From Brachybacterium fresconis (GTDB lineage Bacteria; Actinomycetota; Actinomycetes; Actinomycetales; Dermabacteraceae), in contig NZ_JAGIOC010000001.1 in NCBI RefSeq assembly GCF_017876515.1, positions 3,100,001 to 3,164,000 of the forward strand: a stretch of 64,000 nt of DNA, read 5' to 3'. Under the pieces are notes generated by a model that did no database searches, was not told where the DNA came from, and saw nothing but the letters and a program-made list of their open reading frames with translations. The position numbers and the translations under genes were made by a program. Position 1 is the stretch's first letter; every line of letters begins with the position of its first letter. Below are positions 1-64,000 of the stretch, piece by piece.

Positions 1-414
1 GTAGGACTCGTGGAACTCCAGATCCTGGCGCTGGGTGAAGCGGAAGACCCTCCGGCGCAGCGCCAGCAGCATGCGCTGGCCGACCACCACCGACTGGCGC
101 ACGTAGCCGAAGGTCAGCACGCCGCCGACGACCGCCGCGGCGACGGTCAGCGCCGCGGCCTGGATGGCGCGGCCGGGATCCCCGGCCTGGAGCGCCGGCA
201 GGCCGGTGTTGATGCCCCAGCCGATGATCGCGGGGCCGGCGACGACCGCGAGCTGGGCGAACACCACCATGATGCCCATGACCACGAACTGGCCCTTGAC
301 CGGGGAGATCAGCTCCCCGAGCAGGGCGAAGGAGCGCTGGCGGGAGGCTTTGACCTCGGCGGCGTCGGGCGTGTGCTGCTCGTCGTCGCGGTTGTTCTCG
401 ACGGTGGTGGTCAT
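1..414 (-). CDS. ABC exporter subunit, N-terminal part (partial)
   Basis: Only the first 138 codons lie in the window; the gene runs off the left edge. The ATG at 414 overlaps the TGA of the preceding half-transporter by four bases (ATGA), so the two are co-transcribed and probably translationally coupled. A charged N-terminus of about 30 residues leads into two hydrophobic segments (about residues 38-66 and 85-104) and ends in a sequence of the ELTFHE-like type (here LEFHES) that is typical of exporter transmembrane domains. The nucleotide-binding domain must lie beyond the edge. Two adjacent half-size exporters usually form a heterodimeric multidrug-type or lipid-type pump; the substrate cannot be read from the sequence. 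Confidence 0.85.
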   Translation of the reverse strand, partial: MTTTVENNRDDEQHTPDAAEVKASRQRSFALLGELISPVKGQFVVMGIMVVFAQLAVVAGPAIIGWGINTGLPALQAGDPGRAIQAAALTVAAAVVGGVLTFGYVRQSVVVGQRMLLALRRRVFRFTQRQDLEFHESY

Positions 415-2387
415 CGCTGCTCCTCCCCGTCCTCGCGCTCGGGCCGTCGGCCCCCGACGGCGGGATTCCCGGCGGTCACGGTCCGTTCGCGGTCCGCGTC
501 GGCGGGCTCGCCCGGTGGGGCGGTCGACGGGGCCCCGTCCGGGCCCGCGGTCGGCGATTCGTCCCCGGCGGCCTGCTGGATCGCGGCCAGTTCGAGCTCC
601 CCGGTGAGGGTCTCGATGTCCTGGTCGCGGCGGGCCTCCTCGGCCTGGTTGGCGATCACCCAGCGGTAGCGCGCCGAGGACTTCAGCAGCTCGGTGTGGG
701 TGCCGACGGCGACCACGCGGCCGTGGTCCAGCATCGCGACGCGATCGGCCAGGGCCACGGTGGAGGTGCGGTGGGCGACGATCAGCGTCGTCGTGCCCTC
801 GAGCACCTCGCGCAGGCGCGTGGTGACCGTCTCCTCCGTCTTGGTGTCCAGCGCGGACAGCGGATCGTCCAGCAGCAGCACCGCCGGCTTGGCCGCGATC
901 GCACGGGCCAGGGCGAGACGCTGACGCTGGCCGCCGGACAGGCTCATGCCCTCCTCCCCGATCGGGGTGTCCACGCCCTCGGGCAGGTCGAAGGCGAAGG
1001 TGGCGTCGGCCGTGCGCAGCGCGAGGTCCAGCAGCTGTTCGCGCTCCGCATCGGACAGTGCGGGGTTCGCGCCCAGCAGCACGTTCTCGCGCACCGAGTC
1101 GGAGAACAAGGTGGCGTCCTCGAAGGCGAAGGCGGTCAGGGTGCGCAGGGTGATCAGGTCCATGGCGCGCACGTCGACGCCGTCGATGGTGAGCGAGCCC
1201 TCGGTCACCTCGTACAGGCGGGGCACCAGCTGCAGCAGCGTGGACTTGCCGCTGCCGGTCACGCCCACCAGCGCCATGGTCTCGCCGGGACGGATCTCGA
1301 GGTCCACGCCGTCCAGCACGTCGCCGACGTGCCCCGGGGCGTCCTGGTACCGGAAGTGGATGCCCTCCAGGCGCACGGCGCCGACGGCGCGGGCGGGGTC
1401 GACGGGGGTCGGATCCGGGGGCGAGGTGATCGAGTTGGCCTCGTCCATCACCTCGTAGTGGCGGTCCAGGGCCGTCGTCGCGTTGACGGCCTGGCCCAGC
1501 AGCGAGCCGAGCTGACGCACCGGGCCCACCACCAAGGTGGCGGTCGCGAAGTAGGAGGCCAGCTGGCCGGTGGTGATCGAACCGTCCGCGGTCAGGTACA
1601 GCCCCGCCAGCAGTGCGATGCCGAGGGCGAGCTCGGGGAGCATGAACATCGACATGTCGAAGCGAGCGATCGCGGTGGCCTTGCGCACCTCGGTGCGGCG
1701 CAGCTCGTCGGCCTGGTCCGTGAAGTCGTCGAGAGCGTTGGGGCCGCGCCCGAAGGCCTTCAGCACGCGGATGCCCTGCACCGACTGCTCGATGGTGGTG
1801 GCCAGATCGCCGTTCTGGTCCTGGGCGCGGCGCGAGAGCACGGAGAAGCTGCGGTTGAAGCGATAGGCGATCACCGAGACCGGCACCGCGGCCAGGAAGA
1901 AGATGATCGCGAGGATGCCGGAGGAGCGCCAGAGCAGGCACATGCCCACCACGATGGTGACCGAGCTGGTCACCACCATGATCATGCCGAAGGCGATCCA
2001 GCGGCGGATCTGGTTGATGTCGGTGAGCATGCGCGAGAGCAGCTGGCCGGAGCCCCATCCGTCGTGGAAGGACACGGGCATGTGCTGGAGCTTCTCGTAG
2101 AAGTTCACGCGGATCTGCTTCTCGACCGTGGTCGAGGGGGCCACGGCGAAGGTGCGCCGCATCCAGATCAGCATCGCCTCGATCAGACCGAGGGCCAGCA
2201 CGATCGCGCCCCCGGTCCAGATGGTCGAGGCGACGGCGTCGGTCTCCAGGCGGTTGACGATGAACTCGAGGACCTGCGGGATCATCAGCGCCACGAGGGA
2301 GGCGGTGAGGGCGCTGAACAGACCCAGATAGAGGCGGAATCGGATGGGGCGGACCGTCTGCCAGAGGCGGCTCATGGTGCCGAGCAT
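411..2387 (-). CDS. ABC exporter half-transporter (membrane domain fused to ATPase)
   Basis: The product has 658 residues: an N-terminal exporter membrane domain with six expected helices (about residues 18-310), then an ATP-binding domain. The Walker A motif GVTGSGKST is near residue 375, the signature LSGGQRQRLALARA near 480, and Walker B with LLLDDPLSALD about 20 residues later. The last 70 residues are a low-complexity Ala/Glu/Pro/Arg tail without a recognised domain. The glutamate after Walker B is Asp (DDPLS), so this may be the degenerate-site partner of an asymmetric heterodimer with the overlapping downstream gene; this is an inference. The ATG at 2387 (MLGTM) was used, and M5 is an alternative. 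Upstream at 2449-2458 a short palindrome lies in an AT-richer patch. Confidence 0.9.
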   Translation of the reverse strand: MLGTMSRLWQTVRPIRFRLYLGLFSALTASLVALMIPQVLEFIVNRLETDAVASTIWTGGAIVLALGLIEAMLIWMRRTFAVAPSTTVEKQIRVNFYEKLQHMPVSFHDGWGSGQLLSRMLTDINQIRRWIAFGMIMVVTSSVTIVVGMCLLWRSSGILAIIFFLAAVPVSVIAYRFNRSFSVLSRRAQDQNGDLATTIEQSVQGIRVLKAFGRGPNALDDFTDQADELRRTEVRKATAIARFDMSMFMLPELALGIALLAGLYLTADGSITTGQLASYFATATLVVGPVRQLGSLLGQAVNATTALDRHYEVMDEANSITSPPDPTPVDPARAVGAVRLEGIHFRYQDAPGHVGDVLDGVDLEIRPGETMALVGVTGSGKSTLLQLVPRLYEVTEGSLTIDGVDVRAMDLITLRTLTAFAFEDATLFSDSVRENVLLGANPALSDAEREQLLDLALRTADATFAFDLPEGVDTPIGEEGMSLSGGQRQRLALARAIAAKPAVLLLDDPLSALDTKTEETVTTRLREVLEGTTTLIVAHRTSTVALADRVAMLDHGRVVAVGTHTELLKSSARYRWVIANQAEEARRDQDIETLTGELELAAIQQAAGDESPTAGPDGAPSTAPPGEPADADRERTVTAGNPAVGGRRPEREDGEEQR

Positions 2388-2448
2388 GGGGAAAGGGAAC
2401 CTCAGTGGGAATTGCGCGGTCCCGGCGGTCGGGAACGAAGCCTTAGCC

Positions 2449-2458
2449 TAGTCAACTA
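2449..2458. promoter_or_regulatory. Candidate operator upstream of the ABC exporter
   Basis: TAGTCAACTA has matching TAGT/ACTA arms and lies in the only AT-rich patch of the 232-bp gap before the exporter genes, about 60 bases upstream of the ATG. Such sites often serve MarR-type repressors of exporters, but no such regulator is adjacent. The rest of the gap (2388-2619) shows nothing else convincing. Confidence 0.3.
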
Positions 2459-2619
2459 TTCCCACGATGGATAGCGCTTCAGCGCCGCGTCGTCGATGCG
2501 TCAGGCACGTCGGCGACCGACGTTCCCGTCGGCAGCGGTCGCTGCCGTGCATCGCTGGGCGGGCGGATCTTCGCGACAGGAGGTGGCGCAAGTCGTCGCC
2601 GCGGCCGCCGCGGGTCGGC

Positions 2620-2973
2620 TCAGGCGTCGGGCTCGGCGGGGGTCCACTCGCCGTAGGCGGCGTCGGACAGCAGCGCCGCGGCGCCGGCGGTCGCAGCGGT
2701 CACGGCGAGCACCGCCGGCCAGGAGCCGATCTTCTTCGCCAGCGGGTGCGAGAGCCCGAAGCCGACCACGTAGGTGGCGCCGAGCACGGCGGTGGTGGCG
2801 GGTCCGCGGCGGGCCAGCCAGGTGCGGCCGGCGTAGACCCCGGCGGCGGCGAGCACGACCCCGCCGAGCGGGCGGATGCCGGTCTCGCGGGCGGTCAACC
2901 AGCCGCCGATCAGCCCCGCGGTGACGACGGAGGCGGTGTTCACGGACTCGGCGGGTTTGATCGCGGTGCTCAT
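2620..2973 (-). CDS. Small membrane protein of unknown function
   Basis: The product has 117 residues with about four hydrophobic segments (roughly residues 16-27, 35-50, 58-72, 84-102) and short Gly/Ala-rich loops. No catalytic motif is visible and I do not recognise the family. The start is supported by a -10 box, TAGCCT, ending seven bases before the ATG, which suggests a leaderless mRNA. The gene stands alone, upstream of and oriented like the ABC exporter pair, with a 232-bp gap between them, so a link to the exporter is not shown. Confidence 0.7.
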   Translation of the reverse strand: MSTAIKPAESVNTASVVTAGLIGGWLTARETGIRPLGGVVLAAAGVYAGRTWLARRGPATTAVLGATYVVGFGLSHPLAKKIGSWPAVLAVTAATAGAAALLSDAAYGEWTPAEPDA

Positions 2974-2980
2974 GGCCCGA

Positions 2981-2986
2981 AGGCTA
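2981..2986 (-). promoter_or_regulatory. -10 box TAGCCT of the small membrane protein gene
   Basis: TAGCCT reads on the minus strand and ends seven bases before the ATG at 2973. No ribosome binding site fits in between, so translation probably starts at the mRNA 5' end. Confidence 0.5.
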
Positions 2987-3160
2987 CGCCGGGCTCGTGT
3001 GTGTTCTCTGAGCCTCGATGCGCCGATCGGGTTTCCGGGGTGCTTTTCGATGGTTGCGGTCGAGCAGTGACCCTGATGCCGGCGTGAGGGCGTGCGGGTG
3101 CTGCCGGTCTGCCCGGCATTTCCACTTCGGTTCCTTCTCGTAGGGACAGATCGCTGCTGG

Positions 3161-4531
3161 TCAGGTCATCATCACCCGGGTGGTGTCGAAGAGGTTCTCC
3201 CAGGCCGTGTGCCAGGGCCAGTTCCGCGGTAGGTGCAGTCGCCAGGAGCGGGCGCGGTTCGCGATCCGGGCGGGCACCGCGATCAGATGATCGACCAGGG
3301 TCTGCCAGCGGGCGCGGGCATGGAAGCTCGAGGCCAGCACCCCGGCAGCGCGGGCGAGGTTGAACGCGATCGCGGCCAGCACGGTCCAGGCACTGTTGGC
3401 GGTGAACACCCCGGAGGGGCAGTGAGCCAGCGGCCCGCCCTTGAGGTCGGCGATGACCTGCTCGACGATCGCGTGGTCTCGGTGGGAGGCCTCCGCGGCC
3501 AGCATCGAAAGCGGTGAGTCGGTGAACACCGCGTGGTGGCGATACGCATCCAGCAGCCCGCCCTGCTCACTGTGCCCGTGGCGTGGGTTCAGGCGTTTCA
3601 CGCGACGCACGATCAACCGGGCCGTGACGTGCTCGGCCTGCTTGCGGGAGGTGAACGCGGTGTACTCGACCTCGGCGACCTCGGCATCGGAGATCCACCG
3701 CTGCTCGGCCTCCTCCCAGATCGCCTGCGGATACTTGATCGGCGTCCATGCGTCCTCGGGGATGCGAGAGATCGCCCCGACCACGGACGGGTTCATCCTC
3801 GCGGTGAGCGAGAAGTGGGCCCCGCCCCGGCGGGCCGCGGCCACCGTGGCGTGCTGGAAGTAGGCCGAATCCGCACGCACGGTCACCATCCCGGAGACGC
3901 CGGCGCGCTTCGCAGTGGCCAACGCGCTGCCGATCATCGCCGCGGTGCCGTGGGCCGAGGCCGCCGCGCCCCGACGCAGCCGGATCCCGGCGATCACCGG
4001 CACGGCCTGCAGCGTGGAGAGGGTCGCGACCTGGGCGTTCAAACCCTTCACCCCGCTGTAGCCGTAGCCGGCGCCCTGCTTCGCGTAGCCGTGGGTGGCC
4101 CGGATCGTGTCATCGATATCGACGAACGCGACCCGGTCGCCACCGCTCAACAGGCCCGGCACCCGGGCCGCCAGCCCGGTCAGGACCCTGGAGGCGACTG
4201 CGTCGAGCTGGCGCACGTGCCCGAAGGTGTATCCGCGCAGGTGGGTGCCCAGCGTCGTGGGTGCCCGCCGCGCGGTAAACGCCCGGCCCATCCCGCCATG
4301 ACGCAGAACGTCCATGTCCGAGATGCTGTCGGCGCCAGCGAGCATTCCCGCGACCAGGGAGGGGACCTTCACATCGGCGTTGGAACCGATGCTGCCCGGC
4401 ACCGTGACGTGCTCGGCGACCAGGCCCGGCAGGCCCGCCGACTCCGCGAGCGCCATCACCGGCACCAGCCCCGCCCGACCAACCAGATTGTCATCATCGA
4501 ACTCGGCAGAGAAATCATGGGATACTCGCAC
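3161..4531 (-). CDS. IS1380-type transposase
   Basis: The product has 456 residues and resembles IS1380-family DDE transposases: an N-terminal segment, then a VAFVDIDDTIR segment carrying the first catalytic Asp (around residue 138), a TVRADSAYF segment with the second Asp, and a late region (HRDHAIVEQVIADLKGG) carrying the catalytic Glu. The GTG at 4531 was chosen because AGGAG lies ten bases upstream. The reading frame is intact, so the element may be active. I could not find convincing terminal inverted repeats or a target duplication between 2990-3160 and 4532-4740, so the ends of the element are not given. It is inserted between a membrane protein gene and the GH13 gene. Confidence 0.85.
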   Translation of the reverse strand: MRVSHDFSAEFDDDNLVGRAGLVPVMALAESAGLPGLVAEHVTVPGSIGSNADVKVPSLVAGMLAGADSISDMDVLRHGGMGRAFTARRAPTTLGTHLRGYTFGHVRQLDAVASRVLTGLAARVPGLLSGGDRVAFVDIDDTIRATHGYAKQGAGYGYSGVKGLNAQVATLSTLQAVPVIAGIRLRRGAAASAHGTAAMIGSALATAKRAGVSGMVTVRADSAYFQHATVAAARRGGAHFSLTARMNPSVVGAISRIPEDAWTPIKYPQAIWEEAEQRWISDAEVAEVEYTAFTSRKQAEHVTARLIVRRVKRLNPRHGHSEQGGLLDAYRHHAVFTDSPLSMLAAEASHRDHAIVEQVIADLKGGPLAHCPSGVFTANSAWTVLAAIAFNLARAAGVLASSFHARARWQTLVDHLIAVPARIANRARSWRLHLPRNWPWHTAWENLFDTTRVMMT

Positions 4532-4742
4532 TACCAGTGCTCCTGTTGCTCAGCGTCATGGAACCTTCGAACAGTCCCATTATCGCTGGCCACAGGAGCA
4601 TTTGGCTGTCACGACCCGCCTACCCGACCGGCGGATCCAGGCTGAGGTCGCGCCTCGTCCCGGATGATCGCCGGCAGCGAGGTCCACGGCGCGCCGTCGA
4701 CGCCCTCCCCGCAGCGTGGGGGATCCCCTCAGCAGACGCCCT

Positions 4743-6146
<1,404 letters not shown>

Positions 6147-6152
6147 GCCGCC

Positions 6153-6158
6153 ATCGTA
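6153..6158 (-). promoter_or_regulatory. -10 box TACGAT of the GH13 gene
   Basis: TACGAT on the minus strand ends six bases before the ATG at 6146, the spacing seen at many other genes here. The repeat array starting at 6160 occupies the spacer and -35 region. Confidence 0.5.
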
Positions 6159-6159
6159 G

Positions 6160-6279
6160 GCGTGCGGTGCTCCGGGGCGTGCGGTGCTCCCGAGCGTGCG
6201 GTGATCCCGAGCGTGCCGTGATCCAGCGTGTGCGGTGTTCCGGGGCGTGCCGTGATCCAGGGTGTGCGGTGTTCAATGG
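6160..6279. repeat. Seven degenerate 15-19-bp tandem repeats between the GH13 and esterase genes
   Basis: Units start at about 6160, 6177, 6194, 6211, 6226, 6245 and 6262; the first is GCGTGCGGTGCTCCGGG. Later units vary at the third and second-last positions (CCGTGATCC variants). The array fills most of the 192-bp space between the two divergent genes and directly abuts the -10 box of the GH13 gene. It could be an iterated protein-binding site or simple slippage DNA. It is not a CRISPR: units are adjacent, with no spacers. Confidence 0.75.
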
Positions 6280-6338
6280 GGACCGGCCGCACGATCCGAC
6301 GCGCCGCCGGGCGCCGACCATTCCAGGAGACCTCACCG

Positions 6339-7208
6339 ATGATCCGCATGCGCACCGATTTCTTCTCCGAGTCCCTCGGCATGGGCACCTCGATGGTGGT
6401 GCTGATGCCGCAGGCCGCCTCCGGCATCGGCATGGAGGGAGCCGACGAGCCTTCGAGGGGCGGGGACCACGGCGCGACCGTCGGGAACGCCGCCGGGGGA
6501 GCCGCCGACGGAGGTGCCGTCTCCGGGGGTGCCGCCGACGGGAGCAGCGCCTCGGCGCCGGGCGTGCCGGTCCTCTACCTGCTGCACGGGCTCAGCGACG
6601 ACTGCACGATCTGGGAGCGGCGCACCTCGATCGAGCGCTACGCGACCGGGAAGGGCATCGCCGTGGTCATGCCCGAGGTTCGCCGCTCCTTCTACAGCGA
6701 TGAGGCGGTGGGGGAGAGGTACTGGACCTTCGTCGCCGAGGAGCTGCCGGAGCTGGTCGCGCGCACCTTCCGGATCTCCACCGCCCGGGAGGACACCTTC
6801 GTCGCCGGGCTCTCGATGGGCGGCTTCGGCGCGTTCAAGCTGGCGCTGAACCATCCGGAGCGCTTCGCGGCCGCGGCCAGCCTGTCCGGAGCGCTGGATC
6901 CGGCCTCGCTCGGGCTCGAGCACAACACCGGCCATCTCGCCGAGCGCGTCTGGGGCGGACGCGACCTCGCGGGCACCGCCGATGACCTGCTGGGCAGGTT
7001 CGCCACCGCGGACCCGCTCTCGCTGCCGGCGCTGTTCCTGGACTGCGGCACCGAGGATGCTCTTCTCGAGCAGAACCGTCGGTTCATCGAGACCGCCGAG
7101 ACCGCGAGCGTCGACCTGACCTCGCGCCTGCGCCCCGGCGACCACAGCTGGGAGTTCTGGGACCAGGGCATCCAGGACGTCCTGGACTGGCTGCCGCTGC
7201 GGGGCTGA
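6339..7208 (+). CDS. Alpha/beta-hydrolase esterase of the esterase D/antigen 85-like group
   Basis: A 289-residue cytoplasmic esterase predicted to hydrolyse acyl or S-acyl esters. The core starts with VLYLLHGLSDD (residues 78-88). The nucleophile elbow GLSMGG places Ser159, and Asp240 (DCGTED) with His269 (GDHSWEFW) complete the triad. The ATG at 6339 was chosen because AGGAGA stands nine bases upstream; earlier in-frame starts lie in the repeat array. An odd Gly/Ala/Asp-rich insert at residues 34-73 sits between the first strand and the catalytic core and is missing from ordinary family members. The gene is divergent to the GH13 gene, but shared function is not shown. Confidence 0.88.
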   Translation: MIRMRTDFFSESLGMGTSMVVLMPQAASGIGMEGADEPSRGGDHGATVGNAAGGAADGGAVSGGAADGSSASAPGVPVLYLLHGLSDDCTIWERRTSIERYATGKGIAVVMPEVRRSFYSDEAVGERYWTFVAEELPELVARTFRISTAREDTFVAGLSMGGFGAFKLALNHPERFAAAASLSGALDPASLGLEHNTGHLAERVWGGRDLAGTADDLLGRFATADPLSLPALFLDCGTEDALLEQNRRFIETAETASVDLTSRLRPGDHSWEFWDQGIQDVLDWLPLRG

Positions 7209-7410
7209 CCAGGGGCCGACCAGGGGATGACCCGGGGTCGACGGGCCGGGGCGAATGCACCGCCTGACGGTGTCCGACGCCACGACGGTGCATCGGCCCG
7301 GGATGATTCATGGGACGTCCTCGACCTGCCGATCCCCCATACGGCGTGGCCGTACGCATGAGTCCCGCATTCCGGATCTCGCCGCGACGGCCGGCCGAGC
7401 ATGGCACGAG

Positions 7411-7442
7411 GTGACGGGGTGACGGGGTGACGGGGTGACGGG
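7411..7442. repeat. Four perfect 8-bp tandem repeats (GTGACGGG)
   Basis: GTGACGGG is repeated four times without interruption in the 276-bp gap between the esterase gene and the converging membrane-protein gene. It is a likely slippage site. The rest of the gap holds a short TACGG/CCGTA hairpin near 7339 and nothing else that I can support. Confidence 0.8.
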
Positions 7443-7484
7443 GCAACCGGCCGAGGGGGCCGATGGAGACGAAGGTCGCCCCGG

Positions 7485-7865
7485 TCAGCCCGCTGTCACT
7501 GCGAAGATCACCAGCGCGAGGTAGATGACTGCCTCCGCGAGGACGTTCATGATGCCGGGCCGGGTCAGATGTCGGGCTTCCCGTCGCGTCGGCTCAGCGG
7601 GCGGATCGCTGGTCAGCAGGCGACGACAGGCCAGCGCCGTCCCACCCACGACACCGAGTGCGAGCAGCCACGGCAGCCACCACAGCGTCGGCGGGACGAT
7701 CCCGATCAGTCCGAGGATCCCGATCATGCTGGCGGCGCTGACAGCGCGCACGAGCACCTCCAGCGGGTGCAGGTGGCGCCTGAAGAGCGTGAGGGTCGAG
7801 ACCAGCACGACCGCGACCACCACCGCGGCGGCCAGCAGCGGCGCGAAGCGGAGCAGCTCGGTCAC
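7485..7865 (-). CDS. Small integral membrane protein, unknown function
   Basis: A 126-residue protein with about four hydrophobic segments (residues 8-27, 42-60, 64-80, 106-124) and an Arg-rich loop (about 88-101). It is the last gene of a three-gene operon: its ATG at 7865 overlaps the stop of the serine hydrolase gene by four bases. I do not recognise a family. Its coupling to the hydrolase and ArsR genes suggests that the three act together at the membrane, but no function can be read. Confidence 0.75.
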   Translation of the reverse strand: MTELLRFAPLLAAAVVVAVVLVSTLTLFRRHLHPLEVLVRAVSAASMIGILGLIGIVPPTLWWLPWLLALGVVGGTALACRRLLTSDPPAEPTRREARHLTRPGIMNVLAEAVIYLALVIFAVTAG

Positions 7866-9076
7866 AGGACCACCTCCCCGGTCAGCACGCCGACGCCGAG
7901 CTCATCGACGCTCCGGGCGGTGTCGGTCAGGACGGCTATGCCTCGTCCATCAGCGGGATCGAAACCCACGAACGCTGCGAAACCGCCGGTCATGCCGTTG
8001 TGCCACGTGATCCGCGAGCCGTCGCCGGCGAAGTCCTCATGGAACCAGTTCATCGAGGTGCGCTCGCCGTCCTCGCCCTTCAGCAGCACCTCGGTCGCGG
8101 CGGCGGCGCCGGGGGCGGAGCCGTCGGCCACGGCCGCGAGATAGGTCGCCAGGTCCCTCGAGGTCGAGCGGATCCCGCCCGCGGGGGCGCTGCCGCCCAT
8201 GGTCCAGGGCGCTGCTCGCAGGCCCGTCGGAGTATGCCCGTGCGGGGCATCCGCGCGGAGACCGGCGGGGGTGATCGGGGCGTAGGTGTCGCCCAGGTCC
8301 AGGGGTTCGAGGACGCGCCGGGCGAGGAGGGTGGCGTAGTCGGTGTTGGCGAGGCGGGCCAGCAGCTGGCCCTGGAGGGCGACGCCGAAATTGGAGTAGG
8401 AGCGCTCGCCGCGTCCGCTCGGGGTCGTCGCGAGCGCCGCCTCGATCACGTCGTCCCCGTCGCGTCCGGCGTAGGGGTCTTTGCGGCGCAGCGCCGCCAG
8501 CCAGCCGGCGAGCATCATGTCCGGGGACAGGCGCGGCAGGCCCGAGGTGTGGGTGGTGAGCTCGGCGAAGGTCACGTCCGCGATCGCGCTGGCGTCGGCC
8601 TGCGCGCCCAGCACCTCGGCGACCGTGGTGTCCACGGTGGCCTCACCCCGCGCGACGGCCTCGGCCAACAGGGCACCCGTGAACGTCTTGGTGACCGAGC
8701 CGATCTCGAACTCGCGGGTCGCGGTGGCCCCGAACCCGCCGAAGCGGGTGGTGCCGCTGCCGTCCAGGACGGCGACCGCGACGTGGCGGTGGCCCGCAAG
8801 GTGCGGGGCAAGGGCAGTGGTCAGCTGCGGGTCGCCGGTGGGGTCTGCGAGCCGGGCGGGCCGCGGACCGGTCAGGGCGGTCAGCCCGATCACGGCCGCC
8901 GCCCCGGGCACGCCCGCGGCCAGCACGGTGCGGCGCGCGGGGCGCGGAGGGGTGTGCGCCGGGCACTCGGGGGCCGACGACGGGGGCTGCTCGAGTCCTG
9001 GGCTCGTGGACCCCGGAGCGTCGGCGCCGGCGTCATCGGAGTCCTCGGGGCCCGGTGGCCGCGGATGCTCGGCCAT
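7862..9076 (-). CDS. Secreted class C beta-lactamase-fold serine hydrolase
   Basis: A 404-residue protein of the beta-lactamase/transpeptidase-like fold (DD-peptidase or esterase rather than a proven beta-lactamase). The SxxK motif is SVTK with Ser127 and Lys130, the YxN motif is YSN at Tyr227, and an HNG triad near 371 fits the KTG box. The long Pro/Ser-rich N-terminus ends in twin arginines (48-49) and a hydrophobic stretch (residues 50-70), consistent with a Tat-type signal or anchor. The ATG at 9076 follows the ArsR stop by two bases (TGAGCATG); longer in-frame starts would overlap that gene. The order ArsR, hydrolase, membrane protein suggests control by the regulator upstream. Confidence 0.85.
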   Translation of the reverse strand: MAEHPRPPGPEDSDDAGADAPGSTSPGLEQPPSSAPECPAHTPPRPARRTVLAAGVPGAAAVIGLTALTGPRPARLADPTGDPQLTTALAPHLAGHRHVAVAVLDGSGTTRFGGFGATATREFEIGSVTKTFTGALLAEAVARGEATVDTTVAEVLGAQADASAIADVTFAELTTHTSGLPRLSPDMMLAGWLAALRRKDPYAGRDGDDVIEAALATTPSGRGERSYSNFGVALQGQLLARLANTDYATLLARRVLEPLDLGDTYAPITPAGLRADAPHGHTPTGLRAAPWTMGGSAPAGGIRSTSRDLATYLAAVADGSAPGAAAATEVLLKGEDGERTSMNWFHEDFAGDGSRITWHNGMTGGFAAFVGFDPADGRGIAVLTDTARSVDELGVGVLTGEVVL

Positions 9077-9078
9077 GC

Positions 9079-9693
9079 TCAGCCCTTCTCGAGTGCGGTG
9101 ATGATGGCCAGCAGAGGCACCACGCGCGGGGTCGCGAGGGCCCAGCTGCCACGGCGCGGGGTGGTCACCCAGCCGCCGCTCTGCAGGGCGGAGAGATGGT
9201 GGTAGGCGACGCCGGTCGAGCCCAGCTCGAGCTCGTCGACGAGCTGGGCGACGGTGTGCTCCCCGTCCAGCAGGCGCCGCAGCATCGCCAGACGCAGCGG
9301 GTGGCCGAGCGCCGCGACCGATTCGGCGTGCTCGGCCCAGTCCGTGCCCAGCAGGTGCTCGGTGGGGCGGCCCCACTGGTACTCGAGGTGCCCGGCGCCG
9401 ACGTCGACCGCACCGGCGAAGACCACCGCCCCAGGGGTGGGGGCATGTGCTTTCAGGGAGGTCAGGGCCCAGAACGGGTCCTCTTCGTCGGTCGGTGGAG
9501 TCGGCGCGGAGGAGGCTGGCGGGGTGACAGGGGCACCGGACGCCGCGGTCGGGGCAGAGCCGTCGGAGGCGGTGCCCGGGGTGCGTTCCCCGTCGGCGCC
9601 GGGGGAGCCCGCCTCCATCGCGGCGACCCGCTCCTCGAGCGCGCTGACGCGTGCGAGCAGCTCGTCGGGAGAGGGGTCCTCGGGCGCCATCAT
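9079..9693 (-). CDS. ArsR-type winged-helix transcriptional regulator
   Basis: A 204-residue DNA-binding regulator. A short coiled-coil segment (about residues 8-27) is followed by a Pro/Ser/Ala-rich linker (28-65). The winged helix is at the C-terminus (about 118-200), with HPLRLAMLRRLLDGEHTV and the recognition region GSTGVAYHHLSALQ. No metal-binding ELCVCDL-type cysteines are present, so it is not a classical metal sensor. The start at 9693 is fixed by a -10 box, TATGCT, ending six bases upstream. It heads an operon with the serine hydrolase and a membrane protein, and its promoter carries five 8-bp CGGAA direct repeats, a likely self-binding site. Confidence 0.8.
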   Translation of the reverse strand: MMAPEDPSPDELLARVSALEERVAAMEAGSPGADGERTPGTASDGSAPTAASGAPVTPPASSAPTPPTDEEDPFWALTSLKAHAPTPGAVVFAGAVDVGAGHLEYQWGRPTEHLLGTDWAEHAESVAALGHPLRLAMLRRLLDGEHTVAQLVDELELGSTGVAYHHLSALQSGGWVTTPRRGSWALATPRVVPLLAIITALEKG

Positions 9694-9699
9694 GGAATC

Positions 9700-9728
9700 A
9701 GCATATCCGGAAGTACGGAATAACGGAA
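9700..9728 (-). promoter_or_regulatory. Promoter of the arsR operon (TTCCGT, 17 bp, TATGCT)
   Basis: On the minus strand TTCCGT (9728-9723) and TATGCT (9705-9700) are 17 bases apart, with the -10 ending six bases before the first ATG at 9693. This fits a leaderless mRNA. Confidence 0.6.
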
Positions 9729-9744
9729 CAACGGGACGGCGGAA
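9705..9744. repeat. Five 8-bp direct repeats (NNNCGGAA) across the arsR promoter
   Basis: Reading plus, the units are ATCCGGAA, GTACGGAA, TAACGGAA, CAACGGGA and CGGCGGAA, exactly eight bases apart. The array starts at the -10 box and covers the spacer and -35. A direct-repeat operator of this shape is unusual for ArsR proteins, which mostly use palindromes. Confidence 0.7.
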
Positions 9745-9876
9745 CGATGATCCGTTCTGGACCGTGCGCCGGGTCGCGGCGCGCATGCGGCACGATGGGC
9801 ACGGATCTGCCGGGTGGTCGGCCATCGTCGGCCTGGCCGCCCGGTCCCGTCATCCCTCGAGCACCCAGGAGCGACC

Positions 9877-10161
9877 GTGGCCCTCTTCGCCGTCCAGTAC
9901 ACCTACACCGACGATGCCGACCGGGTCGCCATCTACCGCCCCGAGCACCGCGAGCACCTCAGCGAACTGCACCGCGAGGGCACGCTGCTGCTGTCCGGCC
10001 CGCTCGGCGGCGGCCCGGGCGGCCTGCTGATCGTGACGGCGGATTCCGAGGAGGACGCCCTGGCCAAGCTCGACGGCGACCCCTTCAAGCGCGAGGGCGT
10101 GATCATCGACCGCGTGGCCCGGGAGTGGACCGTCGTGATCGGCGAGGTCCCCGGTGCCTGA
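9877..10161 (+). CDS. YciI-like (YCII domain) protein
   Basis: A 94-residue protein of the YCII ferredoxin-fold family. It begins with VALFAVQYTYTDD, then has RPEHREHLSEL, the conserved GPLGGGPGG segment, and the DPFKREGVI block near the C-terminus, where the family has its D-P-F motif. The family is associated with small-molecule turnover but the substrate is usually unknown. The GTG at 9877 was chosen because CAGGAGCG lies just upstream and the protein begins exactly at the first family strand. It is divergent to the arsR operon and ends in front of a duplicated hairpin block. Confidence 0.82.
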   Translation: MALFAVQYTYTDDADRVAIYRPEHREHLSELHREGTLLLSGPLGGGPGGLLIVTADSEEDALAKLDGDPFKREGVIIDRVAREWTVVIGEVPGA

Positions 10162-10210
10162 GTTCGGTGGCCTGAGCCCGGGGTGAGTTCGGTGGCTGCC
10201 CCCGGTAGCC

Positions 10211-10413
10211 CGGTGCTCGCCTCGCCGGTCGGTCCGCTTCTCCGGCTCGTGTCTCGGCGCCATTGTGCGCTGTGCTTCCGTTCGTGGAAGTGTGGCGCGC
10301 AATGGCGGATGGAGCGGTGCTCGCCTCGCCGGCCGGTCCGCCTCCCCGGCTCGTGTCTCGGCGCCATTGTGCGCTGTGCTTCCGTGCGTGGAAGTGGGGC
10401 GCGCAACGGCGTG
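10211..10413. repeat. Tandem 104-bp duplication, each copy with a strong hairpin
   Basis: Copy 1 (10211-10314) and copy 2 (10315 to about 10413) are nearly identical at a period of 104 bp. Each carries an inverted repeat: 10258-10307 with arms CGCCATTGTGCGC and GCGCGCAATGGCG and an inner CTTCC/GGAAG stem, and 10362-10411 with the same design. Two further direct repeats built on GCGTGCGCGGGGCGGGGT follow (about 10404-10450). The 323-bp stretch 10162-10484 between two converging genes holds nothing else, so the hairpins could act as a bidirectional terminator. Confidence 0.85.
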
Positions 10414-10484
10414 CGCGGGGCGGGGTCAATGGCGTGCGCGGGGCGGGGTGTTCGAGTGCTCTCGCCCTGGGCCATCGGTGCGGG

Positions 10485-10988
10485 TCAGCCGTCGCCGGCG
10501 GCGCGTCGGCGCCCGGCCTCCTGCAGCTCCAGGAGCTGGGCGACGGTCGCCGCGGCCGTCATCTGGTCGCCGACGATCACCAGCGGTGCCGCCGCCGCAC
10601 CGCCGTGCTCGGCGAGCAGCTGCTGGGCCCGCGGATCCTGGTACACGTTCACCCAGACCACGTCGTCGCGCTCGCCGCGGATCGCGGTCTGCAGCCGTGC
10701 GGAGAGCGGATTTCCCGGTGCCCACAGGATGATCACCACGTCATCGGCGCGCCGCGCGAGGGCGGTCTCGAGCGGGGCATGCGGCCCGCTGCGCAGCGGG
10801 CTGGTCCAGTAGGCCATGAACAGCGAGAACACGGCCACGGCGATCGCGGCGATCAGCTGATCGGCCAGCACCAGCAGCACCGTGGCGAGCGCACCGCCGA
10901 GCAGCAGCAGGACCGAGCGCGTCCACGCCCGCAAGGGCGCACCGCCGCGGCGGGGCCCGGGCGATCCGGGGGTGTCAGGGCTGGTCAT
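10485..10988 (-). CDS. Membrane-anchored glutaredoxin-like protein without active-site cysteines
   Basis: A 167-residue protein. Two hydrophobic helices (about residues 24-41 and 45-62) are followed by a thioredoxin-fold domain (about 80-160) resembling mycoredoxin/glutaredoxin: VIILWAPGNPLSARLQ, then VNVYQDPRAQQLLAEHGG and APLVIVGDQ. The family CxxC falls in the APGNPL segment, where no cysteine is present; indeed the whole protein appears to have none. It is therefore unlikely to be a redox enzyme and may be a binding or scaffold relic. The start at 10988 is supported by a -10 box TATCCT ending six bases upstream. It follows the lysR gene by 32 bases on the same strand. Confidence 0.75.
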   Translation of the reverse strand: MTSPDTPGSPGPRRGGAPLRAWTRSVLLLLGGALATVLLVLADQLIAAIAVAVFSLFMAYWTSPLRSGPHAPLETALARRADDVVIILWAPGNPLSARLQTAIRGERDDVVWVNVYQDPRAQQLLAEHGGAAAAPLVIVGDQMTAAATVAQLLELQEAGRRRAAGDG

Positions 10989-10994
10989 GGTGCC

Positions 10995-11000
10995 AGGATA
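10995..11000 (-). promoter_or_regulatory. -10 box TATCCT of the glutaredoxin-like gene
   Basis: TATCCT on the minus strand ends six bases before the ATG at 10988; no Shine-Dalgarno sequence fits between them. It gives the gene its own leaderless promoter within the 32-base space after lysR. Confidence 0.55.
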
Positions 11001-11020
11001 CGAGGGTCGGCTGGGCGTCC

Positions 11021-11935
11021 TCAGATCATCGCGGCGGTGGTGAGGCGGGTGTTCGTCTCGGCCACCAGGGCATCGCGCAGGGCGGCGACCGCCGGGATCG
11101 ACTGCGCGCCGCGCCGGTTGAGCAGCCCGATCATGCGGTTGTCGAGGTCCGGCAGCTCGCGCACCACCACGTCCGCGATGGGGGCGGCCTCGAGCGTGGT
11201 CTCCGGCATCAGGGCGACGCCGCCGCCGTGCAGGATCAGCCGCTGGACGACGATCGAGTCGTCGGTCGAGTGGCGCACCTTCGGCACGAAGCCGGCCCGT
11301 CGGGCGCTGCTGAGCAGGTTCGCCCGGCAGCGTTCGCAGCCCGCGATCCACGACTCCTCCGCGAGATCGCCGAGGGTCAGGGACGGATCGTGGGCCCGCG
11401 GGTGATCGCGCGGCAGCACCGCCATCACCCGGTCCTCCATCAGCGGGGTCCACTCCAGGGTGCCCTCGTCGCCGATGTCGCTGCAGGGGTAGCGGAACAC
11501 CAGGGCGAGATCGAGGTCCCCTTCGCGGACGGCCGGGACCGCGTCCGGCGGCTCGAGCTCGTCGAAGGTGACCTCGAGGTCGGGGGCGGTCTCGGTCAGG
11601 CGCGCGAGCACCGGCGGCAGCAGCACCGCGGCGGCGGAGGGGAACGTCCCGAACTTCACGGTGCCGCGGCGCAGCGCCGTGAGGTCCGCCAGCTCCTCCT
11701 CGGCCGCGTGCATCTGGGCCGCGATCGCCTCGGCGTGCGCGGCGAGGCGGCCGCCGGCCTCGGTGGGGGTGATCCCGGAGGAGGAGCGCAGCAGCAGCTG
11801 GGTGCCGACCTCCTTCTCCAGCGCGGCGAGGTGCTGGGACACCGCGGGCTGGGTCCATCCCAGCTCGCGGGCGCCGGCACCGATCGAGCCGTTGCGCACC
11901 ACGGTGCGGAAGATGAGAAGTCGACGAGGATCCAT
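11021..11935 (-). CDS. LysR-family transcriptional regulator
   Basis: A 304-residue LysR regulator. The N-terminal winged helix runs MDPRRLLIFRTVVRNGSIGAGA with the recognition helix around GWTQPAVSQHLAALE (about residues 28-42), and the inducer-binding domain covers about 90-300. The ligand is unknown. In-frame ATGs exist at 11962 and 11944, but a -10 box TAGAAT (11948-11943) ends seven bases before the ATG at 11935, and family members begin at this point, so 11935 is preferred. The upstream palindrome at 12006-12018 is a possible autoregulatory site. Confidence 0.85.
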   Translation of the reverse strand: MDPRRLLIFRTVVRNGSIGAGARELGWTQPAVSQHLAALEKEVGTQLLLRSSSGITPTEAGGRLAAHAEAIAAQMHAAEEELADLTALRRGTVKFGTFPSAAAVLLPPVLARLTETAPDLEVTFDELEPPDAVPAVREGDLDLALVFRYPCSDIGDEGTLEWTPLMEDRVMAVLPRDHPRAHDPSLTLGDLAEESWIAGCERCRANLLSSARRAGFVPKVRHSTDDSIVVQRLILHGGGVALMPETTLEAAPIADVVVRELPDLDNRMIGLLNRRGAQSIPAVAALRDALVAETNTRLTTAAMI

Positions 11936-11942
11936 GCCGTCC

Positions 11943-11948
11943 ATTCTA
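11943..11948 (-). promoter_or_regulatory. -10 box TAGAAT of the lysR gene
   Basis: TAGAAT on the minus strand ends seven bases before the preferred ATG at 11935 and overlaps the alternative start at 11944, which argues against that alternative. Confidence 0.5.
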
Positions 11949-12005
11949 GACGCCGGTGGCAAGCCCTGCTTATGGGTTGGGACACCCTGCTCAGATCCCC
12001 TGGAC

Positions 12006-12018
12006 CTGGACGGTCCAG
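12006..12018. promoter_or_regulatory. 13-bp perfect palindrome upstream of lysR
   Basis: CTGGACGGTCCAG has perfect six-base arms around one base and lies about 70 bases upstream of the lysR start, the usual distance of LysR activation or autoregulation sites. The role is inferred. Confidence 0.4.
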
Positions 12019-12074
12019 ATCCTCAGGACCCAGGACGGAGCGCGAGGAGCCAGAGGAGCCCGAGGGGTCGGGAA

Positions 12075-12509
12075 TCAGCGCCCTGCCGCGGCCGGCTCGC
12101 CCGGATAGGTGCCGAGGGACCACAGGTTCCCCTCCGGATCAGCGAGGGTGAGCTCCCGCCCGCCGTGGTCCCTGTTCTGCAGCGGCTGGACGATCCGGGC
12201 TCCCGAGCGCTCTGCCTGGGCGCGGGTCAGCAGGGCGTCGAGGCCGGCGTCGTCGAGGACCAGGTAGGCGCCCAGCGTCCCGGGCTCGCGCTGGTACTCC
12301 GCGCCCGGCCGATGGGTCCCGAGCATGACGGCGCCGCCGCCGGGCCAGTCCAGCTGGGCGTGCGCGATCGTGTCGCCCTCCCCGGGGACGACGAGGGTCT
12401 CGACGAAGCCGAGCACGTCGCACAGGAAGCGGATCTCGGCGCGGGCGTCGTGGGCCTGGAAGGCGACGTAGACGCGGGTCGAAGGCGTGGGGCCGGTCGT
12501 GATGTCCAT
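12075..12509 (-). CDS. VOC-family (glyoxalase-like) protein
   Basis: A 144-residue protein with the vicinal-oxygen-chelate fold: VYVAFQAHDARAEIRFLCDVLGF at the start and the closing LADPEGNLWSLGTY strand. The metal ligand positions are only partly recognisable (the terminal Glu of DPEGN is present), so it may be a resistance or binding protein rather than a lyase. The ATG at 12509 follows the stop of the AraC gene by three bases, so the two form an operon and the VOC protein may act on the compound sensed by the regulator; this last point is an inference. Confidence 0.8.
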   Translation of the reverse strand: MDITTGPTPSTRVYVAFQAHDARAEIRFLCDVLGFVETLVVPGEGDTIAHAQLDWPGGGAVMLGTHRPGAEYQREPGTLGAYLVLDDAGLDALLTRAQAERSGARIVQPLQNRDHGGRELTLADPEGNLWSLGTYPGEPAAAGR

Positions 12510-12512
12510 GCC

Positions 12513-13391
12513 TCAATCCTGCGCGGTGCCGTGCCCTCCCGCTTGAAGGTTTCGGCGTTCCTCCCGGATCCACGCGCTGGGGGCTGCTCCCGTGAATCGC
12601 CGGAACTCTCGGGTGAGATGGGCGTGATCGGCATATCCGGCATCGGCGGCGATGCCGGCGAGATCAGGGGTGCGATCCGCGTGGACGGTCCCGGCGATCG
12701 TCGCGAGCGCCGCCTCGAAGCGGGCCAGTCGGGCCGCGCTCTTCACTCCGAGCCCGAACTCCCCGGTGAACTCGGTGCGCAGTTGCCGCGGGGACAGCGC
12801 CACGTGGCCCGCGAGAGCGTCCATTTGGATCCGTCCCTCGCTGGCGAGCACGAGGCGCCACGCCTCGGCCACCTCAGCGCGGACGTGCCCGGCGCCCGAG
12901 GACGGGGCGGCGCACCAGGAGCGGAATGTGCGGGCGATCCGCTCGGCGCGCTCCGGCCACCCGGAGGACTCCCCGACCTGCTCCCACAGGTCACGTCCGG
13001 ATCGACCGAGCACCTCGGTGCCGTCGAATCCGCCGACGAGATCCGCCGCGCGCACCCCGAACAGGGCCCGTGCCGCGAGCGGATCGACCTGCAGCTGGAT
13101 GCCTTCCTGGCGGGTGGGCTGCTCGATGAGGATCGGCGCGGTGTGCATGCCCGCCAGGACCAGGTCGGCGCGGAATCCGGCCGGCGACCCCAGTGCGCCC
13201 TCCTCCCAGGCGCCGAAGACGGGTCCGTCGAGGCTGACGATCATGGTGAGGGTGGTGCTCGGCAGGCCGTGGTGCACGCCCGGTTCCAGGCCTCGGGCAC
13301 GGTAGGCGGATCCGCTGCGGAGACCGGGCATCGCACCGGGCGCCACTCTCGCGAACTCGAGCGTGGCGGGCCGCGCGGCATGATCGCTCAC
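12513..13391 (-). CDS. AraC-family transcriptional regulator
   Basis: A 292-residue regulator with an N-terminal sensor domain of unknown ligand and a C-terminal double helix-turn-helix (about residues 180-280). In this domain DLAGIAADAGYADHAHLTRE and FRRFTGAAPSAW match the AraC signature. The GTG at 13391 (VSDHAARPATLEF) begins where related proteins begin; a TGATCC segment lies seven bases upstream and could be a weak -10 box. It is the first gene of an operon with the VOC protein. The N-terminal part resembles the AraC group that represses or senses small organic effectors, but nothing identifies the effector. Confidence 0.82.
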   Translation of the reverse strand: MSDHAARPATLEFARVAPGAMPGLRSGSAYRARGLEPGVHHGLPSTTLTMIVSLDGPVFGAWEEGALGSPAGFRADLVLAGMHTAPILIEQPTRQEGIQLQVDPLAARALFGVRAADLVGGFDGTEVLGRSGRDLWEQVGESSGWPERAERIARTFRSWCAAPSSGAGHVRAEVAEAWRLVLASEGRIQMDALAGHVALSPRQLRTEFTGEFGLGVKSAARLARFEAALATIAGTVHADRTPDLAGIAADAGYADHAHLTREFRRFTGAAPSAWIREERRNLQAGGHGTAQD

Positions 13392-13471
13392 CGTCCCAGG
13401 ATCACGCCGGTCCCCGTGAACGGCAAGGGGCTGTCGACCCCCGGGCCGCCCGGCGCGCCGGGCCCCCGCCC

Positions 13472-14848
13472 TCAGGCCGGATCCAGCCCCAGGTTCTCCC
13501 GCAGGGTGGAACCCGCGTAGTCGGCGGGATAGGCGCCGCGTTCCTGCAGGCGGGGGACGAGGTGATCGACGATGTCGTCGAGCCCCGAGGGGATCAGCCA
13601 CGGGGTGATGTTCAAGCCGTCGATCGCCCCCAGACGCGCGAACTCCACGAGGCGATCGGCGACCGCGTCGTAGCTGCCGGTGAAGGTGCCCCGGCGCGCC
13701 CCGGCCTTGACCCGGGCGAACTCCAGGATCGACTGCCCCTTCGCGGCGGCCTCCTCCCGCCAGGCGCGGGTGAGCTCCTCGGCCTTCGCGAACTGGAACC
13801 CGGCCCCGCGGGTCACCCCGGATTCGGACACCTCCGGGGCCACGTCCGGCAGCGGCCCGTCGGGGTCGAAGGCGGAGAGGTCCCGGCCCCAGTACTGCTC
13901 GAGCAGGGCGATCGCCTGCTCGGGGCCGACCTGCAGGTCCCGCACCCATCGCACCTTCTCCTCGGCCTCCGCCTCGGTGGGGGCGAGGATGATCTCCGCT
14001 CCGGGCAGGATCTTCACGGCGGCCGGGTCGCGACCTGCGGCGACCACGCGCCCGGTCACGCTGCGGCGGAAATCGACCGCCGCCTCGAGGGTGCCGTGCG
14101 GGGAGAAGACGACGTCGGCCGTGCGGGCGGCGAAGTCCTGCCCTGCGGGGGAGGCCCCGGCCTGGAACAGCACCGGCCGGCCCTGCGCCGAGCGGGGCAG
14201 ATCGCCCTGTGCCCGCACCGAGTAGTGGGCGCCGTCGTGGTCGATCGTCTCTCCGCCCCAGTACTGCTCGGCCACGCGCACGAAGGCCTCGGCGTGGACG
14301 TACCTGTCGGCGTGGTCGAGGTAGCCGCCGCGGCGGAAGTTCTCCCCGGTCCAGGCGTTGTCGGTGGTCACGATGTTCCACCCGGCGCGGCCGGCGGAGA
14401 GCAGGTCGAGGGTCTGCAGGCGGCGGGCGAGATCCACCGGGTCGTTGTAGGTGGTGTTCTGCGTGGCCACCAGCCCGATCTTCTCGGTGACCGCTGCCAG
14501 CGCCGCGAGCAGGGTCTGGGCATCGGGACGTCCGGCCACGTCGAGCTCGAAGGGCACTCCGCGGTGCTCGCGCAGCCGCAGGCCCTCACCCAGGAAGAAG
14601 GCCGCGAACTTCCCGCGCTCGGCGGTGCGGACCAGGGAGTCGAAGGACTCCCAGGCCACCTGGTCGCCGCTGTCCGGCAGGCGCCAGATGGTCGAGGAGT
14701 TCACGCCCTGGAAGAAGGCGCCGAAGGCGAGCTGCCCGGTGGGGGTGTGGTCGGGGTGGATCGGGTGTGCGGCGGGCCCGGTCGCCAGTGCGGCCGCCTC
14801 GGCGGAGAGCGCGGCGTCGGGGAGGGCCGGGGTCGAGGTGGAACTCAT
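13472..14848 (-). CDS. NtaA/SnaA/DmoA-type FMN-dependent monooxygenase
   Basis: A 458-residue luciferase-like flavin monooxygenase of the group that uses reduced FMN from a partner reductase. Typical features are the early FGAFFQGVN segment (about residues 42-50), FDSLVRTAERGKFAAFFLGEG, the NTTYNDPVDLARRLQTLDLLSAGRAGWNIVT block with its flavin-binding residues, and the C-terminal WLIPSGLDDIVDHLVP. Family members cleave C-N or C-S bonds (nitrilotriacetate, sulfonates, dimethyl sulfide, S-substituted cysteines). It is the last gene of a five-gene operon with a polar-amino-acid ABC importer, so an imported amino-acid-like sulfur or nitrogen compound is a reasonable substrate class. Confidence 0.88.
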   Translation of the reverse strand: MSSTSTPALPDAALSAEAAALATGPAAHPIHPDHTPTGQLAFGAFFQGVNSSTIWRLPDSGDQVAWESFDSLVRTAERGKFAAFFLGEGLRLREHRGVPFELDVAGRPDAQTLLAALAAVTEKIGLVATQNTTYNDPVDLARRLQTLDLLSAGRAGWNIVTTDNAWTGENFRRGGYLDHADRYVHAEAFVRVAEQYWGGETIDHDGAHYSVRAQGDLPRSAQGRPVLFQAGASPAGQDFAARTADVVFSPHGTLEAAVDFRRSVTGRVVAAGRDPAAVKILPGAEIILAPTEAEAEEKVRWVRDLQVGPEQAIALLEQYWGRDLSAFDPDGPLPDVAPEVSESGVTRGAGFQFAKAEELTRAWREEAAAKGQSILEFARVKAGARRGTFTGSYDAVADRLVEFARLGAIDGLNITPWLIPSGLDDIVDHLVPRLQERGAYPADYAGSTLRENLGLDPA

Positions 14849-15804
14849 GCGGGCTCCTTGCTGCTCAGGCGCGCGCGATCGGAGCGGCGCGCCGGGTCGA
14901 GGTCGAAGAGGGCGGGTGCGAGGCCGAACCGCTCGCGCAGGCTGGTCCCGGGCTGCGGGGCGGGGGCGATCAGGCCCTGTGTGTGCAGGCCGGCGGCGAG
15001 CTCGGCGACCGTGCCCAGCGGGTCGGTCTCGAGATCCAGTCCCACCAGCCGCACGAGGCGCACGGCCCTGCTCCCGCCGACGACGCCCGCCTCGCTGGTG
15101 GCCTCGCGGATCCGTGCGGCCAGCTGTTCGGGGCGGGCGCCGCCGGAGATGTCGAGGTCCAGGGCACGCCCGTCGGCCAGCTCGGTGGCGGCGCGCTCGC
15201 CGGCCGCTGCCCGGTCGGTGTCGGCCACGAGCACCGGGAGCAGGCCCTGCGGGGAGCGCGGGGTGATCGCGGGCCCGCGCACGGCGAAGGTCTCGCCGGT
15301 GAAGTCGGCGTACTGCAGGCGGGCGGCGTCGACGTACACGCCGTGCTCGACGTCGCGCACCACCGCGTCGGGCGCCCAGGAGTCCCAGAGCAGGCGGGAG
15401 GCCTCGAGCACGTCGGCCGCCTCGCGGGCGGTGGCCTGCAGGCCGAGGGTGGAGCGCCCGACGGCCGCCGGCACGGCGGGGTCGGTCTCGGCCGTCAGCA
15501 GCCAGCCGGCGCGGCCGTGGGAGAGGTGATCGAGGCTCATCAGCTGCGTGGCCAGGTGGAACGGTTCGACGTAGACGGCGTCGGTGCGGGGCAGCAGAGC
15601 GATGTCGTCGGTCACCGGCGCCAGGTGGGAGGCGACGTGGATCGGGTGCAGCCCGCCGTCGCTGAGGGTCAGGGCGCCGATGCCGGCGGCTTCGAGCCCC
15701 TGGGCGAGATCGGCGAGGCCGGCCAGCAGGGCGGGGTCCGTGACCAGGTCGACCGCAAGCACCGGCGGGGTCGACGCGGCGGAGTGGGATGTCGTGGTGC
15801 TCAC
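14845..15804 (-). CDS. LLM-class flavin-dependent oxidoreductase
   Basis: A 319-residue luciferase-like protein. LSDGGLHPIHVASHLAPVTDDIALLPRTD fits the first half of the barrel, HLATQLMSLDHLSHGRAGWLLTAE the conserved flavin-site helix, and RLVRLVGLDLE the late region. It is more divergent and shorter than the downstream NtaA-type gene, whose ATG overlaps its stop by four bases. Operon order is permease, ATPase, binding protein, this gene, NtaA-type gene. Two monooxygenases next to one importer suggest consecutive or alternative steps on the same imported compound. Confidence 0.82.
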   Translation of the reverse strand: MSTTTSHSAASTPPVLAVDLVTDPALLAGLADLAQGLEAAGIGALTLSDGGLHPIHVASHLAPVTDDIALLPRTDAVYVEPFHLATQLMSLDHLSHGRAGWLLTAETDPAVPAAVGRSTLGLQATAREAADVLEASRLLWDSWAPDAVVRDVEHGVYVDAARLQYADFTGETFAVRGPAITPRSPQGLLPVLVADTDRAAAGERAATELADGRALDLDISGGARPEQLAARIREATSEAGVVGGSRAVRLVRLVGLDLETDPLGTVAELAAGLHTQGLIAPAPQPGTSLRERFGLAPALFDLDPARRSDRARLSSKEPA

Positions 15805-16780
15805 GGATTCTCCTGGGTGTGGGCGCGGGATGCGGGGAGGGCTTCCTCGGTCAGGTTCCAGCGCTCGAGGACCTGGCCGTAGACGCCGTTGTCGATCAGG
15901 GCGTTCAGCGCCGCGGCGTAGGGGCCGACGAGGCCGCTGCCGGCGGGGAAGGTGGCGGCGACCAGCGTCTCGTCGGGCCAGCCGGCGTTGATCTTGCCCT
16001 GCACCTCGACGTCGTCTCGGCGTGCGGTGATGAACGACAGCGAGGGGAAGGGGGAGAGGTAGCCGTCCACCCGACCGGCCCCGAGAGCCAGCAGCGTGTC
16101 GGCGTTGGTGGAGTAGTTCTTCAGCTGGGCCGGCTCCTTGCCGGCGGCCTCCAGCTCGGCGTTCCAGTCGATGAGGATCTGTTCCTGATTGGTCGCGTTG
16201 CCGACGGCGATGATCCGGCCGCTGAGCGAGTCGGCGTCCTCCAGGTAGAAGTCGGCGTCCGCCTGCGCCAGGAACGCCATGTACGCGGCGCGATAGGAGG
16301 CGAAGTCGAACTTCTTCAGGCGCTGAGCGTTGATGCCGATATTGGCGTGGACCACGTCGAAGTCCCCGGCTTCGAGCTTCATCGGCCAGTTCTCCCAGGT
16401 GGTCAGCTTGAGCTGGAACTCGAGGCCGAGGGTGTCGGCCACGATCCGGGCGATGTCGATCTCGGAGCCGATGTAGGTCTCGTTGTCGTCCGCCAGGAAC
16501 GACAGCGGCGCTGAACTGGTGCCGTTGATGCCCACCCGCAGCACACCGGACTCGGCGATCTCGGCCGGCAGCAGGGCGGCGACCTCCTCGTTCTTCTCCG
16601 CGCGGATGAGCTCCTGATCGCCGGAGGTGTCCAGGGCGGGACCGTCATCGCCCCCGCCGTCGGAGGCCCCGGATCCGTCTGCGGAGGCCGCGGGGACCGG
16701 GTCGGAGCAGGCGGCGAGCAGGGAGGCGGGCAGCAGCAGGCCGGAGGCCGTCAGGGTGCGGCGAGTGAGCAGGCGTGGGG

Positions 16781-16784
<4 letters not shown>
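15801..16784 (-). CDS. Polar amino acid ABC importer, substrate-binding lipoprotein
   Basis: A 327-residue extracellular solute-binding protein (family 3). The N-terminus has a signal with twin Arg (8-9) and the lipobox LLAAC with Cys26. The mature protein shows SGVLRVGINGTSSAPLSF and SEIDIARIVADTLGLEFQL, the typical first-lobe segments for polar amino acids. The first 40 mature residues are Ala/Ser/Gly/Asp-rich. Its stop overlaps the next gene by four bases on each side (ATPase upstream, LLM downstream). The ligand is probably an amino-acid-like compound; the neighbouring monooxygenases suggest an S- or N-substituted one. Confidence 0.88.
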
Positions 16785-17988
<1,204 letters not shown>

Positions 17989-17992
<4 letters not shown>

Positions 17993-19026
17993 GCGAGGGC
18001 TCCCTTCGGGGTGGGGCGGTGACGGGTCAGGCGGGCGCGCAGGCTCTGCAGCGGCGTCGGCGGCAGATTCCGCACGGCGCCCTTGGCGTAGTGGCGCTCG
18101 ATGTAGTACTGCCCGATCGAGAGCAGCGAGGTGATCACGACGTACCAGAGGGTCGCGACCAGCAGCATCGGCAGCACCTGCTGGGTGCGCCCATAGATCA
18201 GCTGGACGGTGAAGAACAGCTCCGCGTGGGCGAGCACGTACACGATCGAGGTGCCCTTGACCAGGCCGATGATCTCGTTGAACGCGGTGGGCAGGATCGC
18301 CCGCATCGCCTGCGGCATCACGATCCGCAGGGATCGGTCGCGGGCCGGGATGCCCAGGGCGCTGGCGGCCTCCAGCTGCCCCTGGTCCACCGACAGGATC
18401 CCGCCGCGGATCAGCTCCGCCGCGTAGGCCGCCTGGTGCAGTCCCAGGCCCAGGGTCGCCGCCAGCATCGGGGTCATCAGAGTGCTGGTGCGGGCGTCGA
18501 GCAGGGTCACGTCCGTCAGCGGGATGCCGAGCGTGATGCGCTCGTAGAGGTAGCCGAGGTTGTACCACAGCAGCAGCTGCACCAGCAGGGGCGTGGAGCG
18601 GAAGATCCAGGAGAACGTCCAGCTCACCCCCGAGATCAGCCCGGAGGGGGACAGGCGCATCAGGGCGAGGACGAGGCCCAGGGAGAAGCCGAGCACACCG
18701 GAGAGCGCGGTGAGCTTCAGCGTCTCCAGCAGGCCGCGGAGGATCGATTCGGCCAGGAACCACTGGGCCACCACGCCCCACTCCCAGCGCGGGTTGGTCA
18801 CGAAGGAGTAGGCGACCGCGGCGACGACCAGGCCCACGACCACGGCGAGCACTGTACGACCGGGGTGCCGGGCCGGCACCACCCGCAGCCGGGAGAGGTC
18901 CTCCCGCTCGGCGGTCGAGGGCGGGCACGGCATCGCGGCGGCTCCCGTCGCCGAGGCGTGCTCGGGGGCCGGAGCGGCCGGGGGCACGTGGCGTGCGGTC
19001 TCGGTGGAGACGGCGGAGGGGGTCAT
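17989..19026 (-). CDS. Polar amino acid ABC importer, permease
   Basis: A 345-residue HisM/GlnP-type permease. An unusual hydrophilic N-terminal extension of about 60 residues precedes helix 1 (about 63-82). The conserved coupling segment is clear: AAELIRGGILSVDQGQLEAASALGIPARDRSLRIVMPQAMR, matching the EAA loop with its EAASALG core. Only one permease gene is present, so it probably forms a homodimer. It is the first gene of the five-gene operon and follows a well-formed promoter (TTGCAT, 16 bp, TATACC) about 60 bases upstream. Confidence 0.87.
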
Positions 19027-19087
19027 GGGCGATGCCTTCCGTGACAGTGCATGAACGCCGGGGCGGTCCCGGCTTGCACGGCCCGAC

Positions 19088-19115
19088 GGTATAAGCGAAG
19101 CTAATGAAGATGCAA
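19088..19115 (-). promoter_or_regulatory. Promoter of the importer/monooxygenase operon
   Basis: On the minus strand TTGCAT (19115-19110) is separated by 16 bases from TATACC (19093-19088). The region is AT-richer than its surroundings and lies between the two divergent transcription units. About 55 bases of leader remain before the permease ATG. Confidence 0.6.
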
Positions 19116-19174
19116 GGTGGACGCTATGGGCGGTCACAGTGCGACACAGAATCTCGTCAGAAGGGATCCACCGG

Positions 19175-21898
19175 ATGAACTTCCCGGTCAGGACCGCGGG
19201 CACCCGTCTCGTCATCGTCGGCGGAGGGCCGCGCGCGATCGGCGTGCTCGAACGCCTCGCCGCCCGTGCCGCCCTGCCCGAACAGGCCGCTCGTCTGGAG
19301 GGTGCTCCGCTGCACGTGGACATCGTCGACCCGCACATGCCGGGTGCCGGGAGGATCTGGCGCGCCGTCGAGAGCCCCCTGCTGCTGATGAACTCCCGCG
19401 CCGCCGACGTCTCGATCTTCACCGACGACACCGTGGAGATCGACGGCCCCGTCGTCGCCGGCCCCTCGCTCGCCGAATGGGCCGCCGGGATCCGGGAGGG
19501 CACTCTCACCGCCCCCACCGCCGGCACCGCCCGTCTGGCGGAGATCGAGGCGATCGGGCCCACCAGCTTCGCCGGCCGCCGCGTCCAGGCCCTCTACCTC
19601 GAATGGTTCCTCGGCCAGGTGCTCGCCGCCCTGCCCGCGACGGTCACCGTCACCGTGCACCGCACCACCGCCACTGCCGTGCATCGCGCCACCGCCACTG
19701 CCGTGCACCGCACCACCGCCACTGCCGTGCATAGCGCCCCCGACGCCACCGCCGCCACGCATCGCGCCGCCGCCACCACCGTGCCCCGCGCCGACGACAG
19801 CGCGGGATGGAGCGTCGAGCTCGACGACCGCGCGCCCCTGCCGGCGGACCTGCTGGTCCTGGCCGCCGGACACACCGACGCCCGCCCCTCGCCCGCCCGC
19901 CACGAGCTGGCAGCCTTCGCCCGTCGCCACGGCGGCGCATATCTTCCGCCCTCGCAGGCCGGCGACGCCCACCTCGACCAGCTCGCCGCGGGCCAGGAGA
20001 CCATCGTGCGCGGCATGGGGCTGGGCTTCATCGATCTCATGGCCCTGCTCACCGAGGGCCGCGGCGGCAGCTTCGAGACCGATCCGCTGCCCGGGGAGAC
20101 CGACCGCCTGCGCTACCTCCCCTCCGGTCGCGAACCCCACCTGCACGTCGGCTCCCGCCGCGGCGTGCCCTACCACTCCAAGGTGCGCGACGAGGGGGAG
20201 CCCACGTCCCTGGGCGAGCTCGTCCACGTCACCGCCTCGGCGCTGCGGGAGCGCGAGGACTCGGACGGTCGCCTCGACCTCCGCACCGACGTCGTGCCCC
20301 TGATCGCCGCCGAGATCGCCCACTGGGTCCCCGACGCGCCCGTCGCCGCACCCGGCCAGGAGCCGCTGGCCTGGCTGGACGACCCTCTCGCCGGGCTGGC
20401 CGACTCGCGGGCATCGCTCGACCCTGACGCCGCATCGCAGGCGGCCCGAGATGCAGTCGTCCGCCACATCGAGGACGACCTGCGCGAGCGCACCCAGGGA
20501 GATGTCACCTCCGCCCGGATGCTGTTCCAGCTGCTGCTGCGCCTGCACGGGGTCCTCGTCGACCAGCTGCCCACCACGCGGCTGCGCGAGAGCTCCCGCG
20601 GCGACCACCCGCGCTGGTGGCATTCGCTGTTCAGCTTCGTCGACTCGGGCCCGCCCCCACATCGCCTGCACCAGCTGCTCGCCCTCGAGCGCGCCGGGGT
20701 GGTCTCCTTCCTCGGGCCCCGCACGGTGGTGACGGCCGACGACGCCACCGGTCGCTTCGTCGCCCGCGGGGGCGTCGGCACCGAGGTCGAGGCCACGGCG
20801 CTGGTCGACGCCTTCCTGCCCGAATCCTCGCTGGCGGAGTCCACCAACCCGCTGCTGCGCCATCTCGTCGCCGGGGGAGCGGCCGCGGTGGGGCGGGAAT
20901 CGGCGGCTGCCGCAGGCAAGCTCGAGATCGACGCCGGATCCCGCGTGATCGCCCCCGACGGCACGATCCACGACACGCTGTGGGCCGTCGGCCCTTGGAC
21001 CTCCGAGCTGCCGATCGGCGCCTTCGCCCGGCCCCGCACCAACGCGCCCTGCCACCGGCGCAACGACGCCCTCGCCCGGGACGTGCTGGAGAGCGCCCTC
21101 ACCCGGTGGGAGGCGTCCCGTCGCCCCGTCGGCGTCGGTCGCGAGCACGACGGGGCTGAGGGGACGACCGACGGGAGCGCGGCAGCGGCGCGCTCCTGGC
21201 ACGGGGCGCCCGCGGGCAGGGAGCCGGGCCCGCGCCACGCGGCGCGGGCGCTGCGCCTCGGGGTCCTCGGGCCCGGCAGGATCGGCAGCGCACTCGCCCG
21301 GACCGCACTCCGCGCGGGGATGGAGGTACGGGTCGCCGGACGCGCCCCGGCGCCCGTGCTCGCCGCGAAGCTGCCCGGAGCCGCGCCGGCCGCGCCGGCG
21401 GATCTCGCGGCGGACTGCGACATCGTTCTGCTCACGGTGCCGCTGCACGTGGCGCTCCAGCTCGACCCGCAGGCCCTGCGCGGCGCGATCGTCGTCGATG
21501 CCACCAACCCGTGGGGCGAGGAGGACGCGGCGGCGATCGCCGAGGCGCGCATCGCCCTGGGTGATCAGCGCGGCGCCCTGTCCACGAGCGAGCTGGTCGC
21601 CGCGCACCTCGACGCCTCCCGGGTGGTAAAGACGCTCAACCACATCGGGTACCACGACGTCGAGGACCAGGGCCGGGGCAGCGGGGACCCCGGACGACGA
21701 GCCGTGGCAGTGGCCGCGGACGATCCTCTCGCGGCCGAGGCCGTCGGCGTTCTGCTGCACCGGCTCGGGTACGACGGGGAGATGATCGGCTCCCTCGCCG
21801 ACGGCCGCCATGTCGAGCCCGGCGCGGGACTGTTCGCCGGCTGGAGAACCCGCACGGAGCTCCACGAGCGTCGCCGGGAGCTGGTGCGGGTGGGGTGA
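19175..21898 (+). CDS. Fusion of FAD/NAD(P)-binding protein with an F420-dependent NADP-reductase-like domain
   Basis: A 907-residue protein with two Rossmann modules. The N-terminal part (about residues 9-650) is an FAD/NAD(P)-binding family protein starting RLVIVGGGPRAIGVLERLA and resembling N-hydroxylating or acyl-peptide-type oxidoreductases. The C-terminal part (about 694-907) begins LGVLGPGRIGSALARTALRAG and matches NADP-binding reductases of the F420-dependent type (NPFxE-like NPWGEED segment near 776). An Ala/Thr/His/Val 8-residue repeat (residues 164-188) lies inside the first module. The ATG at 19175 has GAAGGGA eight bases upstream. It is divergent from the importer/monooxygenase operon and may supply reduced flavin or act on the same compound; that is inferred from position only. 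Confidence 0.75.
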   Translation: MNFPVRTAGTRLVIVGGGPRAIGVLERLAARAALPEQAARLEGAPLHVDIVDPHMPGAGRIWRAVESPLLLMNSRAADVSIFTDDTVEIDGPVVAGPSLAEWAAGIREGTLTAPTAGTARLAEIEAIGPTSFAGRRVQALYLEWFLGQVLAALPATVTVTVHRTTATAVHRATATAVHRTTATAVHSAPDATAATHRAAATTVPRADDSAGWSVELDDRAPLPADLLVLAAGHTDARPSPARHELAAFARRHGGAYLPPSQAGDAHLDQLAAGQETIVRGMGLGFIDLMALLTEGRGGSFETDPLPGETDRLRYLPSGREPHLHVGSRRGVPYHSKVRDEGEPTSLGELVHVTASALREREDSDGRLDLRTDVVPLIAAEIAHWVPDAPVAAPGQEPLAWLDDPLAGLADSRASLDPDAASQAARDAVVRHIEDDLRERTQGDVTSARMLFQLLLRLHGVLVDQLPTTRLRESSRGDHPRWWHSLFSFVDSGPPPHRLHQLLALERAGVVSFLGPRTVVTADDATGRFVARGGVGTEVEATALVDAFLPESSLAESTNPLLRHLVAGGAAAVGRESAAAAGKLEIDAGSRVIAPDGTIHDTLWAVGPWTSELPIGAFARPRTNAPCHRRNDALARDVLESALTRWEASRRPVGVGREHDGAEGTTDGSAAAARSWHGAPAGREPGPRHAARALRLGVLGPGRIGSALARTALRAGMEVRVAGRAPAPVLAAKLPGAAPAAPADLAADCDIVLLTVPLHVALQLDPQALRGAIVVDATNPWGEEDAAAIAEARIALGDQRGALSTSELVAAHLDASRVVKTLNHIGYHDVEDQGRGSGDPGRRAVAVAADDPLAAEAVGVLLHRLGYDGEMIGSLADGRHVEPGAGLFAGWRTRTELHERRRELVRVG
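19666..19737. repeat. Three 24-bp in-frame repeats inside the fusion gene
   Basis: Three 24-bp units starting at 19666, 19690 and 19714 differ only at two positions and encode TATAVHRA/T-like octapeptides. A partial unit precedes them. The repeat is in frame, so copy-number change would lengthen a surface loop rather than break the gene. Confidence 0.85.
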
Positions 21899-21964
21899 AC
21901 GCCGGCGATGCCGGATCGGGTGAAGTGCAGGGCGGTTGCGGCCCGGCGCGTCTACCCTGGAGTC

Positions 21965-22190
21965 AGTGTGAGGCTTGGTGGTGCCGCGGGTGTCGCGGTG
22001 GTTGGATCCTTTCCATCCGGTGATTGGCTCTTAGCCTGGCTGCCGCTCCGTGTTGAGCTGGCCTGCATGGGTATTGCCGTCGCCGGGTGGGAAGGACCGG
22101 CCGGCGTGACTTGATAGGAGCGTGCAGCTGCCCCACTGAGGTTTGTCCGCCGACCGGCCCGACCGTTCGACCCCACTCGAATACAAGGGA
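21965..22190 (+). ncRNA. Probable IS110 bridge RNA region
   Basis: IS110-group elements transcribe a bridge RNA from the non-coding DNA ahead of the transposase, and this RNA has loops that pair with target and donor DNA. Here the 235-bp stretch has no reading frame of its own and shows several hairpin-like pieces: CCGCG/CGCGG near 21983-21997, GGAT/ATCC near 22002-22016, and GC-rich pairings between 22083 and 22110. The exact 5' end, the loops and the core dinucleotides could not be set from one copy. Confidence 0.45.
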
Positions 22191-22200
22191 GGCAGTCGCC

Positions 22201-23292
22201 ATGGTGGTCCTGATCGGCGCTGACGTCCACAAGAACTCGCACACCTTCGTCGCGGTCGACGCGGCGGGCAAGCAGATCGGGCAGATCACGGTCCGCGCGA
22301 CTCACAGCGGTCACGAGAACGCATATCGCTGGGCCCGGAAGAGCTTCATCGAGCAGGATCGTCGGTGGGGGCTGGAGGATTGCCGCCACCTCACCGGTCT
22401 GCTCGAACGCGACCTCCTCGCCCACGCAGAGCCCGTGGTCAGAGTTCCGGCGAAGCTGATGGCTCGCCAACGCGCCGCAGCGCGCACCCGCGGGAAGTCC
22501 GACCCGATCGATGCTCTCGCCGTCGCTCGTGCGCTGGCCAGGGAAGAGGATCTTCCCATCGCGTTCACCGATGAGCAGGCACGAGAGATCAAGCTGGTCC
22601 TGGCCCGTCGTGAGGACCTGGTCGCGGAGCGGACCCGGGTGATCAACCGCCTGCGCTGGCACCTGCACGAACTTGATCCTGAAGTCGATCCGGCACCGCG
22701 CGCGCTGACTCATCGACCGGCCCAGGAACAGGTGCGGGGCGTGATCGAGACGAGCGAGGGGATCGTCGCGGAGATCGCAGGCATGGTCCTTGCCGATCTT
22801 GAACGGCTCTGCCACTCGATCAGCGAGCTCGATGCGCGGCTGCGTGCCATGGTCCGGGAGGTGGAGCCGGTCCTACTGGAGATCCCTGGCTGCGCGGAGT
22901 TGTCGGCCGCGAAGATCATCGCCGAGACCGCGGGGATCGAACGGTTCGCGAACGACGGGAAGTACGCGATGTTCGCCGGCTGCGCTCCGATCCCGGTCTG
23001 GTCAGGCAAGACCGAGGGAAGGGTCCGTCTGAACAGGGGCGGGAATCGTCAGTTGAACTGCGCGATTCACCGTATCGCCTTGACCCAGATTCGCCTCGAG
23101 GGGCCCGGCAAGGACTACTACGAACGACTCCGAGAACAGGGAAAGACCGTGATGGAAGCACTCCGCTGTCTCAAGAATGCCATCGCCCGCCGCATCTGGC
23201 GCACTCTCACCCACGCCCACGCCGAAGCCCTCGCCAACACCCCGATTCCACTGAACCCCACCTCAACGACTTGCGTCCGGCAAGCCGCTTGA
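22201..23292 (+). CDS. IS110-family transposase (DEDD recombinase)
   Basis: A 363-residue transposase. The N-terminal RuvC-like DEDD domain has its first Asp in IGADVHK (Asp8), the Glu in GLEDC (about residue 59), and the last acidic pair in KSDPIDALAVARA (about 99-102). The C-terminal Tnp_20-like domain carries IPGCAELSAAKIIAETAG and the conserved Ser in PVWSGKT that is the nucleophile in this family. ATG at 22201 has GGGAGG ten bases upstream. Full length and intact, so it may be active. Confidence 0.93.
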   Translation: MVVLIGADVHKNSHTFVAVDAAGKQIGQITVRATHSGHENAYRWARKSFIEQDRRWGLEDCRHLTGLLERDLLAHAEPVVRVPAKLMARQRAAARTRGKSDPIDALAVARALAREEDLPIAFTDEQAREIKLVLARREDLVAERTRVINRLRWHLHELDPEVDPAPRALTHRPAQEQVRGVIETSEGIVAEIAGMVLADLERLCHSISELDARLRAMVREVEPVLLEIPGCAELSAAKIIAETAGIERFANDGKYAMFAGCAPIPVWSGKTEGRVRLNRGGNRQLNCAIHRIALTQIRLEGPGKDYYERLREQGKTVMEALRCLKNAIARRIWRTLTHAHAEALANTPIPLNPTSTTCVRQAA

Positions 23293-23306
23293 CATAGGAG
23301 ATACCC

Positions 23307-23858
23307 ATGAGCATCTTCGGGGGGAAGGACGGCCGCGGCCCGGGTGGGGACCCGTCCTGGCTGGGCGGCACGGACCGTGACGGGTCGAGCGGGACGAACT
23401 GGTCCTCCGACTTCGGCGCGGAGGACTCCGCGGCGCAGGGCACATCCGACGGCGGATCCCGCACGGATTCGGACTTCGGCGGCGGCTCGGATGTCGGGGG
23501 CGGCTCGGACGTCGGGGACGGCACGCGGTCCGGCGGCGACGCCGGAACAGAAGCGCCCAGCTACCAGGCACCGCGGTTCGGGGACGGCCGCGGTGAGGGA
23601 GCGAACGGTCGCGGCGGTGACCAGGAAGTCGACTTCGCCTCCGGTTCCCCCGGGACGGAGGAGTCAGAGGGAGGTGGCGGATCCAGCAAGGGGATCGGGG
23701 CGAAGATCCTCGGCGTGCTGGGCTCGCTCGTCGGCCTGATCATCGCCGTGGTCGTCGCCTACCAGGTGGGGATCGACGTCTTGTGGCTCCTCATCTTCGG
23801 CGCCATCCCGCTGGTCAGCCGGGCGGCTCGCGCCTTCCGGGGCGGCGGACAGCGCTGA
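23307..23858 (+). CDS. Low-complexity Gly/Asp/Ser-rich protein with C-terminal membrane segment
   Basis: A 183-residue protein. The first 125 residues are disordered and rich in Gly, Asp, Ser and Arg, with repeated GGGSDVGG-type pieces. A hydrophobic stretch (about residues 131-172) suggests two closely spaced membrane helices, followed by a short basic end. No known domain is seen. AGGAG lies seven bases before the ATG, but the native promoter was probably displaced by the IS110 insertion immediately upstream, so expression may depend on read-through from the element. Confidence 0.7.
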   Translation: MSIFGGKDGRGPGGDPSWLGGTDRDGSSGTNWSSDFGAEDSAAQGTSDGGSRTDSDFGGGSDVGGGSDVGDGTRSGGDAGTEAPSYQAPRFGDGRGEGANGRGGDQEVDFASGSPGTEESEGGGGSSKGIGAKILGVLGSLVGLIIAVVVAYQVGIDVLWLLIFGAIPLVSRAARAFRGGGQR

Positions 23859-23915
23859 GGCGGGGTCCGCCGGCCCCGCTGCACCGGGTCCCGCGCCCGC
23901 TGGCCGTGTTTTCCT

Positions 23916-23980
23916 GATCGAGAGTGCTGTTTCGGGCGCCTCAACAGCACGTGAGGCGCCCGAAACTGCACTCTCGGATC
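23916..23980. repeat. 65-bp bipartite palindromic repeat, copy 1
   Basis: Arms of about 28 bases pair almost perfectly (one bulge, one mismatch) around an 8-base loop. The outer arm contains GATCGAGAGTGC and the inner arm GGGCGCCTC. Related copies are at 35023-35085 and 36650-36715. This copy lies between two converging genes and could terminate both. Confidence 0.85.
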
Positions 23981-23990
23981 ACGCTGCTTC

Positions 23991-24482
23991 TCAGTCGGCG
24001 TCGGCGAGGCGGTACGTCGAGCCGTCGGCCGACCGCGTGAGCACCCCGGCATCGACCGCATCCCGCCGCACCAGGGCGACATCCCGCGCGAACATCGCGA
24101 TCGCCGCGTTCAACTCCGCTTCGCTGAGCGTGCGTCCGCGACCCGCGCGCTCGAAGACCAGGCGCGCGATGCGGCCGCAGACCTCGCGGCTCTCCTCGGT
24201 CTTCTGCGGGATCTCCGGGAGCCGAGGCACCTCCAGGATCGCCTCTCCGGAGCGCAGCAGGGCCAGCACCTCGGCGCTGTCGCGCAGCGCGGCCGCGTCG
24301 ACCTCCCCGTCGTCGTCGATCCAGTCCAGGCGCGAGAGCGGCCCGCGCACCGCCGGATCCTCCGACGCCCCGGAGCCGGAGAGCATCGCCCCCAGCCCCC
24401 GGCGGAGCTTGGGCGCGGCGAGCAGCGCGCACAGCATGTGGGCGCGGCTCAGGGCGGACGGCAGATCGCGGGGCGTGGGCAT
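23991..24482 (-). CDS. DUF2087-containing protein
   Basis: A 163-residue protein. The C-terminal half (about residues 86-160) resembles DUF2087, a small winged-helix-like domain often found in regulators: EVCGRIARLVFERAGRGRTLSEAELNAAIAMF, then DVALVRRDAVDAGVLTRSADGSTYRLA. The N-terminal half has short helices (LSRAHMLCALLAAPKLRRGL) that could be a partner helix-turn-helix but match nothing that I recognise. The gene is on its own strand between converging neighbours. A role in transcription or RNA binding is inferred from the domain only. Confidence 0.65.
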   Translation of the reverse strand: MPTPRDLPSALSRAHMLCALLAAPKLRRGLGAMLSGSGASEDPAVRGPLSRLDWIDDDGEVDAAALRDSAEVLALLRSGEAILEVPRLPEIPQKTEESREVCGRIARLVFERAGRGRTLSEAELNAAIAMFARDVALVRRDAVDAGVLTRSADGSTYRLADAD

Positions 24483-24560
24483 CGTCGGGAGTGCTTTCGT
24501 CGTCGGGAGCGGGATGGCGTCAGCCTGTCATGGCTGCCGGCAGAACGAGAGCTTCCGAAA

Positions 24561-24581
24561 TGCCCCGAGGAGAGAGGGGCA
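24561..24581. other. Small hairpin in the gap before the aldo/keto reductase
   Basis: TGCCCC and GGGGCA arms flank a nine-base loop. It lies about 90 bases before the aldo/keto reductase start, between divergent genes, so it is more likely part of a leader than a terminator. Confidence 0.35.
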
Positions 24582-24672
24582 CTGACAGGGCGTCCCTCCC
24601 CGGCCGGGCCGGTGCGAGGATGGCCGGGGCGGGCGATGATCGCCCGAGCCCCGACGCCAGGAGGAACGTCCC

Positions 24673-25653
24673 ATGGACTATGTGAAGCTCGGCGGCACCG
24701 GACTTGATGTCTCGCGGCTCTGCCTGGGAACGATGGGGTTCGGCGACCGTGAGCGGTGGATCCATCAGTGGGTCCTCGACGAGGGCGCGTCCCGACCGGT
24801 CATCAAGCACGCTCTCGACGCGGGCATCAACTTCTTCGACACCGCGAACGTGTATTCGCTGGGACGCAGCGAGGAGATCGTCGGCAAGGCCCTGGTCGAC
24901 TACGCCCGGCGCGAGGAGATCGTGCTGGCCACCAAGGTGCACGGCCGCATGCATGATGGCCCCAACGGCCAGGGACTGTCCCGCAAGGCGATCCTGGCGG
25001 AGGTCGAGGACAGCCTGCGCCGCCTGGGCACCGACTACATCGACCTCTACATCATCCACCGCTGGGACTATTCGGTCCCGATCGAGGAGACGATGCGGGC
25101 GCTGGACGATGTGGTGCGCTCGGGCAAGGTGCGCTACATCGGCGCCTCGGCCATGTTCGCGTGGCAGTTCCTCCAGGCCCAGCACGTCGCCGAGGTCAAC
25201 GGCTGGACGACGTTCGTCTCCATGCAGAACCACTACAACCTCCTGTACCGCGAGGAGGAGCGCGAGATGATGCCGCTGCTGCGCGAGCTCGGCGTCGCCT
25301 CGACCCCGTACAGCCCGCTCGCCGCCGGTCGCCTGACCCGCGACTGGGAGGCCGACACCGAGTGGGCCCGCACCGACCGCACCGCGACGGCGAAATACGA
25401 CTCCACCCAGGACACCGACCGGGAGATCGTCCGGCAGGTCGCCCGCATCGCCGAGCAGCGCGGCGTGGAGCGCGTGCAGGTGGCCCTGGCCTGGCTGCTC
25501 GCGAAGGATCCGGTGGTCTCCCCGATCGTCGGCGCCACGAAGACCGGCCACATCGACGCCGCCCTCGGCGCGCTCGATCTCGAGCTGACCGGTGAGGAGC
25601 TCACCGCGCTCGAGGCTCCTTATGTCCCGCACCGCGTGGTCGGCGCGGCCTGA
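24673..25653 (+). CDS. Aldo/keto reductase
   Basis: A 326-residue NADPH-dependent reductase of the (beta/alpha)8 fold. The catalytic tetrad is visible as Asp56 and Tyr61 (FFDTANVYS), Lys88 (LATKVHG) and His129 (YIIHRWD). The cofactor end shows SPIVGATKTGHIDAALGAL. The family reduces aldehydes and ketones, and this sub-type resembles the YajO/GSP69 general-stress group. AGGAGG stands nine bases before the ATG. It is monocistronic, followed by a 15-bp repeat array and a decayed second reductase on the other strand. Confidence 0.92.
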   Translation: MDYVKLGGTGLDVSRLCLGTMGFGDRERWIHQWVLDEGASRPVIKHALDAGINFFDTANVYSLGRSEEIVGKALVDYARREEIVLATKVHGRMHDGPNGQGLSRKAILAEVEDSLRRLGTDYIDLYIIHRWDYSVPIEETMRALDDVVRSGKVRYIGASAMFAWQFLQAQHVAEVNGWTTFVSMQNHYNLLYREEEREMMPLLRELGVASTPYSPLAAGRLTRDWEADTEWARTDRTATAKYDSTQDTDREIVRQVARIAEQRGVERVQVALAWLLAKDPVVSPIVGATKTGHIDAALGALDLELTGEELTALEAPYVPHRVVGAA

Positions 25654-25705
25654 CCGGGGGAGTCGACGGTCGGGACGCATTCCACGACAAGGCCTCGCTG
25701 AGCGC

Positions 25706-25765
25706 GCTCCGCAGCCCTTCGCTCCGCAGCCCTGCGCTCCGCGGCCCGGCGCTCCGCGGCCCGGC
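25706..25765. repeat. Four 15-bp tandem repeats (GCTCCGCRGCCCKKC)
   Basis: Units begin at 25706, 25721, 25736 and 25751; the last two are identical and the first two differ at one base. They sit between the reductase gene and the pseudogene that converges on it. Confidence 0.85.
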
Positions 25766-25788
25766 GCGGCACGCAGGGGAGCCGCTGT

Positions 25789-26394
25789 TCAGGCGAAGGG
25801 TCGGGAGACCTCGTCGAGGACGGTGATCTCCGCGGCGGACAGCACGAGGGACGGCGCGGCGATCAGCGCGGGCACCTGCTCGGCACCGGAGGCGATCGAT
25901 GCTGTGACGCCCTTGGCGAGCAACCACGCCAGGGCCACGCTGGTGATCTCCGCGCCGTGCGGTCTCGAACCATTCGCGCATGCGTTCCGGGGAGAAGTTC
26001 GACAGGGCGATGTGGCGCACACGGTCGGAAGCGACGAGTCCGTCGGCGGTGCGCACCTGATCGGCGATCGCCACGGACTCGTCATCGAAATGCAGGTAGT
26101 ACAGGTCGATCAGATCGGTCTGCAGGCGTTGCAGCGACTCCGACAGTGCGGCCTCCACGGTCGCGGCCTCCAATCCCCTCCGGTCCGGCTTCGACCCCAC
26201 CTTCGTGGCGATGACCAGCTGATCGCGGTTCCCGCGCTCGGCCATCCACTCGCCCAGGACCGTCTCCGACTCGCCGCCGGAGTGCCCCTCGACGCAGGCC
26301 GAGTAGCCGTCGGCCGTGTCGATGAAGTTGCCTCCCGCAGCGACGTAGGCGTCGAGCACGGCGAAGGCCCAGGTCGTGACGGCCGGTGCGACAT
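25789..26394 (-). pseudogene. Decayed aldo/keto reductase
   Basis: Reading minus, the sequence starts inside the family at VLDAYVAAGGNFIDTADGYS and keeps LVIATKVG, LIDLYYLHFDDE and HIALSNFSPERMREWFETA. It then jumps, near 25965 and out of frame, to HGAEITSVALAWLLAKGV and ends with LVLSAAEITVLDEVSRPFA. Compared with normal members it lacks about 35 N-terminal residues and about 100 residues in the middle. Position upstream and divergent to ohrR suggests the loss may have come with the arrival or rearrangement of ohrR-ohr; this is inferred. Confidence 0.85.
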
Positions 26395-26419
26395 CTGATA
26401 AAAGATGTGCACAACAGAG

Positions 26420-26448
26420 TTGGGCACAATCATATTGTGTGGCATGAT
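26420..26448 (+). promoter_or_regulatory. ohrR promoter with embedded OhrR operator
   Basis: TTGGGC (26420-26425) and CATGAT (26443-26448) are 17 bases apart, and the -10 box ends six bases before the ohrR ATG. A perfect palindrome, CACAATCATATTGTG (26425-26439), fills the spacer. Operators of the (T/C)ACAAT-ATTGT(G/A) type are what OhrR proteins bind, so autorepression relieved by organic peroxide is expected. Confidence 0.7.
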
Positions 26449-26454
26449 GACACC

Positions 26455-26955
26455 ATGACGACCACGGACGAGATGGTGTGCTTCTCCCTCTACGCCGCCT
26501 CGCGTGCCACCACCCAGGCGTACCGGGCGTTGCTGGAGCCCTGGGGCCTCACCTACGGCCAGTACCTCGTGCTGGTGGTGCTGTGGGGCGAGGGCGAGCA
26601 GAGCGTCTCGGCGCTGGGGGAAGCTCTTCAGCTGGACTCCGGCACCCTGTCCCCGATGCTGCGACGGATGGAGCGGGCCGAGGTGGTCGAGCGTCGTCGC
26701 GGCGGCACGGACGAGCGCGTGGTGACCGTCTCGCTCACCGAGCACGGCGATCAGCTGCGCGAGCAGCTCTCGCACGTTCCTGCCTGCATCGCGGACGGCA
26801 CCGGGCTCCGCGACATCGAGGCGGCCCGCGAGCTGATCGCCACCCTGCAGGAGCTCACCCGCACGATGCATGCGGTCGTCCCACCCGACCTCCCCGGCGG
26901 ACCCGCCGGGGCCACCGGCCGACCCTCGTCGGCGCCAGCGAAGGAGACATCATGA
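26455..26955 (+). CDS. ohrR: Organic hydroperoxide-sensing MarR-family repressor OhrR
   Basis: A 166-residue MarR-type repressor. The N-terminal MVCFSLYAASR contains the reactive Cys9, the peroxide-sensing cysteine of OhrR proteins. The tyrosines that support it, in SLYAAS and LTYGQYLVLVVLWG, are present. The winged helix follows, with LDSGTLSPMLRRMERAEVVERRRGG and DERVVTVSLTEHG. The protein is about 20 residues longer than usual at the C-terminus (Pro/Ala/Gly-rich). The ATG at 26455 is favoured because the -10 box ends six bases before it and no ribosome binding site is present, so the mRNA is probably leaderless. Its stop overlaps the ohr ATG. Confidence 0.93.
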   Translation: MTTTDEMVCFSLYAASRATTQAYRALLEPWGLTYGQYLVLVVLWGEGEQSVSALGEALQLDSGTLSPMLRRMERAEVVERRRGGTDERVVTVSLTEHGDQLREQLSHVPACIADGTGLRDIEAARELIATLQELTRTMHAVVPPDLPGGPAGATGRPSSAPAKETS

Positions 26956-27374
26956 AGACTCTCTACACCGCAGAATCCCTCTCCACCGGCTCCGGCCGCG
27001 ATGGTCATGTGCGCACCGTGGAAGGCGCCGTCGACCTCGACATGGCGACGCCGACGGCGATGGGCGGCTCCGGCGGCGGCGCCAACCCCGAGCAGCTGTT
27101 CGCGGCCGGCTACGCCGCCTGCTTCCACTCCGCACTGACCCTGGTGGCGGGCCGGGCGAAAGCCGACGTCACCGATTCCACCGTCGGAGCCCGCGTGCAC
27201 ATCGGGCCCGACGACACGGGTGGCTTCCAGCTGGCCGTCGAGCTCGAGGTCGTGATCCCGAACCTGCCTCAGCAGACGGCTCAGGAGCTCGCCGATGCCG
27301 CGCACGAGGTGTGCCCGTACTCCAATGCGACCCGCGGCAACATCGAGGTCACCGTCAGCGTCTCGGACGACTGA
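26952..27374 (+). CDS. ohr: Organic hydroperoxide reductase Ohr
   Basis: A 140-residue OsmC/Ohr-family thiol peroxidase that reduces organic hydroperoxides using lipoylated partners. The catalytic cysteines are Cys57 (GYAACFHSAL) and Cys121 (AHEVCPYSNATRGN), and the conserved NPEQLFAAGYA precedes the first. AAGGAG lies five bases upstream, and the ATG overlaps the ohrR stop (ATGA), so the pair is co-transcribed and induced together when OhrR is oxidised. Confidence 0.95.
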   Translation: MKTLYTAESLSTGSGRDGHVRTVEGAVDLDMATPTAMGGSGGGANPEQLFAAGYAACFHSALTLVAGRAKADVTDSTVGARVHIGPDDTGGFQLAVELEVVIPNLPQQTAQELADAAHEVCPYSNATRGNIEVTVSVSDD

Positions 27375-27381
27375 TCGCTGC

Positions 27382-28146
27382 TCAGCGGCGCCGGGCCCGG
27401 ATCAGGTGTCGCGTGGAGTGGGCGACGAATGCGCCCTCGCGGCGGATGATCTCGTCCAGCGCCAGCAGCTGCTCCCGATAGCGGTCGATCTCGAAACCCG
27501 GCACCCACCACACGCACTTGCGCAGGATCCATACGACCGCACCGACGTCGAAGAACTCCATCCGCAGCCGTGCCGTGCGCAGCTCGACGACCTCGAGCCC
27601 GGCTGCCTCCGCGGCGGACACCTCGTCGTCCGGGTGGCGGCCCCGCCGCTGCTGGTCGGTAGTCGGGCCGACGAACCGCTCGATCAGCGAGAAGGCGGAC
27701 TCGGGGCCGACGTGCTGGGCCAGGTACTGCCCGCCGGGTGCCAACACGCGGGCGATCTCCGCCCAGTCGGGACGCACCGGATGCCGTGAGGTGACGAGAT
27801 CCGCGGCGCCGTCCGGCAACGGGATCGGCGTCCCGGTCAGGACTTCGTGGACCTCCACGCCGCGCGGGCCCAGCAGATGCCGGGCCCGCGCGGCGTTGGG
27901 CGGCCACCCCTCGGTGGCGTGCTGTTCGGTGGCCAGCTGCGGGCACCGCGCGAGCACCTCCCCGCCGCCGGTGTCGAGGTCGATCGCCACCTCAGCGGCC
28001 GCCACGGCTCGCGCGAGCTGCCCCGCGTATCCCCAGGTCGGGCGCTCCTCAGTGGCGCGACCGTCGAGGAAGCCGAAGCCCCACCCGTCGACGTCGGCGG
28101 TCGTGGCCTCGGTGATCAGTTCCTGAGCGGTGCGCATAGGACCCAT
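27382..28146 (-). CDS. Class I SAM-dependent methyltransferase-like protein
   Basis: A 254-residue protein. AIDLDTGGGEVLARCP is motif I of the SAM-binding Rossmann fold, GVEVHEVLTGTPIPLPDGAADLVTSRHP covers motifs II to IV, and EIARVLAPGGQYLAQHVG is the typical post-motif strand. The C-terminal part (YREQLLALDEIIRREGAFVAHSTRHLIRARR) is common in the actinobacterial relatives. ATGs at 28146 and 28137 (MRTAQELI) are both possible. The substrate is not recognisable. It converges on ohr with a 7-base gap. Confidence 0.82.
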   Translation of the reverse strand: MGPMRTAQELITEATTADVDGWGFGFLDGRATEERPTWGYAGQLARAVAAAEVAIDLDTGGGEVLARCPQLATEQHATEGWPPNAARARHLLGPRGVEVHEVLTGTPIPLPDGAADLVTSRHPVRPDWAEIARVLAPGGQYLAQHVGPESAFSLIERFVGPTTDQQRRGRHPDDEVSAAEAAGLEVVELRTARLRMEFFDVGAVVWILRKCVWWVPGFEIDRYREQLLALDEIIRREGAFVAHSTRHLIRARRR

Positions 28147-28398
28147 CGTGGCGTCCGACGTCCGCAGGGGCCAGGTGAATTCGCCGCGCGGTCCACCACC
28201 CTGTGCAGCACTCGACATCCCGGCAGGTGCTGGATCGCGGGACGGTAGGCTCTGGCCAGAAGCGAGGCGAGGAATCGCCCGCGGATCCCTGGGCATCGCC
28301 GGCCGCACCAGGACCATGATCGCTCGCGGGCTCGGACCGGAATCGTAGCTGCGGAGACCTTCCCGCGCATGACCGTCTTGGGACGCGAAAGGAGCAGG

Positions 28399-28437
28399 AT
28401 GACTCCGATGCTCTCCGTCGACCGAGGCGTCTCATGA
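28399..28437 (+). CDS. 12-codon leader ORF ahead of a small membrane protein
   Basis: An ATG at 28399 with AAAGGAG just upstream opens a 12-codon frame (MTPMLSVDRGVS) whose TGA overlaps the next ATG at 28434 (ATGA). This is the classical geometry of a leader peptide that couples translation to a downstream small ORF. It shows no regulatory codon run, so any role beyond ribosome delivery is unknown. Confidence 0.4.
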   Translation: MTPMLSVDRGVS

Positions 28438-28613
28438 GCGGCCTCACGACCGTACTGTTCATCGTGGCCGGCATCCTGCTGCTGACGGCCCTGGTCTCCC
28501 TGTATCTGTCGAACGTGACGTTCAGGAAGAGCCGGGGAGTCTCCCGCTGGGTGATCTACCTCAGCTCCGCCGGCCTCCTGGTCGCGGTCGCCGCGGTGCT
28601 GACCGCTCTGTGA
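28434..28613 (+). CDS. 59-residue two-helix membrane protein
   Basis: A short protein with hydrophobic segments at about residues 4-25 and 39-58 separated by a basic loop (FRKSRGVSR). It has no ribosome binding site of its own and starts on the stop of a 12-codon ORF, which suggests translational coupling. No family is recognised. It stands between a divergent methyltransferase gene and a converging kinase gene. The 250 bases upstream (28147-28398) show nothing else that I can support. Confidence 0.6.
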   Translation: MSGLTTVLFIVAGILLLTALVSLYLSNVTFRKSRGVSRWVIYLSSAGLLVAVAAVLTAL

Positions 28614-28661
28614 TCCGCCCGGCGGTCGCCGGCGGCCCGTCTCCGTCCTCGGCCGGTCAGG

Positions 28662-29240
28662 TCAGAGCGCGGCCGACGGCATCCCCAGCGCAGCCCGGAT
28701 CCGCTGCACACCGTCGCCGAGGTTCATGGTCGCGGTGTCGAGCACGAGATCGGCGCTGATCAGAGGCATCTCGTCGGCCCACCGCGCGTGCACGTCGTGC
28801 AGGAAATCCCTCTCGCGGGAGATGCCGCGCGTCGGATCGGCCAGGGCCCGCTCCAGCGCGACCTCGACCGGGCAGGTGACCACGACGGTCAGGACAGGCG
28901 TTCCCGCGGGAACGTGTCGGAGGAGGTCTGCGAGCTCGGCGCGATCGCTGACGGACTCGGCGATCACCAGATCCAGTCCGGTGCCCAGCCACTGACCCGT
29001 CACGGCGGCGAAGATCCGATGCGCGTACGCCCAGTCGGGCAGCGCCGGCCGCGCCATGTCGGCGATCGCATCGAGCTCGACCAGGGCGAGCTGCTTTCCG
29101 GTGGCGCGAAGCTCCTCGGCGAGGCGGCGGGAGACGGTGCTCTTCCCGGCGGCGATCGGGCCGGCGATGAGCACCAGGGGTGGGGGAGCCGGTTGCGGAA
29201 CCATGCGGGGCGATCCTCTCGTCGGCGGCGGGGCGGTCAT
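28662..29240 (-). CDS. P-loop kinase-like ATPase
   Basis: A 192-residue protein of the AAA_33/zeta-toxin-like kinase fold. Walker A is GPIAAGKST (about residues 27-35), followed by RRLAEELRATGKQLALVELDAI with the second-strand acid. VLTVVVTCPVEVALERALADPTRGISRERDF forms the lid with its arginines. It may phosphorylate a small molecule (antibiotic or nucleoside). The ATG at 29240 is used; ATG 29204 is an equally possible shorter start with GAGAGGA upstream. The aminoglycoside-kinase-like gene lies upstream on the same strand with a 30-base gap. Confidence 0.78.
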   Translation of the reverse strand: MTAPPPTRGSPRMVPQPAPPPLVLIAGPIAAGKSTVSRRLAEELRATGKQLALVELDAIADMARPALPDWAYAHRIFAAVTGQWLGTGLDLVIAESVSDRAELADLLRHVPAGTPVLTVVVTCPVEVALERALADPTRGISRERDFLHDVHARWADEMPLISADLVLDTATMNLGDGVQRIRAALGMPSAAL

Positions 29241-29270
29241 GAGGTCAGTGGGGTGGCCGGTGGCAGGAGA

Positions 29271-29981
29271 TCAGCACGGTGACGCCCTCCGGCGTCCTCG
29301 CGCTGTCGCGAGTTCGTCGGCGCGCTGGATTCCCAGGCGCAGTGCCTCCCGGTCCTCGGCTGACCACGGGCCGGAGCAGGCCAGCGGGATCTGTGTCATG
29401 CCGCGACGTCGGTCCTCGGGGATGGTCCCGACGAAGCGTTCCGGGTCCCGTTCCGCGGCGGCATAGAGGTTCGGGCCGTCGGCGTAGTACGGATCGGTCA
29501 GCAGGAGTCTGCCGTCCCGAGTGCGCATGACGTTGGAGGGATTGTCGTCCAGTGGACCGCACCAGGGCAGTTCCCGCTGCGCGTCGGCGTGGATTCGGCC
29601 CACGATCTGCGCGAGCTCCATGAGCTCGGGCGCCGGCAGCGCGAGTCGGCCGAGGAAGGCCGCGGCTTCAGGCTCCGACGCGTCCTCCAACCGCTGCATC
29701 ACCTGGAGGTCGCCGCCGCCATCCAGGCGCCGGTGCAGGAGCAGGCGGGGGACCAGCCCGGTCGAGGCGGCCTCCCTGTAGAGCCGCGCGGTGTAGGGGC
29801 CGACGGGATCGAAGGGGGCGATCCGGGCGACGACGTCCGCATCGGGCGCGGCCCGGGCGAAGGCCCAGTCACCGGCGCCGCATGGCGTCCAGTCGGCCGC
29901 GCTGAGCAGCTGCTCGGCGTCATGGTGCGTCGCGACGGTGCGCAGCGCATCGAGCGCGGCGGGTTCGGCCAGGTCATCCAT
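29271..29981 (-). CDS. Aminoglycoside phosphotransferase-like protein
   Basis: A 236-residue protein of the protein-kinase-like (APH) fold. The N-lobe shows VARIAPFDPVGPYTARLYREA, and the catalytic loop appears as GPLDDNPSNVM with a late acidic segment LLLTDPYYADGP in the DFG-equivalent position. The catalytic Asp of a classical HxD is not obvious (PLDDN instead), so activity is uncertain. The start at 29981 is supported by a -10 box, TACTCT, ending six bases upstream. Next to the P-loop kinase gene it may form a small unit for modifying compounds; this is an inference. Confidence 0.65.
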   Translation of the reverse strand: MDDLAEPAALDALRTVATHHDAEQLLSAADWTPCGAGDWAFARAAPDADVVARIAPFDPVGPYTARLYREAASTGLVPRLLLHRRLDGGGDLQVMQRLEDASEPEAAAFLGRLALPAPELMELAQIVGRIHADAQRELPWCGPLDDNPSNVMRTRDGRLLLTDPYYADGPNLYAAAERDPERFVGTIPEDRRRGMTQIPLACSGPWSAEDREALRLGIQRADELATARGRRRASPC

Positions 29982-29987
29982 GGCGCG

Positions 29988-29993
29988 AGAGTA
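29988..29993 (-). promoter_or_regulatory. -10 box TACTCT of the APH-like gene
   Basis: TACTCT on the minus strand ends six bases before the ATG at 29981, again with no ribosome binding site, indicating a leaderless start. Confidence 0.5.
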
Positions 29994-30049
29994 CGGGGGC
30001 TCCCGCCCCGCGCTCCAGGGATTATGGGGCGCGGGGCTCAGGGACCGGC

Positions 30050-30106
30050 GGGACGGCGGCGCCCGCAGGCGGTAGCCGAGACCCCGGACCGTGACGGTCA
30101 CGTGGC
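30050..30106 (-). pseudogene. Relic of an OmpR-type response regulator C-terminus
   Basis: Directly at the end of the MFS gene, in another frame on the same strand, the bases encode HVTVTVRGLGYRLRAP, which matches the last strand and wing of OmpR/PhoB winged helices (VxTVRGxGYRL). No other part of such a protein is present upstream. It looks like the tail of a deleted regulator fused to the 3' end of the MFS gene at a recombination joint. Confidence 0.5.
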
Positions 30107-31510
30107 CGGTACCCGCTGTGCTGCGATCGGCGCGCGCCGGATGACCAGGGCCCCGACGAGCAGTCCGACGATCGCGAGGACGGCGGCTATCAGGAACGGG
30201 TCCGCCGGGCGCAGGACGGGCGCGAAGCCGACGCCCACGTAGATCGCCACCCCGGCGGCTCCGCCGAGCTGGTCGGCCGCTCGCTGCACCCCGGAGGCGA
30301 TCCCGGCGTCGTCCTCGGTCGCACCGCTGACCGCGATGTACTGCAGCCCCACCAGGCCGAAGCCCATCCCGGCAGCGATCAGCACCATCGCCGGGATGAG
30401 CCACAGCGAACCGGCGTCGAGGGCCGCGACCAGCGCGATGGTGACCATCGCGCCCATGGTGAAGCCCAGACCGAACAGCACGCACACGCGCGCTCCCCAG
30501 CGGCCGAGCAGCCGGGGGACGAGGAGCGAGGCCAGCACCAGCGAGACCGCCAGGGGAAGCATCGTCAGCCCCGCTTCCAGCGGGCCGAGCCCGAGGACGT
30601 CCTGCAGGTAGAACGTGAACAGCAGGAACGACGTGGACAGCGCCCCGCTGAGCAGCATCGTGGTCAGGTTCGCCGTGACCCGGGCACGATCGGCGAAGAA
30701 GCCCAGCGGCACCAACGGATGAGCCGAGCGCGCTTCGACCCGCACGAACGCGAATCCGGCCAGCGCAGCACCGGCCAGTGCCGCCACGCTCACGCAGCCG
30801 CTCGTGCCGGGCTCGCCGGCCTCGACCACGCCATAGGTGAACAGCAGCGGGCACGCGATCAGCAGCAGTGCACCGGGCACATCCAGCGGGGCGGATCCGC
30901 TCGCGGCCGGACGGTCGACCCGGACCAGCAGCAGGGACGCCACGATCACGACCAGGAGGAACGGCACCGAGATCAGGAAGACCCATCGCCAGCCCAGATG
31001 CGCGGTGATGATCCCCGACAGCACGAAGCCGAGCACCAGCCCGCAGCTGGCGACCGCGGCCCACACGCTCAGCGCTCGTGACCTGCGCGGCCCCTCGGGG
31101 AACATCAGCACGATGGTGGCCATCGCCGCCGGCAGGGCGATCGCCTCACCGGCACCCTGCGCCAGGCGCGCCAGCACGAGAACGGGGAACGAAGGGGCCA
31201 GGCCCGCCAGGAGGGAGGCCACGCCGAACAGGGAGGTCCCGGCCACCAGCACCCGGCGGCGACCGAACAGATCGCCCAGGCGGCCGCCGAGCATCAGCAG
31301 TCCGCCGCCGGTGATGGTGTAACCGACCACGACCCAGGTCAGGGCGCGATCGCCGACGTCGAGATCGGCTCCGATCGAGGGCAGCGCGATGGTCACCACG
31401 GTCACGTCGATCGCGATGAAGAACTGCAGCATGGACATCGCGCACAGCACCAGCCATGCGCGCGTCGCAGACGGGGCGTGCCCGCGAGAAGGAAAGATGT
31501 CTGAAAGCAT
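30098..31510 (-). CDS. DHA2-family MFS drug exporter, 14 helices
   Basis: A 470-residue proton-coupled exporter in the inner membrane. Helix 1 has the acidic FFIAIDVTVVTIALP motif D1 with its Asp, motif A is GGRLGDLFGRRRVL, and motif C-type residues appear in GLVLGFVLSGII. The order of helices and the length fit the 14-helix EmrB/QacA group. A 20-base palindrome lies 11 bases before the ATG and may be an operator. The two-component genes further upstream on the same strand are 276 bases away and need not control it. Its last residues end at the relic of a lost regulator. Confidence 0.88.
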   Translation of the reverse strand: MLSDIFPSRGHAPSATRAWLVLCAMSMLQFFIAIDVTVVTIALPSIGADLDVGDRALTWVVVGYTITGGGLLMLGGRLGDLFGRRRVLVAGTSLFGVASLLAGLAPSFPVLVLARLAQGAGEAIALPAAMATIVLMFPEGPRRSRALSVWAAVASCGLVLGFVLSGIITAHLGWRWVFLISVPFLLVVIVASLLLVRVDRPAASGSAPLDVPGALLLIACPLLFTYGVVEAGEPGTSGCVSVAALAGAALAGFAFVRVEARSAHPLVPLGFFADRARVTANLTTMLLSGALSTSFLLFTFYLQDVLGLGPLEAGLTMLPLAVSLVLASLLVPRLLGRWGARVCVLFGLGFTMGAMVTIALVAALDAGSLWLIPAMVLIAAGMGFGLVGLQYIAVSGATEDDAGIASGVQRAADQLGGAAGVAIYVGVGFAPVLRPADPFLIAAVLAIVGLLVGALVIRRAPIAAQRVPAT

Positions 31511-31521
31511 CGAGTGCTCCG

Positions 31522-31541
31522 CTCAGGAAAGTTTCTGAGCA
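31522..31541. promoter_or_regulatory. Palindrome ahead of the MFS exporter
   Basis: GCTCAGGAAAGTTTCTGAGC pairs over nine positions with one G-T step. It lies 11 bases before the ATG, a position suited to a repressor site or a translation-blocking hairpin. The remaining gap to 31786 shows nothing else. Confidence 0.45.
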
Positions 31542-31786
31542 GCACCGAAGTGCCGCTCCGGACTGATCACGAAGCGGCTGGACGTTCCAGGTGAAGAAGT
31601 GCTGAGTGGTGGCTCGGAACGCCCGCCGCTAGCGGGACGCCCGGGTCACTGCCGCGCACGCGGCCGAGAAAGATGCTGCAGACATGCTCGGAACGCTATC
31701 AAAGAGCCCGCAGGACCGCCGACGCAGGCGTTCGAGCAGGCCGCGAGAGGAGGACGGAGCAGGCCTCCGAGCGGCGACCTGGCGCC

Positions 31787-32563
31787 TCAGCCGCCCAGCT
31801 CGAGCACCCGGATCGCCAGCTGGACCCGGTTGGTGACCTGCAGCTTGTGATAGAGCCTGCCCAGGTGGGTCTTGACGGTCGCGACGGACATGAACAGCTG
31901 CGCGCCGACCTCCGGGTTCGCCAGCCCCTGGGCCACCAGTCGGCCCACCTCCCACTCCCGGTCGGTGATCCCCGCGGGGGCCGGTGCGGCCGACGGGGTC
32001 TGCTCGGCGCCGCCGGCACCGTCGTGGTCCGCCTCGGCGCCGGTGGCACCTGCCCCGTCACTCGCGGCGCGCGGATCCGCCCCGGCAGGGGCAGGTGCCG
32101 TCCCGTCGTCGGCGGCGAGCCGCACCAGGCGGGAGAGCACCTCGGGGGAGAAGCGGGGACGATCCTCGGCGGCTTCGAGCACGGCGCCGACGACCTCCTC
32201 CGGCGGGGAGTCCTTCAGCAGGAACGAGACCGCGCCCGCGCGCAGCGCCCGCAGCAGGAACTCATCGGTGTCGAAGGCGGTCAGCATGACCACCCGCGCC
32301 GCAGCGCCCTCGTCCCGCAGAATGCGCAGCGCCTCCAGGCCGGTCATGGACGGCATCCGGATGTCCATGAGCACCACATCGGGGGTGAGCTCCCGGGTGC
32401 GCTCGAGCGCCTGGTGCCCGTCGGAGGCCTCCCCGACCACCTCGATCCCGTGGCTGCCGTCGATCATCAGGCGCAGCCCCGTGCGCATCAGCGCCTCGTC
32501 GTCGACCAGCAGCACCCGCACCCGGCGCTGCCCGGGTTCCGTCTCGTTCACCACGGCATCCAT
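31787..32563 (-). CDS. NarL/FixJ-type response regulator
   Basis: A 258-residue regulator. The receiver domain has the acidic pair Asp21-Asp22, phosphoacceptor Asp67 (VVLMDIRMP), the switch Thr in MLTAFD and Lys117 (FLLKDSP). A 45-residue Ala/Gly/Pro/Asp linker (about 150-200) is unusually long. The LuxR-type helix-turn-helix is at 201-258 (ITDREWEVGRLVAQGLANPEVGAQLFMSVATVKTHLGRLYHKL). The gene overlaps the histidine kinase gene by 16 bases, so they form one unit and probably one signalling pair. Confidence 0.93.
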   Translation of the reverse strand: MDAVVNETEPGQRRVRVLLVDDEALMRTGLRLMIDGSHGIEVVGEASDGHQALERTRELTPDVVLMDIRMPSMTGLEALRILRDEGAAARVVMLTAFDTDEFLLRALRAGAVSFLLKDSPPEEVVGAVLEAAEDRPRFSPEVLSRLVRLAADDGTAPAPAGADPRAASDGAGATGAEADHDGAGGAEQTPSAAPAPAGITDREWEVGRLVAQGLANPEVGAQLFMSVATVKTHLGRLYHKLQVTNRVQLAIRVLELGG

Positions 32564-33831
32564 GCTTCCACCTCGAAGGTCCCGCCGTCGGCTCCGCAGC
32601 GGGCGTCCCCGCCCAGCAGCCGCACCCGCTCCTGCACCCCGAGCAGCCCGTGCCCGGTGGAGATCGTCGCACCGGCCGCGGTGGCGGACAGCGGATTGCG
32701 GGCGGTGAGCACCAGGTGCTCGTCGTCGCGGGAGAGCGTCACGCGCAGCGGTGCACCGGGGGCATGCTTGGCCGCATTGGCCGTGATCTCGGTGAGGATC
32801 CGCGCCAGGGTCACCACGGTGCCGCGGTCGCGTCCGGTCAGGTCATCGGGCTCGATGCCCTGCCAGGTCAGCTGCACGTCCTGACCGTCGGCACGGGCGC
32901 GCTCGATGATCTCGGTGAGGGTGGGTGCGGTGGCCAGCGGGGCGTCGCCGTCGGCGGTGCGCAGGGTCATCAGCACGGTGCGCAGCTCCCCATTGGCCTG
33001 CTGGGCGGCCTCGCGCACGGTCGCGGCGGAGCGCCGCAGATCCTCCGGCGCGAGATCCTCGCGGTAGGACATGGCGCCGGCGTGCATGGCGATCGCCGCG
33101 AGGTGGTGGGAGATGCTGTCGTGCATGTCGCGGGCCAGGGCGGCGCGCTCCTCGGCGCGCACCCGGGCGGTCTCGGCGTCGCGCTCGCGCACCAGAGCCG
33201 CCGCTTCCCGCTCGGCGGCCTCGCGTTCCCGCTGGGCGGTCTCCCGCTCGCGGTCCGCGGAGGCGGCCCGGTCCCGCAGCGTGGCCACGAGCTCGTGGCG
33301 GGTGCCGACCACATGCCCGATCAGCAGCGGGACCAATGCGGCGACGATCATCACGCCGACGGTGGTGACCAGGAGCAGTGCGTCGACCTCTCCGCGCACG
33401 GACGCGTCGATGCCCAGCGTCAACAGGGATGCGACGGTGACCAGCAGGATCGCGAGACCGTCCAGCCACGGGCGCCGCCGCGTGCCCAGCCGGTACAGAG
33501 CGATCGCCGAGGCCACCAGTGCGAAGGTGCTCAGTCCGGCGGTCATCGCCACCGTCAGATGCAGCACGTTGTGGAGCCGTCCGGGCCGCAGGAAACGCAG
33601 CGGTCCGATCACCAGGGTGACCAGGGCACCCAGCAGTGCATCGGCCGCGGACAGGGCGACCAGAGCGCCCGGCGGGTCGTCGTCGAATTCCATCAGCAGC
33701 GACCCGAAGACGATCAGGAAGATCAGCAGGCCCAGACCGCAGCCGCCGAGGGACTGGGCGAGCGCGATCAGCCACTCGCGCAGATTGCGCACGGAGGGCG
33801 GCGCCGAGACGGTGGGCGCGGTGACGGTCAT
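32548..33831 (-). CDS. NarL-type sensor histidine kinase
   Basis: A 427-residue membrane kinase. Five to six hydrophobic segments fill residues 20-175, followed by a long Arg/Glu coiled coil (about 185-228). The HisKA_3 dimerisation box has DMHDSISHHLAAIAMHAG with the phospho-accepting His (about 238). The ATPase domain includes ILTEITANAAKHAPGA and GHGLLGVQERVRLLGG. The short extracytoplasmic loops suggest membrane- or envelope-derived signals. The start at 33831 is supported by a -10 box TACGCT ending six bases upstream (leaderless). Confidence 0.92.
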   Translation of the reverse strand: MTVTAPTVSAPPSVRNLREWLIALAQSLGGCGLGLLIFLIVFGSLLMEFDDDPPGALVALSAADALLGALVTLVIGPLRFLRPGRLHNVLHLTVAMTAGLSTFALVASAIALYRLGTRRRPWLDGLAILLVTVASLLTLGIDASVRGEVDALLLVTTVGVMIVAALVPLLIGHVVGTRHELVATLRDRAASADRERETAQREREAAEREAAALVRERDAETARVRAEERAALARDMHDSISHHLAAIAMHAGAMSYREDLAPEDLRRSAATVREAAQQANGELRTVLMTLRTADGDAPLATAPTLTEIIERARADGQDVQLTWQGIEPDDLTGRDRGTVVTLARILTEITANAAKHAPGAPLRVTLSRDDEHLVLTARNPLSATAAGATISTGHGLLGVQERVRLLGGDARCGADGGTFEVEAWMPW

Positions 33832-33837
33832 GAGGAC

Positions 33838-33843
33838 AGCGTA
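33838..33843 (-). promoter_or_regulatory. -10 box TACGCT of the two-component operon
   Basis: TACGCT on the minus strand ends six bases before the ATG at 33831, the same geometry as at the other leaderless genes. Confidence 0.5.
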
Positions 33844-33974
33844 GGAAGGTCCGACGGCCGACGGATCCGCCGCGCGGCCGATGACCGATCGGCGGATCGC
33901 CGAGCCTCCCGGCGGTTCCGAGGAGAGCCGTGCGGTCGATGTGCGACCAGGGAGACTTCGACCAGGATCGAGGC

Positions 33975-35015
33975 ATGACAGCAGGAACCACCTCCGTCAC
34001 CCCGCCTCCTGATCCCGCGACACGGCATGTCGATGCGGCAGACCCGCAGGCCATCTCGGGCTCGCTGCCCGGGCACGACTTGGAGGGCGACGGTGCGAGC
34101 GCTGCGCCGCGCCGGCCGGGCGCCCCGCTCCCCGTCGCCTTCCACCGCCTCCCGCGGGCGATCCCGCATCGTGGGTACTGGTGGCGGCCGCTGGTGGCCG
34201 TGGCGGTGGCCGCGGTGACCTACCTGGCGATGTTCCTCCTCCTGATCGTGGTGAGCCTGGTGACCCCTGCGGTGTGGCCGGGTCTGGACATCAGCGCCGA
34301 GATGACCGATCCGCTGAACCCGTTGGATCAGTTCATCTCCCTCGGCATGCTCGCCCTGGGGCTGCCGGCGGTCCTCCTCGGCACCCTGGCGGGCTACGGC
34401 CGCGCCGGCATCGCCCACTCCGTGATCGGGCGCTTCCGCTGGGGCCTGCTGGGCCGGGTCGCGATCGTGGTGGTCCCGGTCTATCTGCTGATCAACGTCG
34501 GGGTGAACCTGCTGCTGGCCCGGAACGACCTCGTGGTGCCGGCCCTGGATGCGACGGTGCTGGCGGCCTGGGCGATCGCGCTCCTCCTGGCCCCGCTGCA
34601 GTCCGCCGCGGAGGAGTACGTCTTCCGGGCGCTGCCGCTGCAGGCGCTGGGGACCTGGTTGCGCTGGCCCGTGGTCGGGATCCTGCTGCCCGTGCCGCTG
34701 TTCGTGCTGGGGCACGGCTATGACTGGCTCGGCCAGGTCGACATCGCCCTGTTCGCCCTCACGATGGGGCTGCTGGCCTGGAAGACGGGCGGCATCGAGA
34801 TCCCGGTGCTGCTGCACGCGGTGAACAACACGACCCTGTTCGCCCTCGCCCCGCTGATCCCAGGATTCACCGAGCAGGGCGAGGTGACCGTTGCCGGGTT
34901 CCTGCTCGCGACGGTGCCGATGCTCCTGCTCTCGGCCGGGATCTGGGGGTGGTTCTCGCGGCGCGAGGGCCTCGGGGCGTGGGAACCGCGCCGAGGAGCG
35001 CCCCCGCCGCGGTGA
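33975..35015 (+). CDS. CPBP-family intramembrane metalloprotease
   Basis: A 346-residue membrane protein of the CAAX/ABI (CPBP) family. The active-site motifs are complete: EEYVFR with Glu213, Glu214 and Arg218, the His in VLGHGYDW (His247), and HAVNN with His281 and Asn285. Seven or eight helices are spread over 70-330, after a hydrophilic N-terminus of about 65 residues. Proteins of the family cleave prenylated or other membrane proteins or protect against bacteriocins. ATG 33975 was chosen over 33930, since related proteins begin with this disordered tail. A second, inactive-looking paralogue is at 37832. Confidence 0.85.
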   Translation: MTAGTTSVTPPPDPATRHVDAADPQAISGSLPGHDLEGDGASAAPRRPGAPLPVAFHRLPRAIPHRGYWWRPLVAVAVAAVTYLAMFLLLIVVSLVTPAVWPGLDISAEMTDPLNPLDQFISLGMLALGLPAVLLGTLAGYGRAGIAHSVIGRFRWGLLGRVAIVVVPVYLLINVGVNLLLARNDLVVPALDATVLAAWAIALLLAPLQSAAEEYVFRALPLQALGTWLRWPVVGILLPVPLFVLGHGYDWLGQVDIALFALTMGLLAWKTGGIEIPVLLHAVNNTTLFALAPLIPGFTEQGEVTVAGFLLATVPMLLLSAGIWGWFSRREGLGAWEPRRGAPPPR

Positions 35016-35022
35016 CGGGCTG

Positions 35023-35085
35023 GATCGAGAGTGTCGTTCCGGGCGCTTCGGTCGTACCTGAGGCGCCCTCGATGACACTGTCGAT
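35023..35085. repeat. Bipartite palindromic repeat, copy 2
   Basis: Same design as copies 1 and 3: an outer GATCGAGAGTGTCG arm and inner GGGCGCTTC/GAGGCGCCC arms around a loop, with more mismatches. It starts eight bases after the CPBP stop codon and faces a converging gene. Confidence 0.8.
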
Positions 35086-35090
35086 GTGAA

Positions 35091-35147
35091 GGGGGCCGAC
35101 GGGTTGCAGGGGCCGACGGGTTGCGAGGGGCCGACGAGCTGCCGGGC
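35091..35147. repeat. Three 17-18-bp repeats (GGGGCCGACGGGTTGCA)
   Basis: GGGGCCGACGGGTTGCA, a near copy with one extra base, and a degenerate third (GACGAGCTGCCG) follow each other immediately after palindrome copy 2. Confidence 0.7.
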
Positions 35148-35194
35148 GTCGAAGATCCTGAAGGTTCTGGCGACTTCCCGACAGCGGCGTCGCG

Positions 35195-35278
35195 CCGGTC
35201 GGGTCTGACCGGTCGGGTCTGACCGGTCGGGTCTGACCGGTCGGGTCTGACCGGTCAGGTTTGACCGGATCGGTCGGA
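35195..35278. repeat. Six 14-bp tandem repeats (CCGGTCGGGTCTGA)
   Basis: Four perfect units (35195, 35209, 35223, 35237) are followed by two decayed ones. Each unit junction forms a GACCGGTC palindrome, so the array is also a string of short dyads. It lies just downstream of the AbiEi-like gene on the converging strand. Confidence 0.85.
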
Positions 35279-35306
35279 CCGGAACGGTCATGTCGGCGTC
35301 GGGAGC

Positions 35307-36308
35307 TCATCCCCTCCAGCCGCGGGCGCGCAGCGCCGTCCTCACCCGGGTGATGGCCGAGGCGCAGCCGGCGGCGAGGTCAGCGGCGATCATCGGCAGA
35401 TCCACCCAGCCGGCGAGTCGTCGCCGTTCGTCGCGGCGCGCGTCCCTCCGTCGCTGCTCGGGACTGCGATGGGTGGGCCCCTCGTACTCCACGATCACGT
35501 GCCACCGTGGCCAGTGGAGGTCCGGCTCTCCGAGATCGACGCCATCCTGGAACGCTCGCACGTTGGGCAGAGGCTCCGGCAGGCCCGCTCGCACGAAGGC
35601 CAGACGCAGCGTGGTCTCCGGCGGCGAGTCGGCGCCGACCCGCACCAGGTCGAGCGACTCGCGGACCCGGACGGTGCCGCGCCCGGCGAATCCGGCCGCG
35701 GCGGCCTTCAGCTCGTCGATGGTCGTGAACGGATCGGCTCTGTCCTCGAACGCCGGACGCGGCCGACGGACGAGGTGATCGCCGATCGCGACCAGTCCAT
35801 CCAGGGACACGGATGCTCCCAGCCGCAGAAACGTATCCTGTCGCGTCGTCAGACGAATGCCCGCGGCCTCCGCCGTCGGCTCCTCGGGACGCACGCGACT
35901 CCACCGCACGAGCGACGTGGACCGTCGGACGGAGTCGACGGTCGCCAGGTGGACGCGAGGATCGGGCCCGGAACGGCGGGCTCGGTACGGGGTCCGGAGC
36001 CGGGGCCGGCGGGGAGCGCGCAGCGATGGCTCCACGATCGGTTCCGCGAGGGCCCCGGGCAGCGGGAGGCCCCATGCCCGGGCCGCCGTCAGCCCGGTGG
36101 CGAAGGAGCCCGGGACACGTCGCTGGTACGCGGCGACGATGTCCTCCTCTCTGATGGTGCATCCGCGCCGGCGATACAGCCCTGGGACGATTTGCACCAG
36201 GTCACGGCGACGGAGCCGGTCACGCGTGATGCCGGCTCGCATCGCTTCGTCGGCCGTGAAGACCCGATGCTCGAAGTCCGGGGGCAGATTGCTGGGGCGC
36301 ACAGGCAT
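35307..36308 (-). CDS. AbiEi-like protein with a C-terminal restriction-endonuclease-like domain
   Basis: A 333-residue protein. The N-terminus (FTADEAMRAGITRDRLRRRDLVQIVPGLYRRRG) resembles the AbiEi antitoxin winged helix. The C-terminus (about residues 245-320) looks like a Vsr/DUF559-type PD-(D/E)xK domain: LGEPDLHWPRWHVIVEYEGPTHRSPEQRRRD with the acidic residues and HR-SPEQ segment in place. No toxin gene of the AbiEii type is adjacent, so it is an orphan as seen here; this class is common in actinobacteria with unknown function. The start at 36308 has a -10-like CATGCT ending six bases upstream. Confidence 0.72.
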   Translation of the reverse strand: MPVRPSNLPPDFEHRVFTADEAMRAGITRDRLRRRDLVQIVPGLYRRRGCTIREEDIVAAYQRRVPGSFATGLTAARAWGLPLPGALAEPIVEPSLRAPRRPRLRTPYRARRSGPDPRVHLATVDSVRRSTSLVRWSRVRPEEPTAEAAGIRLTTRQDTFLRLGASVSLDGLVAIGDHLVRRPRPAFEDRADPFTTIDELKAAAAGFAGRGTVRVRESLDLVRVGADSPPETTLRLAFVRAGLPEPLPNVRAFQDGVDLGEPDLHWPRWHVIVEYEGPTHRSPEQRRRDARRDERRRLAGWVDLPMIAADLAAGCASAITRVRTALRARGWRG

Positions 36309-36314
36309 GCGGAC

Positions 36315-36320
36315 AGCATG
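36315..36320 (-). promoter_or_regulatory. -10 box CATGCT of the AbiEi-like gene
   Basis: CATGCT on the minus strand ends six bases before the ATG at 36308. The fit to TANNNT is imperfect, but the position is the usual one here. Confidence 0.4.
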
Positions 36321-36409
36321 GGGGCACTCGCACGGGTCCGCTCGGCTCGTCCCCAATGCGCTGGCCCGGGGTCGACGGACCGTTCCTCCCCATCGACGAC
36401 CGTCACATT

Positions 36410-36580
36410 GCCATCGTCGCCATCGCCATCGCCATCGCCATCGCCATCGCCATCGCCATCGCCATCGCCGTCGCCGTCGGGGTCGTCGTCGCGGTCGTCG
36501 TCGACATCGCCGTCGGGGTCGTCGCCGTCGTGGACATCGCCGCCATCGGCCACATCGGCCACATCGGTCACATCGGCTGC
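36410..36580. repeat. Hexanucleotide (CATCGC) microsatellite and decaying derivatives
   Basis: About eight to nine copies of CATCGC (CCATCG in another phase) run from about 36411 to 36465 and then decay into GTCGTCGCC-like triplets to about 36580. It lies in a 540-bp space between two divergent genes (36309-36848). That space otherwise contains palindrome copy 3 and two near-copies of a TGCGGTGCCTCGCAGATGG-type stretch near 36755-36800. No reading frame with protein-like features was found there. Confidence 0.85.
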
Positions 36581-36649
36581 CCCGGCCCGGTTCCTGGGCG
36601 TGGGTCGAGCGCTGGCGGCTGCATCCGGATCGAGCTCGCCGCGGCGCTT

Positions 36650-36715
36650 GGATCGAGAACGTCATCCTCGGCGCCTCCGATGGTGGTGAGGCGCCCGGGA
36701 CGACGATCTCGATCC
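36650..36715. repeat. Bipartite palindromic repeat, copy 3
   Basis: GGATCGAGA and TCTCGATCC form the outer ends and GGCGCCTC/GAGGCGCC the inner stem, with a 10-base loop. Unlike the other copies it lies between divergent genes, so it cannot be simply a terminator. Confidence 0.85.
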
Positions 36716-36833
36716 GGAGCCATGCCGGGAACGGTCTCGGGAGCCCCGCACTTGTGTGGTGCCTCGCAGATGGTCTCTTGTGCGGTGCCCCGCAGATGGT
36801 CGTCCGGCACCGCGGCGTCCAGCGGCGGCGTTC

Positions 36834-36839
36834 TAGAGT
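36834..36839 (+). promoter_or_regulatory. -10 box TAGAGT of the amidotransferase operon
   Basis: TAGAGT ends nine bases before the ATG at 36849, with no ribosome binding site in the remaining bases. Confidence 0.45.
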
Positions 36840-36848
36840 GGTCACGCC

Positions 36849-37835
36849 ATGTGTCGACTCTTCGCTCTCCGATCCGATCAGCCCGTGACCGCCGAATTCT
36901 GGCTGCTCGATGCCCCCTACTCGCTGCTGAACCAGTCCCACTTCAACGCTGACGGGACCGGATTCGGCTGGATCGACGAGACCGGGTCCGCCCGGATCCG
37001 CAAGCGGCCCGTCGCCGCCTACGAGTCCGAGGCCTTCGCCCACGCCGCCGCCACGCTGCGCTCGAGCTCGATGATCGCCCACATCCGGCTCTCCTCCGGA
37101 GCCGGTCACAGCGACGACAACACCCACCCCTTCCTGCAGGACGGCATCATCACCGCCCACAACGGGGTCCTCGAGGTCACCGACGAGATGCGCCGACGCG
37201 TCGCCGAGCTCGGCACGGAGCACCACGTCCACGGCACCACCGACAGCGAATGGATGGCCGCGCTGATCACGGGAGAGGTCGCCGTGCACGACGGGGACCT
37301 GCACGCCGGGGTGGTCGCCGCGCTGCGCTGGATCGGCGCGCACGTGCCCGTCTATTCCGTGAACATCCTGGTCATGAACCGCGACGAGCTGATCGCCGTG
37401 CGTCTTCCCGCCACCAACGAGCTGTGGGTCCTGGAACGCTCCGCCACCGACAAGCACCCGCGCGAGGCCTTGGAGCAGTCGTCCGACTCGCTGCGCGCCC
37501 GCAGCGAGGACCTGCGCGGCGTGCGCTCGGTCGTCATCGCCAGCGAACCGATGGACGATGACCCGGCCTGGCGCCTGATGGGCTCCGGGGAACTGGTGCG
37601 CCTGGACGCCGAGGGCGCGCTGACCAGCGAGCACCCCTTCGGGCCGCTCGCGCAGGCGCTGAGCATCGATGATCTCGGGCTCTCGGCGGCCGCGTCCCAG
37701 GCCCACGCCGCCCAGGAGCGTGCCCAGACCGAGCGCCGCCACCACCTCGCCGAGGGTCACGCGGGCCCCGAGAGCGCCGCGGGCCCCGAGAGCGCCGCCG
37801 GACCGACGGGCCCGGACGGGAACGCCGCCCGATGA
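36849..37835 (+). CDS. Class II glutamine amidotransferase
   Basis: A 328-residue Ntn-type amidotransferase (GATase_4/YafJ or EgtC-like). The catalytic nucleophile is Cys2 after Met removal (MCRLFALRSD). The oxyanion and glutamine-binding motifs are IAHIRLSS, NTHPF and IITAHNGVL, and the Asp of the TTDSEWM segment is where family members bind glutamine. No synthetase domain is attached, so the amide-accepting partner is unknown. The C-terminus is Ala/Gly/Pro-rich with a short GPESAA duplication. It overlaps the next gene by four bases. Confidence 0.9.
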   Translation: MCRLFALRSDQPVTAEFWLLDAPYSLLNQSHFNADGTGFGWIDETGSARIRKRPVAAYESEAFAHAAATLRSSSMIAHIRLSSGAGHSDDNTHPFLQDGIITAHNGVLEVTDEMRRRVAELGTEHHVHGTTDSEWMAALITGEVAVHDGDLHAGVVAALRWIGAHVPVYSVNILVMNRDELIAVRLPATNELWVLERSATDKHPREALEQSSDSLRARSEDLRGVRSVVIASEPMDDDPAWRLMGSGELVRLDAEGALTSEHPFGPLAQALSIDDLGLSAAASQAHAAQERAQTERRHHLAEGHAGPESAAGPESAAGPTGPDGNAAR

Positions 37836-38866
37836 GCGCGACCGAAGCCGCTCGCCCCGCCGCGTATCACCGCCTGGCCACGCTCCGCCCGGCCTGGTCG
37901 TCCTGGCCCAAGCCGCTGCTGACCCTCGCCGCGGCGTTCATCGCCTACGTGGTGCTCGCCTCCGTGCTGCTGGTCCTCACGATCCTCGTCCTCGCGCTCG
38001 CCCCCGGCGTGAACGTTGCGATCGGTGTGACCAGCGGCGACCCCACCAGCCCCCTCGACGTCGGGCTCGCCCTGGCGATGGGTGCGCTGTGGTGGCCGGC
38101 CGGACTGATCGGGGTGCGGGTCGGTGGCTGGCGTCCGCCCCGCCTGACCTGGTCGGTCGCCGCACGCGTGCGGCGTGAGCTGCTGCGGTCGATGACGGCG
38201 CACGTGATGATCGGCGGGCTCGTCGTCGTCGCTCTCGCCGCCCTCGCCGGCCTGCTCGCCGGGCCCGGCGCAGCGCCGGATCCTGCGGCCGACGGGGGCG
38301 CCGGCGTCCTCTCACGGCTCCTGGTGATCCTGCTGGTGCTGGTGCTGGCCCCGCTCCAGGCGCTCGGACTCGAGCTGACGCTGCGGGGCGTGGTCCTGCA
38401 GGCCCTCGGCACGTGGCTGCGCAGCCCGGTCGTCCCGATCCTCGTCACCGCGGCCTTCGCGCTCATCGGCCGCCAGCTGACCCCGGCCGTGGTGATCCCG
38501 GCGCTCGCCGTGGCGCTGGCCGCGGCGGTGCTCGCCTGGAAGACCGGCGGTCTCGAGCTGCCGATCCTCCTCACCCTCACGCTCACGGTCGCCGCGATGA
38601 TCGTCTCCGCCCTGACCGCAGGCACGGGCGCCGGGACCGGGGTGAGCGCCCTGGGCGCCGCCGTCGCGGCTCCGGGCACGTCCGCTGCCGCCCTCGCCGC
38701 CCCGGAGGCCGCGGCGGCATGGGCAGGCGGAGTGGTCAGCGCGGTCGCTCTTCTGGCGCTGACCGTCGTGATCATGGTCGTGGTCAGCCGGCGGGAGGGC
38801 CTGCGTCTGCTTCAGCCCGTCGGCCGCCCTGCCGCCGAACCGGTGCCGGAGCCCGTCCCCTTCTGA
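37832..38866 (+). CDS. CPBP-like membrane protein with a degenerate active site
   Basis: A 344-residue polytopic protein, clearly related to the protease at 33975 (both share APLQ-x-x, LQALGTWLR-PVV and LAWKTGG segments). The active-site residues are lost: the EE pair is LE (Leu180-Glu181, with Arg185 kept), the helix-3 His is Gly, and HxxxN is TLTLT. It is therefore probably a non-catalytic homologue that may still bind membrane substrates. Its start overlaps the amidotransferase stop (ATGA). Confidence 0.8.
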   Translation: MSATEAARPAAYHRLATLRPAWSSWPKPLLTLAAAFIAYVVLASVLLVLTILVLALAPGVNVAIGVTSGDPTSPLDVGLALAMGALWWPAGLIGVRVGGWRPPRLTWSVAARVRRELLRSMTAHVMIGGLVVVALAALAGLLAGPGAAPDPAADGGAGVLSRLLVILLVLVLAPLQALGLELTLRGVVLQALGTWLRSPVVPILVTAAFALIGRQLTPAVVIPALAVALAAAVLAWKTGGLELPILLTLTLTVAAMIVSALTAGTGAGTGVSALGAAVAAPGTSAAALAAPEAAAAWAGGVVSAVALLALTVVIMVVVSRREGLRLLQPVGRPAAEPVPEPVPF

Positions 38867-38948
38867 GCACCCCTGCTCCGGGCGACCCGCCGACCCGCCG
38901 ACACGTATCGAGGTGCGGCAGGAGATGCGCACCGGAGTGCGAAGTCGG

Positions 38949-38954
38949 TACGTT
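38949..38954 (+). promoter_or_regulatory. -10 box TACGTT of the serine hydrolase gene
   Basis: TACGTT ends six bases before the ATG at 38961; no ribosome binding site is visible. Confidence 0.5.
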
Positions 38955-38960
38955 TTGACC

Positions 38961-39995
38961 ATGAGCCCCGCCGACGCCGCCCGGTCCACCACGACCGACC
39001 CGATCACCGCCGCCCCGCCGCGTGCCGCCGCCGCGTCCGCCACGGAGGCCGCGCCCGGAGCCGCCCCCGCCGGCGGCGCGGGCACCGTGCCGGACCCGTT
39101 GCTGCTGTTCCCGCTCCGCCAACGGATCGTCGAACGCGACCTCGGGGTGCGGGCGATCCACGTCCACCGCGGCGGTCGGGACGAGGTCTCCCACCGCTTC
39201 GTCGAGGACACCGCGGAGAACATCTACTCCTGCTCCAAGACGGTCACCGCGCTCGCCGTGGGGATCGCCGCGAGCGAGGGTCTGCTCGAGGTCGAGGACC
39301 GCCTGGTCGACCACCTGCCCGCCCCGGCGGGCGGCTACGGCCGGGGCATCGACCAGGTGCGGCTGCGCCACCTGCTGACCATGACCTCCGGTTCGCCCGT
39401 GCTGGGCTTCCTCGAGGAGGAGCGCGACCACGAGGACCTCACCGCCCTGATCCTCGGCACCGACCTGATCGCCGACCCGGGCCGGCGGTGGGAGTACTCC
39501 AACGGGTCGATCTTCCTGCTCTCGCGGGTCATCAGCGAGCGCACGGGGCAGAGCCTGCGCGACTGGCTGCTGCCGCGCCTGTTCGAGCCGCTGGGGATCC
39601 TGAACCCGCAGTGGCACACCACCCGGGACGGCCACAGCTGGGGCGCGACCGGCCTGCACCTGAAGTCGGGTCAGCTGGCCCGCATCGGCCGCCTGCTGCT
39701 GCAGCGCGGCGAGCACGAGGGGACCCAGCTGGTCCCCGCCGCCTGGATCGATGCGATGCACGCCGAGGACACCTGGGTGGCCACCGGCGAGGTCGAGCCC
39801 GAATCCACCCGGTACGGCTACGGCGTCTGGCGCTGCTCGATCGACGGGGCGTGGCGGGCCGACGGTGCCTACGGCCAGCTCGTGCTCGTCCTCCCGGAGC
39901 AGGACGCCGTCGTCACCCTCACCTCCCATCTCGAGGGGCGCGGCTCCGACGAGATCATGCGGGCCGTGTGGGAGGAGCTGCTGCCGCTGCTGTGA
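38961..39995 (+). CDS. Serine hydrolase (class C beta-lactamase fold)
   Basis: A 344-residue enzyme of the beta-lactamase/EstB/DD-peptidase fold. The SxxK motif is SCSK (Ser90, Lys93), YxN is YSN, and the third box appears as ADGAYGQL. There is no signal peptide, so it is probably cytoplasmic and acts as an esterase or amidohydrolase. The N-terminal 45 residues are disordered and Ala/Pro-rich. The ATG at 38961 is supported by a -10 box TACGTT ending six bases upstream. It is unlike the secreted hydrolase at 7862, which carries a Tat-like signal. Confidence 0.82.
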   Translation: MSPADAARSTTTDPITAAPPRAAAASATEAAPGAAPAGGAGTVPDPLLLFPLRQRIVERDLGVRAIHVHRGGRDEVSHRFVEDTAENIYSCSKTVTALAVGIAASEGLLEVEDRLVDHLPAPAGGYGRGIDQVRLRHLLTMTSGSPVLGFLEEERDHEDLTALILGTDLIADPGRRWEYSNGSIFLLSRVISERTGQSLRDWLLPRLFEPLGILNPQWHTTRDGHSWGATGLHLKSGQLARIGRLLLQRGEHEGTQLVPAAWIDAMHAEDTWVATGEVEPESTRYGYGVWRCSIDGAWRADGAYGQLVLVLPEQDAVVTLTSHLEGRGSDEIMRAVWEELLPLL

Positions 39996-40088
39996 GCGGG
40001 CCTGCCACCCGGTCGGGTGTGTCCGGTCACCACCGCCTGGGCACCGGCGCCCGGCCGGCGCCACCTGGTCGGATGCGAATGGTCGGCT

Positions 40089-40161
40089 GCGAACTTTCGT
40101 CGCCAGGCGTGACCTCACAGCCGATATGGCCATGAGGTCACGCAGAGGAACGAAAGTTTGC
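40089..40161. repeat. 73-bp bipartite palindrome between converging genes
   Basis: Outer 12-base arms (GCGAACTTTCGT and ACGAAAGTTTGC, one mismatch) and a perfect inner 11-base pair (GCGTGACCTCA and TGAGGTCACGC) flank a central loop. No second copy was found in the window. It may terminate the hydrolase gene or be a member of another repeat family. Confidence 0.85.
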
Positions 40162-40283
40162 AGGCCACGCTGCTGCGGGTACTGCATGGGGCGTCGAGGG
40201 GCCCCGCTCGATGGGGGTTCGAGGGCCCCGCTCGATGGGGGTTCGAGGGGCCCGCTCACGAGCGGCCGACGCGGTGGCAGCTT

Positions 40284-40439
40284 TCAGGGTGTGTCGCAGG
40301 GCGTGTCGGACGACCGGTCGGACTGACCGCGGATCTTCCGGTCGAAGGCGTCCTGGACTTTCTTGGCTCTCAGCCCCATGCGCCGGCCCCACAGGGAACC
40401 GGCGATGCAGGCGACTGCCGTGAAGATGACACCTGCCAT
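40284..40439 (-). CDS. 51-residue membrane protein
   Basis: A small protein with one N-terminal hydrophobic helix (about residues 3-16) and a basic, polar tail rich in Arg, Lys and Asp. GGGAGG lies about ten bases before the ATG. Too short for family assignment. It is divergent from the CorC gene and ends in front of a 73-bp palindrome and a short direct repeat (GGGGTTCGAGG). Confidence 0.55.
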   Translation of the reverse strand: MAGVIFTAVACIAGSLWGRRMGLRAKKVQDAFDRKIRGQSDRSSDTPCDTP

Positions 40440-40512
40440 GAAGCCCCTCCCCGCGCGACGGTGCACCGTGCGGTGCGGTTGCCCTTCCAGGGTAATCAGC
40501 TCCTCCACCCAG

Positions 40513-40518
40513 TAGCGT
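40513..40518 (+). promoter_or_regulatory. -10 box TAGCGT of the CorC-type gene
   Basis: TAGCGT ends six bases before the ATG at 40525, implying a leaderless mRNA. Confidence 0.5.
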
Positions 40519-40524
40519 GGGGCC

Positions 40525-41847
40525 ATGGACTGGTCCGTGATCGGAAATCTCGCCCTCGTGCTGCTCTTCGTGCTCGTCGGCGGTCTGTTCGCCGGTACGG
40601 AGATGGCGATCGTCAACCTGCGCGAATCGCAGATCAAGCAGCTGGAGGACTCCGGCGCCCGCGGGGAGCGCACCGCGACGCTGGTGCGCGACCCCAACCA
40701 GTTCCTCTCGGCCGTGCAGATCGGCGTGACCGTCGCCGGGTTCTTCTCCTCCGCCTACGGCGCGTCCACGATCGCCCCGTCCCTGGCACCGCTGCTGGTG
40801 CAGGCGGGACTCCCCGAGGCGACGGCGAGCACCGCCGCGCTGATCGGGATGACGCTGGTCATCGCCTATCTCTCCCTGGTCCTCGGCGAGCTCGCCCCCA
40901 AACGCCTCGCGATGCAGAACGCGCTGGGGGTGGCGCGGGTCGTCGGCCCGCCCCTGAGCATCTTCGGCAAGGCCATGCGCCCGGTGATCTGGCTGCTGTC
41001 GACGTCGACCAACATCGTGGTGCGACTGATGGGCGGCGACCCGCACGCCAACCGCGAATCCGTCTCCGCCGAGGAGATCCGGTCCATGGTGCGCAACTCC
41101 GAGGCCCTGGACCAGGCCGAGTCCCGCGTGCTGGCCGACGTCTTCGACGCCTCCGAGCGCACCGTCGTCGAGGTGATGCGGCCCCGTCACCAGGTGCACT
41201 TCCTGGACGGCAGCGACACCGTGGCCGACGTCCGCGAGGAGATCCGCGACACCGGCTACTCGCGTTACCCGGTGACCGGGGAGGACGTCGACGACGTGCT
41301 CGGCTTCGCCCACGTGCGCGACCTGCTGCTGGTCGATGATCCCGCCGCCACCCGGATGGCGGACCTCGCCCGGCCCATCGAGCACATCCCCGGCACCGTC
41401 GAGGTGCTGCAGGCCCTGAACCGCATGCGCTCCCACGCCCGGCAGATCGCCGTGGTGGTCGATGAGTACGGCGGCACCGACGGCATCGTCACCCTCGAGG
41501 ATCTGTTGGAGGAGCTGGTCGGCGAGATCTACGACGAGTTCGACCGCGAGTCCTGGCCCGCACCCGGCGGCCTCGACCGGATCGTGGAGGCCGACGGCAC
41601 CATCGAGGGTGGCCTGATCCTGCAGGAGTTCGAGGCCGCCACCGAGGTCGCGCTGCCGGACAACGGCGGCTACGAGACCGTCGGCGGGTTCGTCATGGCG
41701 CGGCTGGGCCGCATCCCCGAGGTCGGTGACGTGGTCACGGTCGACGGCGGCCGTCTCGAGGTGGTCGAGGTCGACGAACGACGGGTCCAGACGGTGCGCT
41801 TCGTGCCCGCTCCCTCGGCGCCCCCGGAGCCGCAGGAGACGTCCTGA
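40525..41847 (+). CDS. CNNM/CorC-type transporter (DUF21, CBS pair, CorC_HlyC domain)
   Basis: A 440-residue membrane protein of the HlyC/CorC family, implicated in Mg2+/Co2+ efflux. The DUF21 membrane domain (about residues 5-190) has FAGTEMAIVNLRESQIKQL and LSLVLGELAPKRLAMQN. A CBS pair follows (about 208-330) and carries VMRPRHQVHFLDG and VVDEYGGTDGIVTLEDLLEELVGEI, the hallmark of the family. The CorC_HlyC domain ends the protein (PDNGGYETVGGFVMARLGRIP). It is leaderless by promoter position. The next gene follows 45 bases later. Confidence 0.92.
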   Translation: MDWSVIGNLALVLLFVLVGGLFAGTEMAIVNLRESQIKQLEDSGARGERTATLVRDPNQFLSAVQIGVTVAGFFSSAYGASTIAPSLAPLLVQAGLPEATASTAALIGMTLVIAYLSLVLGELAPKRLAMQNALGVARVVGPPLSIFGKAMRPVIWLLSTSTNIVVRLMGGDPHANRESVSAEEIRSMVRNSEALDQAESRVLADVFDASERTVVEVMRPRHQVHFLDGSDTVADVREEIRDTGYSRYPVTGEDVDDVLGFAHVRDLLLVDDPAATRMADLARPIEHIPGTVEVLQALNRMRSHARQIAVVVDEYGGTDGIVTLEDLLEELVGEIYDEFDRESWPAPGGLDRIVEADGTIEGGLILQEFEAATEVALPDNGGYETVGGFVMARLGRIPEVGDVVTVDGGRLEVVEVDERRVQTVRFVPAPSAPPEPQETS

Positions 41848-41881
41848 TCCCAGACGTCCGGAGAGTCGGGTCGCGCTGGCA

Positions 41882-41887
41882 TACTCT
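41882..41887 (+). promoter_or_regulatory. -10 box TACTCT of the PH-like membrane protein gene
   Basis: TACTCT ends five bases before the ATG at 41893; the start codon would be at or near the mRNA 5' end. Confidence 0.5.
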
Positions 41888-41892
41888 CTGGC

Positions 41893-42438
41893 ATGAGTGA
41901 AGGCGACGACATCCAGGGCGGCAGCGGCGACCGCGAGCTGACCGTGCACTTCCACCGCGAGAAGGCCCAGGAGCGGCTCGAGCGGACGACCCGCTCCGTG
42001 GGCATCATCCGGGTCTCCATGACCCTCGGCGCCGTCGTCATCATCCTGGTCGGCCTGATCTTCCTCGACCCGCCCGTGAGCTACATCGTCATCGCGTTCG
42101 GGGTCGTCGACGGCGTCCTGGCGCTGTTCTACCTCCCGTCGATCCTGCTGCGCGCGGTCCGCGAGCAGGCCGAGGTGCCGACGTCCCGCGACGACTCCCT
42201 GCTCGTGCTGACCGAGCACGGCGTGCGCCGCACTGCGGGGGACGGGCCGCCGGCGGAGATCCCCTACGCCGACGTGTCCCTGCAGCGCGTCGCCCCGAGC
42301 TCCGCCGGCGTCCCGGCTCGGCTGTCCGTGCAGCTGCCCGGCGAGCGGCTCGACCTCAGCGGCGACCTGCTCCACCCGGGTCTGGACGAGACCCTCGAGG
42401 CGTACGAACGGCTGCGTCCCGCAGAGTCGGCGCGCTGA
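41893..42438 (+). CDS. Two-helix membrane protein with a PH-like C-terminal domain
   Basis: A 181-residue protein. After a hydrophilic N-terminus with a charged helix (about 17-42), two hydrophobic segments (about 43-62 and 66-90) are followed by a beta-rich domain (LLVLTEHGVRRTAGDGPPAEIPYADVSLQRVAP) that resembles bacterial PH-like domains. It has no catalytic motif. The gene directly follows the CorC-type gene on the same strand but has its own leaderless promoter. Confidence 0.62.
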   Translation: MSEGDDIQGGSGDRELTVHFHREKAQERLERTTRSVGIIRVSMTLGAVVIILVGLIFLDPPVSYIVIAFGVVDGVLALFYLPSILLRAVREQAEVPTSRDDSLLVLTEHGVRRTAGDGPPAEIPYADVSLQRVAPSSAGVPARLSVQLPGERLDLSGDLLHPGLDETLEAYERLRPAESAR

Positions 42439-42561
42439 CCGGACGGTCGTCGGGCGGAGCGTATCGGCCGTCGGCCGACCCGACCCCGCTAGGCTGGCCG
42501 GGACGGGCACCGCGCCTGCGGGCCGGTGCCCACCCGGACGCATCATCCCAGGAGGCACCCC

Positions 42562-44316
42562 ATGGCCCGTACGTCGTTCGCCCAGCTCCTCGTCACCCAG
42601 CTCCGCGACCTCGGCGTCGAGCGCATCTACGGCGTCGTCGGCGACTCCCTGAACCCGGTGGTGGACGCCGTCCGCACCACCGAGGGCATCGACTGGATCC
42701 ACGTGCGCAATGAGGAGGCCGGAGCCTTCGCCGCCGGCGCCGAAGCACGGCTGACCGGCAAGCTCGCCGTCTGCACCGGCTCCTGCGGGCCGGGCAACAC
42801 CCACCTCATCCAGGGCCTGTTCGACGCCCACCGCGACGGCGCCCCGGTGCTCGCGATCGCCTCCCACATCCCCAGCGAGAAGATCGGCACCGGGTTCTTC
42901 CAGGAGACCCACCCGGAGATCCTGTTCCGCGAGTGCTCCCACTTCTGCGAGATGGTCAACTCCGGCGAGCACGGCACCGCGATGCTCCACATCGCCGTGC
43001 AGACCGCGATCGCCAAGCGCGGCGTCTCCGTGCTCGTGCTGCCCGGCGACGTCGCCGACCAGGAGGTCGACGGCCCGCTGACCCGCGAGCTGGCCACCGA
43101 GTTCGGTCGGGTCCAGCCCGCCGCGGCCCCCGTCGGCCGCCTCGCCGAGATGATCGACGCGGCCGACTCCGTCACCCTGTTCACCGGCGCCGGGGTGCGC
43201 GACGCCCGCGAGGAGGTGCTCGAGCTCGCCGAACGGGTCAAGTCCCCGATCGGCCACGCCTTCGGCGGCAAGGAGTGGATGCAGTACGACAACCCCTATG
43301 ACGTCGGCATGAGCGGCCTGCTCGGCTACGGAGCCTGCTACGACGCCATGCACGAGGCCGACCTCGTCATCCTGCTGGGCACCGACTTCCCCTATCCCGA
43401 GTTCCTCCCCGGTCGTCCGGGGGCGAAGAACCCGCCTCAGATCGTCCAGATCGACGCCGAGGCCTCCCGCCTGGGCCGCCGCGTCCCGCTGGACCTCGCG
43501 ATCCACGGCGACATCGCCCTCACCCTGCAGGCCGTGCTCCCGCTGCTGACCAGCGCCAAGAGCGCCCGCTTCCTGCACCGCATGCTGAAGGCCCACCACA
43601 AGGCGCTCACCGGGGCCGTCGCCGCGTACACCAAGAACGTGGAGCGGATGCGGCCGATCCACCCGGAGTTCGCCGCCGACGTGCTCGACGACCTCGCCGA
43701 GGACGACGCGGTGTTCACCGTGGACACCGGCATGTGCAACGTGTGGGGCGCCCGCTACATCACCCCCAACGGCCGACGGCGCGTGTTCGGCTCCTGGCAC
43801 CACGGCTCCATGGCCAACGCCCTGCCGCAGGCCATCGGCGCCTCCCTGGCGTTCCCGGACCGCCAGGTGATCTCGATGAGCGGCGACGGCGGCCTGGGGA
43901 TGCTGATGGGCGAGCTGCTGACCGTGAAGCTGCACGAGCTGAACACCAAGATCGTCGTGTTCAACAACTCCAGCCTCGGCATGGTCAAGCTCGAGATGCT
44001 GGTCGAGGGCCTGCCGGACCACGGCACCGACCACGAGGACGTCGACTACGCCGCGATCGCGCAGGGCGTGGGGATCCACGCGGTGCGGATCACCGATCCC
44101 AGGAAGCTGAAGAAGCAGCTGGCCGAAGCGCTGGCCACGAAGGGACCGGTGCTGATCGACGTGGTCACCGACCCTGACGCGCTGTCGATGCCCCCGAAGA
44201 TCTCCGCGCAGCAGATCCGCGGCTTCGCGACCGCGTCGACCAAGATCGTCCTCGGCGGCGGCGTGGGCAAGATGATCGACATGGCCGCCTCCAACCTGCG
44301 CAACATGCCCCGATGA
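42562..44316 (+). CDS. poxB: Pyruvate oxidase / quinone-dependent pyruvate dehydrogenase (PoxB-like)
   Basis: A 584-residue ThDP- and FAD-dependent enzyme that oxidises pyruvate to acetate and CO2 (quinone type) or to acetyl phosphate. The PYR domain (about 1-175) holds ERIYGVVGDSLNPVVDAV and the catalytic Glu in HVRNEEAGAFAAGAEARLTG. The middle FAD domain is 190-340. The PP domain has the ThDP motif SGDGGLGMLMGELLTVK...NN (about 440-475) and VDTGMCNVWGARY. AGGAGG lies ten bases before ATG 42562. The C-terminal membrane-binding tail of quinone-type enzymes is plausible but not certain. Confidence 0.88.
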   Translation: MARTSFAQLLVTQLRDLGVERIYGVVGDSLNPVVDAVRTTEGIDWIHVRNEEAGAFAAGAEARLTGKLAVCTGSCGPGNTHLIQGLFDAHRDGAPVLAIASHIPSEKIGTGFFQETHPEILFRECSHFCEMVNSGEHGTAMLHIAVQTAIAKRGVSVLVLPGDVADQEVDGPLTRELATEFGRVQPAAAPVGRLAEMIDAADSVTLFTGAGVRDAREEVLELAERVKSPIGHAFGGKEWMQYDNPYDVGMSGLLGYGACYDAMHEADLVILLGTDFPYPEFLPGRPGAKNPPQIVQIDAEASRLGRRVPLDLAIHGDIALTLQAVLPLLTSAKSARFLHRMLKAHHKALTGAVAAYTKNVERMRPIHPEFAADVLDDLAEDDAVFTVDTGMCNVWGARYITPNGRRRVFGSWHHGSMANALPQAIGASLAFPDRQVISMSGDGGLGMLMGELLTVKLHELNTKIVVFNNSSLGMVKLEMLVEGLPDHGTDHEDVDYAAIAQGVGIHAVRITDPRKLKKQLAEALATKGPVLIDVVTDPDALSMPPKISAQQIRGFATASTKIVLGGGVGKMIDMAASNLRNMPR

Positions 44317-44401
44317 GGACGAGAACCAGCCGGGTCCCTGAGGCTCCGTGTGGAATGCTGGCACTCGCAGTCCCATCGCATCTCACGGAGGTTGCCGTTC
44401 C

Positions 44402-45466
44402 ATGGCCCTGATCCATCCGCGCAGCCTGGAGCGCTGGCAGGAGTGGCGCAGTTCGCGGCGTCGCGCCATCGGCATCCATCGCGCCGTGCCCCCGCGGTTG
44501 CGCCGCGCCGCCGGATCGGGCGAGTCGGCCCTGCCGAGCGGCTACGTGCTGCACACCCGTGCCGGGGACGGCTCGGCCCCCGTCCTGCTGGGCGTGGACA
44601 CCACCTCGGACACCACCCGCGGCGGACTGCTGGTGGCGCTGACCTACCTGCACGGCACCGCCGCGGTGCTCACGCCCGCCGGGCTGGAGCTGCCCGAGCT
44701 GACCGGCCCCGACTGGGACCACCGCCGCCTCGACGACCCCCGCCCCGCTCTCGGCGAGCTCGGCGTCTCCTCGGCGCTCACGCTCGGCTGGCACCGGGAC
44801 GTCGGCCGCCTGGTCCACGAGTGGGCGCTGGCCGCCGACGTCCCCAGCGCCGTCGTCCAGCACGACGTGCTGTCCCCGTTCGCGCCCCCGCTGCCGCCCC
44901 ACACCACCTTCCTGGCCTGGTCCGCGGCCGACGGCGACTTCCAGCGCGCCGGACGGGACGACGTCGAGGTGCGGGTGGTCGGGTCCCAGCGCCTGTGGCA
45001 GGCCGGCCACGAAGAACCTGGGGGCTCCGGGGTCCGCGGGGACCGGCCCGTTTTCCTGGGCCAGCTCGCCTCCATCGAACTGCCCCGGCGGTACACGTTC
45101 GGCGCCGCCCACTCCTACTGCCGCTTCACCGACGCGCTCTACCAGCCGGGAGATGAGGAGACCGACCGCTTCTCCCGCGCCGCGCACGCGCTGCTGCGCC
45201 GCCGCGGCGTCGACCTCCAGGTCCCCCCGCTGCCGGTGGCCGATCAGGAACGGCCCGTGGTGGCCGTGTACTCCGCCGACGTCCTCGAGGCCGCCGTGCG
45301 CGGCCTGCCCGCCTGGGTGCACGGTCCGCGGATGCCGACCTGGATCCACGAGCAGTGGGAGCGATACGGGATGCGCCGCACCGGCGCGGAGCCCACCCCG
45401 GCCCCACCGCAGGACGCCGACGAGCCCGCCCGCCTGATCGCCCAGATCCTCGAGGGCACTGCGTGA
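44402..45466 (+). CDS. Possible GT-B-fold protein in operon with manA
   Basis: A 354-residue protein I do not recognise with confidence. The first half holds VLLGVDTTSDTTRGGLLVALTYLHG and a Pro-rich middle; the second half has YQPGDEETDRFSRAAHALLRRRGVD and VVAVYSADVLEAAVRGLPAWVHGP, which resemble the donor-binding region of GT-B glycosyltransferases and CDP-glycerol transferases. The ATG at 44402 has GGAGG 10-12 bases upstream. Its TGA overlaps the GTG of the manA gene (GTGA), so the two are translated together, fitting a role in mannose-containing polymers. Confidence 0.5.
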   Translation: MALIHPRSLERWQEWRSSRRRAIGIHRAVPPRLRRAAGSGESALPSGYVLHTRAGDGSAPVLLGVDTTSDTTRGGLLVALTYLHGTAAVLTPAGLELPELTGPDWDHRRLDDPRPALGELGVSSALTLGWHRDVGRLVHEWALAADVPSAVVQHDVLSPFAPPLPPHTTFLAWSAADGDFQRAGRDDVEVRVVGSQRLWQAGHEEPGGSGVRGDRPVFLGQLASIELPRRYTFGAAHSYCRFTDALYQPGDEETDRFSRAAHALLRRRGVDLQVPPLPVADQERPVVAVYSADVLEAAVRGLPAWVHGPRMPTWIHEQWERYGMRRTGAEPTPAPPQDADEPARLIAQILEGTA

Positions 45467-46743
45467 GCATGCTCGCGCTCGACGGGCATCTGCAGCACTA
45501 CTCCTGGGGATCGACCACGGCCCTGCCGCAGTTCCTGGGCCGCGAGAGCGACGGCAGGGCATGGGCCGAGGTCTGGTTCGGAGCACACCCGCTCGCGCCC
45601 GCCACCGCGCCCGGGGGGCGCCGCCTGGACGACGTGATCGCCGCCGATCCCGCCCGGATGCTGGGGGCCGACGTCGGCCGCGCCTTCGGCGACCGTCTGC
45701 CCTACCTGCTGAAGGTGATCGCGCCGGAGCGCCCGCTGTCGCTGCAGGTCCACCCCACCCGCGAGCACGCCGCGGAGTCCTTCGCCGCCGAGAACGCCGC
45801 CGGCCTCGCCCTGGACTCCCCGCTGCGCACCTACCGCGACGCCAACCACAAGCCGGAGATGCTCATCGCCCTGACCCGATTCACGGCGCTGTGCGGGTTC
45901 CGCACCCCGCGCCGGGCGGCCGTCATCCTGGAGGGCCTGGGCACCGACCTCACCGACCGCCTCCACCGCCTGCTGGTCGACAACCCCACCGCGCACGGGA
46001 TGCGGGCCGCCTTCCGCACCCTGGTCTCCACCTCGATGCGGCCGACGGCCCAGGCGGTGGGCGAGGTGGTCGAGGCGTGCCGGGCCCGCACCCGTGCAGG
46101 CACCTCGCCCTCACCGCGCATCGACCGCTTCGTCTCGCTGCTGGCCGAGGATCATCCCGGGGACCCCGGCGTGGTCGCCGCGCTGCTGCTGAACCCCGTC
46201 ACCCTGGACGCAGGGGAGGCGATGTACGTGCCCGCGGGCGCGCTGCACGCCTACATCCACGGCATGGGCCTGGAGGTGATGGCCGCCAGCGACAACGTGC
46301 TGCGCGCCGGCCTGACGCCGAAGAAGGTCGACGCCGACGAGGTGCTCCAGTGCGTCAGCGTCACCGCCGCCCCGCCGCTGCGGGTCGCCCCCGAGCGGCA
46401 GTCGGCGACCTCCATCGCCTACTACGCCCCGGTCGACGACTTCGAGCTCGCCCTGACCGAGCTCCCGGGCACGGCCGAGTCCGGGGAGAGCATGGCATCC
46501 GGGGCGCCCGAAGCGACCGGGGCTTCCGGGGCGACCGGGGCGCCGGAGGGGTCCGGGGACGAGCCGGTGCGGATCCCGGGCAGCGGGCCGCGGATCGTGC
46601 TGGGCCTGGAGGGGGAGATGACGTTGAGCACGGGATCGGGCACCCACGCCCTGGCCGCCGGGCAGGCCGTCTTCGTGCCGGCCGCCGAGGGGACCCTGCG
46701 CGCCCACGGGCACGGACGGTTCGCCCAGGCCAGCGTTCCCTGA
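45463..46743 (+). CDS. manA: Mannose-6-phosphate isomerase, class I
   Basis: A 426-residue zinc isomerase that interconverts fructose 6-phosphate and mannose 6-phosphate for GDP-mannose synthesis. The metal-site motifs are QVHPTREHA (about residue 86) and NHKPE (about 126), and the C-terminal VPAGALHAYIHGMGLEVMAASDNVLRAGLTPKKV is the type I signature. A Gly/Ala/Ser-rich insert (EATGASGATGAPEG) lies near residue 350. GTG 45463 overlaps the preceding stop; ATG 45469 is a possible alternative. A series of GC-rich 16-17-bp repeats follows the stop codon. Confidence 0.9.
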   Translation: MSMLALDGHLQHYSWGSTTALPQFLGRESDGRAWAEVWFGAHPLAPATAPGGRRLDDVIAADPARMLGADVGRAFGDRLPYLLKVIAPERPLSLQVHPTREHAAESFAAENAAGLALDSPLRTYRDANHKPEMLIALTRFTALCGFRTPRRAAVILEGLGTDLTDRLHRLLVDNPTAHGMRAAFRTLVSTSMRPTAQAVGEVVEACRARTRAGTSPSPRIDRFVSLLAEDHPGDPGVVAALLLNPVTLDAGEAMYVPAGALHAYIHGMGLEVMAASDNVLRAGLTPKKVDADEVLQCVSVTAAPPLRVAPERQSATSIAYYAPVDDFELALTELPGTAESGESMASGAPEATGASGATGAPEGSGDEPVRIPGSGPRIVLGLEGEMTLSTGSGTHALAAGQAVFVPAAEGTLRAHGHGRFAQASVP

Positions 46744-46866
46744 GCCGGCATCGCGCCGGAGCCCGCACGGCACCGGAGCCCGTCCCGCACCCGAGCCGGC
46801 ACCTCCCAGGGGCGGCACTTCCCAGGGGCGGCGCGTCCCCGAGCCGGCACCTCGCCGCAGCCGGCT
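46741..46866. repeat. Degenerate 16-17-bp tandem repeats between two converging genes
   Basis: About seven units built on GCCGGCACCTCCCAGG-like sequences (CCGGAGCCCGCACGG, CACCTCCCAGGGGCGG, CACTTCCCAGGGGCGG and others) fill the space after manA. They have the same style as the arrays at 6160 and 25706. Confidence 0.75.
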
Positions 46867-46880
46867 GCCCGCGCGGCGGG

Positions 46881-47984
46881 TCATTCCGCCGGGGTCGGCA
46901 GCTCCCCGTCCTCCTGCGCGCTGCGCAGCTCCGTGCGGATGTCCTCGACGAACTCGATGACCGCGCTGCCGCCGCTGACCGGCCCGCCGGCGAGGAGTCC
47001 GTCGGCCCCCAGCAGCACCGCCGCGGGCGCCCCGCGTCCGCCGAGGGCCTCCCGCGCGCTGAACTGCAGATCGTGCAGGGCGTGCGCGCCCACCCGATCG
47101 AGGGTCCGCTCACGCAGCTGGTCCAGGGGTCGGGAGAGCACCGGTCGGACCTGGAGGAAGCCCGAGAGCTCCTCGATCCAGGCCGGGACCTCGTCGAGCA
47201 CGCGCTCGCAGGGGCCGCAGCCCTCGCTGACGAACACCAGCAGCACCGCCTGCTGGGCGCTGAGCTGTCGCAGGGTGACCAGCGTCCCGCCCGGACGCTG
47301 CAGCACGCCCGCCGGGATCGCGGTGCGCTCGTAGTCCAGGATCTCCTCCTCGCCCTCGAGCTCCTCGACGTCCGCGGAGCTCCCCGGGGTGGTGGCGACT
47401 GGCCCCGAGGCGGTGGCCGACGAGGTCGACGGGGCACCCGCGGTCGCGGAGGTCGACGCCGTGCTCGCCGCTGACGACGTCCCGATCGCCAGCGCCGTCA
47501 GGGCCACGGTCACCAGCAGCACACCGCCGTAGGTCACCAGGGTCAGGGGATGCTGGACCAGGGCCAGGGTCATCTGCCCGGACCCGGCGGCGAGGACCCC
47601 CAGCACCGCCAGGATCGACAGCAGGATGTTGCGGGCGAGCGTCGTGCGCGAGACGGTCGGCGAGGCCAGCGTGCCGAAGCAGGAGCACTCCACCGCCTCC
47701 TCCCAGGTCAGGGCCCGGGCGATGATCCCGAGGTAGCCGAACATCAGCGCCGCGGTGAGCACCGTGACGACGACCTGCAGCGGCACCAGCGGCACCCACA
47801 CCACCAGCGCCAGCACGATCTCCGCCGCCGGCAGCACCGAGGCGATGACGGGGTGGAGCGGCCGCAGGGGCAGCCGCAGGGACGTCATCGCGTCCTCGGT
47901 GCCCTGCCGTGCCCCGAGCTTCGCCAGTCCGGAGAACAGCAGCGTCAGGGTCAGCAGGATCGGTGCCGCGATCAGCACGCTCAT
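46881..47984 (-). CDS. MauE-type membrane protein fused to a thioredoxin-like domain
   Basis: A 367-residue protein. The N-terminal part (about 1-170) has four hydrophobic segments and resembles DoxX/MauE, with LLFSGLAKLGARQ and ECSCFGTLA, which carries a cysteine pair in the position MauE proteins use. A Ser/Thr/Ala-rich linker (about 170-210) follows. The C-terminal thioredoxin fold has the active site EGCGPCERVLDEVP (about 253-262). The combination suggests a membrane-bound disulfide carrier. GGGAG ten bases before the ATG at 47984 supports that start. Confidence 0.85.
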   Translation of the reverse strand: MSVLIAAPILLTLTLLFSGLAKLGARQGTEDAMTSLRLPLRPLHPVIASVLPAAEIVLALVVWVPLVPLQVVVTVLTAALMFGYLGIIARALTWEEAVECSCFGTLASPTVSRTTLARNILLSILAVLGVLAAGSGQMTLALVQHPLTLVTYGGVLLVTVALTALAIGTSSAASTASTSATAGAPSTSSATASGPVATTPGSSADVEELEGEEEILDYERTAIPAGVLQRPGGTLVTLRQLSAQQAVLLVFVSEGCGPCERVLDEVPAWIEELSGFLQVRPVLSRPLDQLRERTLDRVGAHALHDLQFSAREALGGRGAPAAVLLGADGLLAGGPVSGGSAVIEFVEDIRTELRSAQEDGELPTPAE

Positions 47985-48116
47985 CGTCGAATCACTCCCT
48001 CGTCGGCCCGGCCGCGGGCCGTCATCGCCTCCATTGTCCGGGATCGGGGCGGGCTGTGCGACGACGCCCCCGGGCGGCACTCGGACGCCGCCCGGGCGCC
48101 GCCCGGGAACGGGTCC

Positions 48117-48122
48117 TACCCT
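48117..48122 (+). promoter_or_regulatory. -10 box TACCCT of the aldehyde dehydrogenase gene
   Basis: TACCCT ends six bases before the ATG at 48129, within the 144-bp space shared with the divergent MauE fusion gene. Confidence 0.5.
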
Positions 48123-48128
48123 GGGGCC

Positions 48129-49580
48129 ATGCCGACCGACGCGAACACCCCAGCTCTGCCCGCCCCCGAGCACGGCGATGGAGCGGAGAGCGCGATGCGC
48201 ACCGCGATCACCGCCGACGTCGCCGCGCTGCGTGCCTCCTTCGACGCCGGCACCACCCGCGATGTGAGCGCCCGCCTCGCCCAGCTGGAGGCCCTGCGCA
48301 CCGGTCTGCGCCGCGAGCACCGGCGTCTGACCAGGGCGCTCGCCCAGGACCTGGGCAAGAACGGCACCGAGGCCGCGATCACCGAGATCGGCGTGGTCAC
48401 CCAGGAGATCGCGCACGTGCGGCGGCACCTGCGCTCCTGGCTGCACCCGTCGTCGCTGTCCCTGGGTCCGCTGCTGGCCCCGTCCTCGGCTCACGTGCGC
48501 CGCGAACCGCTCGGCCTCGCGCTGATCATCGCGCCGTGGAACTACCCGCTGAACCTCACGCTCGCCCCGCTGGTCGCGGCGATCGCCGGCGGCAACACCG
48601 TGATCGTCAAACCCAGCGAGGTGGCACCGGCGACCTCCGCCGCGCTGACGCACCTCCTGCGCACCTGGCTCGATCCCGGCTGGGTGCGGGTGGTCGAGGG
48701 CGCGGTCGAGGAGACCACGGTCCTGCTCCAGCAGCGCTTCGACCTCATCTTCTACACGGGCAGCGCCGCCGTCGGCCGGATCGTGGCGCGGGCGGCCGCC
48801 GAGCACCTCACCCCGACGGTGCTCGAGCTGGGCGGGAAGTCCCCGGTGTTCGTCGACGAGGGGGTGGACCTCGCCGTCGCCGCGCGCCGCATCGTGTGGG
48901 GGAAGTTCACCAACACCGGGCAGACCTGCGTCGCGCCCGACTACCTGATGGCCACCCCGTCCACTCTCGAGAAGCTCGTCCCGCACCTGCGCCGGGCCGC
49001 GCGGGAGATGTACGGCAGGGATCCGCGGCGCAGCCGGGACTACGGGCGCATGGTCGACCTCAAGCACTTCGAGCGGGTGCGGGGTCTGATCGACGACGAG
49101 AAGACCGTCCTCGGCGGCACCGAGGAGGCGGACCGCGAGGAGCGCTATCTCCCGCCGACGATCATGACCGGGGTCCGCTGGGAGGACCCGGTGATGGCCG
49201 AGGAGATCTTCGGGCCCGTGCTCCCGCTGCTCGCCGTCGACGGACCCGACGAGGCGATCGCGCGCATCCGCGAGCGGGAGAAACCGCTGACCGCCTACGT
49301 GTTCACCGACCGGGCGGCGATCGAGGAGCGCTTCGCGACCGAGACCTCCTCCGGCTCGCTCGCCGTGGGCTTGACCCTCGCCCACGTCGGCACCCCGACG
49401 ATGCCGTTCGGCGGGGTGGGAGGGTCCGGGACCGGCGCCTACCACGGCCGCGTCGGCGTCGAGACGTTCACCCACGCCAAGCCCATCGTCCGCAAGGCGC
49501 TCACCCCGGACACCCTGCGGATCATCTACCCGCCGTACACCCGGGCGAAGCGGGCGCTGCTGACGCGGCTGTTCCGCTGA
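48129..49580 (+). CDS. Class 3-like aldehyde dehydrogenase
   Basis: A 483-residue NAD(P)-dependent dehydrogenase. The catalytic residues are Glu233 (LELGGKSP) and Cys267 (NTGQTCVAPDY), and the cofactor-binding region IIAPWNYPLNLTLAPLVAAIAGGNTVIVKPSE is typical. The overall shape, with GTGAYHGRVGVETFTHAKPI near the end, matches the ALDH3 or coniferyl/fatty aldehyde group that is often membrane-associated. The basic C-terminus (TRAKRALLTRLFR) fits peripheral membrane attachment. It is divergent from the MauE-thioredoxin gene. Confidence 0.92.
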   Translation: MPTDANTPALPAPEHGDGAESAMRTAITADVAALRASFDAGTTRDVSARLAQLEALRTGLRREHRRLTRALAQDLGKNGTEAAITEIGVVTQEIAHVRRHLRSWLHPSSLSLGPLLAPSSAHVRREPLGLALIIAPWNYPLNLTLAPLVAAIAGGNTVIVKPSEVAPATSAALTHLLRTWLDPGWVRVVEGAVEETTVLLQQRFDLIFYTGSAAVGRIVARAAAEHLTPTVLELGGKSPVFVDEGVDLAVAARRIVWGKFTNTGQTCVAPDYLMATPSTLEKLVPHLRRAAREMYGRDPRRSRDYGRMVDLKHFERVRGLIDDEKTVLGGTEEADREERYLPPTIMTGVRWEDPVMAEEIFGPVLPLLAVDGPDEAIARIREREKPLTAYVFTDRAAIEERFATETSSGSLAVGLTLAHVGTPTMPFGGVGGSGTGAYHGRVGVETFTHAKPIVRKALTPDTLRIIYPPYTRAKRALLTRLFR

Positions 49581-49763
49581 GCACGCGACCGTTCTGCTGA
49601 GCGCGGCCGTTCCGCCGGAGCAGCCGCTCCGCGGGCGCGGTCCGCCCCGGCGCCGCGGGCCGCATCATCCACAATCAGAGCTCCGGCACCGCATCGACGG
49701 GCCGGCGACGATATCGTCATCACTGACCCGGCGACGGCCGACGGATCGAAGGAGCACTCGAAC

Positions 49764-51269
49764 GTGACGCAACCGCCCTCTGGCCCTCCCCAGCATCCCG
49801 GCGCCCAGCCGCCCGGATCCGGCCCCGGGGGCGGCCTGCCGTCCTTCGGCCCGCCGCCACCGACCGGCCCGCCCACCGGCGGCCCGCCACCGTCCGGTCC
49901 TCCACCGTCGTTCGCCGGGCCACCATCCGGCGGGCCTCCCTCGGGCGGCGTCCCTTCCGGTCCGGGATCGCCTGCGGGCCCGAGCGGCCCGGGTGGGCCG
50001 GGCGGGCCGCCGCCGTCGGGCCCGCCCGGACGCCCCGGCGACCCGAATCTCATCAACGGCGCCACGTCCCACGGGATCATGGGTCGCAAGGCGATCCGCC
50101 ACCCGGGAGAGCTCCCGCTGCTGTGGACGGGCGTGGTGCTGACGATCCTCGCCTACATCGGCTGGACGGTTCTCATGCTCTCCACCGTCGTCCTGCGGGT
50201 CACCGAGGGCCAGCAGACGGTCGACAGCCTCTGGCGGTACGTCGGGATCCTGCCCTTCGTCATCCAGCTGGTGCTGATCCTGCCGCTGTTCCCGGTGCTG
50301 GTGTGGTGGGCCCGCGCGATGATGTATGCGCGCAAGCGGGCGATGTCGGTGCGCATGAGCCCCACGCAGTTCCCGGAGGGGTACCGGATGGTGGTCGAGG
50401 CCGCCCAGCAGTTCGGGATGCGCCGGGTCCCCGATGCGTACGTGCAGATGGGCAACGGCGTGGTCAACGCCTTCGCCTCGGGGCACGGCTTCCGCCGCTT
50501 CGTCGTCATCAACTCCGATCTGTTCGAGGTCGGCGGCCAGAGCCGTGATCCGGAGGCGCTGCGCTTCGTGATCTCCCACGAGGTGGGGCACCTCGCCGCC
50601 GGCCACGTCTCCTACTTCCGTCTCGTGTTCACCAACGTCATCTCGATGATCCCGATCCTCGGCCCCGCCTTCTCCCGCTCCCAGGAGTACACCGCGGACA
50701 ACTTCGGATACAGCATCGCCGCCCCCGGGGCACCCGGCGTGATGGGGCTGCTCTCCGGCGGCAAGTACCTGGGCGCCGAGGTGAACGTCAACGAGCTCGC
50801 CGACCGTGCGGCGACCGACCCGAGCTTCTTCATCCACTGGGCGAACTGGACCGCCTCCCACCCGGTGACCACCTGGCGCGCTCACGCGCTGAGGGACCGC
50901 TCCAAGCCCGGGTCCCTGTGGATCCGGCCCTCCGGGGCGCTCTACACCTCGCCGCTGCCCCCGGGCCACGTGTGGTCCTCGCGATTCCCCACGCCGGGCG
51001 ACGCGCTGGCGATGCTCGAGGCCGCCGACCGGGTGCGCCCCGCCGGCGCCTCCGGGCAGTTCGGTCGCTTCTCCGGGATCGACTACTCGGAGCGGCCTCC
51101 GCTGCGCGCGATCCAGACCTCTGCGCCGCTGCTGTCGCAGCGCACCACCTACGCCATCCCCGCCGGCCCGTACCGGGACGATGCCCGCGGATCGCAGGCC
51201 GGCGGTGGGGAGAGCCCCTTCGCCCCGCCGGGGCAGCAGGGACCGCCGGCACAGCCGCCGCGGGGCTGA
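49764..51269 (+). CDS. M48-family membrane zinc metallopeptidase
   Basis: A 501-residue protease of the HtpX/Ste24-like M48 family. A Pro/Gly-rich N-terminus of about 95 residues precedes two or three hydrophobic segments (about 118-145 and 160-180). The zinc site is HEVGH (His272, Glu273, His276), with the third ligand Glu in EYTADNFGY about 40 residues later. The family degrades or matures membrane proteins. The GTG at 49764 follows AAGGAGC by about eight bases. The C-terminal 90 residues are unordered. Confidence 0.88.
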   Translation: MTQPPSGPPQHPGAQPPGSGPGGGLPSFGPPPPTGPPTGGPPPSGPPPSFAGPPSGGPPSGGVPSGPGSPAGPSGPGGPGGPPPSGPPGRPGDPNLINGATSHGIMGRKAIRHPGELPLLWTGVVLTILAYIGWTVLMLSTVVLRVTEGQQTVDSLWRYVGILPFVIQLVLILPLFPVLVWWARAMMYARKRAMSVRMSPTQFPEGYRMVVEAAQQFGMRRVPDAYVQMGNGVVNAFASGHGFRRFVVINSDLFEVGGQSRDPEALRFVISHEVGHLAAGHVSYFRLVFTNVISMIPILGPAFSRSQEYTADNFGYSIAAPGAPGVMGLLSGGKYLGAEVNVNELADRAATDPSFFIHWANWTASHPVTTWRAHALRDRSKPGSLWIRPSGALYTSPLPPGHVWSSRFPTPGDALAMLEAADRVRPAGASGQFGRFSGIDYSERPPLRAIQTSAPLLSQRTTYAIPAGPYRDDARGSQAGGGESPFAPPGQQGPPAQPPRG

Positions 51270-51390
51270 CCCCGCGCCGGCGCTGATCCTCGGCGGGTCC
51301 TCGGCCGATCCTCGGCTCGGGTCCGCCCGGGGCCGGCGCGCGCCCGGCTGCTGCCCGTCCGGCCCGGCTGTCCTACCGGTCACCCGGGGG

Positions 51391-51419
51391 CCGACAAACC
51401 TGCATCTGATGCATATCCT
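51391..51419 (+). promoter_or_regulatory. MFS gene promoter (CCGACA, 17 bp, TATCCT) with a palindrome in the spacer
   Basis: CCGACA (51391-51396) and TATCCT (51414-51419) are 17 bases apart, and the -10 box ends six bases before the GTG at 51426. The palindrome TGCATCTGATGCA (51401-51413) fills the spacer next to the -10 box and would block RNA polymerase when bound. Confidence 0.65.
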
Positions 51420-51425
51420 GCCGGG

Positions 51426-52856
51426 GTGATACCCGATCCCAGCGCACCGGCTCCTCCGGTGCGTCGCAAGCCCCTGCTCGCCGTCCTCCTCGCCCCGCTG
51501 TTCATGGCCCTGATCGCCGTGAGCGTCATCAACGTGGCGCTGACGGCCATCGGCGAGAGCCTCGACGCGGACTCCGGCGGCCTGCAATGGGTGATCTCCG
51601 GGTACGCGCTGGCTTTCGGGATGCTGCTGGTCCCCGCCGGGCGGACCGGCGATGCCACCGGGCGCCGCCGCATGTTCGTCATCGGCGTCGGCGTGTTCAC
51701 GCTGGGCTCGCTGCTCAGCGGCCTCGCCCCCACCGTCGAGACCCTCAACCTCGCCCGCATCCTGCAGGGCGTCGGCTCCGGCCTGTTCAACCCGCAGACC
51801 GTCGCCCTGATCCAGCAGCACTTCCGTGGGCATGAGCGGGCCCGTGCCTTCGCCCTGCTGGCCACCACGGCCGCGGTCGCCACCGCCGCCGGACCCGTCT
51901 TCGGCGGCCTGCTGATCGAGATCCTCGGGCCGGACCAGGGATGGCGCTGGATCTTCCTGATGAACATCCCGATCGGGCTGGTCGCCATCGTCGGCGCCTT
52001 CCGGTTCATCCCCGATGACAAGGCCCGCGGCCGGACCCGCCCCGACCTCGACCCGATCGGCACGATCCTGCTGTGCCTGGCGATCCTCGGCGTCATGCTG
52101 CCCTTCCTCGAGCGCGGCGGCGGCGCCCTGGTGTGGCTGTCCTTCCCCGTCGGGCTGGCCGTGCTGGGCGGGTGGTGGGTGTGGGAGCAGCGCTACAAGC
52201 GCTCCGGCCGGCCCCCGATGGTGGACACCGCGATCTTCTCCAATCACGCCTTCCGCAACGGCATCCTCATCGTCTCGGTGTACTTCCTCGGCGTCACCAG
52301 CGTGTGGATCATCGTGCCGCTGTACCTGCAGATGCACCTGCAGCACACCGCCTTCGAGGCCTCGCTGATGGGTGTGCCCTCCTCGATCGCGGCGGCGATC
52401 TCCTCGCAGATCGCCGGGCGGTACGTGCTCACCCTGGGCCGACGCATGGTGATCATCGGCTTCGCGATCGCCTTCTGCGGTCTGGGCGGCACCGCGCTGC
52501 TGGCCGGGTTCGTGGAGAACGAGGTGGTCGCCTTCTGGTGGCTGGCCGCGCCGCTGACGCTGATGGGTCTCAGCCAGGGCATGACCATCTCGCCGAACCA
52601 GACCCTCACCCTGAACTCGGTCGATCCCCGCTTCGGCGGCGTCGCCGGGGGGATCCTGCAGCTGGGCCAGCGCACCGGTGCCGCTGTCGGAACGGCGATG
52701 ATCCCCGGTATCATCTTCTCCCTCACCGAAGGCGGGCACGCCTGGTTCGAGGCCTTCGTCATCGCGATCGCGATCATCATGGCGCTGACGCTGGCGGCGA
52801 TGGCCGTGAGCTTCGCAGATCGTGCCCGCGAGAAGGCGAACCCGGGGGCGCTGTAG
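51426..52856 (+). CDS. DHA2-family MFS exporter
   Basis: A 476-residue 14-helix exporter. Motifs include FMALIAVSVINVALTAIGESL in helix 1, motif A-like AGRTGDATGRRRMF, and QGVGSGLFNPQTVALIQQHF. The start is a leaderless GTG with its own promoter and a palindromic operator. Together with the operator, the gene is likely controlled by a dimeric repressor that binds TGCAT-type half-sites; no such gene is adjacent. Anchored proteins of unknown role follow on the same strand. Confidence 0.88.
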   Translation: MIPDPSAPAPPVRRKPLLAVLLAPLFMALIAVSVINVALTAIGESLDADSGGLQWVISGYALAFGMLLVPAGRTGDATGRRRMFVIGVGVFTLGSLLSGLAPTVETLNLARILQGVGSGLFNPQTVALIQQHFRGHERARAFALLATTAAVATAAGPVFGGLLIEILGPDQGWRWIFLMNIPIGLVAIVGAFRFIPDDKARGRTRPDLDPIGTILLCLAILGVMLPFLERGGGALVWLSFPVGLAVLGGWWVWEQRYKRSGRPPMVDTAIFSNHAFRNGILIVSVYFLGVTSVWIIVPLYLQMHLQHTAFEASLMGVPSSIAAAISSQIAGRYVLTLGRRMVIIGFAIAFCGLGGTALLAGFVENEVVAFWWLAAPLTLMGLSQGMTISPNQTLTLNSVDPRFGGVAGGILQLGQRTGAAVGTAMIPGIIFSLTEGGHAWFEAFVIAIAIIMALTLAAMAVSFADRAREKANPGAL

Positions 52857-52880
52857 CCCCTCGACCCAGGAGCGTGCCAC

Positions 52881-54263
52881 GTGGATGCGCGGGAGCAGGA
52901 CCGCAGGCGGCGCCGCGTTCCCGCACGCGCCGAGGGCCGATCGCTCGAGGCGGGCTGGGGCGAGGACCCCGATCCGGCCATCGCCCCGTCGGCGAACCGG
53001 CATCCCCCGGGTGGGGCGGCAGGGGGTGAGGCAGCAGGAGGTGAGGCAGCGGTCCCCGCCGGGGACGTGGCCGCTGCGACCAGCAGGGCTCCGGACTCGG
53101 CCGACGGGCCTCCGGACCGGGCGGGACCTGCGCCGAGGCGGCACCCCCGCACCATCCGGTGGCGTCGGACGGCCGGGACCATCGCCGCGCTCCTGCTGGT
53201 CGGGGTGCTGGCCGTCGGCCTGCCGCGACTGCTGCCCAACGGTGAGGGCCCGGAGCAGGTGGCCGAGGACTTCCTCCAGGACCTGGTCGACGGCGACATC
53301 GACCAGGTCCGCGAGCACGTGCAGGACAGCCCGGACACCAGCGACGCCGCGCTCACGGCAGAGATCCTGCAATCGGCGGCGGATCGGGTGCGTGATGCCG
53401 AGGTCGCGCACATCCAGCGCGGATCCGGGACGGCGGAGGTCACGGTCCGCCTGGCCAACGGTGAGGAGACGATCGAGACGACGCTGATGCTCCGGGCCGA
53501 CTCCACCAGCGCCTTCGCGCCGGTCAGCTGGGAGCTCCAGGCGGTGGAGGTCCCCGAGGTGCGGGTGCACCTGCCCCTCGGGATCGAGGACTTCACGATC
53601 AACGGCATCTCGCTGACCGCTCGGGAGTCCTACACCTCCTTCGACGGCGTCGAACGTGCGCTGCTGGTCCAGCTCCTGCCCGGTACCTATGAGTTCGCGC
53701 TCCCGGAGGCGGGCCCGTGGCGGGAGTCCCAGGTGATCACCGTCGAGATCCCGCCCGTCCTGGGCAGCTGGACCGGATTCGCCGACCTCGGCTACGACCT
53801 CAGCGAGGCCGGGCACGAGGAGGTCCGCCGACAGGTCGACGAGCACTTGGGCAGCTGTGAGGCCAGCACCTCGCCGGCTCCGCACCGGTGCCCCTTCCGG
53901 CTGCCGGAGGTCTCGGACGCCCGGGCCGGCGATCCGTCGCTCCAGGGGACGTGGGACGTCCGGGTGCCCCCTGAGGTCGAGGTGCAGCCCAGTTCGGCGA
54001 TGCTGTGGTCGGTGGCCGGGGTTCCCGGGAGGGCCGCGTTCACCCCCGCGACCGCGGCAGGGTCCTCCGCGGTGCAGCTCGTCCCCGTCGAGGTGCGCGG
54101 GTTCGTCCATCTCGCCTTCGACGGGGATCTGGGGGTGGTGCTGCGACCGGACGAGTCCGTCACCATCACGCTGTGCACGGATCCCGACACGAGGGAGCCC
54201 ACCGGGTTCGTCCACGTGGAGAACGGCGCGATGACCACCGCACGGGAAGCGTGCCGCGGATGA
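52881..54263 (+). CDS. Single-pass anchored protein, paralogue A
   Basis: A 460-residue protein. The N-terminal 93 residues are charged and Pro/Ala-rich (cytosolic), followed by one helix (about 97-115) and a large extracytoplasmic part (116-460). The conserved core shared with the next gene includes VAEDFLQDLVDGDIDQV, FAPVSWELQAVEVPEV, INGISL and LLPGTYEFALP. The end contains pairs of Cys (SCEA, HRCPF, CTDPD) suited to disulfides. No known domain is recognised. The GTG at 52881 has AGGAG nine bases upstream. It follows the MFS gene by 24 bases, so it may be co-transcribed with it. Confidence 0.72.
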   Translation: MDAREQDRRRRRVPARAEGRSLEAGWGEDPDPAIAPSANRHPPGGAAGGEAAGGEAAVPAGDVAAATSRAPDSADGPPDRAGPAPRRHPRTIRWRRTAGTIAALLLVGVLAVGLPRLLPNGEGPEQVAEDFLQDLVDGDIDQVREHVQDSPDTSDAALTAEILQSAADRVRDAEVAHIQRGSGTAEVTVRLANGEETIETTLMLRADSTSAFAPVSWELQAVEVPEVRVHLPLGIEDFTINGISLTARESYTSFDGVERALLVQLLPGTYEFALPEAGPWRESQVITVEIPPVLGSWTGFADLGYDLSEAGHEEVRRQVDEHLGSCEASTSPAPHRCPFRLPEVSDARAGDPSLQGTWDVRVPPEVEVQPSSAMLWSVAGVPGRAAFTPATAAGSSAVQLVPVEVRGFVHLAFDGDLGVVLRPDESVTITLCTDPDTREPTGFVHVENGAMTTAREACRG

Positions 54264-54342
54264 CCCCGTCTCCGCGGACTCCCTCTCCGCTGCCCCTGTC
54301 GTCGCTGCCCCCGTCCCCTCGTGCTCCCGTCCCGGGGCGGTC

Positions 54343-55629
54343 ATGAGCCCGCGGCGCCCCTCCGGGGCCGGGAGGACCATCCCGATGGGCTGGGATCAGC
54401 AGGACCCCGCCGGGGGTGCCGGTGGTGGGCTTCGCGGGGAGCCGACGGGGGAGGACGCGCTCCGCGACGGGCCGGCGGCCGAGGGCGCACGCCCGGGCGC
54501 GCCGGAGGGGCAGCGCCCGGCCCGCGGCGGCCGACGTCGGCTGGTCGGGATCCTCGGCGCCGTCGTCCTGGTGCTCGCCCTGGTGCTGGTGGTGCCGCGA
54601 GTGCTGACGACGGAGGACGGCCCCGACACGGCGGCTCGCGCGTTCCTCGACGCTCTGGTCGCCGGCGACGCCGCCGTGCTCCGTCAGCACCTCGAGCATC
54701 CGGGCGACGCCACGGACCTCGCCCTGAGGGACGAGATCCTGCAGGCCGCCGAGAACCGCGTCACCTCCTACGCGATCGAGGACGTCGAGCGCGACGGGGA
54801 GGGTGCGAGGGTCACCGCGCTGCTCGACGACGGCCACGAGCAGCGCCCGCTGACCTTGACCCTCCATGCGGTGGCCGGCAGCTCCTTCGCCCCGGTGAGC
54901 TGGCAGCTGGACCGGATCGCGGTGCCGGAGATGGAGGTGTCCCTGCCGTTCGGCACCGAGCAGATCATCATCAACGGGGTGCTGGTCACGCTGGAGGAGG
55001 ACGTGGCCAAGGTGACCTTCCACCTGCCCACCGTCGCCCTGCAGCTGCTGCCCGGCACCTACGAGATCACGCTGCCGGGCGCCGGGCCGCTGCTCGAGGC
55101 GATCAGCAGCGAGATCACCGTGCCGCTGTACCTGGGCCACAGCCGCTCCACGGCCACCCCCGTGCACTACGAGCTCAGCGAGACGGGGCGGGCCGTGGCC
55201 GCCGGTCAGCTCGAGGACCTGCTCGCCGACTGCGCCCGCGCCACCACGGCGCGCCCCGAGGACTGTCCCTTCGCGGCACCGTCGGCGGATGATTCCTGGC
55301 CGCGGCAGCCGGTCCGGGGCACCTGGGCGCTGACCGCCATGCCGGAGGTGACGACCAGCGCCTGGCAGTTCGGCCTGTGGAGCGTCTCCGGCAGCGGGGG
55401 CGTCGCCGAGTTCACGCCCGCAGGCCCGGAGTCCGAGAGCGAGCAGGTGCCCTTCGCGGTCGAGGCGTTCACGCAGGTGCTGCCCGACGACTCCCTCCGC
55501 ACGGACCTGGTCGATCCGCCCGGCAGCTTCACCGTGGTGGTCTGCTCGACCCCGATGGACGTCGGCGGCATGCCGCAGTACGTCGCGGTCGATCCCGACG
55601 CCCAGCTCGACTGCGAGGACGGCAGGTGA
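54343..55629 (+). CDS. Single-pass anchored protein, paralogue B
   Basis: A 428-residue protein with the same plan as the preceding one: a charged N-terminus (1-62), one membrane helix (about 64-85) and an exported domain. Shared segments are ARAFLDALVAGD, FAPVSWQLDRIAVPEM, IINGVLVTL, LLPGTYEITLPGAG and a Cys-rich C-terminus with DCPFAAP, CARAT and VCSTPMD. The pair arose by tandem duplication and then diverged. The ATG at 54343 lies 79 bases after paralogue A. Function unknown; a role in the cell envelope is inferred from topology. Confidence 0.72.
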   Translation: MSPRRPSGAGRTIPMGWDQQDPAGGAGGGLRGEPTGEDALRDGPAAEGARPGAPEGQRPARGGRRRLVGILGAVVLVLALVLVVPRVLTTEDGPDTAARAFLDALVAGDAAVLRQHLEHPGDATDLALRDEILQAAENRVTSYAIEDVERDGEGARVTALLDDGHEQRPLTLTLHAVAGSSFAPVSWQLDRIAVPEMEVSLPFGTEQIIINGVLVTLEEDVAKVTFHLPTVALQLLPGTYEITLPGAGPLLEAISSEITVPLYLGHSRSTATPVHYELSETGRAVAAGQLEDLLADCARATTARPEDCPFAAPSADDSWPRQPVRGTWALTAMPEVTTSAWQFGLWSVSGSGGVAEFTPAGPESESEQVPFAVEAFTQVLPDDSLRTDLVDPPGSFTVVVCSTPMDVGGMPQYVAVDPDAQLDCEDGR

Positions 55630-55635
55630 GGGCTC

Positions 55636-57270
55636 TCAGGAGGCGGCGTCGACGTCTTCGGTCGTCCCGGTCGTCCCGGTCGTCTCTGTCGTCCCGATCG
55701 TCTCCGTCGTCTCGGCCGATGGCACCGGGGCGTCGCCGGCGTCGGCCGGATTGCGGCGGATGAACAGCGCGATCACGACGGTCAGCACGGCGAGGGCGGC
55801 GGAGATCGTGAACGCCACCGAGGTGCCGTCGGAGATCCCCTGAGCTTCCGTGCCGCCGCCGGCCATGGTCAGGCCGGAGACCCGTGCCATGATCGAGACC
55901 AGCAGGGCGGCGCCGGCGGCGCCGGCCACCTGCTGCACGGTGCCGACGATCGCCGAGCCGTGCGGGTACAGGCGCCGGGGCAGCGAGCCCAGCGCGGTGG
56001 TCATCAGCGGCGTGAACACGAAGGCCAGTCCCAGCGACATCACCACGTGGCCGAGCACGATCAGCCATGCCTGATCCGGCACCCGGGACATGATCCCGAT
56101 GCCGACCACCACGGCGGACAGCCCGGGCACCAGCAGCGGTCGCGGCCCGACCTTGTCGAACAGTCGGCCCACCAGCGGGGCCAGCAGCCCCATCGCGAGC
56201 CCGCCGGGCAGCATCATCAGTCCCACCGACAGGGTGGACAGCTCCAGCACCCGCTGGAGGAAGATCGGCAGCAGCACGACCACGCCGAACATCGCGCCCA
56301 TCATGACCACCATCAGCGCGACCGCGACCGTGAAGTTCCGCAGGGCGAAGGTGCGCAGGTCCAGCAGCGGCCGGTCGGCCTTCTGCAGGGTCAGCTGGCG
56401 CCGCACGAACAGCGTCAGCGAGACCACGCCGATGAGCAGGCACACGATCGCGGCGGTGGGTGCGGAGCCCGAGGCGGCGTCGGCCGCTCCGGAGCCGCCC
56501 TGACCGCCGGAGATGCCGGTCAGGCCGTACACCAAGGTGCCGAAGCCGAGTCCGGACAGCACCACGGAGACCGGATCGGCGCTCTGGGCGTTCCCGTCGC
56601 TGACGTTCTCGATGCGGCGCAGCCCGAAGATCAGCGCGAACACCGCGATCGGCAGCACCAGCAGGAACAGCGCCCGCCACGGGGCGACGGACAGCACCAG
56701 CCCCGAGATCGTCGGCCCCAGGGCCGGCGCCACCGAGATGACGATGGAGATGTTGCCCATCACCAGGCCGTGCTTCGCCGGCGGCACCAGGTTCATCACC
56801 GTGGTCATCAGCAGCGGCATCATGATCGCGGTGCCGGAGGCCTGCACGATGCGGCCCAGCAGCAGCGGCAGGAAGGTGGGGGAGAGGGCGCAGATCAGCG
56901 TGCCGACGGTGAACGTCGTCATCGCGAGCGTGAACACCTGCCGGGTGGACATTCGCCCCATCAGGTACCCGGTGATCGGGATGATCACGGCCATGGTGAG
57001 CATGAACCCGGTGGTCAGCCACTGTGCGGTGGTCTCGGTCAGGTCCAGGTCGTCCATGATCGGCGGCAGCGCGACCGACAGGATCGTCTCGTTGAGGATC
57101 ACCACGAACGCGCTGACCAGCAGCAGGATGATGACGCTGCGGTCGCGCGGGGCGATGGCACCGGCGGTGTGGGCCGGCGCGGGGGCGCCCGGCTCGCGGG
57201 TGCGGGGCGGTGGGGTCGTCTCGGCGGGGGTCGTCCCGGTGTGCTCGGAGTCGGGGGTGTTGTTGTGCAC
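55636..57270 (-). CDS. DHA2-family MFS drug exporter with repetitive C-terminus
   Basis: A 544-residue 14-helix exporter. Key segments are VILNETILSVALPPIMDDL in helix 1, GYLMGRMSTRQVF (motif A) and GRIVQASGTAIMMPLLMTTVMN. The last 25 residues consist of TTETTGTTGTT-like pieces encoded by 9-bp GTCGTCCCG-type tandem repeats near 55650-55710. The start is a GTG at 57270 with a -10 box TACTGT ending six bases upstream (leaderless). It converges on paralogue B with a six-base gap. Confidence 0.9.
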   Translation of the reverse strand: MHNNTPDSEHTGTTPAETTPPPRTREPGAPAPAHTAGAIAPRDRSVIILLLVSAFVVILNETILSVALPPIMDDLDLTETTAQWLTTGFMLTMAVIIPITGYLMGRMSTRQVFTLAMTTFTVGTLICALSPTFLPLLLGRIVQASGTAIMMPLLMTTVMNLVPPAKHGLVMGNISIVISVAPALGPTISGLVLSVAPWRALFLLVLPIAVFALIFGLRRIENVSDGNAQSADPVSVVLSGLGFGTLVYGLTGISGGQGGSGAADAASGSAPTAAIVCLLIGVVSLTLFVRRQLTLQKADRPLLDLRTFALRNFTVAVALMVVMMGAMFGVVVLLPIFLQRVLELSTLSVGLMMLPGGLAMGLLAPLVGRLFDKVGPRPLLVPGLSAVVVGIGIMSRVPDQAWLIVLGHVVMSLGLAFVFTPLMTTALGSLPRRLYPHGSAIVGTVQQVAGAAGAALLVSIMARVSGLTMAGGGTEAQGISDGTSVAFTISAALAVLTVVIALFIRRNPADAGDAPVPSAETTETIGTTETTGTTGTTEDVDAAS

Positions 57271-57276
57271 CGGAGA

Positions 57277-57282
57277 ACAGTA
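57277..57282 (-). promoter_or_regulatory. -10 box TACTGT of the MFS gene
   Basis: TACTGT on the minus strand ends six bases before the GTG at 57270; there is no ribosome binding site between them. It supports the GTG rather than an internal start. Confidence 0.5.
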
Positions 57283-57476
57283 GGCATCGCGGGCAGCGCG
57301 TGGCTAGGGGATTTCGGGCCGCCCGCGGCCCGTTCACCGTGGGCGCAGGGCGTCGTGAGCGACGAGGAGGGCACTGCGGCGCGCAGAGCGCGAGACGGTC
57401 CGGGCGCGGGCGGGGGACACTGGACGCTGCCAGCCATGACCATCGCGTCGCAGGACCACGAGAGAAGGAGATCAGC

Positions 57477-58220
57477 ATGAGCACGGACTTCACGGGACAG
57501 ATCGCCGTCGTCACCGGTGCGGCCGCCGGGATCGGCCAGGCCATCGCCACCCATCTCGCCGAGTGCGGCGCCCGGATCGCCGGCGTCGACATCGCCCCCA
57601 CCCTCGCCGACGCGGTCGCCGAACTGCCCGGTGAGGGCCACCTCGCCGTCAGCGCGAACATCGCCGACGCCACCGAGGCCTCCGCCGCGATCTCCCGCGT
57701 CGAAGCCGAGCTCGGCACCCCGCGGATCCTCGTCAACTCCGCCGGCATCGGGCGCTTCGCCCCCGGCGAGGATCTCGCCGAGAAGGACTGGGGCTCCACC
57801 CTGGCCGTGAACCTCTCCGGCAGCTTCTTCATGGCCCAGGCCGCCGGACGGGTGATGCTGAAGTCCGGTTACGGACGCATCGTCACCATCGCCTCCCAGG
57901 CCGCGGAGATCGGCCTGGCCGAGCACGCCGCCTACTCCGCCAGCAAGGCGGGCGTCCTGGGGTTCACCCGGGTGCTCGCCGTCGAGTGGGCGGGCCGCGG
58001 CGTCACGATCAACACCGTCTCCCCGACCATCGCCGATACCGCGCTGGCCCGCGAGATCTGGGTGGGGGAGAAGGGCGAGACCGCCCGTGCGATGATCCCT
58101 GCCGGACGCTTCGTGGCCCCCGAGGAGATCTCCTCCCTGGTCGGCTTCCTCGCGAGCGAGGAGTCCGCGATGATCACCGGCGAGGACGTCCGGATCGACG
58201 GCGGCCGCTCCGTGATCTGA
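57477..58220 (+). CDS. Short-chain dehydrogenase/reductase
   Basis: A 247-residue NAD(P)-dependent oxidoreductase. The cofactor motif TGAAAGIG starts at residue 13, NSAGIG is the stabilising NNAG-like segment, and the catalytic tetrad includes Ser (IASQAAE), Tyr153 and Lys157 (YSASK). Its closest general resemblance is to sugar-alcohol or 3-oxoacyl-type reductases (VDIAPTLADAVAEL; GRSVI C-terminus). AAGGAG lies eight bases before ATG 57477. It is monocistronic, followed by a small hairpin terminator. Confidence 0.9.
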   Translation: MSTDFTGQIAVVTGAAAGIGQAIATHLAECGARIAGVDIAPTLADAVAELPGEGHLAVSANIADATEASAAISRVEAELGTPRILVNSAGIGRFAPGEDLAEKDWGSTLAVNLSGSFFMAQAAGRVMLKSGYGRIVTIASQAAEIGLAEHAAYSASKAGVLGFTRVLAVEWAGRGVTINTVSPTIADTALAREIWVGEKGETARAMIPAGRFVAPEEISSLVGFLASEESAMITGEDVRIDGGRSVI

Positions 58221-58229
58221 TGGACCGGC

Positions 58230-58246
58230 GCCCCGGCATGGGGCGT
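58230..58246 (+). terminator. Hairpin after the SDR gene
   Basis: CGCCCC and GGGGCG arms around GGCAT, starting nine bases after the stop codon. It lacks a T-run, as is usual in this GC-rich DNA. Confidence 0.5.
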
Positions 58247-58340
58247 CGGATCCGCGCCGCGCCACGGGGCGTCCGACCTGCGCTTTGTAGGCAGTAATTC
58301 CGTGCGTGTCATTCGGCATTCGGTGATTCTTGGTAAAAGA

Positions 58341-58369
58341 TTGACAAAATCTCGGGCCGGATGTGGTCT
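58341..58369 (+). promoter_or_regulatory. Promoter of the Rpf gene (TTGACA, 17 bp, TGGTCT)
   Basis: A perfect TTGACA (58341-58346) sits in an AT-rich patch, with TGGTCT (58364-58369) 17 bases downstream (TGTGGT, spaced 15, is an alternative -10). It gives a leader of about 150 bases. Confidence 0.55.
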
Positions 58370-58379
58370 GCTCGCCTTC

Positions 58380-59589
<1,210 letters not shown>

Positions 59590-59627
59590 TCCGCCGGCGA
59601 CCCTGGTCGCCTCCGCCTCCTCCTCAC

Positions 59628-59661
59628 CGACGCGTCGGCCCCTTCCGGGGTCGGCGCGTCG
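59628..59661 (+). terminator. Strong hairpin after the Rpf gene
   Basis: CGACGCGTCGGCCCC and GGGGTCGGCGCGTCG pair over 13 of 15 positions around TTCC. It begins 39 bases after the stop codon and is the probable transcription terminator. Confidence 0.7.
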
Positions 59662-59667
59662 TGCTGT

Positions 59668-59732
59668 GTGGGAGGGGGCGATTGCCTCGACCCGCCGGCG
59701 CCTCGTCCGATAGCTGCGGCCGCACCGCCCGA
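59668..59732. repeat. 65-bp target duplication, left copy
   Basis: This segment is repeated exactly at 61377-61441 in the same orientation, directly flanking the insertion sequence on both sides. Confidence 0.95.
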
Positions 59733-61376
59733 CCTGACTTGCACAGGTTTAGTGTGTCAGTGCGTCGAGGACGTGTCGGGCGTCGTCGGTGAGGTCGGGC
59801 TTCGCGGTGATCTGCTGCCTGGCCAGGGTGATCGTGACGTCCTGCAGCGGGCGGAGGGTCTGGATGATCTTTCGGATGCTGAACCCGGTCGTGTCTTGGA
59901 GGTAGCGGGCGATCGCCAGCGCGGTGAAGACGATGGTGAGGTGGGCTTCGATCGCGTCGCGCTGATGATGGAACATGGGTCTGGCCTGGAGGTCTGTCTT
60001 GCTCATTCGGAAGGACTGCTCCACGTGCCAGAGGTCGTGGTAGCTGGAGAGTACCTCCGGCGCGGCCATGGTGCTCGCGGGGATGTTGGTGACGTAGCCC
60101 TTCAGCCCGACCAGCTGCTTCGCCTTCTCCAGCGACTCCTCATCCAGCTTCTTGCCGGCCGTGGTGGATTTGATGAACCGGGTGCCCTTGACGGAGGCGT
60201 CGCCGGCGATCACGGCTCGGGCCCTGTTCTCCTGCTGGGTGAGGGTGTAGTTGTCGTGGACTGCGCGTTTGCGGGAGTAGGACCAGACCGCGCGCCAGTG
60301 CCCGGGATGCTCCTTCGCGTCCCAGACCGGCTCTTTGCGGCGTCGCTTCGTCTCGGTCTTGGTGGAGCCGTGCCGCGGGGTGATCGTGTCGATCAGCTGC
60401 CCATCGCTGAACGCGTCCCCGTTCCAGTGGAAGTGATTGGCCAGGTCACCGGGGGCTTTCTTCGGCCGTGAGCCGACGATGAACTTCAGCTCCGCTTCGG
60501 CCAGGGCGTTCAGGTTCGCCATCGAGAGCATCCCGGCGTCCGCGACGACGACCATGTCCGCCAGGTTGTGTCGCGCCTGGAACTGCTTGATGATCGGCAC
60601 GATCGTGAGGGTCTCCGCCTTGTTGCCCTCGAAGCAGCCGATCTCCAGCGGGAACCCGTTCCGGTCCACCAGCAGGCCGACCACGATCTGGGGATCGACC
60701 CTGCGCTCCTTGCTGAAGCCGACTTTCCTCAGTTCATCTTCCTTCGGGGCTTCGAAGTAGAGCGTGGTGACGTCGTAGAGCACCAGGGAGATGTCGCCGC
60801 TGGTCGAGGCGTGTTTGAAGCACTTCGCGGCAATGCGGTCGCGGTACTCACGCTCGCCGCAGCGCTGGAGAGCGGCGTGGAAGGTGTTGCGGTGGACCGG
60901 CTGGACGCCGACATCGGCCAGGACGCGGCGGGAATCGCTCATCGAGGTCGGTTCGATCAGCCTCGCGGCGACGAGCTGGAAGAACGCCTCATCCTCGACG
61001 ACATCGAAGCCGAGCGTGGACCAGGCCGAGCGGAGCGTCTCCACCAGCAGGCGAGAATGTTTCGACTGCACGACGGCCGCCTGTGGATCCTGGGAAAGGT
61101 CGAGGTCAAGAGCCCGTTGGCCGGCGTGGATCTTGTCCCTGCCGGCGCTCATCAACGCGGCGAGCTCCGCTTCGGTGCGTGCGGAGCCAAGATGCTCGAG
61201 GACCACGTCCCGACGGTTCTTCCGCTCGGCGATCTGCACGGCCGTCGCACCAGACGCCGTGGTCACCTTCCGCAGAAACACCATCCGGTTAGTGTGTCAC
61301 TTCCACACTGCGCGAAGCGCTCACCAGCACGAACACGAGAGAATCTCCAGAATCGGCTCCTACCTGTGCAAGTCAG
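59733..61376 (-). mobile_element. IS1634/IS1549-type insertion sequence, complete
   Basis: The element is 1644 bp long with perfect 15-bp terminal inverted repeats: CCTGACTTGCACAGG (59733-59747) and CCTGTGCAAGTCAGG (61362-61376). It holds one intact transposase gene. It is flanked by a 65-bp direct repeat, far longer than the 2-14 bp of most elements; long duplications are known for IS1549-type members. An 11-bp direct repeat, TTAGTGTGTCA, sits near both ends (59749-59759 and 61289-61299). It is inserted between the Rpf gene and the sugar transferase gene. Confidence 0.92.
59749..61284 (-). CDS. IS1634/IS1549-family DDE transposase
   Basis: A 511-residue transposase. The DDE triad can be placed at LVLYDVTTLYFE (first Asp, about residue 174), VVVADAGMLSM (second Asp, about 255) and WHVEQSFRMSKTDL (Glu, about 433), the YREK-like region being HVEQSFRMSK. 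The family-wide RPMFHHQRDAIEAHLTIVFTALAI segment ends the core. Start ATG 61284 lies 78 bases inside the right end; the stop is only 16 bases from the left end. The gene is intact, so the element may be active. Confidence 0.93.
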   Translation of the reverse strand: MVFLRKVTTASGATAVQIAERKNRRDVVLEHLGSARTEAELAALMSAGRDKIHAGQRALDLDLSQDPQAAVVQSKHSRLLVETLRSAWSTLGFDVVEDEAFFQLVAARLIEPTSMSDSRRVLADVGVQPVHRNTFHAALQRCGEREYRDRIAAKCFKHASTSGDISLVLYDVTTLYFEAPKEDELRKVGFSKERRVDPQIVVGLLVDRNGFPLEIGCFEGNKAETLTIVPIIKQFQARHNLADMVVVADAGMLSMANLNALAEAELKFIVGSRPKKAPGDLANHFHWNGDAFSDGQLIDTITPRHGSTKTETKRRRKEPVWDAKEHPGHWRAVWSYSRKRAVHDNYTLTQQENRARAVIAGDASVKGTRFIKSTTAGKKLDEESLEKAKQLVGLKGYVTNIPASTMAAPEVLSSYHDLWHVEQSFRMSKTDLQARPMFHHQRDAIEAHLTIVFTALAIARYLQDTTGFSIRKIIQTLRPLQDVTITLARQQITAKPDLTDDARHVLDALTH

Positions 61377-61441
61377 GTGGGAGGGGGCGATTGCCTCGAC
61401 CCGCCGGCGCCTCGTCCGATAGCTGCGGCCGCACCGCCCGA
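61377..61441. repeat. 65-bp target duplication, right copy
   Basis: An exact copy of 59668-59732, directly adjoining the right end of the insertion sequence. Beyond it begins the promoter region of the sugar transferase gene. Confidence 0.95.
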
Positions 61442-61462
61442 GCCGGCCCCGGCGGAGACCTC

Positions 61463-61491
61463 TTCACATGTACGCAAAACGTGTATATAGT
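61463..61491 (+). promoter_or_regulatory. Promoter of the sugar transferase gene (TTCACA, 17 bp, TATAGT)
   Basis: TTCACA (61463-61468) and TATAGT (61486-61491) are 17 bases apart and lie in the most AT-rich patch of the region. The expected start of transcription is near 61497, which gives a leader of about 125 bases. The 336-bp stretch 61285-61620 also contains the IS right end, the target duplication and the 9-bp repeats. Confidence 0.65.
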
Positions 61492-61497
61492 GACTAA

Positions 61498-64000: not shown

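What the first reader, a model, noticed from the sequence alone, without database searches (positions are those of the whole stretch)
21960..22200. Likely bridge-RNA region of an IS110 element
IS110-group recombinases use an RNA from their 5' non-coding region to choose donor and target. This element has 235 non-coding bases ahead of an intact DEDD/Ser transposase and hairpin-forming stretches, but no ORF. A new bridge RNA means a new target/donor code.
Basis: partly seen in the sequence, partly recalled or inferred. Interest (0 to 1): 0.6.

Follow-up and report, generated by a model that had tools for sequence, protein, structure and literature searches.

The report
Bridge RNA aimed at leaderless promoters
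A small jumping gene carries a guide RNA that, judging from dozens of copies, sends it to one kind of place only, the few bases between a promoter and a gene's start codon, where it can probably borrow the host's promoter and hand the gene a new ribosome-binding site instead of destroying it.

Summary
Its own tests now pass. Across 34 left ends the two-loop structure is kept with compensatory changes, and both target guides covary with insertion flanks: 53 insertions, 26 guides, 91% identity at the variable positions against 42% when guides are shuffled. The left guide (TTAGCCTGG) copies an actinobacterial -10 box, TANNNT; the right guide (CAUGG) reads N-C-ATG/GTG, the start codon itself. In 59 of 60 class A insertions the right flank begins at ATG or GTG; reconstructed sites are TANNNT-N6-9-start in 55 of 59, and only 2 of 59 have a Shine-Dalgarno-like motif. 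Empty sister-genome sites keep TANNNT-N6/7-ATG (14 of 14). The target is a leaderless promoter. Insertion leaves the host -10 just ahead of the bridge RNA, and the right end (AGGAG-N6-ATG) gives the host gene a ribosome site. Relatives are retargeted to palindromic repeats or IS3-like genes. The bridge RNA is a known kind; the promoter/start-codon address is a new variant. Transcription from the captured promoter is inferred.

The parts
21953..21958 (+). Host -10 hexamer TACCCT, left target of the insertion (outside the element)
   Evidence: position; TANNNT 5-7 nt before the left end in 53 of 58 class A insertions; sister empty site has TATCCT-N6-ATG
21963..23304 (+). Whole IS110-group element, T of the core to ..GATAC
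   Evidence: ends from 8 aligned copies and empty sites; the T at 21963 is inferred to be donor-derived
21964..22200 (+). Left end, non-coding; bridge RNA, about 21964 to about 22165
   Evidence: conserved two-loop structure in 34 left ends; RNA ends not mapped
21970..21975 (+). GAGGCT, NANNNT hexamer lying 17 nt from TTGACA when the element is a circle (candidate junction promoter)
   Evidence: by consensus only
22031..22040 (+). Left target guide TTAGCCTGGC in the first internal loop
   Evidence: covariation with left flanks
22066..22070 (+). Right target guide CATGG, complementary to CC-ATG
   Evidence: per-position pairing and permutation
22071..22074 (+). GTAT, complementary to the right-end terminus ATAC (handshake-guide position)
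   Evidence: 59 of 60 pairs GTAT/ATAC or GTTT/AAAC
22114..22120 (+). Left donor guide ATAGGAG, identical to ATAGGAG in the right end
   Evidence: near-invariant, so no covariation test possible
22134..22140 (+). Right donor guide CACTGAG, reverse complement of the circle junction CTCAGTG
   Evidence: near-invariant
22201..23292 (+). IS110-group DEDD/Ser recombinase, 363 aa
   Evidence: Pfam, PDB IS621 and ISCro4
23289..23304 (+). Right end TTGACATAGGAGATAC: -35-like TTGACA, recombinase stop codon, AGGAG (23296-23300) six bases before the host ATG
23305..23858 (+). Right target CC-ATG and the host gene it starts (183 aa, unknown function)
   Evidence: orthologue in a sister genome starts at the same ATG with TANNNT-N6 before it; leaderless by sequence only, TSS not mapped

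Best explanation
Window 21963-23304 is an IS110-group insertion sequence whose left end encodes a bridge RNA. Its target loop addresses leaderless promoters: the left guide pairs with the -10 hexamer TANNNT, and the right guide pairs with N-C-A/G-T-G, the bases just before and in the start codon, with G-U wobble accommodating GTG. The recombinase inserts the element about two bases upstream of the start codon. Inferred from the anatomy: in the inserted state the captured host -10 starts transcription at about the first bases of the left end, giving bridge RNA and recombinase mRNA. The right end supplies AGGAG-N6-ATG, so the now leadered host gene stays translatable downstream of the recombinase stop codon. 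In the excised circle a TTGACA-17-NANNNT promoter forms across the junction, as in IS621. Guides drift inside the -10 consensus (27 guides, 13 different NNN, all TANNNT), so relatives reach different subsets of leaderless promoters. Shown: structure, covariation, address, spacing, absence and gain of a Shine-Dalgarno sequence. Inferred: transcription, benefit to the element, and chemistry.
For: Two-loop structure with compensatory changes. LTG against left flank: 0.912 identity at NNN against a permuted mean of 0.423, maximum 0.667, P 1e-4. RTG pairing 0.75/1.00/0.98/0.98/0.98 over N-C-start codon and near chance beyond. Start codon ATG/GTG at the right flank in 59 of 60. Reconstructed target TANNNT-N6-9-start in 55 of 59, Shine-Dalgarno-like motif in 2 of 59 before and 59 of 59 after insertion. 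14 of 14 alignable empty sites in sister genomes keep TANNNT-N6/7-ATG. Same layout as mapped leaderless promoters in M. tuberculosis (PMC3898074). GTAT/ATAC and GTTT/AAAC agreement, as expected of handshake guides.
Against: No transcript, TSS or recombination assay is available for these strains. Copies in related genomes are not all independent events. Four of 59 reconstructed sites lack a clear TANNNT, including nested or duplicated left ends. The target core often differs from the donor core CT, unlike IS621's preference. One Kocuria copy (L027) has no start codon at its right flank. The IS621-like 5' stem-loop was not resolved.
Confidence: 0.87

Rival explanations
1. It is a bridge RNA, but the promoter/start-codon address is survivorship: the element inserts widely and only insertions that keep the host gene alive are seen.
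For: Insertions inside genes are selected against, and the right end's AGGAG would make start-codon insertions the mildest.
Against: The left guide agrees with the variable NNN of its own flank, which survival alone does not predict. Class B and C relatives with other guides sit elsewhere.
Confidence: 0.05
2. The element targets translation start signals only, as IS900 does, and the -10 resemblance is incidental.
For: The right guide reads the start codon. IS900 targets Shine-Dalgarno-N6-CATG (PMC8141618).
Against: Only 2 of 59 reconstructed sites have a Shine-Dalgarno-like motif. All 27 distinct left guides contain TANNNT with varying NNN, the form of the mapped mycobacterial -10 box.
Confidence: 0.06
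3. The left end is an ordinary structured 5' leader regulating recombinase translation, not a guide RNA.
For: It is a long structured leader directly ahead of a ribosome site (AGGGAGG).
Against: A leader would not covary with the DNA flanking each insertion, nor carry conserved complements of both element ends.
Confidence: 0.01

Closest known systems
IS621 bridge RNA (IS110 group; Durrant et al. 2024 PMC11208160, Hiraizumi et al. 2024 PMC11208158)
   Same: DEDD/Ser recombinase; long left end with target loop (LTG/RTG), donor loop (LDG/RDG), handshake bases, CT donor core, promoter reconstituted at the circle junction.
   Different: The address is a promoter -10 box plus a start codon; target cores often differ from CT; the right end carries a Shine-Dalgarno sequence for the host gene; recombinase only distantly related (PDB match 2e-6).
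IS900 of M. avium subsp. paratuberculosis (IS110 family)
   Same: Targets gene-start signals and rarely breaks genes (PMC8141618).
   Different: Its site is CATG-N6-TCTCCTT, a start codon and Shine-Dalgarno read in the opposite orientation, not a -10 box; its guide was not examined here.
seekRNA of ISEc11 / ISEc21 (Siddiquee et al. 2024, PMC11187229)
   Same: Non-coding-region RNA chooses the target; natural reprogramming between relatives; ISEc21 targets an IS3-family gene, as class C relatives here appear to.
   Different: No promoter or start-codon address came up in the passages of that paper that I read.

Membership tests
IS110 family, IS110 group | DEDD RuvC-like domain plus serine-bearing Tnp domain | tested here: met
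   Pfam, IS621/ISCro4 alignment, residues
IS110 family, IS110 group | Bridge RNA in a left end much longer than the right end | tested here: met
   Left end 237 nt; right end 12 nt beyond the stop codon
IS110 family, IS110 group | No long sub-terminal inverted repeats (otherwise IS1111 group) | not tested
   Not searched for; placement rests on the left-end RNA
Bridge RNA | Two stem-loops with internal loops, conserved by covariation | tested here: met
Bridge RNA | 5' stem-loop ahead of the two loops | tested here: inconclusive
   A GCCGC..GCGGT candidate is visible but the consensus fold pairs it otherwise
Bridge RNA | Target guides covary with target flanks | tested here: met
Bridge RNA | Donor guides match element ends | tested here: met
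   ATAGGAG and CACTGAG match the ends; invariant, so by identity, not covariation
Bridge RNA | Expressed RNA bound by the recombinase and directing recombination | not testable with these tools
   No RNA-seq or assay
IS900-type Shine-Dalgarno/start target | Shine-Dalgarno motif in the target | tested here: not met
   2 of 59 reconstructed sites
Leaderless promoter (target) | TANNNT placed so that the start codon lies at about +1, without Shine-Dalgarno | tested here: met
   by sequence; TSS not mapped

The most novel reading that the evidence does not exclude
An RNA-guided transposon whose guide encodes a functional regulatory motif (the leaderless promoter with its start codon) and which lives as the inserted first gene of the host's transcription unit: the captured promoter makes its guide RNA and recombinase, while the element re-equips the host gene with a ribosome site, so that insertion is close to neutral.
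Probability: 0.55. Interest if true: 0.82.

Novelty: new variant of a known kind. Interest (0 to 1): 0.7.

Why it matters
The bridge-RNA papers read here report RNA-chosen targets but not that a target code can be a class of regulatory sites. A guide family drifting inside the -10 consensus, beside sister guides that go to palindromic repeats or to IS3-like genes, is a natural reprogramming series. It makes directly testable how bridge guides are retargeted, how inserted IS110 elements express their RNA, and why insertion at a start codon is tolerated. For genome engineering it suggests recombinases that place cargo at native promoters in actinobacteria.

Tried and rejected
Rfam scan of the window: nothing at gathering cut-offs. 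The fold of the single copy pairs the region differently from the consensus fold, which replaced it. Plasmid relatives at 45-55% identity were mostly of other target types and added little; only L163 (M. intracellulare plasmid) again has TACGGT with a matching LTG. An exact search of the own genome for TTAGCCTGNNNCCATG found no untouched perfect target. Pfam on two 45-aa stretches flanking class C elements gave no hit; their naming as IS3-like OrfA ends (..LRRANEILRRASAFFA..) rests on reading the sequence. Considered and dropped: a right end stopping at GGAG with AAAC as target sequence (empty sites lack it); a Shine-Dalgarno target as in IS900; survivorship alone.

Full report
Observation. 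The window lies in a 4.6-Mb actinobacterial genome. The 363-aa recombinase at 22201-23292 matches both IS110 Pfam domains and, in the PDB, ISCro4 and IS621. Its catalytic residues D8, E59, D101, D104 and S268 correspond to D11, E60, D102, D105 and S241 of IS621 (PMC11208158). Ahead of it are 237 bases with no plus-strand gene and a fold more stable than shuffles.

Ends. A second 100% identical copy, four 91-92% copies in a sister genome and two copies in Kocuria define the ends: left end CAGTGTGAGG at 21964, right end TTGACATAGGAGATAC finishing at 23304.

Target. The joined flanks of the first six copies read TANNNT-N7-ATG, one base longer than the empty sites, because one T at the left junction appears to come from the donor. 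Orthologous empty sites in sister genomes read TANNNT-N6-ATG in 12 and TANNNT-N7-ATG in 2 of the 14 that could be aligned. This is the layout of a leaderless promoter: in M. tuberculosis a TANNNT -10 box lies 7-12 bp upstream of 73% of primary start sites, C is favoured at -1, and 26% of genes with a primary TSS are leaderless, with ATG and GTG starts alike (PMC3898074).

Wider sample. Protein searches and fetched copies gave 85 distinct insertions with readable ends. They fall in three target classes with similar element ends. Class A (60 copies, right end ..[AT][AT]AC) has a start codon at its right flank in 59 of 60 (41 ATG, 18 GTG). Reconstructed sites have TANNNT 6-9 nt before the start in 55 of 59 and a Shine-Dalgarno-like motif in 2 of 59; after insertion all 59 have one. 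Class B (16 copies) sits in intergenic repeats that look palindromic. Class C (9 copies) sits at the end of a coding sequence that reads like IS3-family OrfA. On the recombinase tree the three labels need only two changes, so retargeting at class level is rare.

Guides. The left target guide is the stretch after GGCTC in the first internal loop. At the NNN of TANNNT it agrees with its own flank in 91%, against 42% when guides are permuted between guide groups (maximum 67%, none of 10,000 permutations as high). All 27 distinct class A guides contain TANNNT, with 13 different NNN. The right target guide pairs with the five bases through the start codon at 0.75, 1.00, 0.98, 0.98 and 0.98 with G-U allowed, then falls to 0.48 and 0.42, close to the permutation means (0.46, 0.39). 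The first of these positions covaries (P = 2e-4). The next four guide bases (GTAT or GTTT) are complementary to the right-end terminus (ATAC or AAAC) in 59 of 60, as expected of the handshake guide of IS621 (PMC11208158). Class B guides match their own flanks in the same loop position, 8-11 of 11 bases in 14 of 16 copies; the other two are a contig-end copy without enough flank and a copy whose boundary was probably set wrongly.

Structure. Alignment of 34 left ends folds into two hairpins with internal loops that hold LTG/RTG and LDG/RDG. 98.9% of cells are paired; 13 pairs change on both sides against 3.2 in shuffles; sliding the partners destroys the signal. The 5' stem-loop expected from IS621 was not resolved.

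Working model. Shown: structure, covariation, address, spacing, and loss and gain of a Shine-Dalgarno sequence. Inferred: (i) the recombinase uses the guides as IS621 does; (ii) after insertion the host -10 box, 5-7 nt from the left end, starts transcription on the first bases of the left end and so makes bridge RNA and recombinase mRNA; (iii) the right end's AGGAG, six bases from the host ATG and just after the recombinase stop codon, keeps the host gene translated; (iv) in the circle a TTGACA-17-NANNNT promoter forms. The donor core looks like CT, but products read N-T on the left (59 of 60) and C-N on the right (60 of 60), so target cores often differ from CT. Whether this reflects mismatch repair or another cut position is open.

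Comparison. This is an IS110-group element with a bridge RNA, so the kind is known (PMC11208160, PMC11208158, PMC11187229). IS900 shows that an IS110-family element can target initiation signals, but its site is Shine-Dalgarno-N6-CATG in the opposite orientation (PMC8141618). Full-text searches for IS110 with leaderless found no paper describing this address; preprints and most subscription papers are not in that library, so priority is not settled.

Limits. Copies in related genomes are not all independent events, leaderless status is by sequence, and no expression or activity data exist.

Noticed in passing
G000:C1:1383776-1385138 (-), locus L002: Second copy, 100% identical, inserted between TAGCCT and the ATG of a gene that reads like a polyphosphate kinase 2; its left flank TTAGCCTG matches the left guide exactly.
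   Followed up: partly
L038-L047, L051: Relatives (45-49%) whose left guide reads like TTTCTTCG and which sit at the C-terminal end of IS3-like OrfA genes, an element-in-element habit.
   Followed up: partly
L093, L100, L108, L110, L112-L115, L147, L152, L154-L159: Relatives inserted in repeated intergenic sequences (GCTCGC.. flanks) that look palindromic, with guides matching those repeats.
   Followed up: partly
L124 and L034: Left ends in tandem: in L124 a full copy follows a left-end fragment cut inside the left guide, as if the guide gene, which equals the target, had itself been used as a site.
   Followed up: no
window 23917-23978: Long near-perfect palindrome (GAGAGTGC.GTTTCGGGCGCCTCA) downstream of the target gene, perhaps a terminator or repeat.
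   Followed up: no
window 19139-21898: 919-aa ORF joining an FAD/NAD(P)-binding domain (PF13454) to an F420-dependent NADP oxidoreductase-like domain (PF03807).
   Followed up: no
window 21952-22815 (-): 287-aa antisense ORF over the left end and half of the recombinase, recalling in position the antisense hed ORF of IS900; probably a product of high G+C.
   Followed up: no
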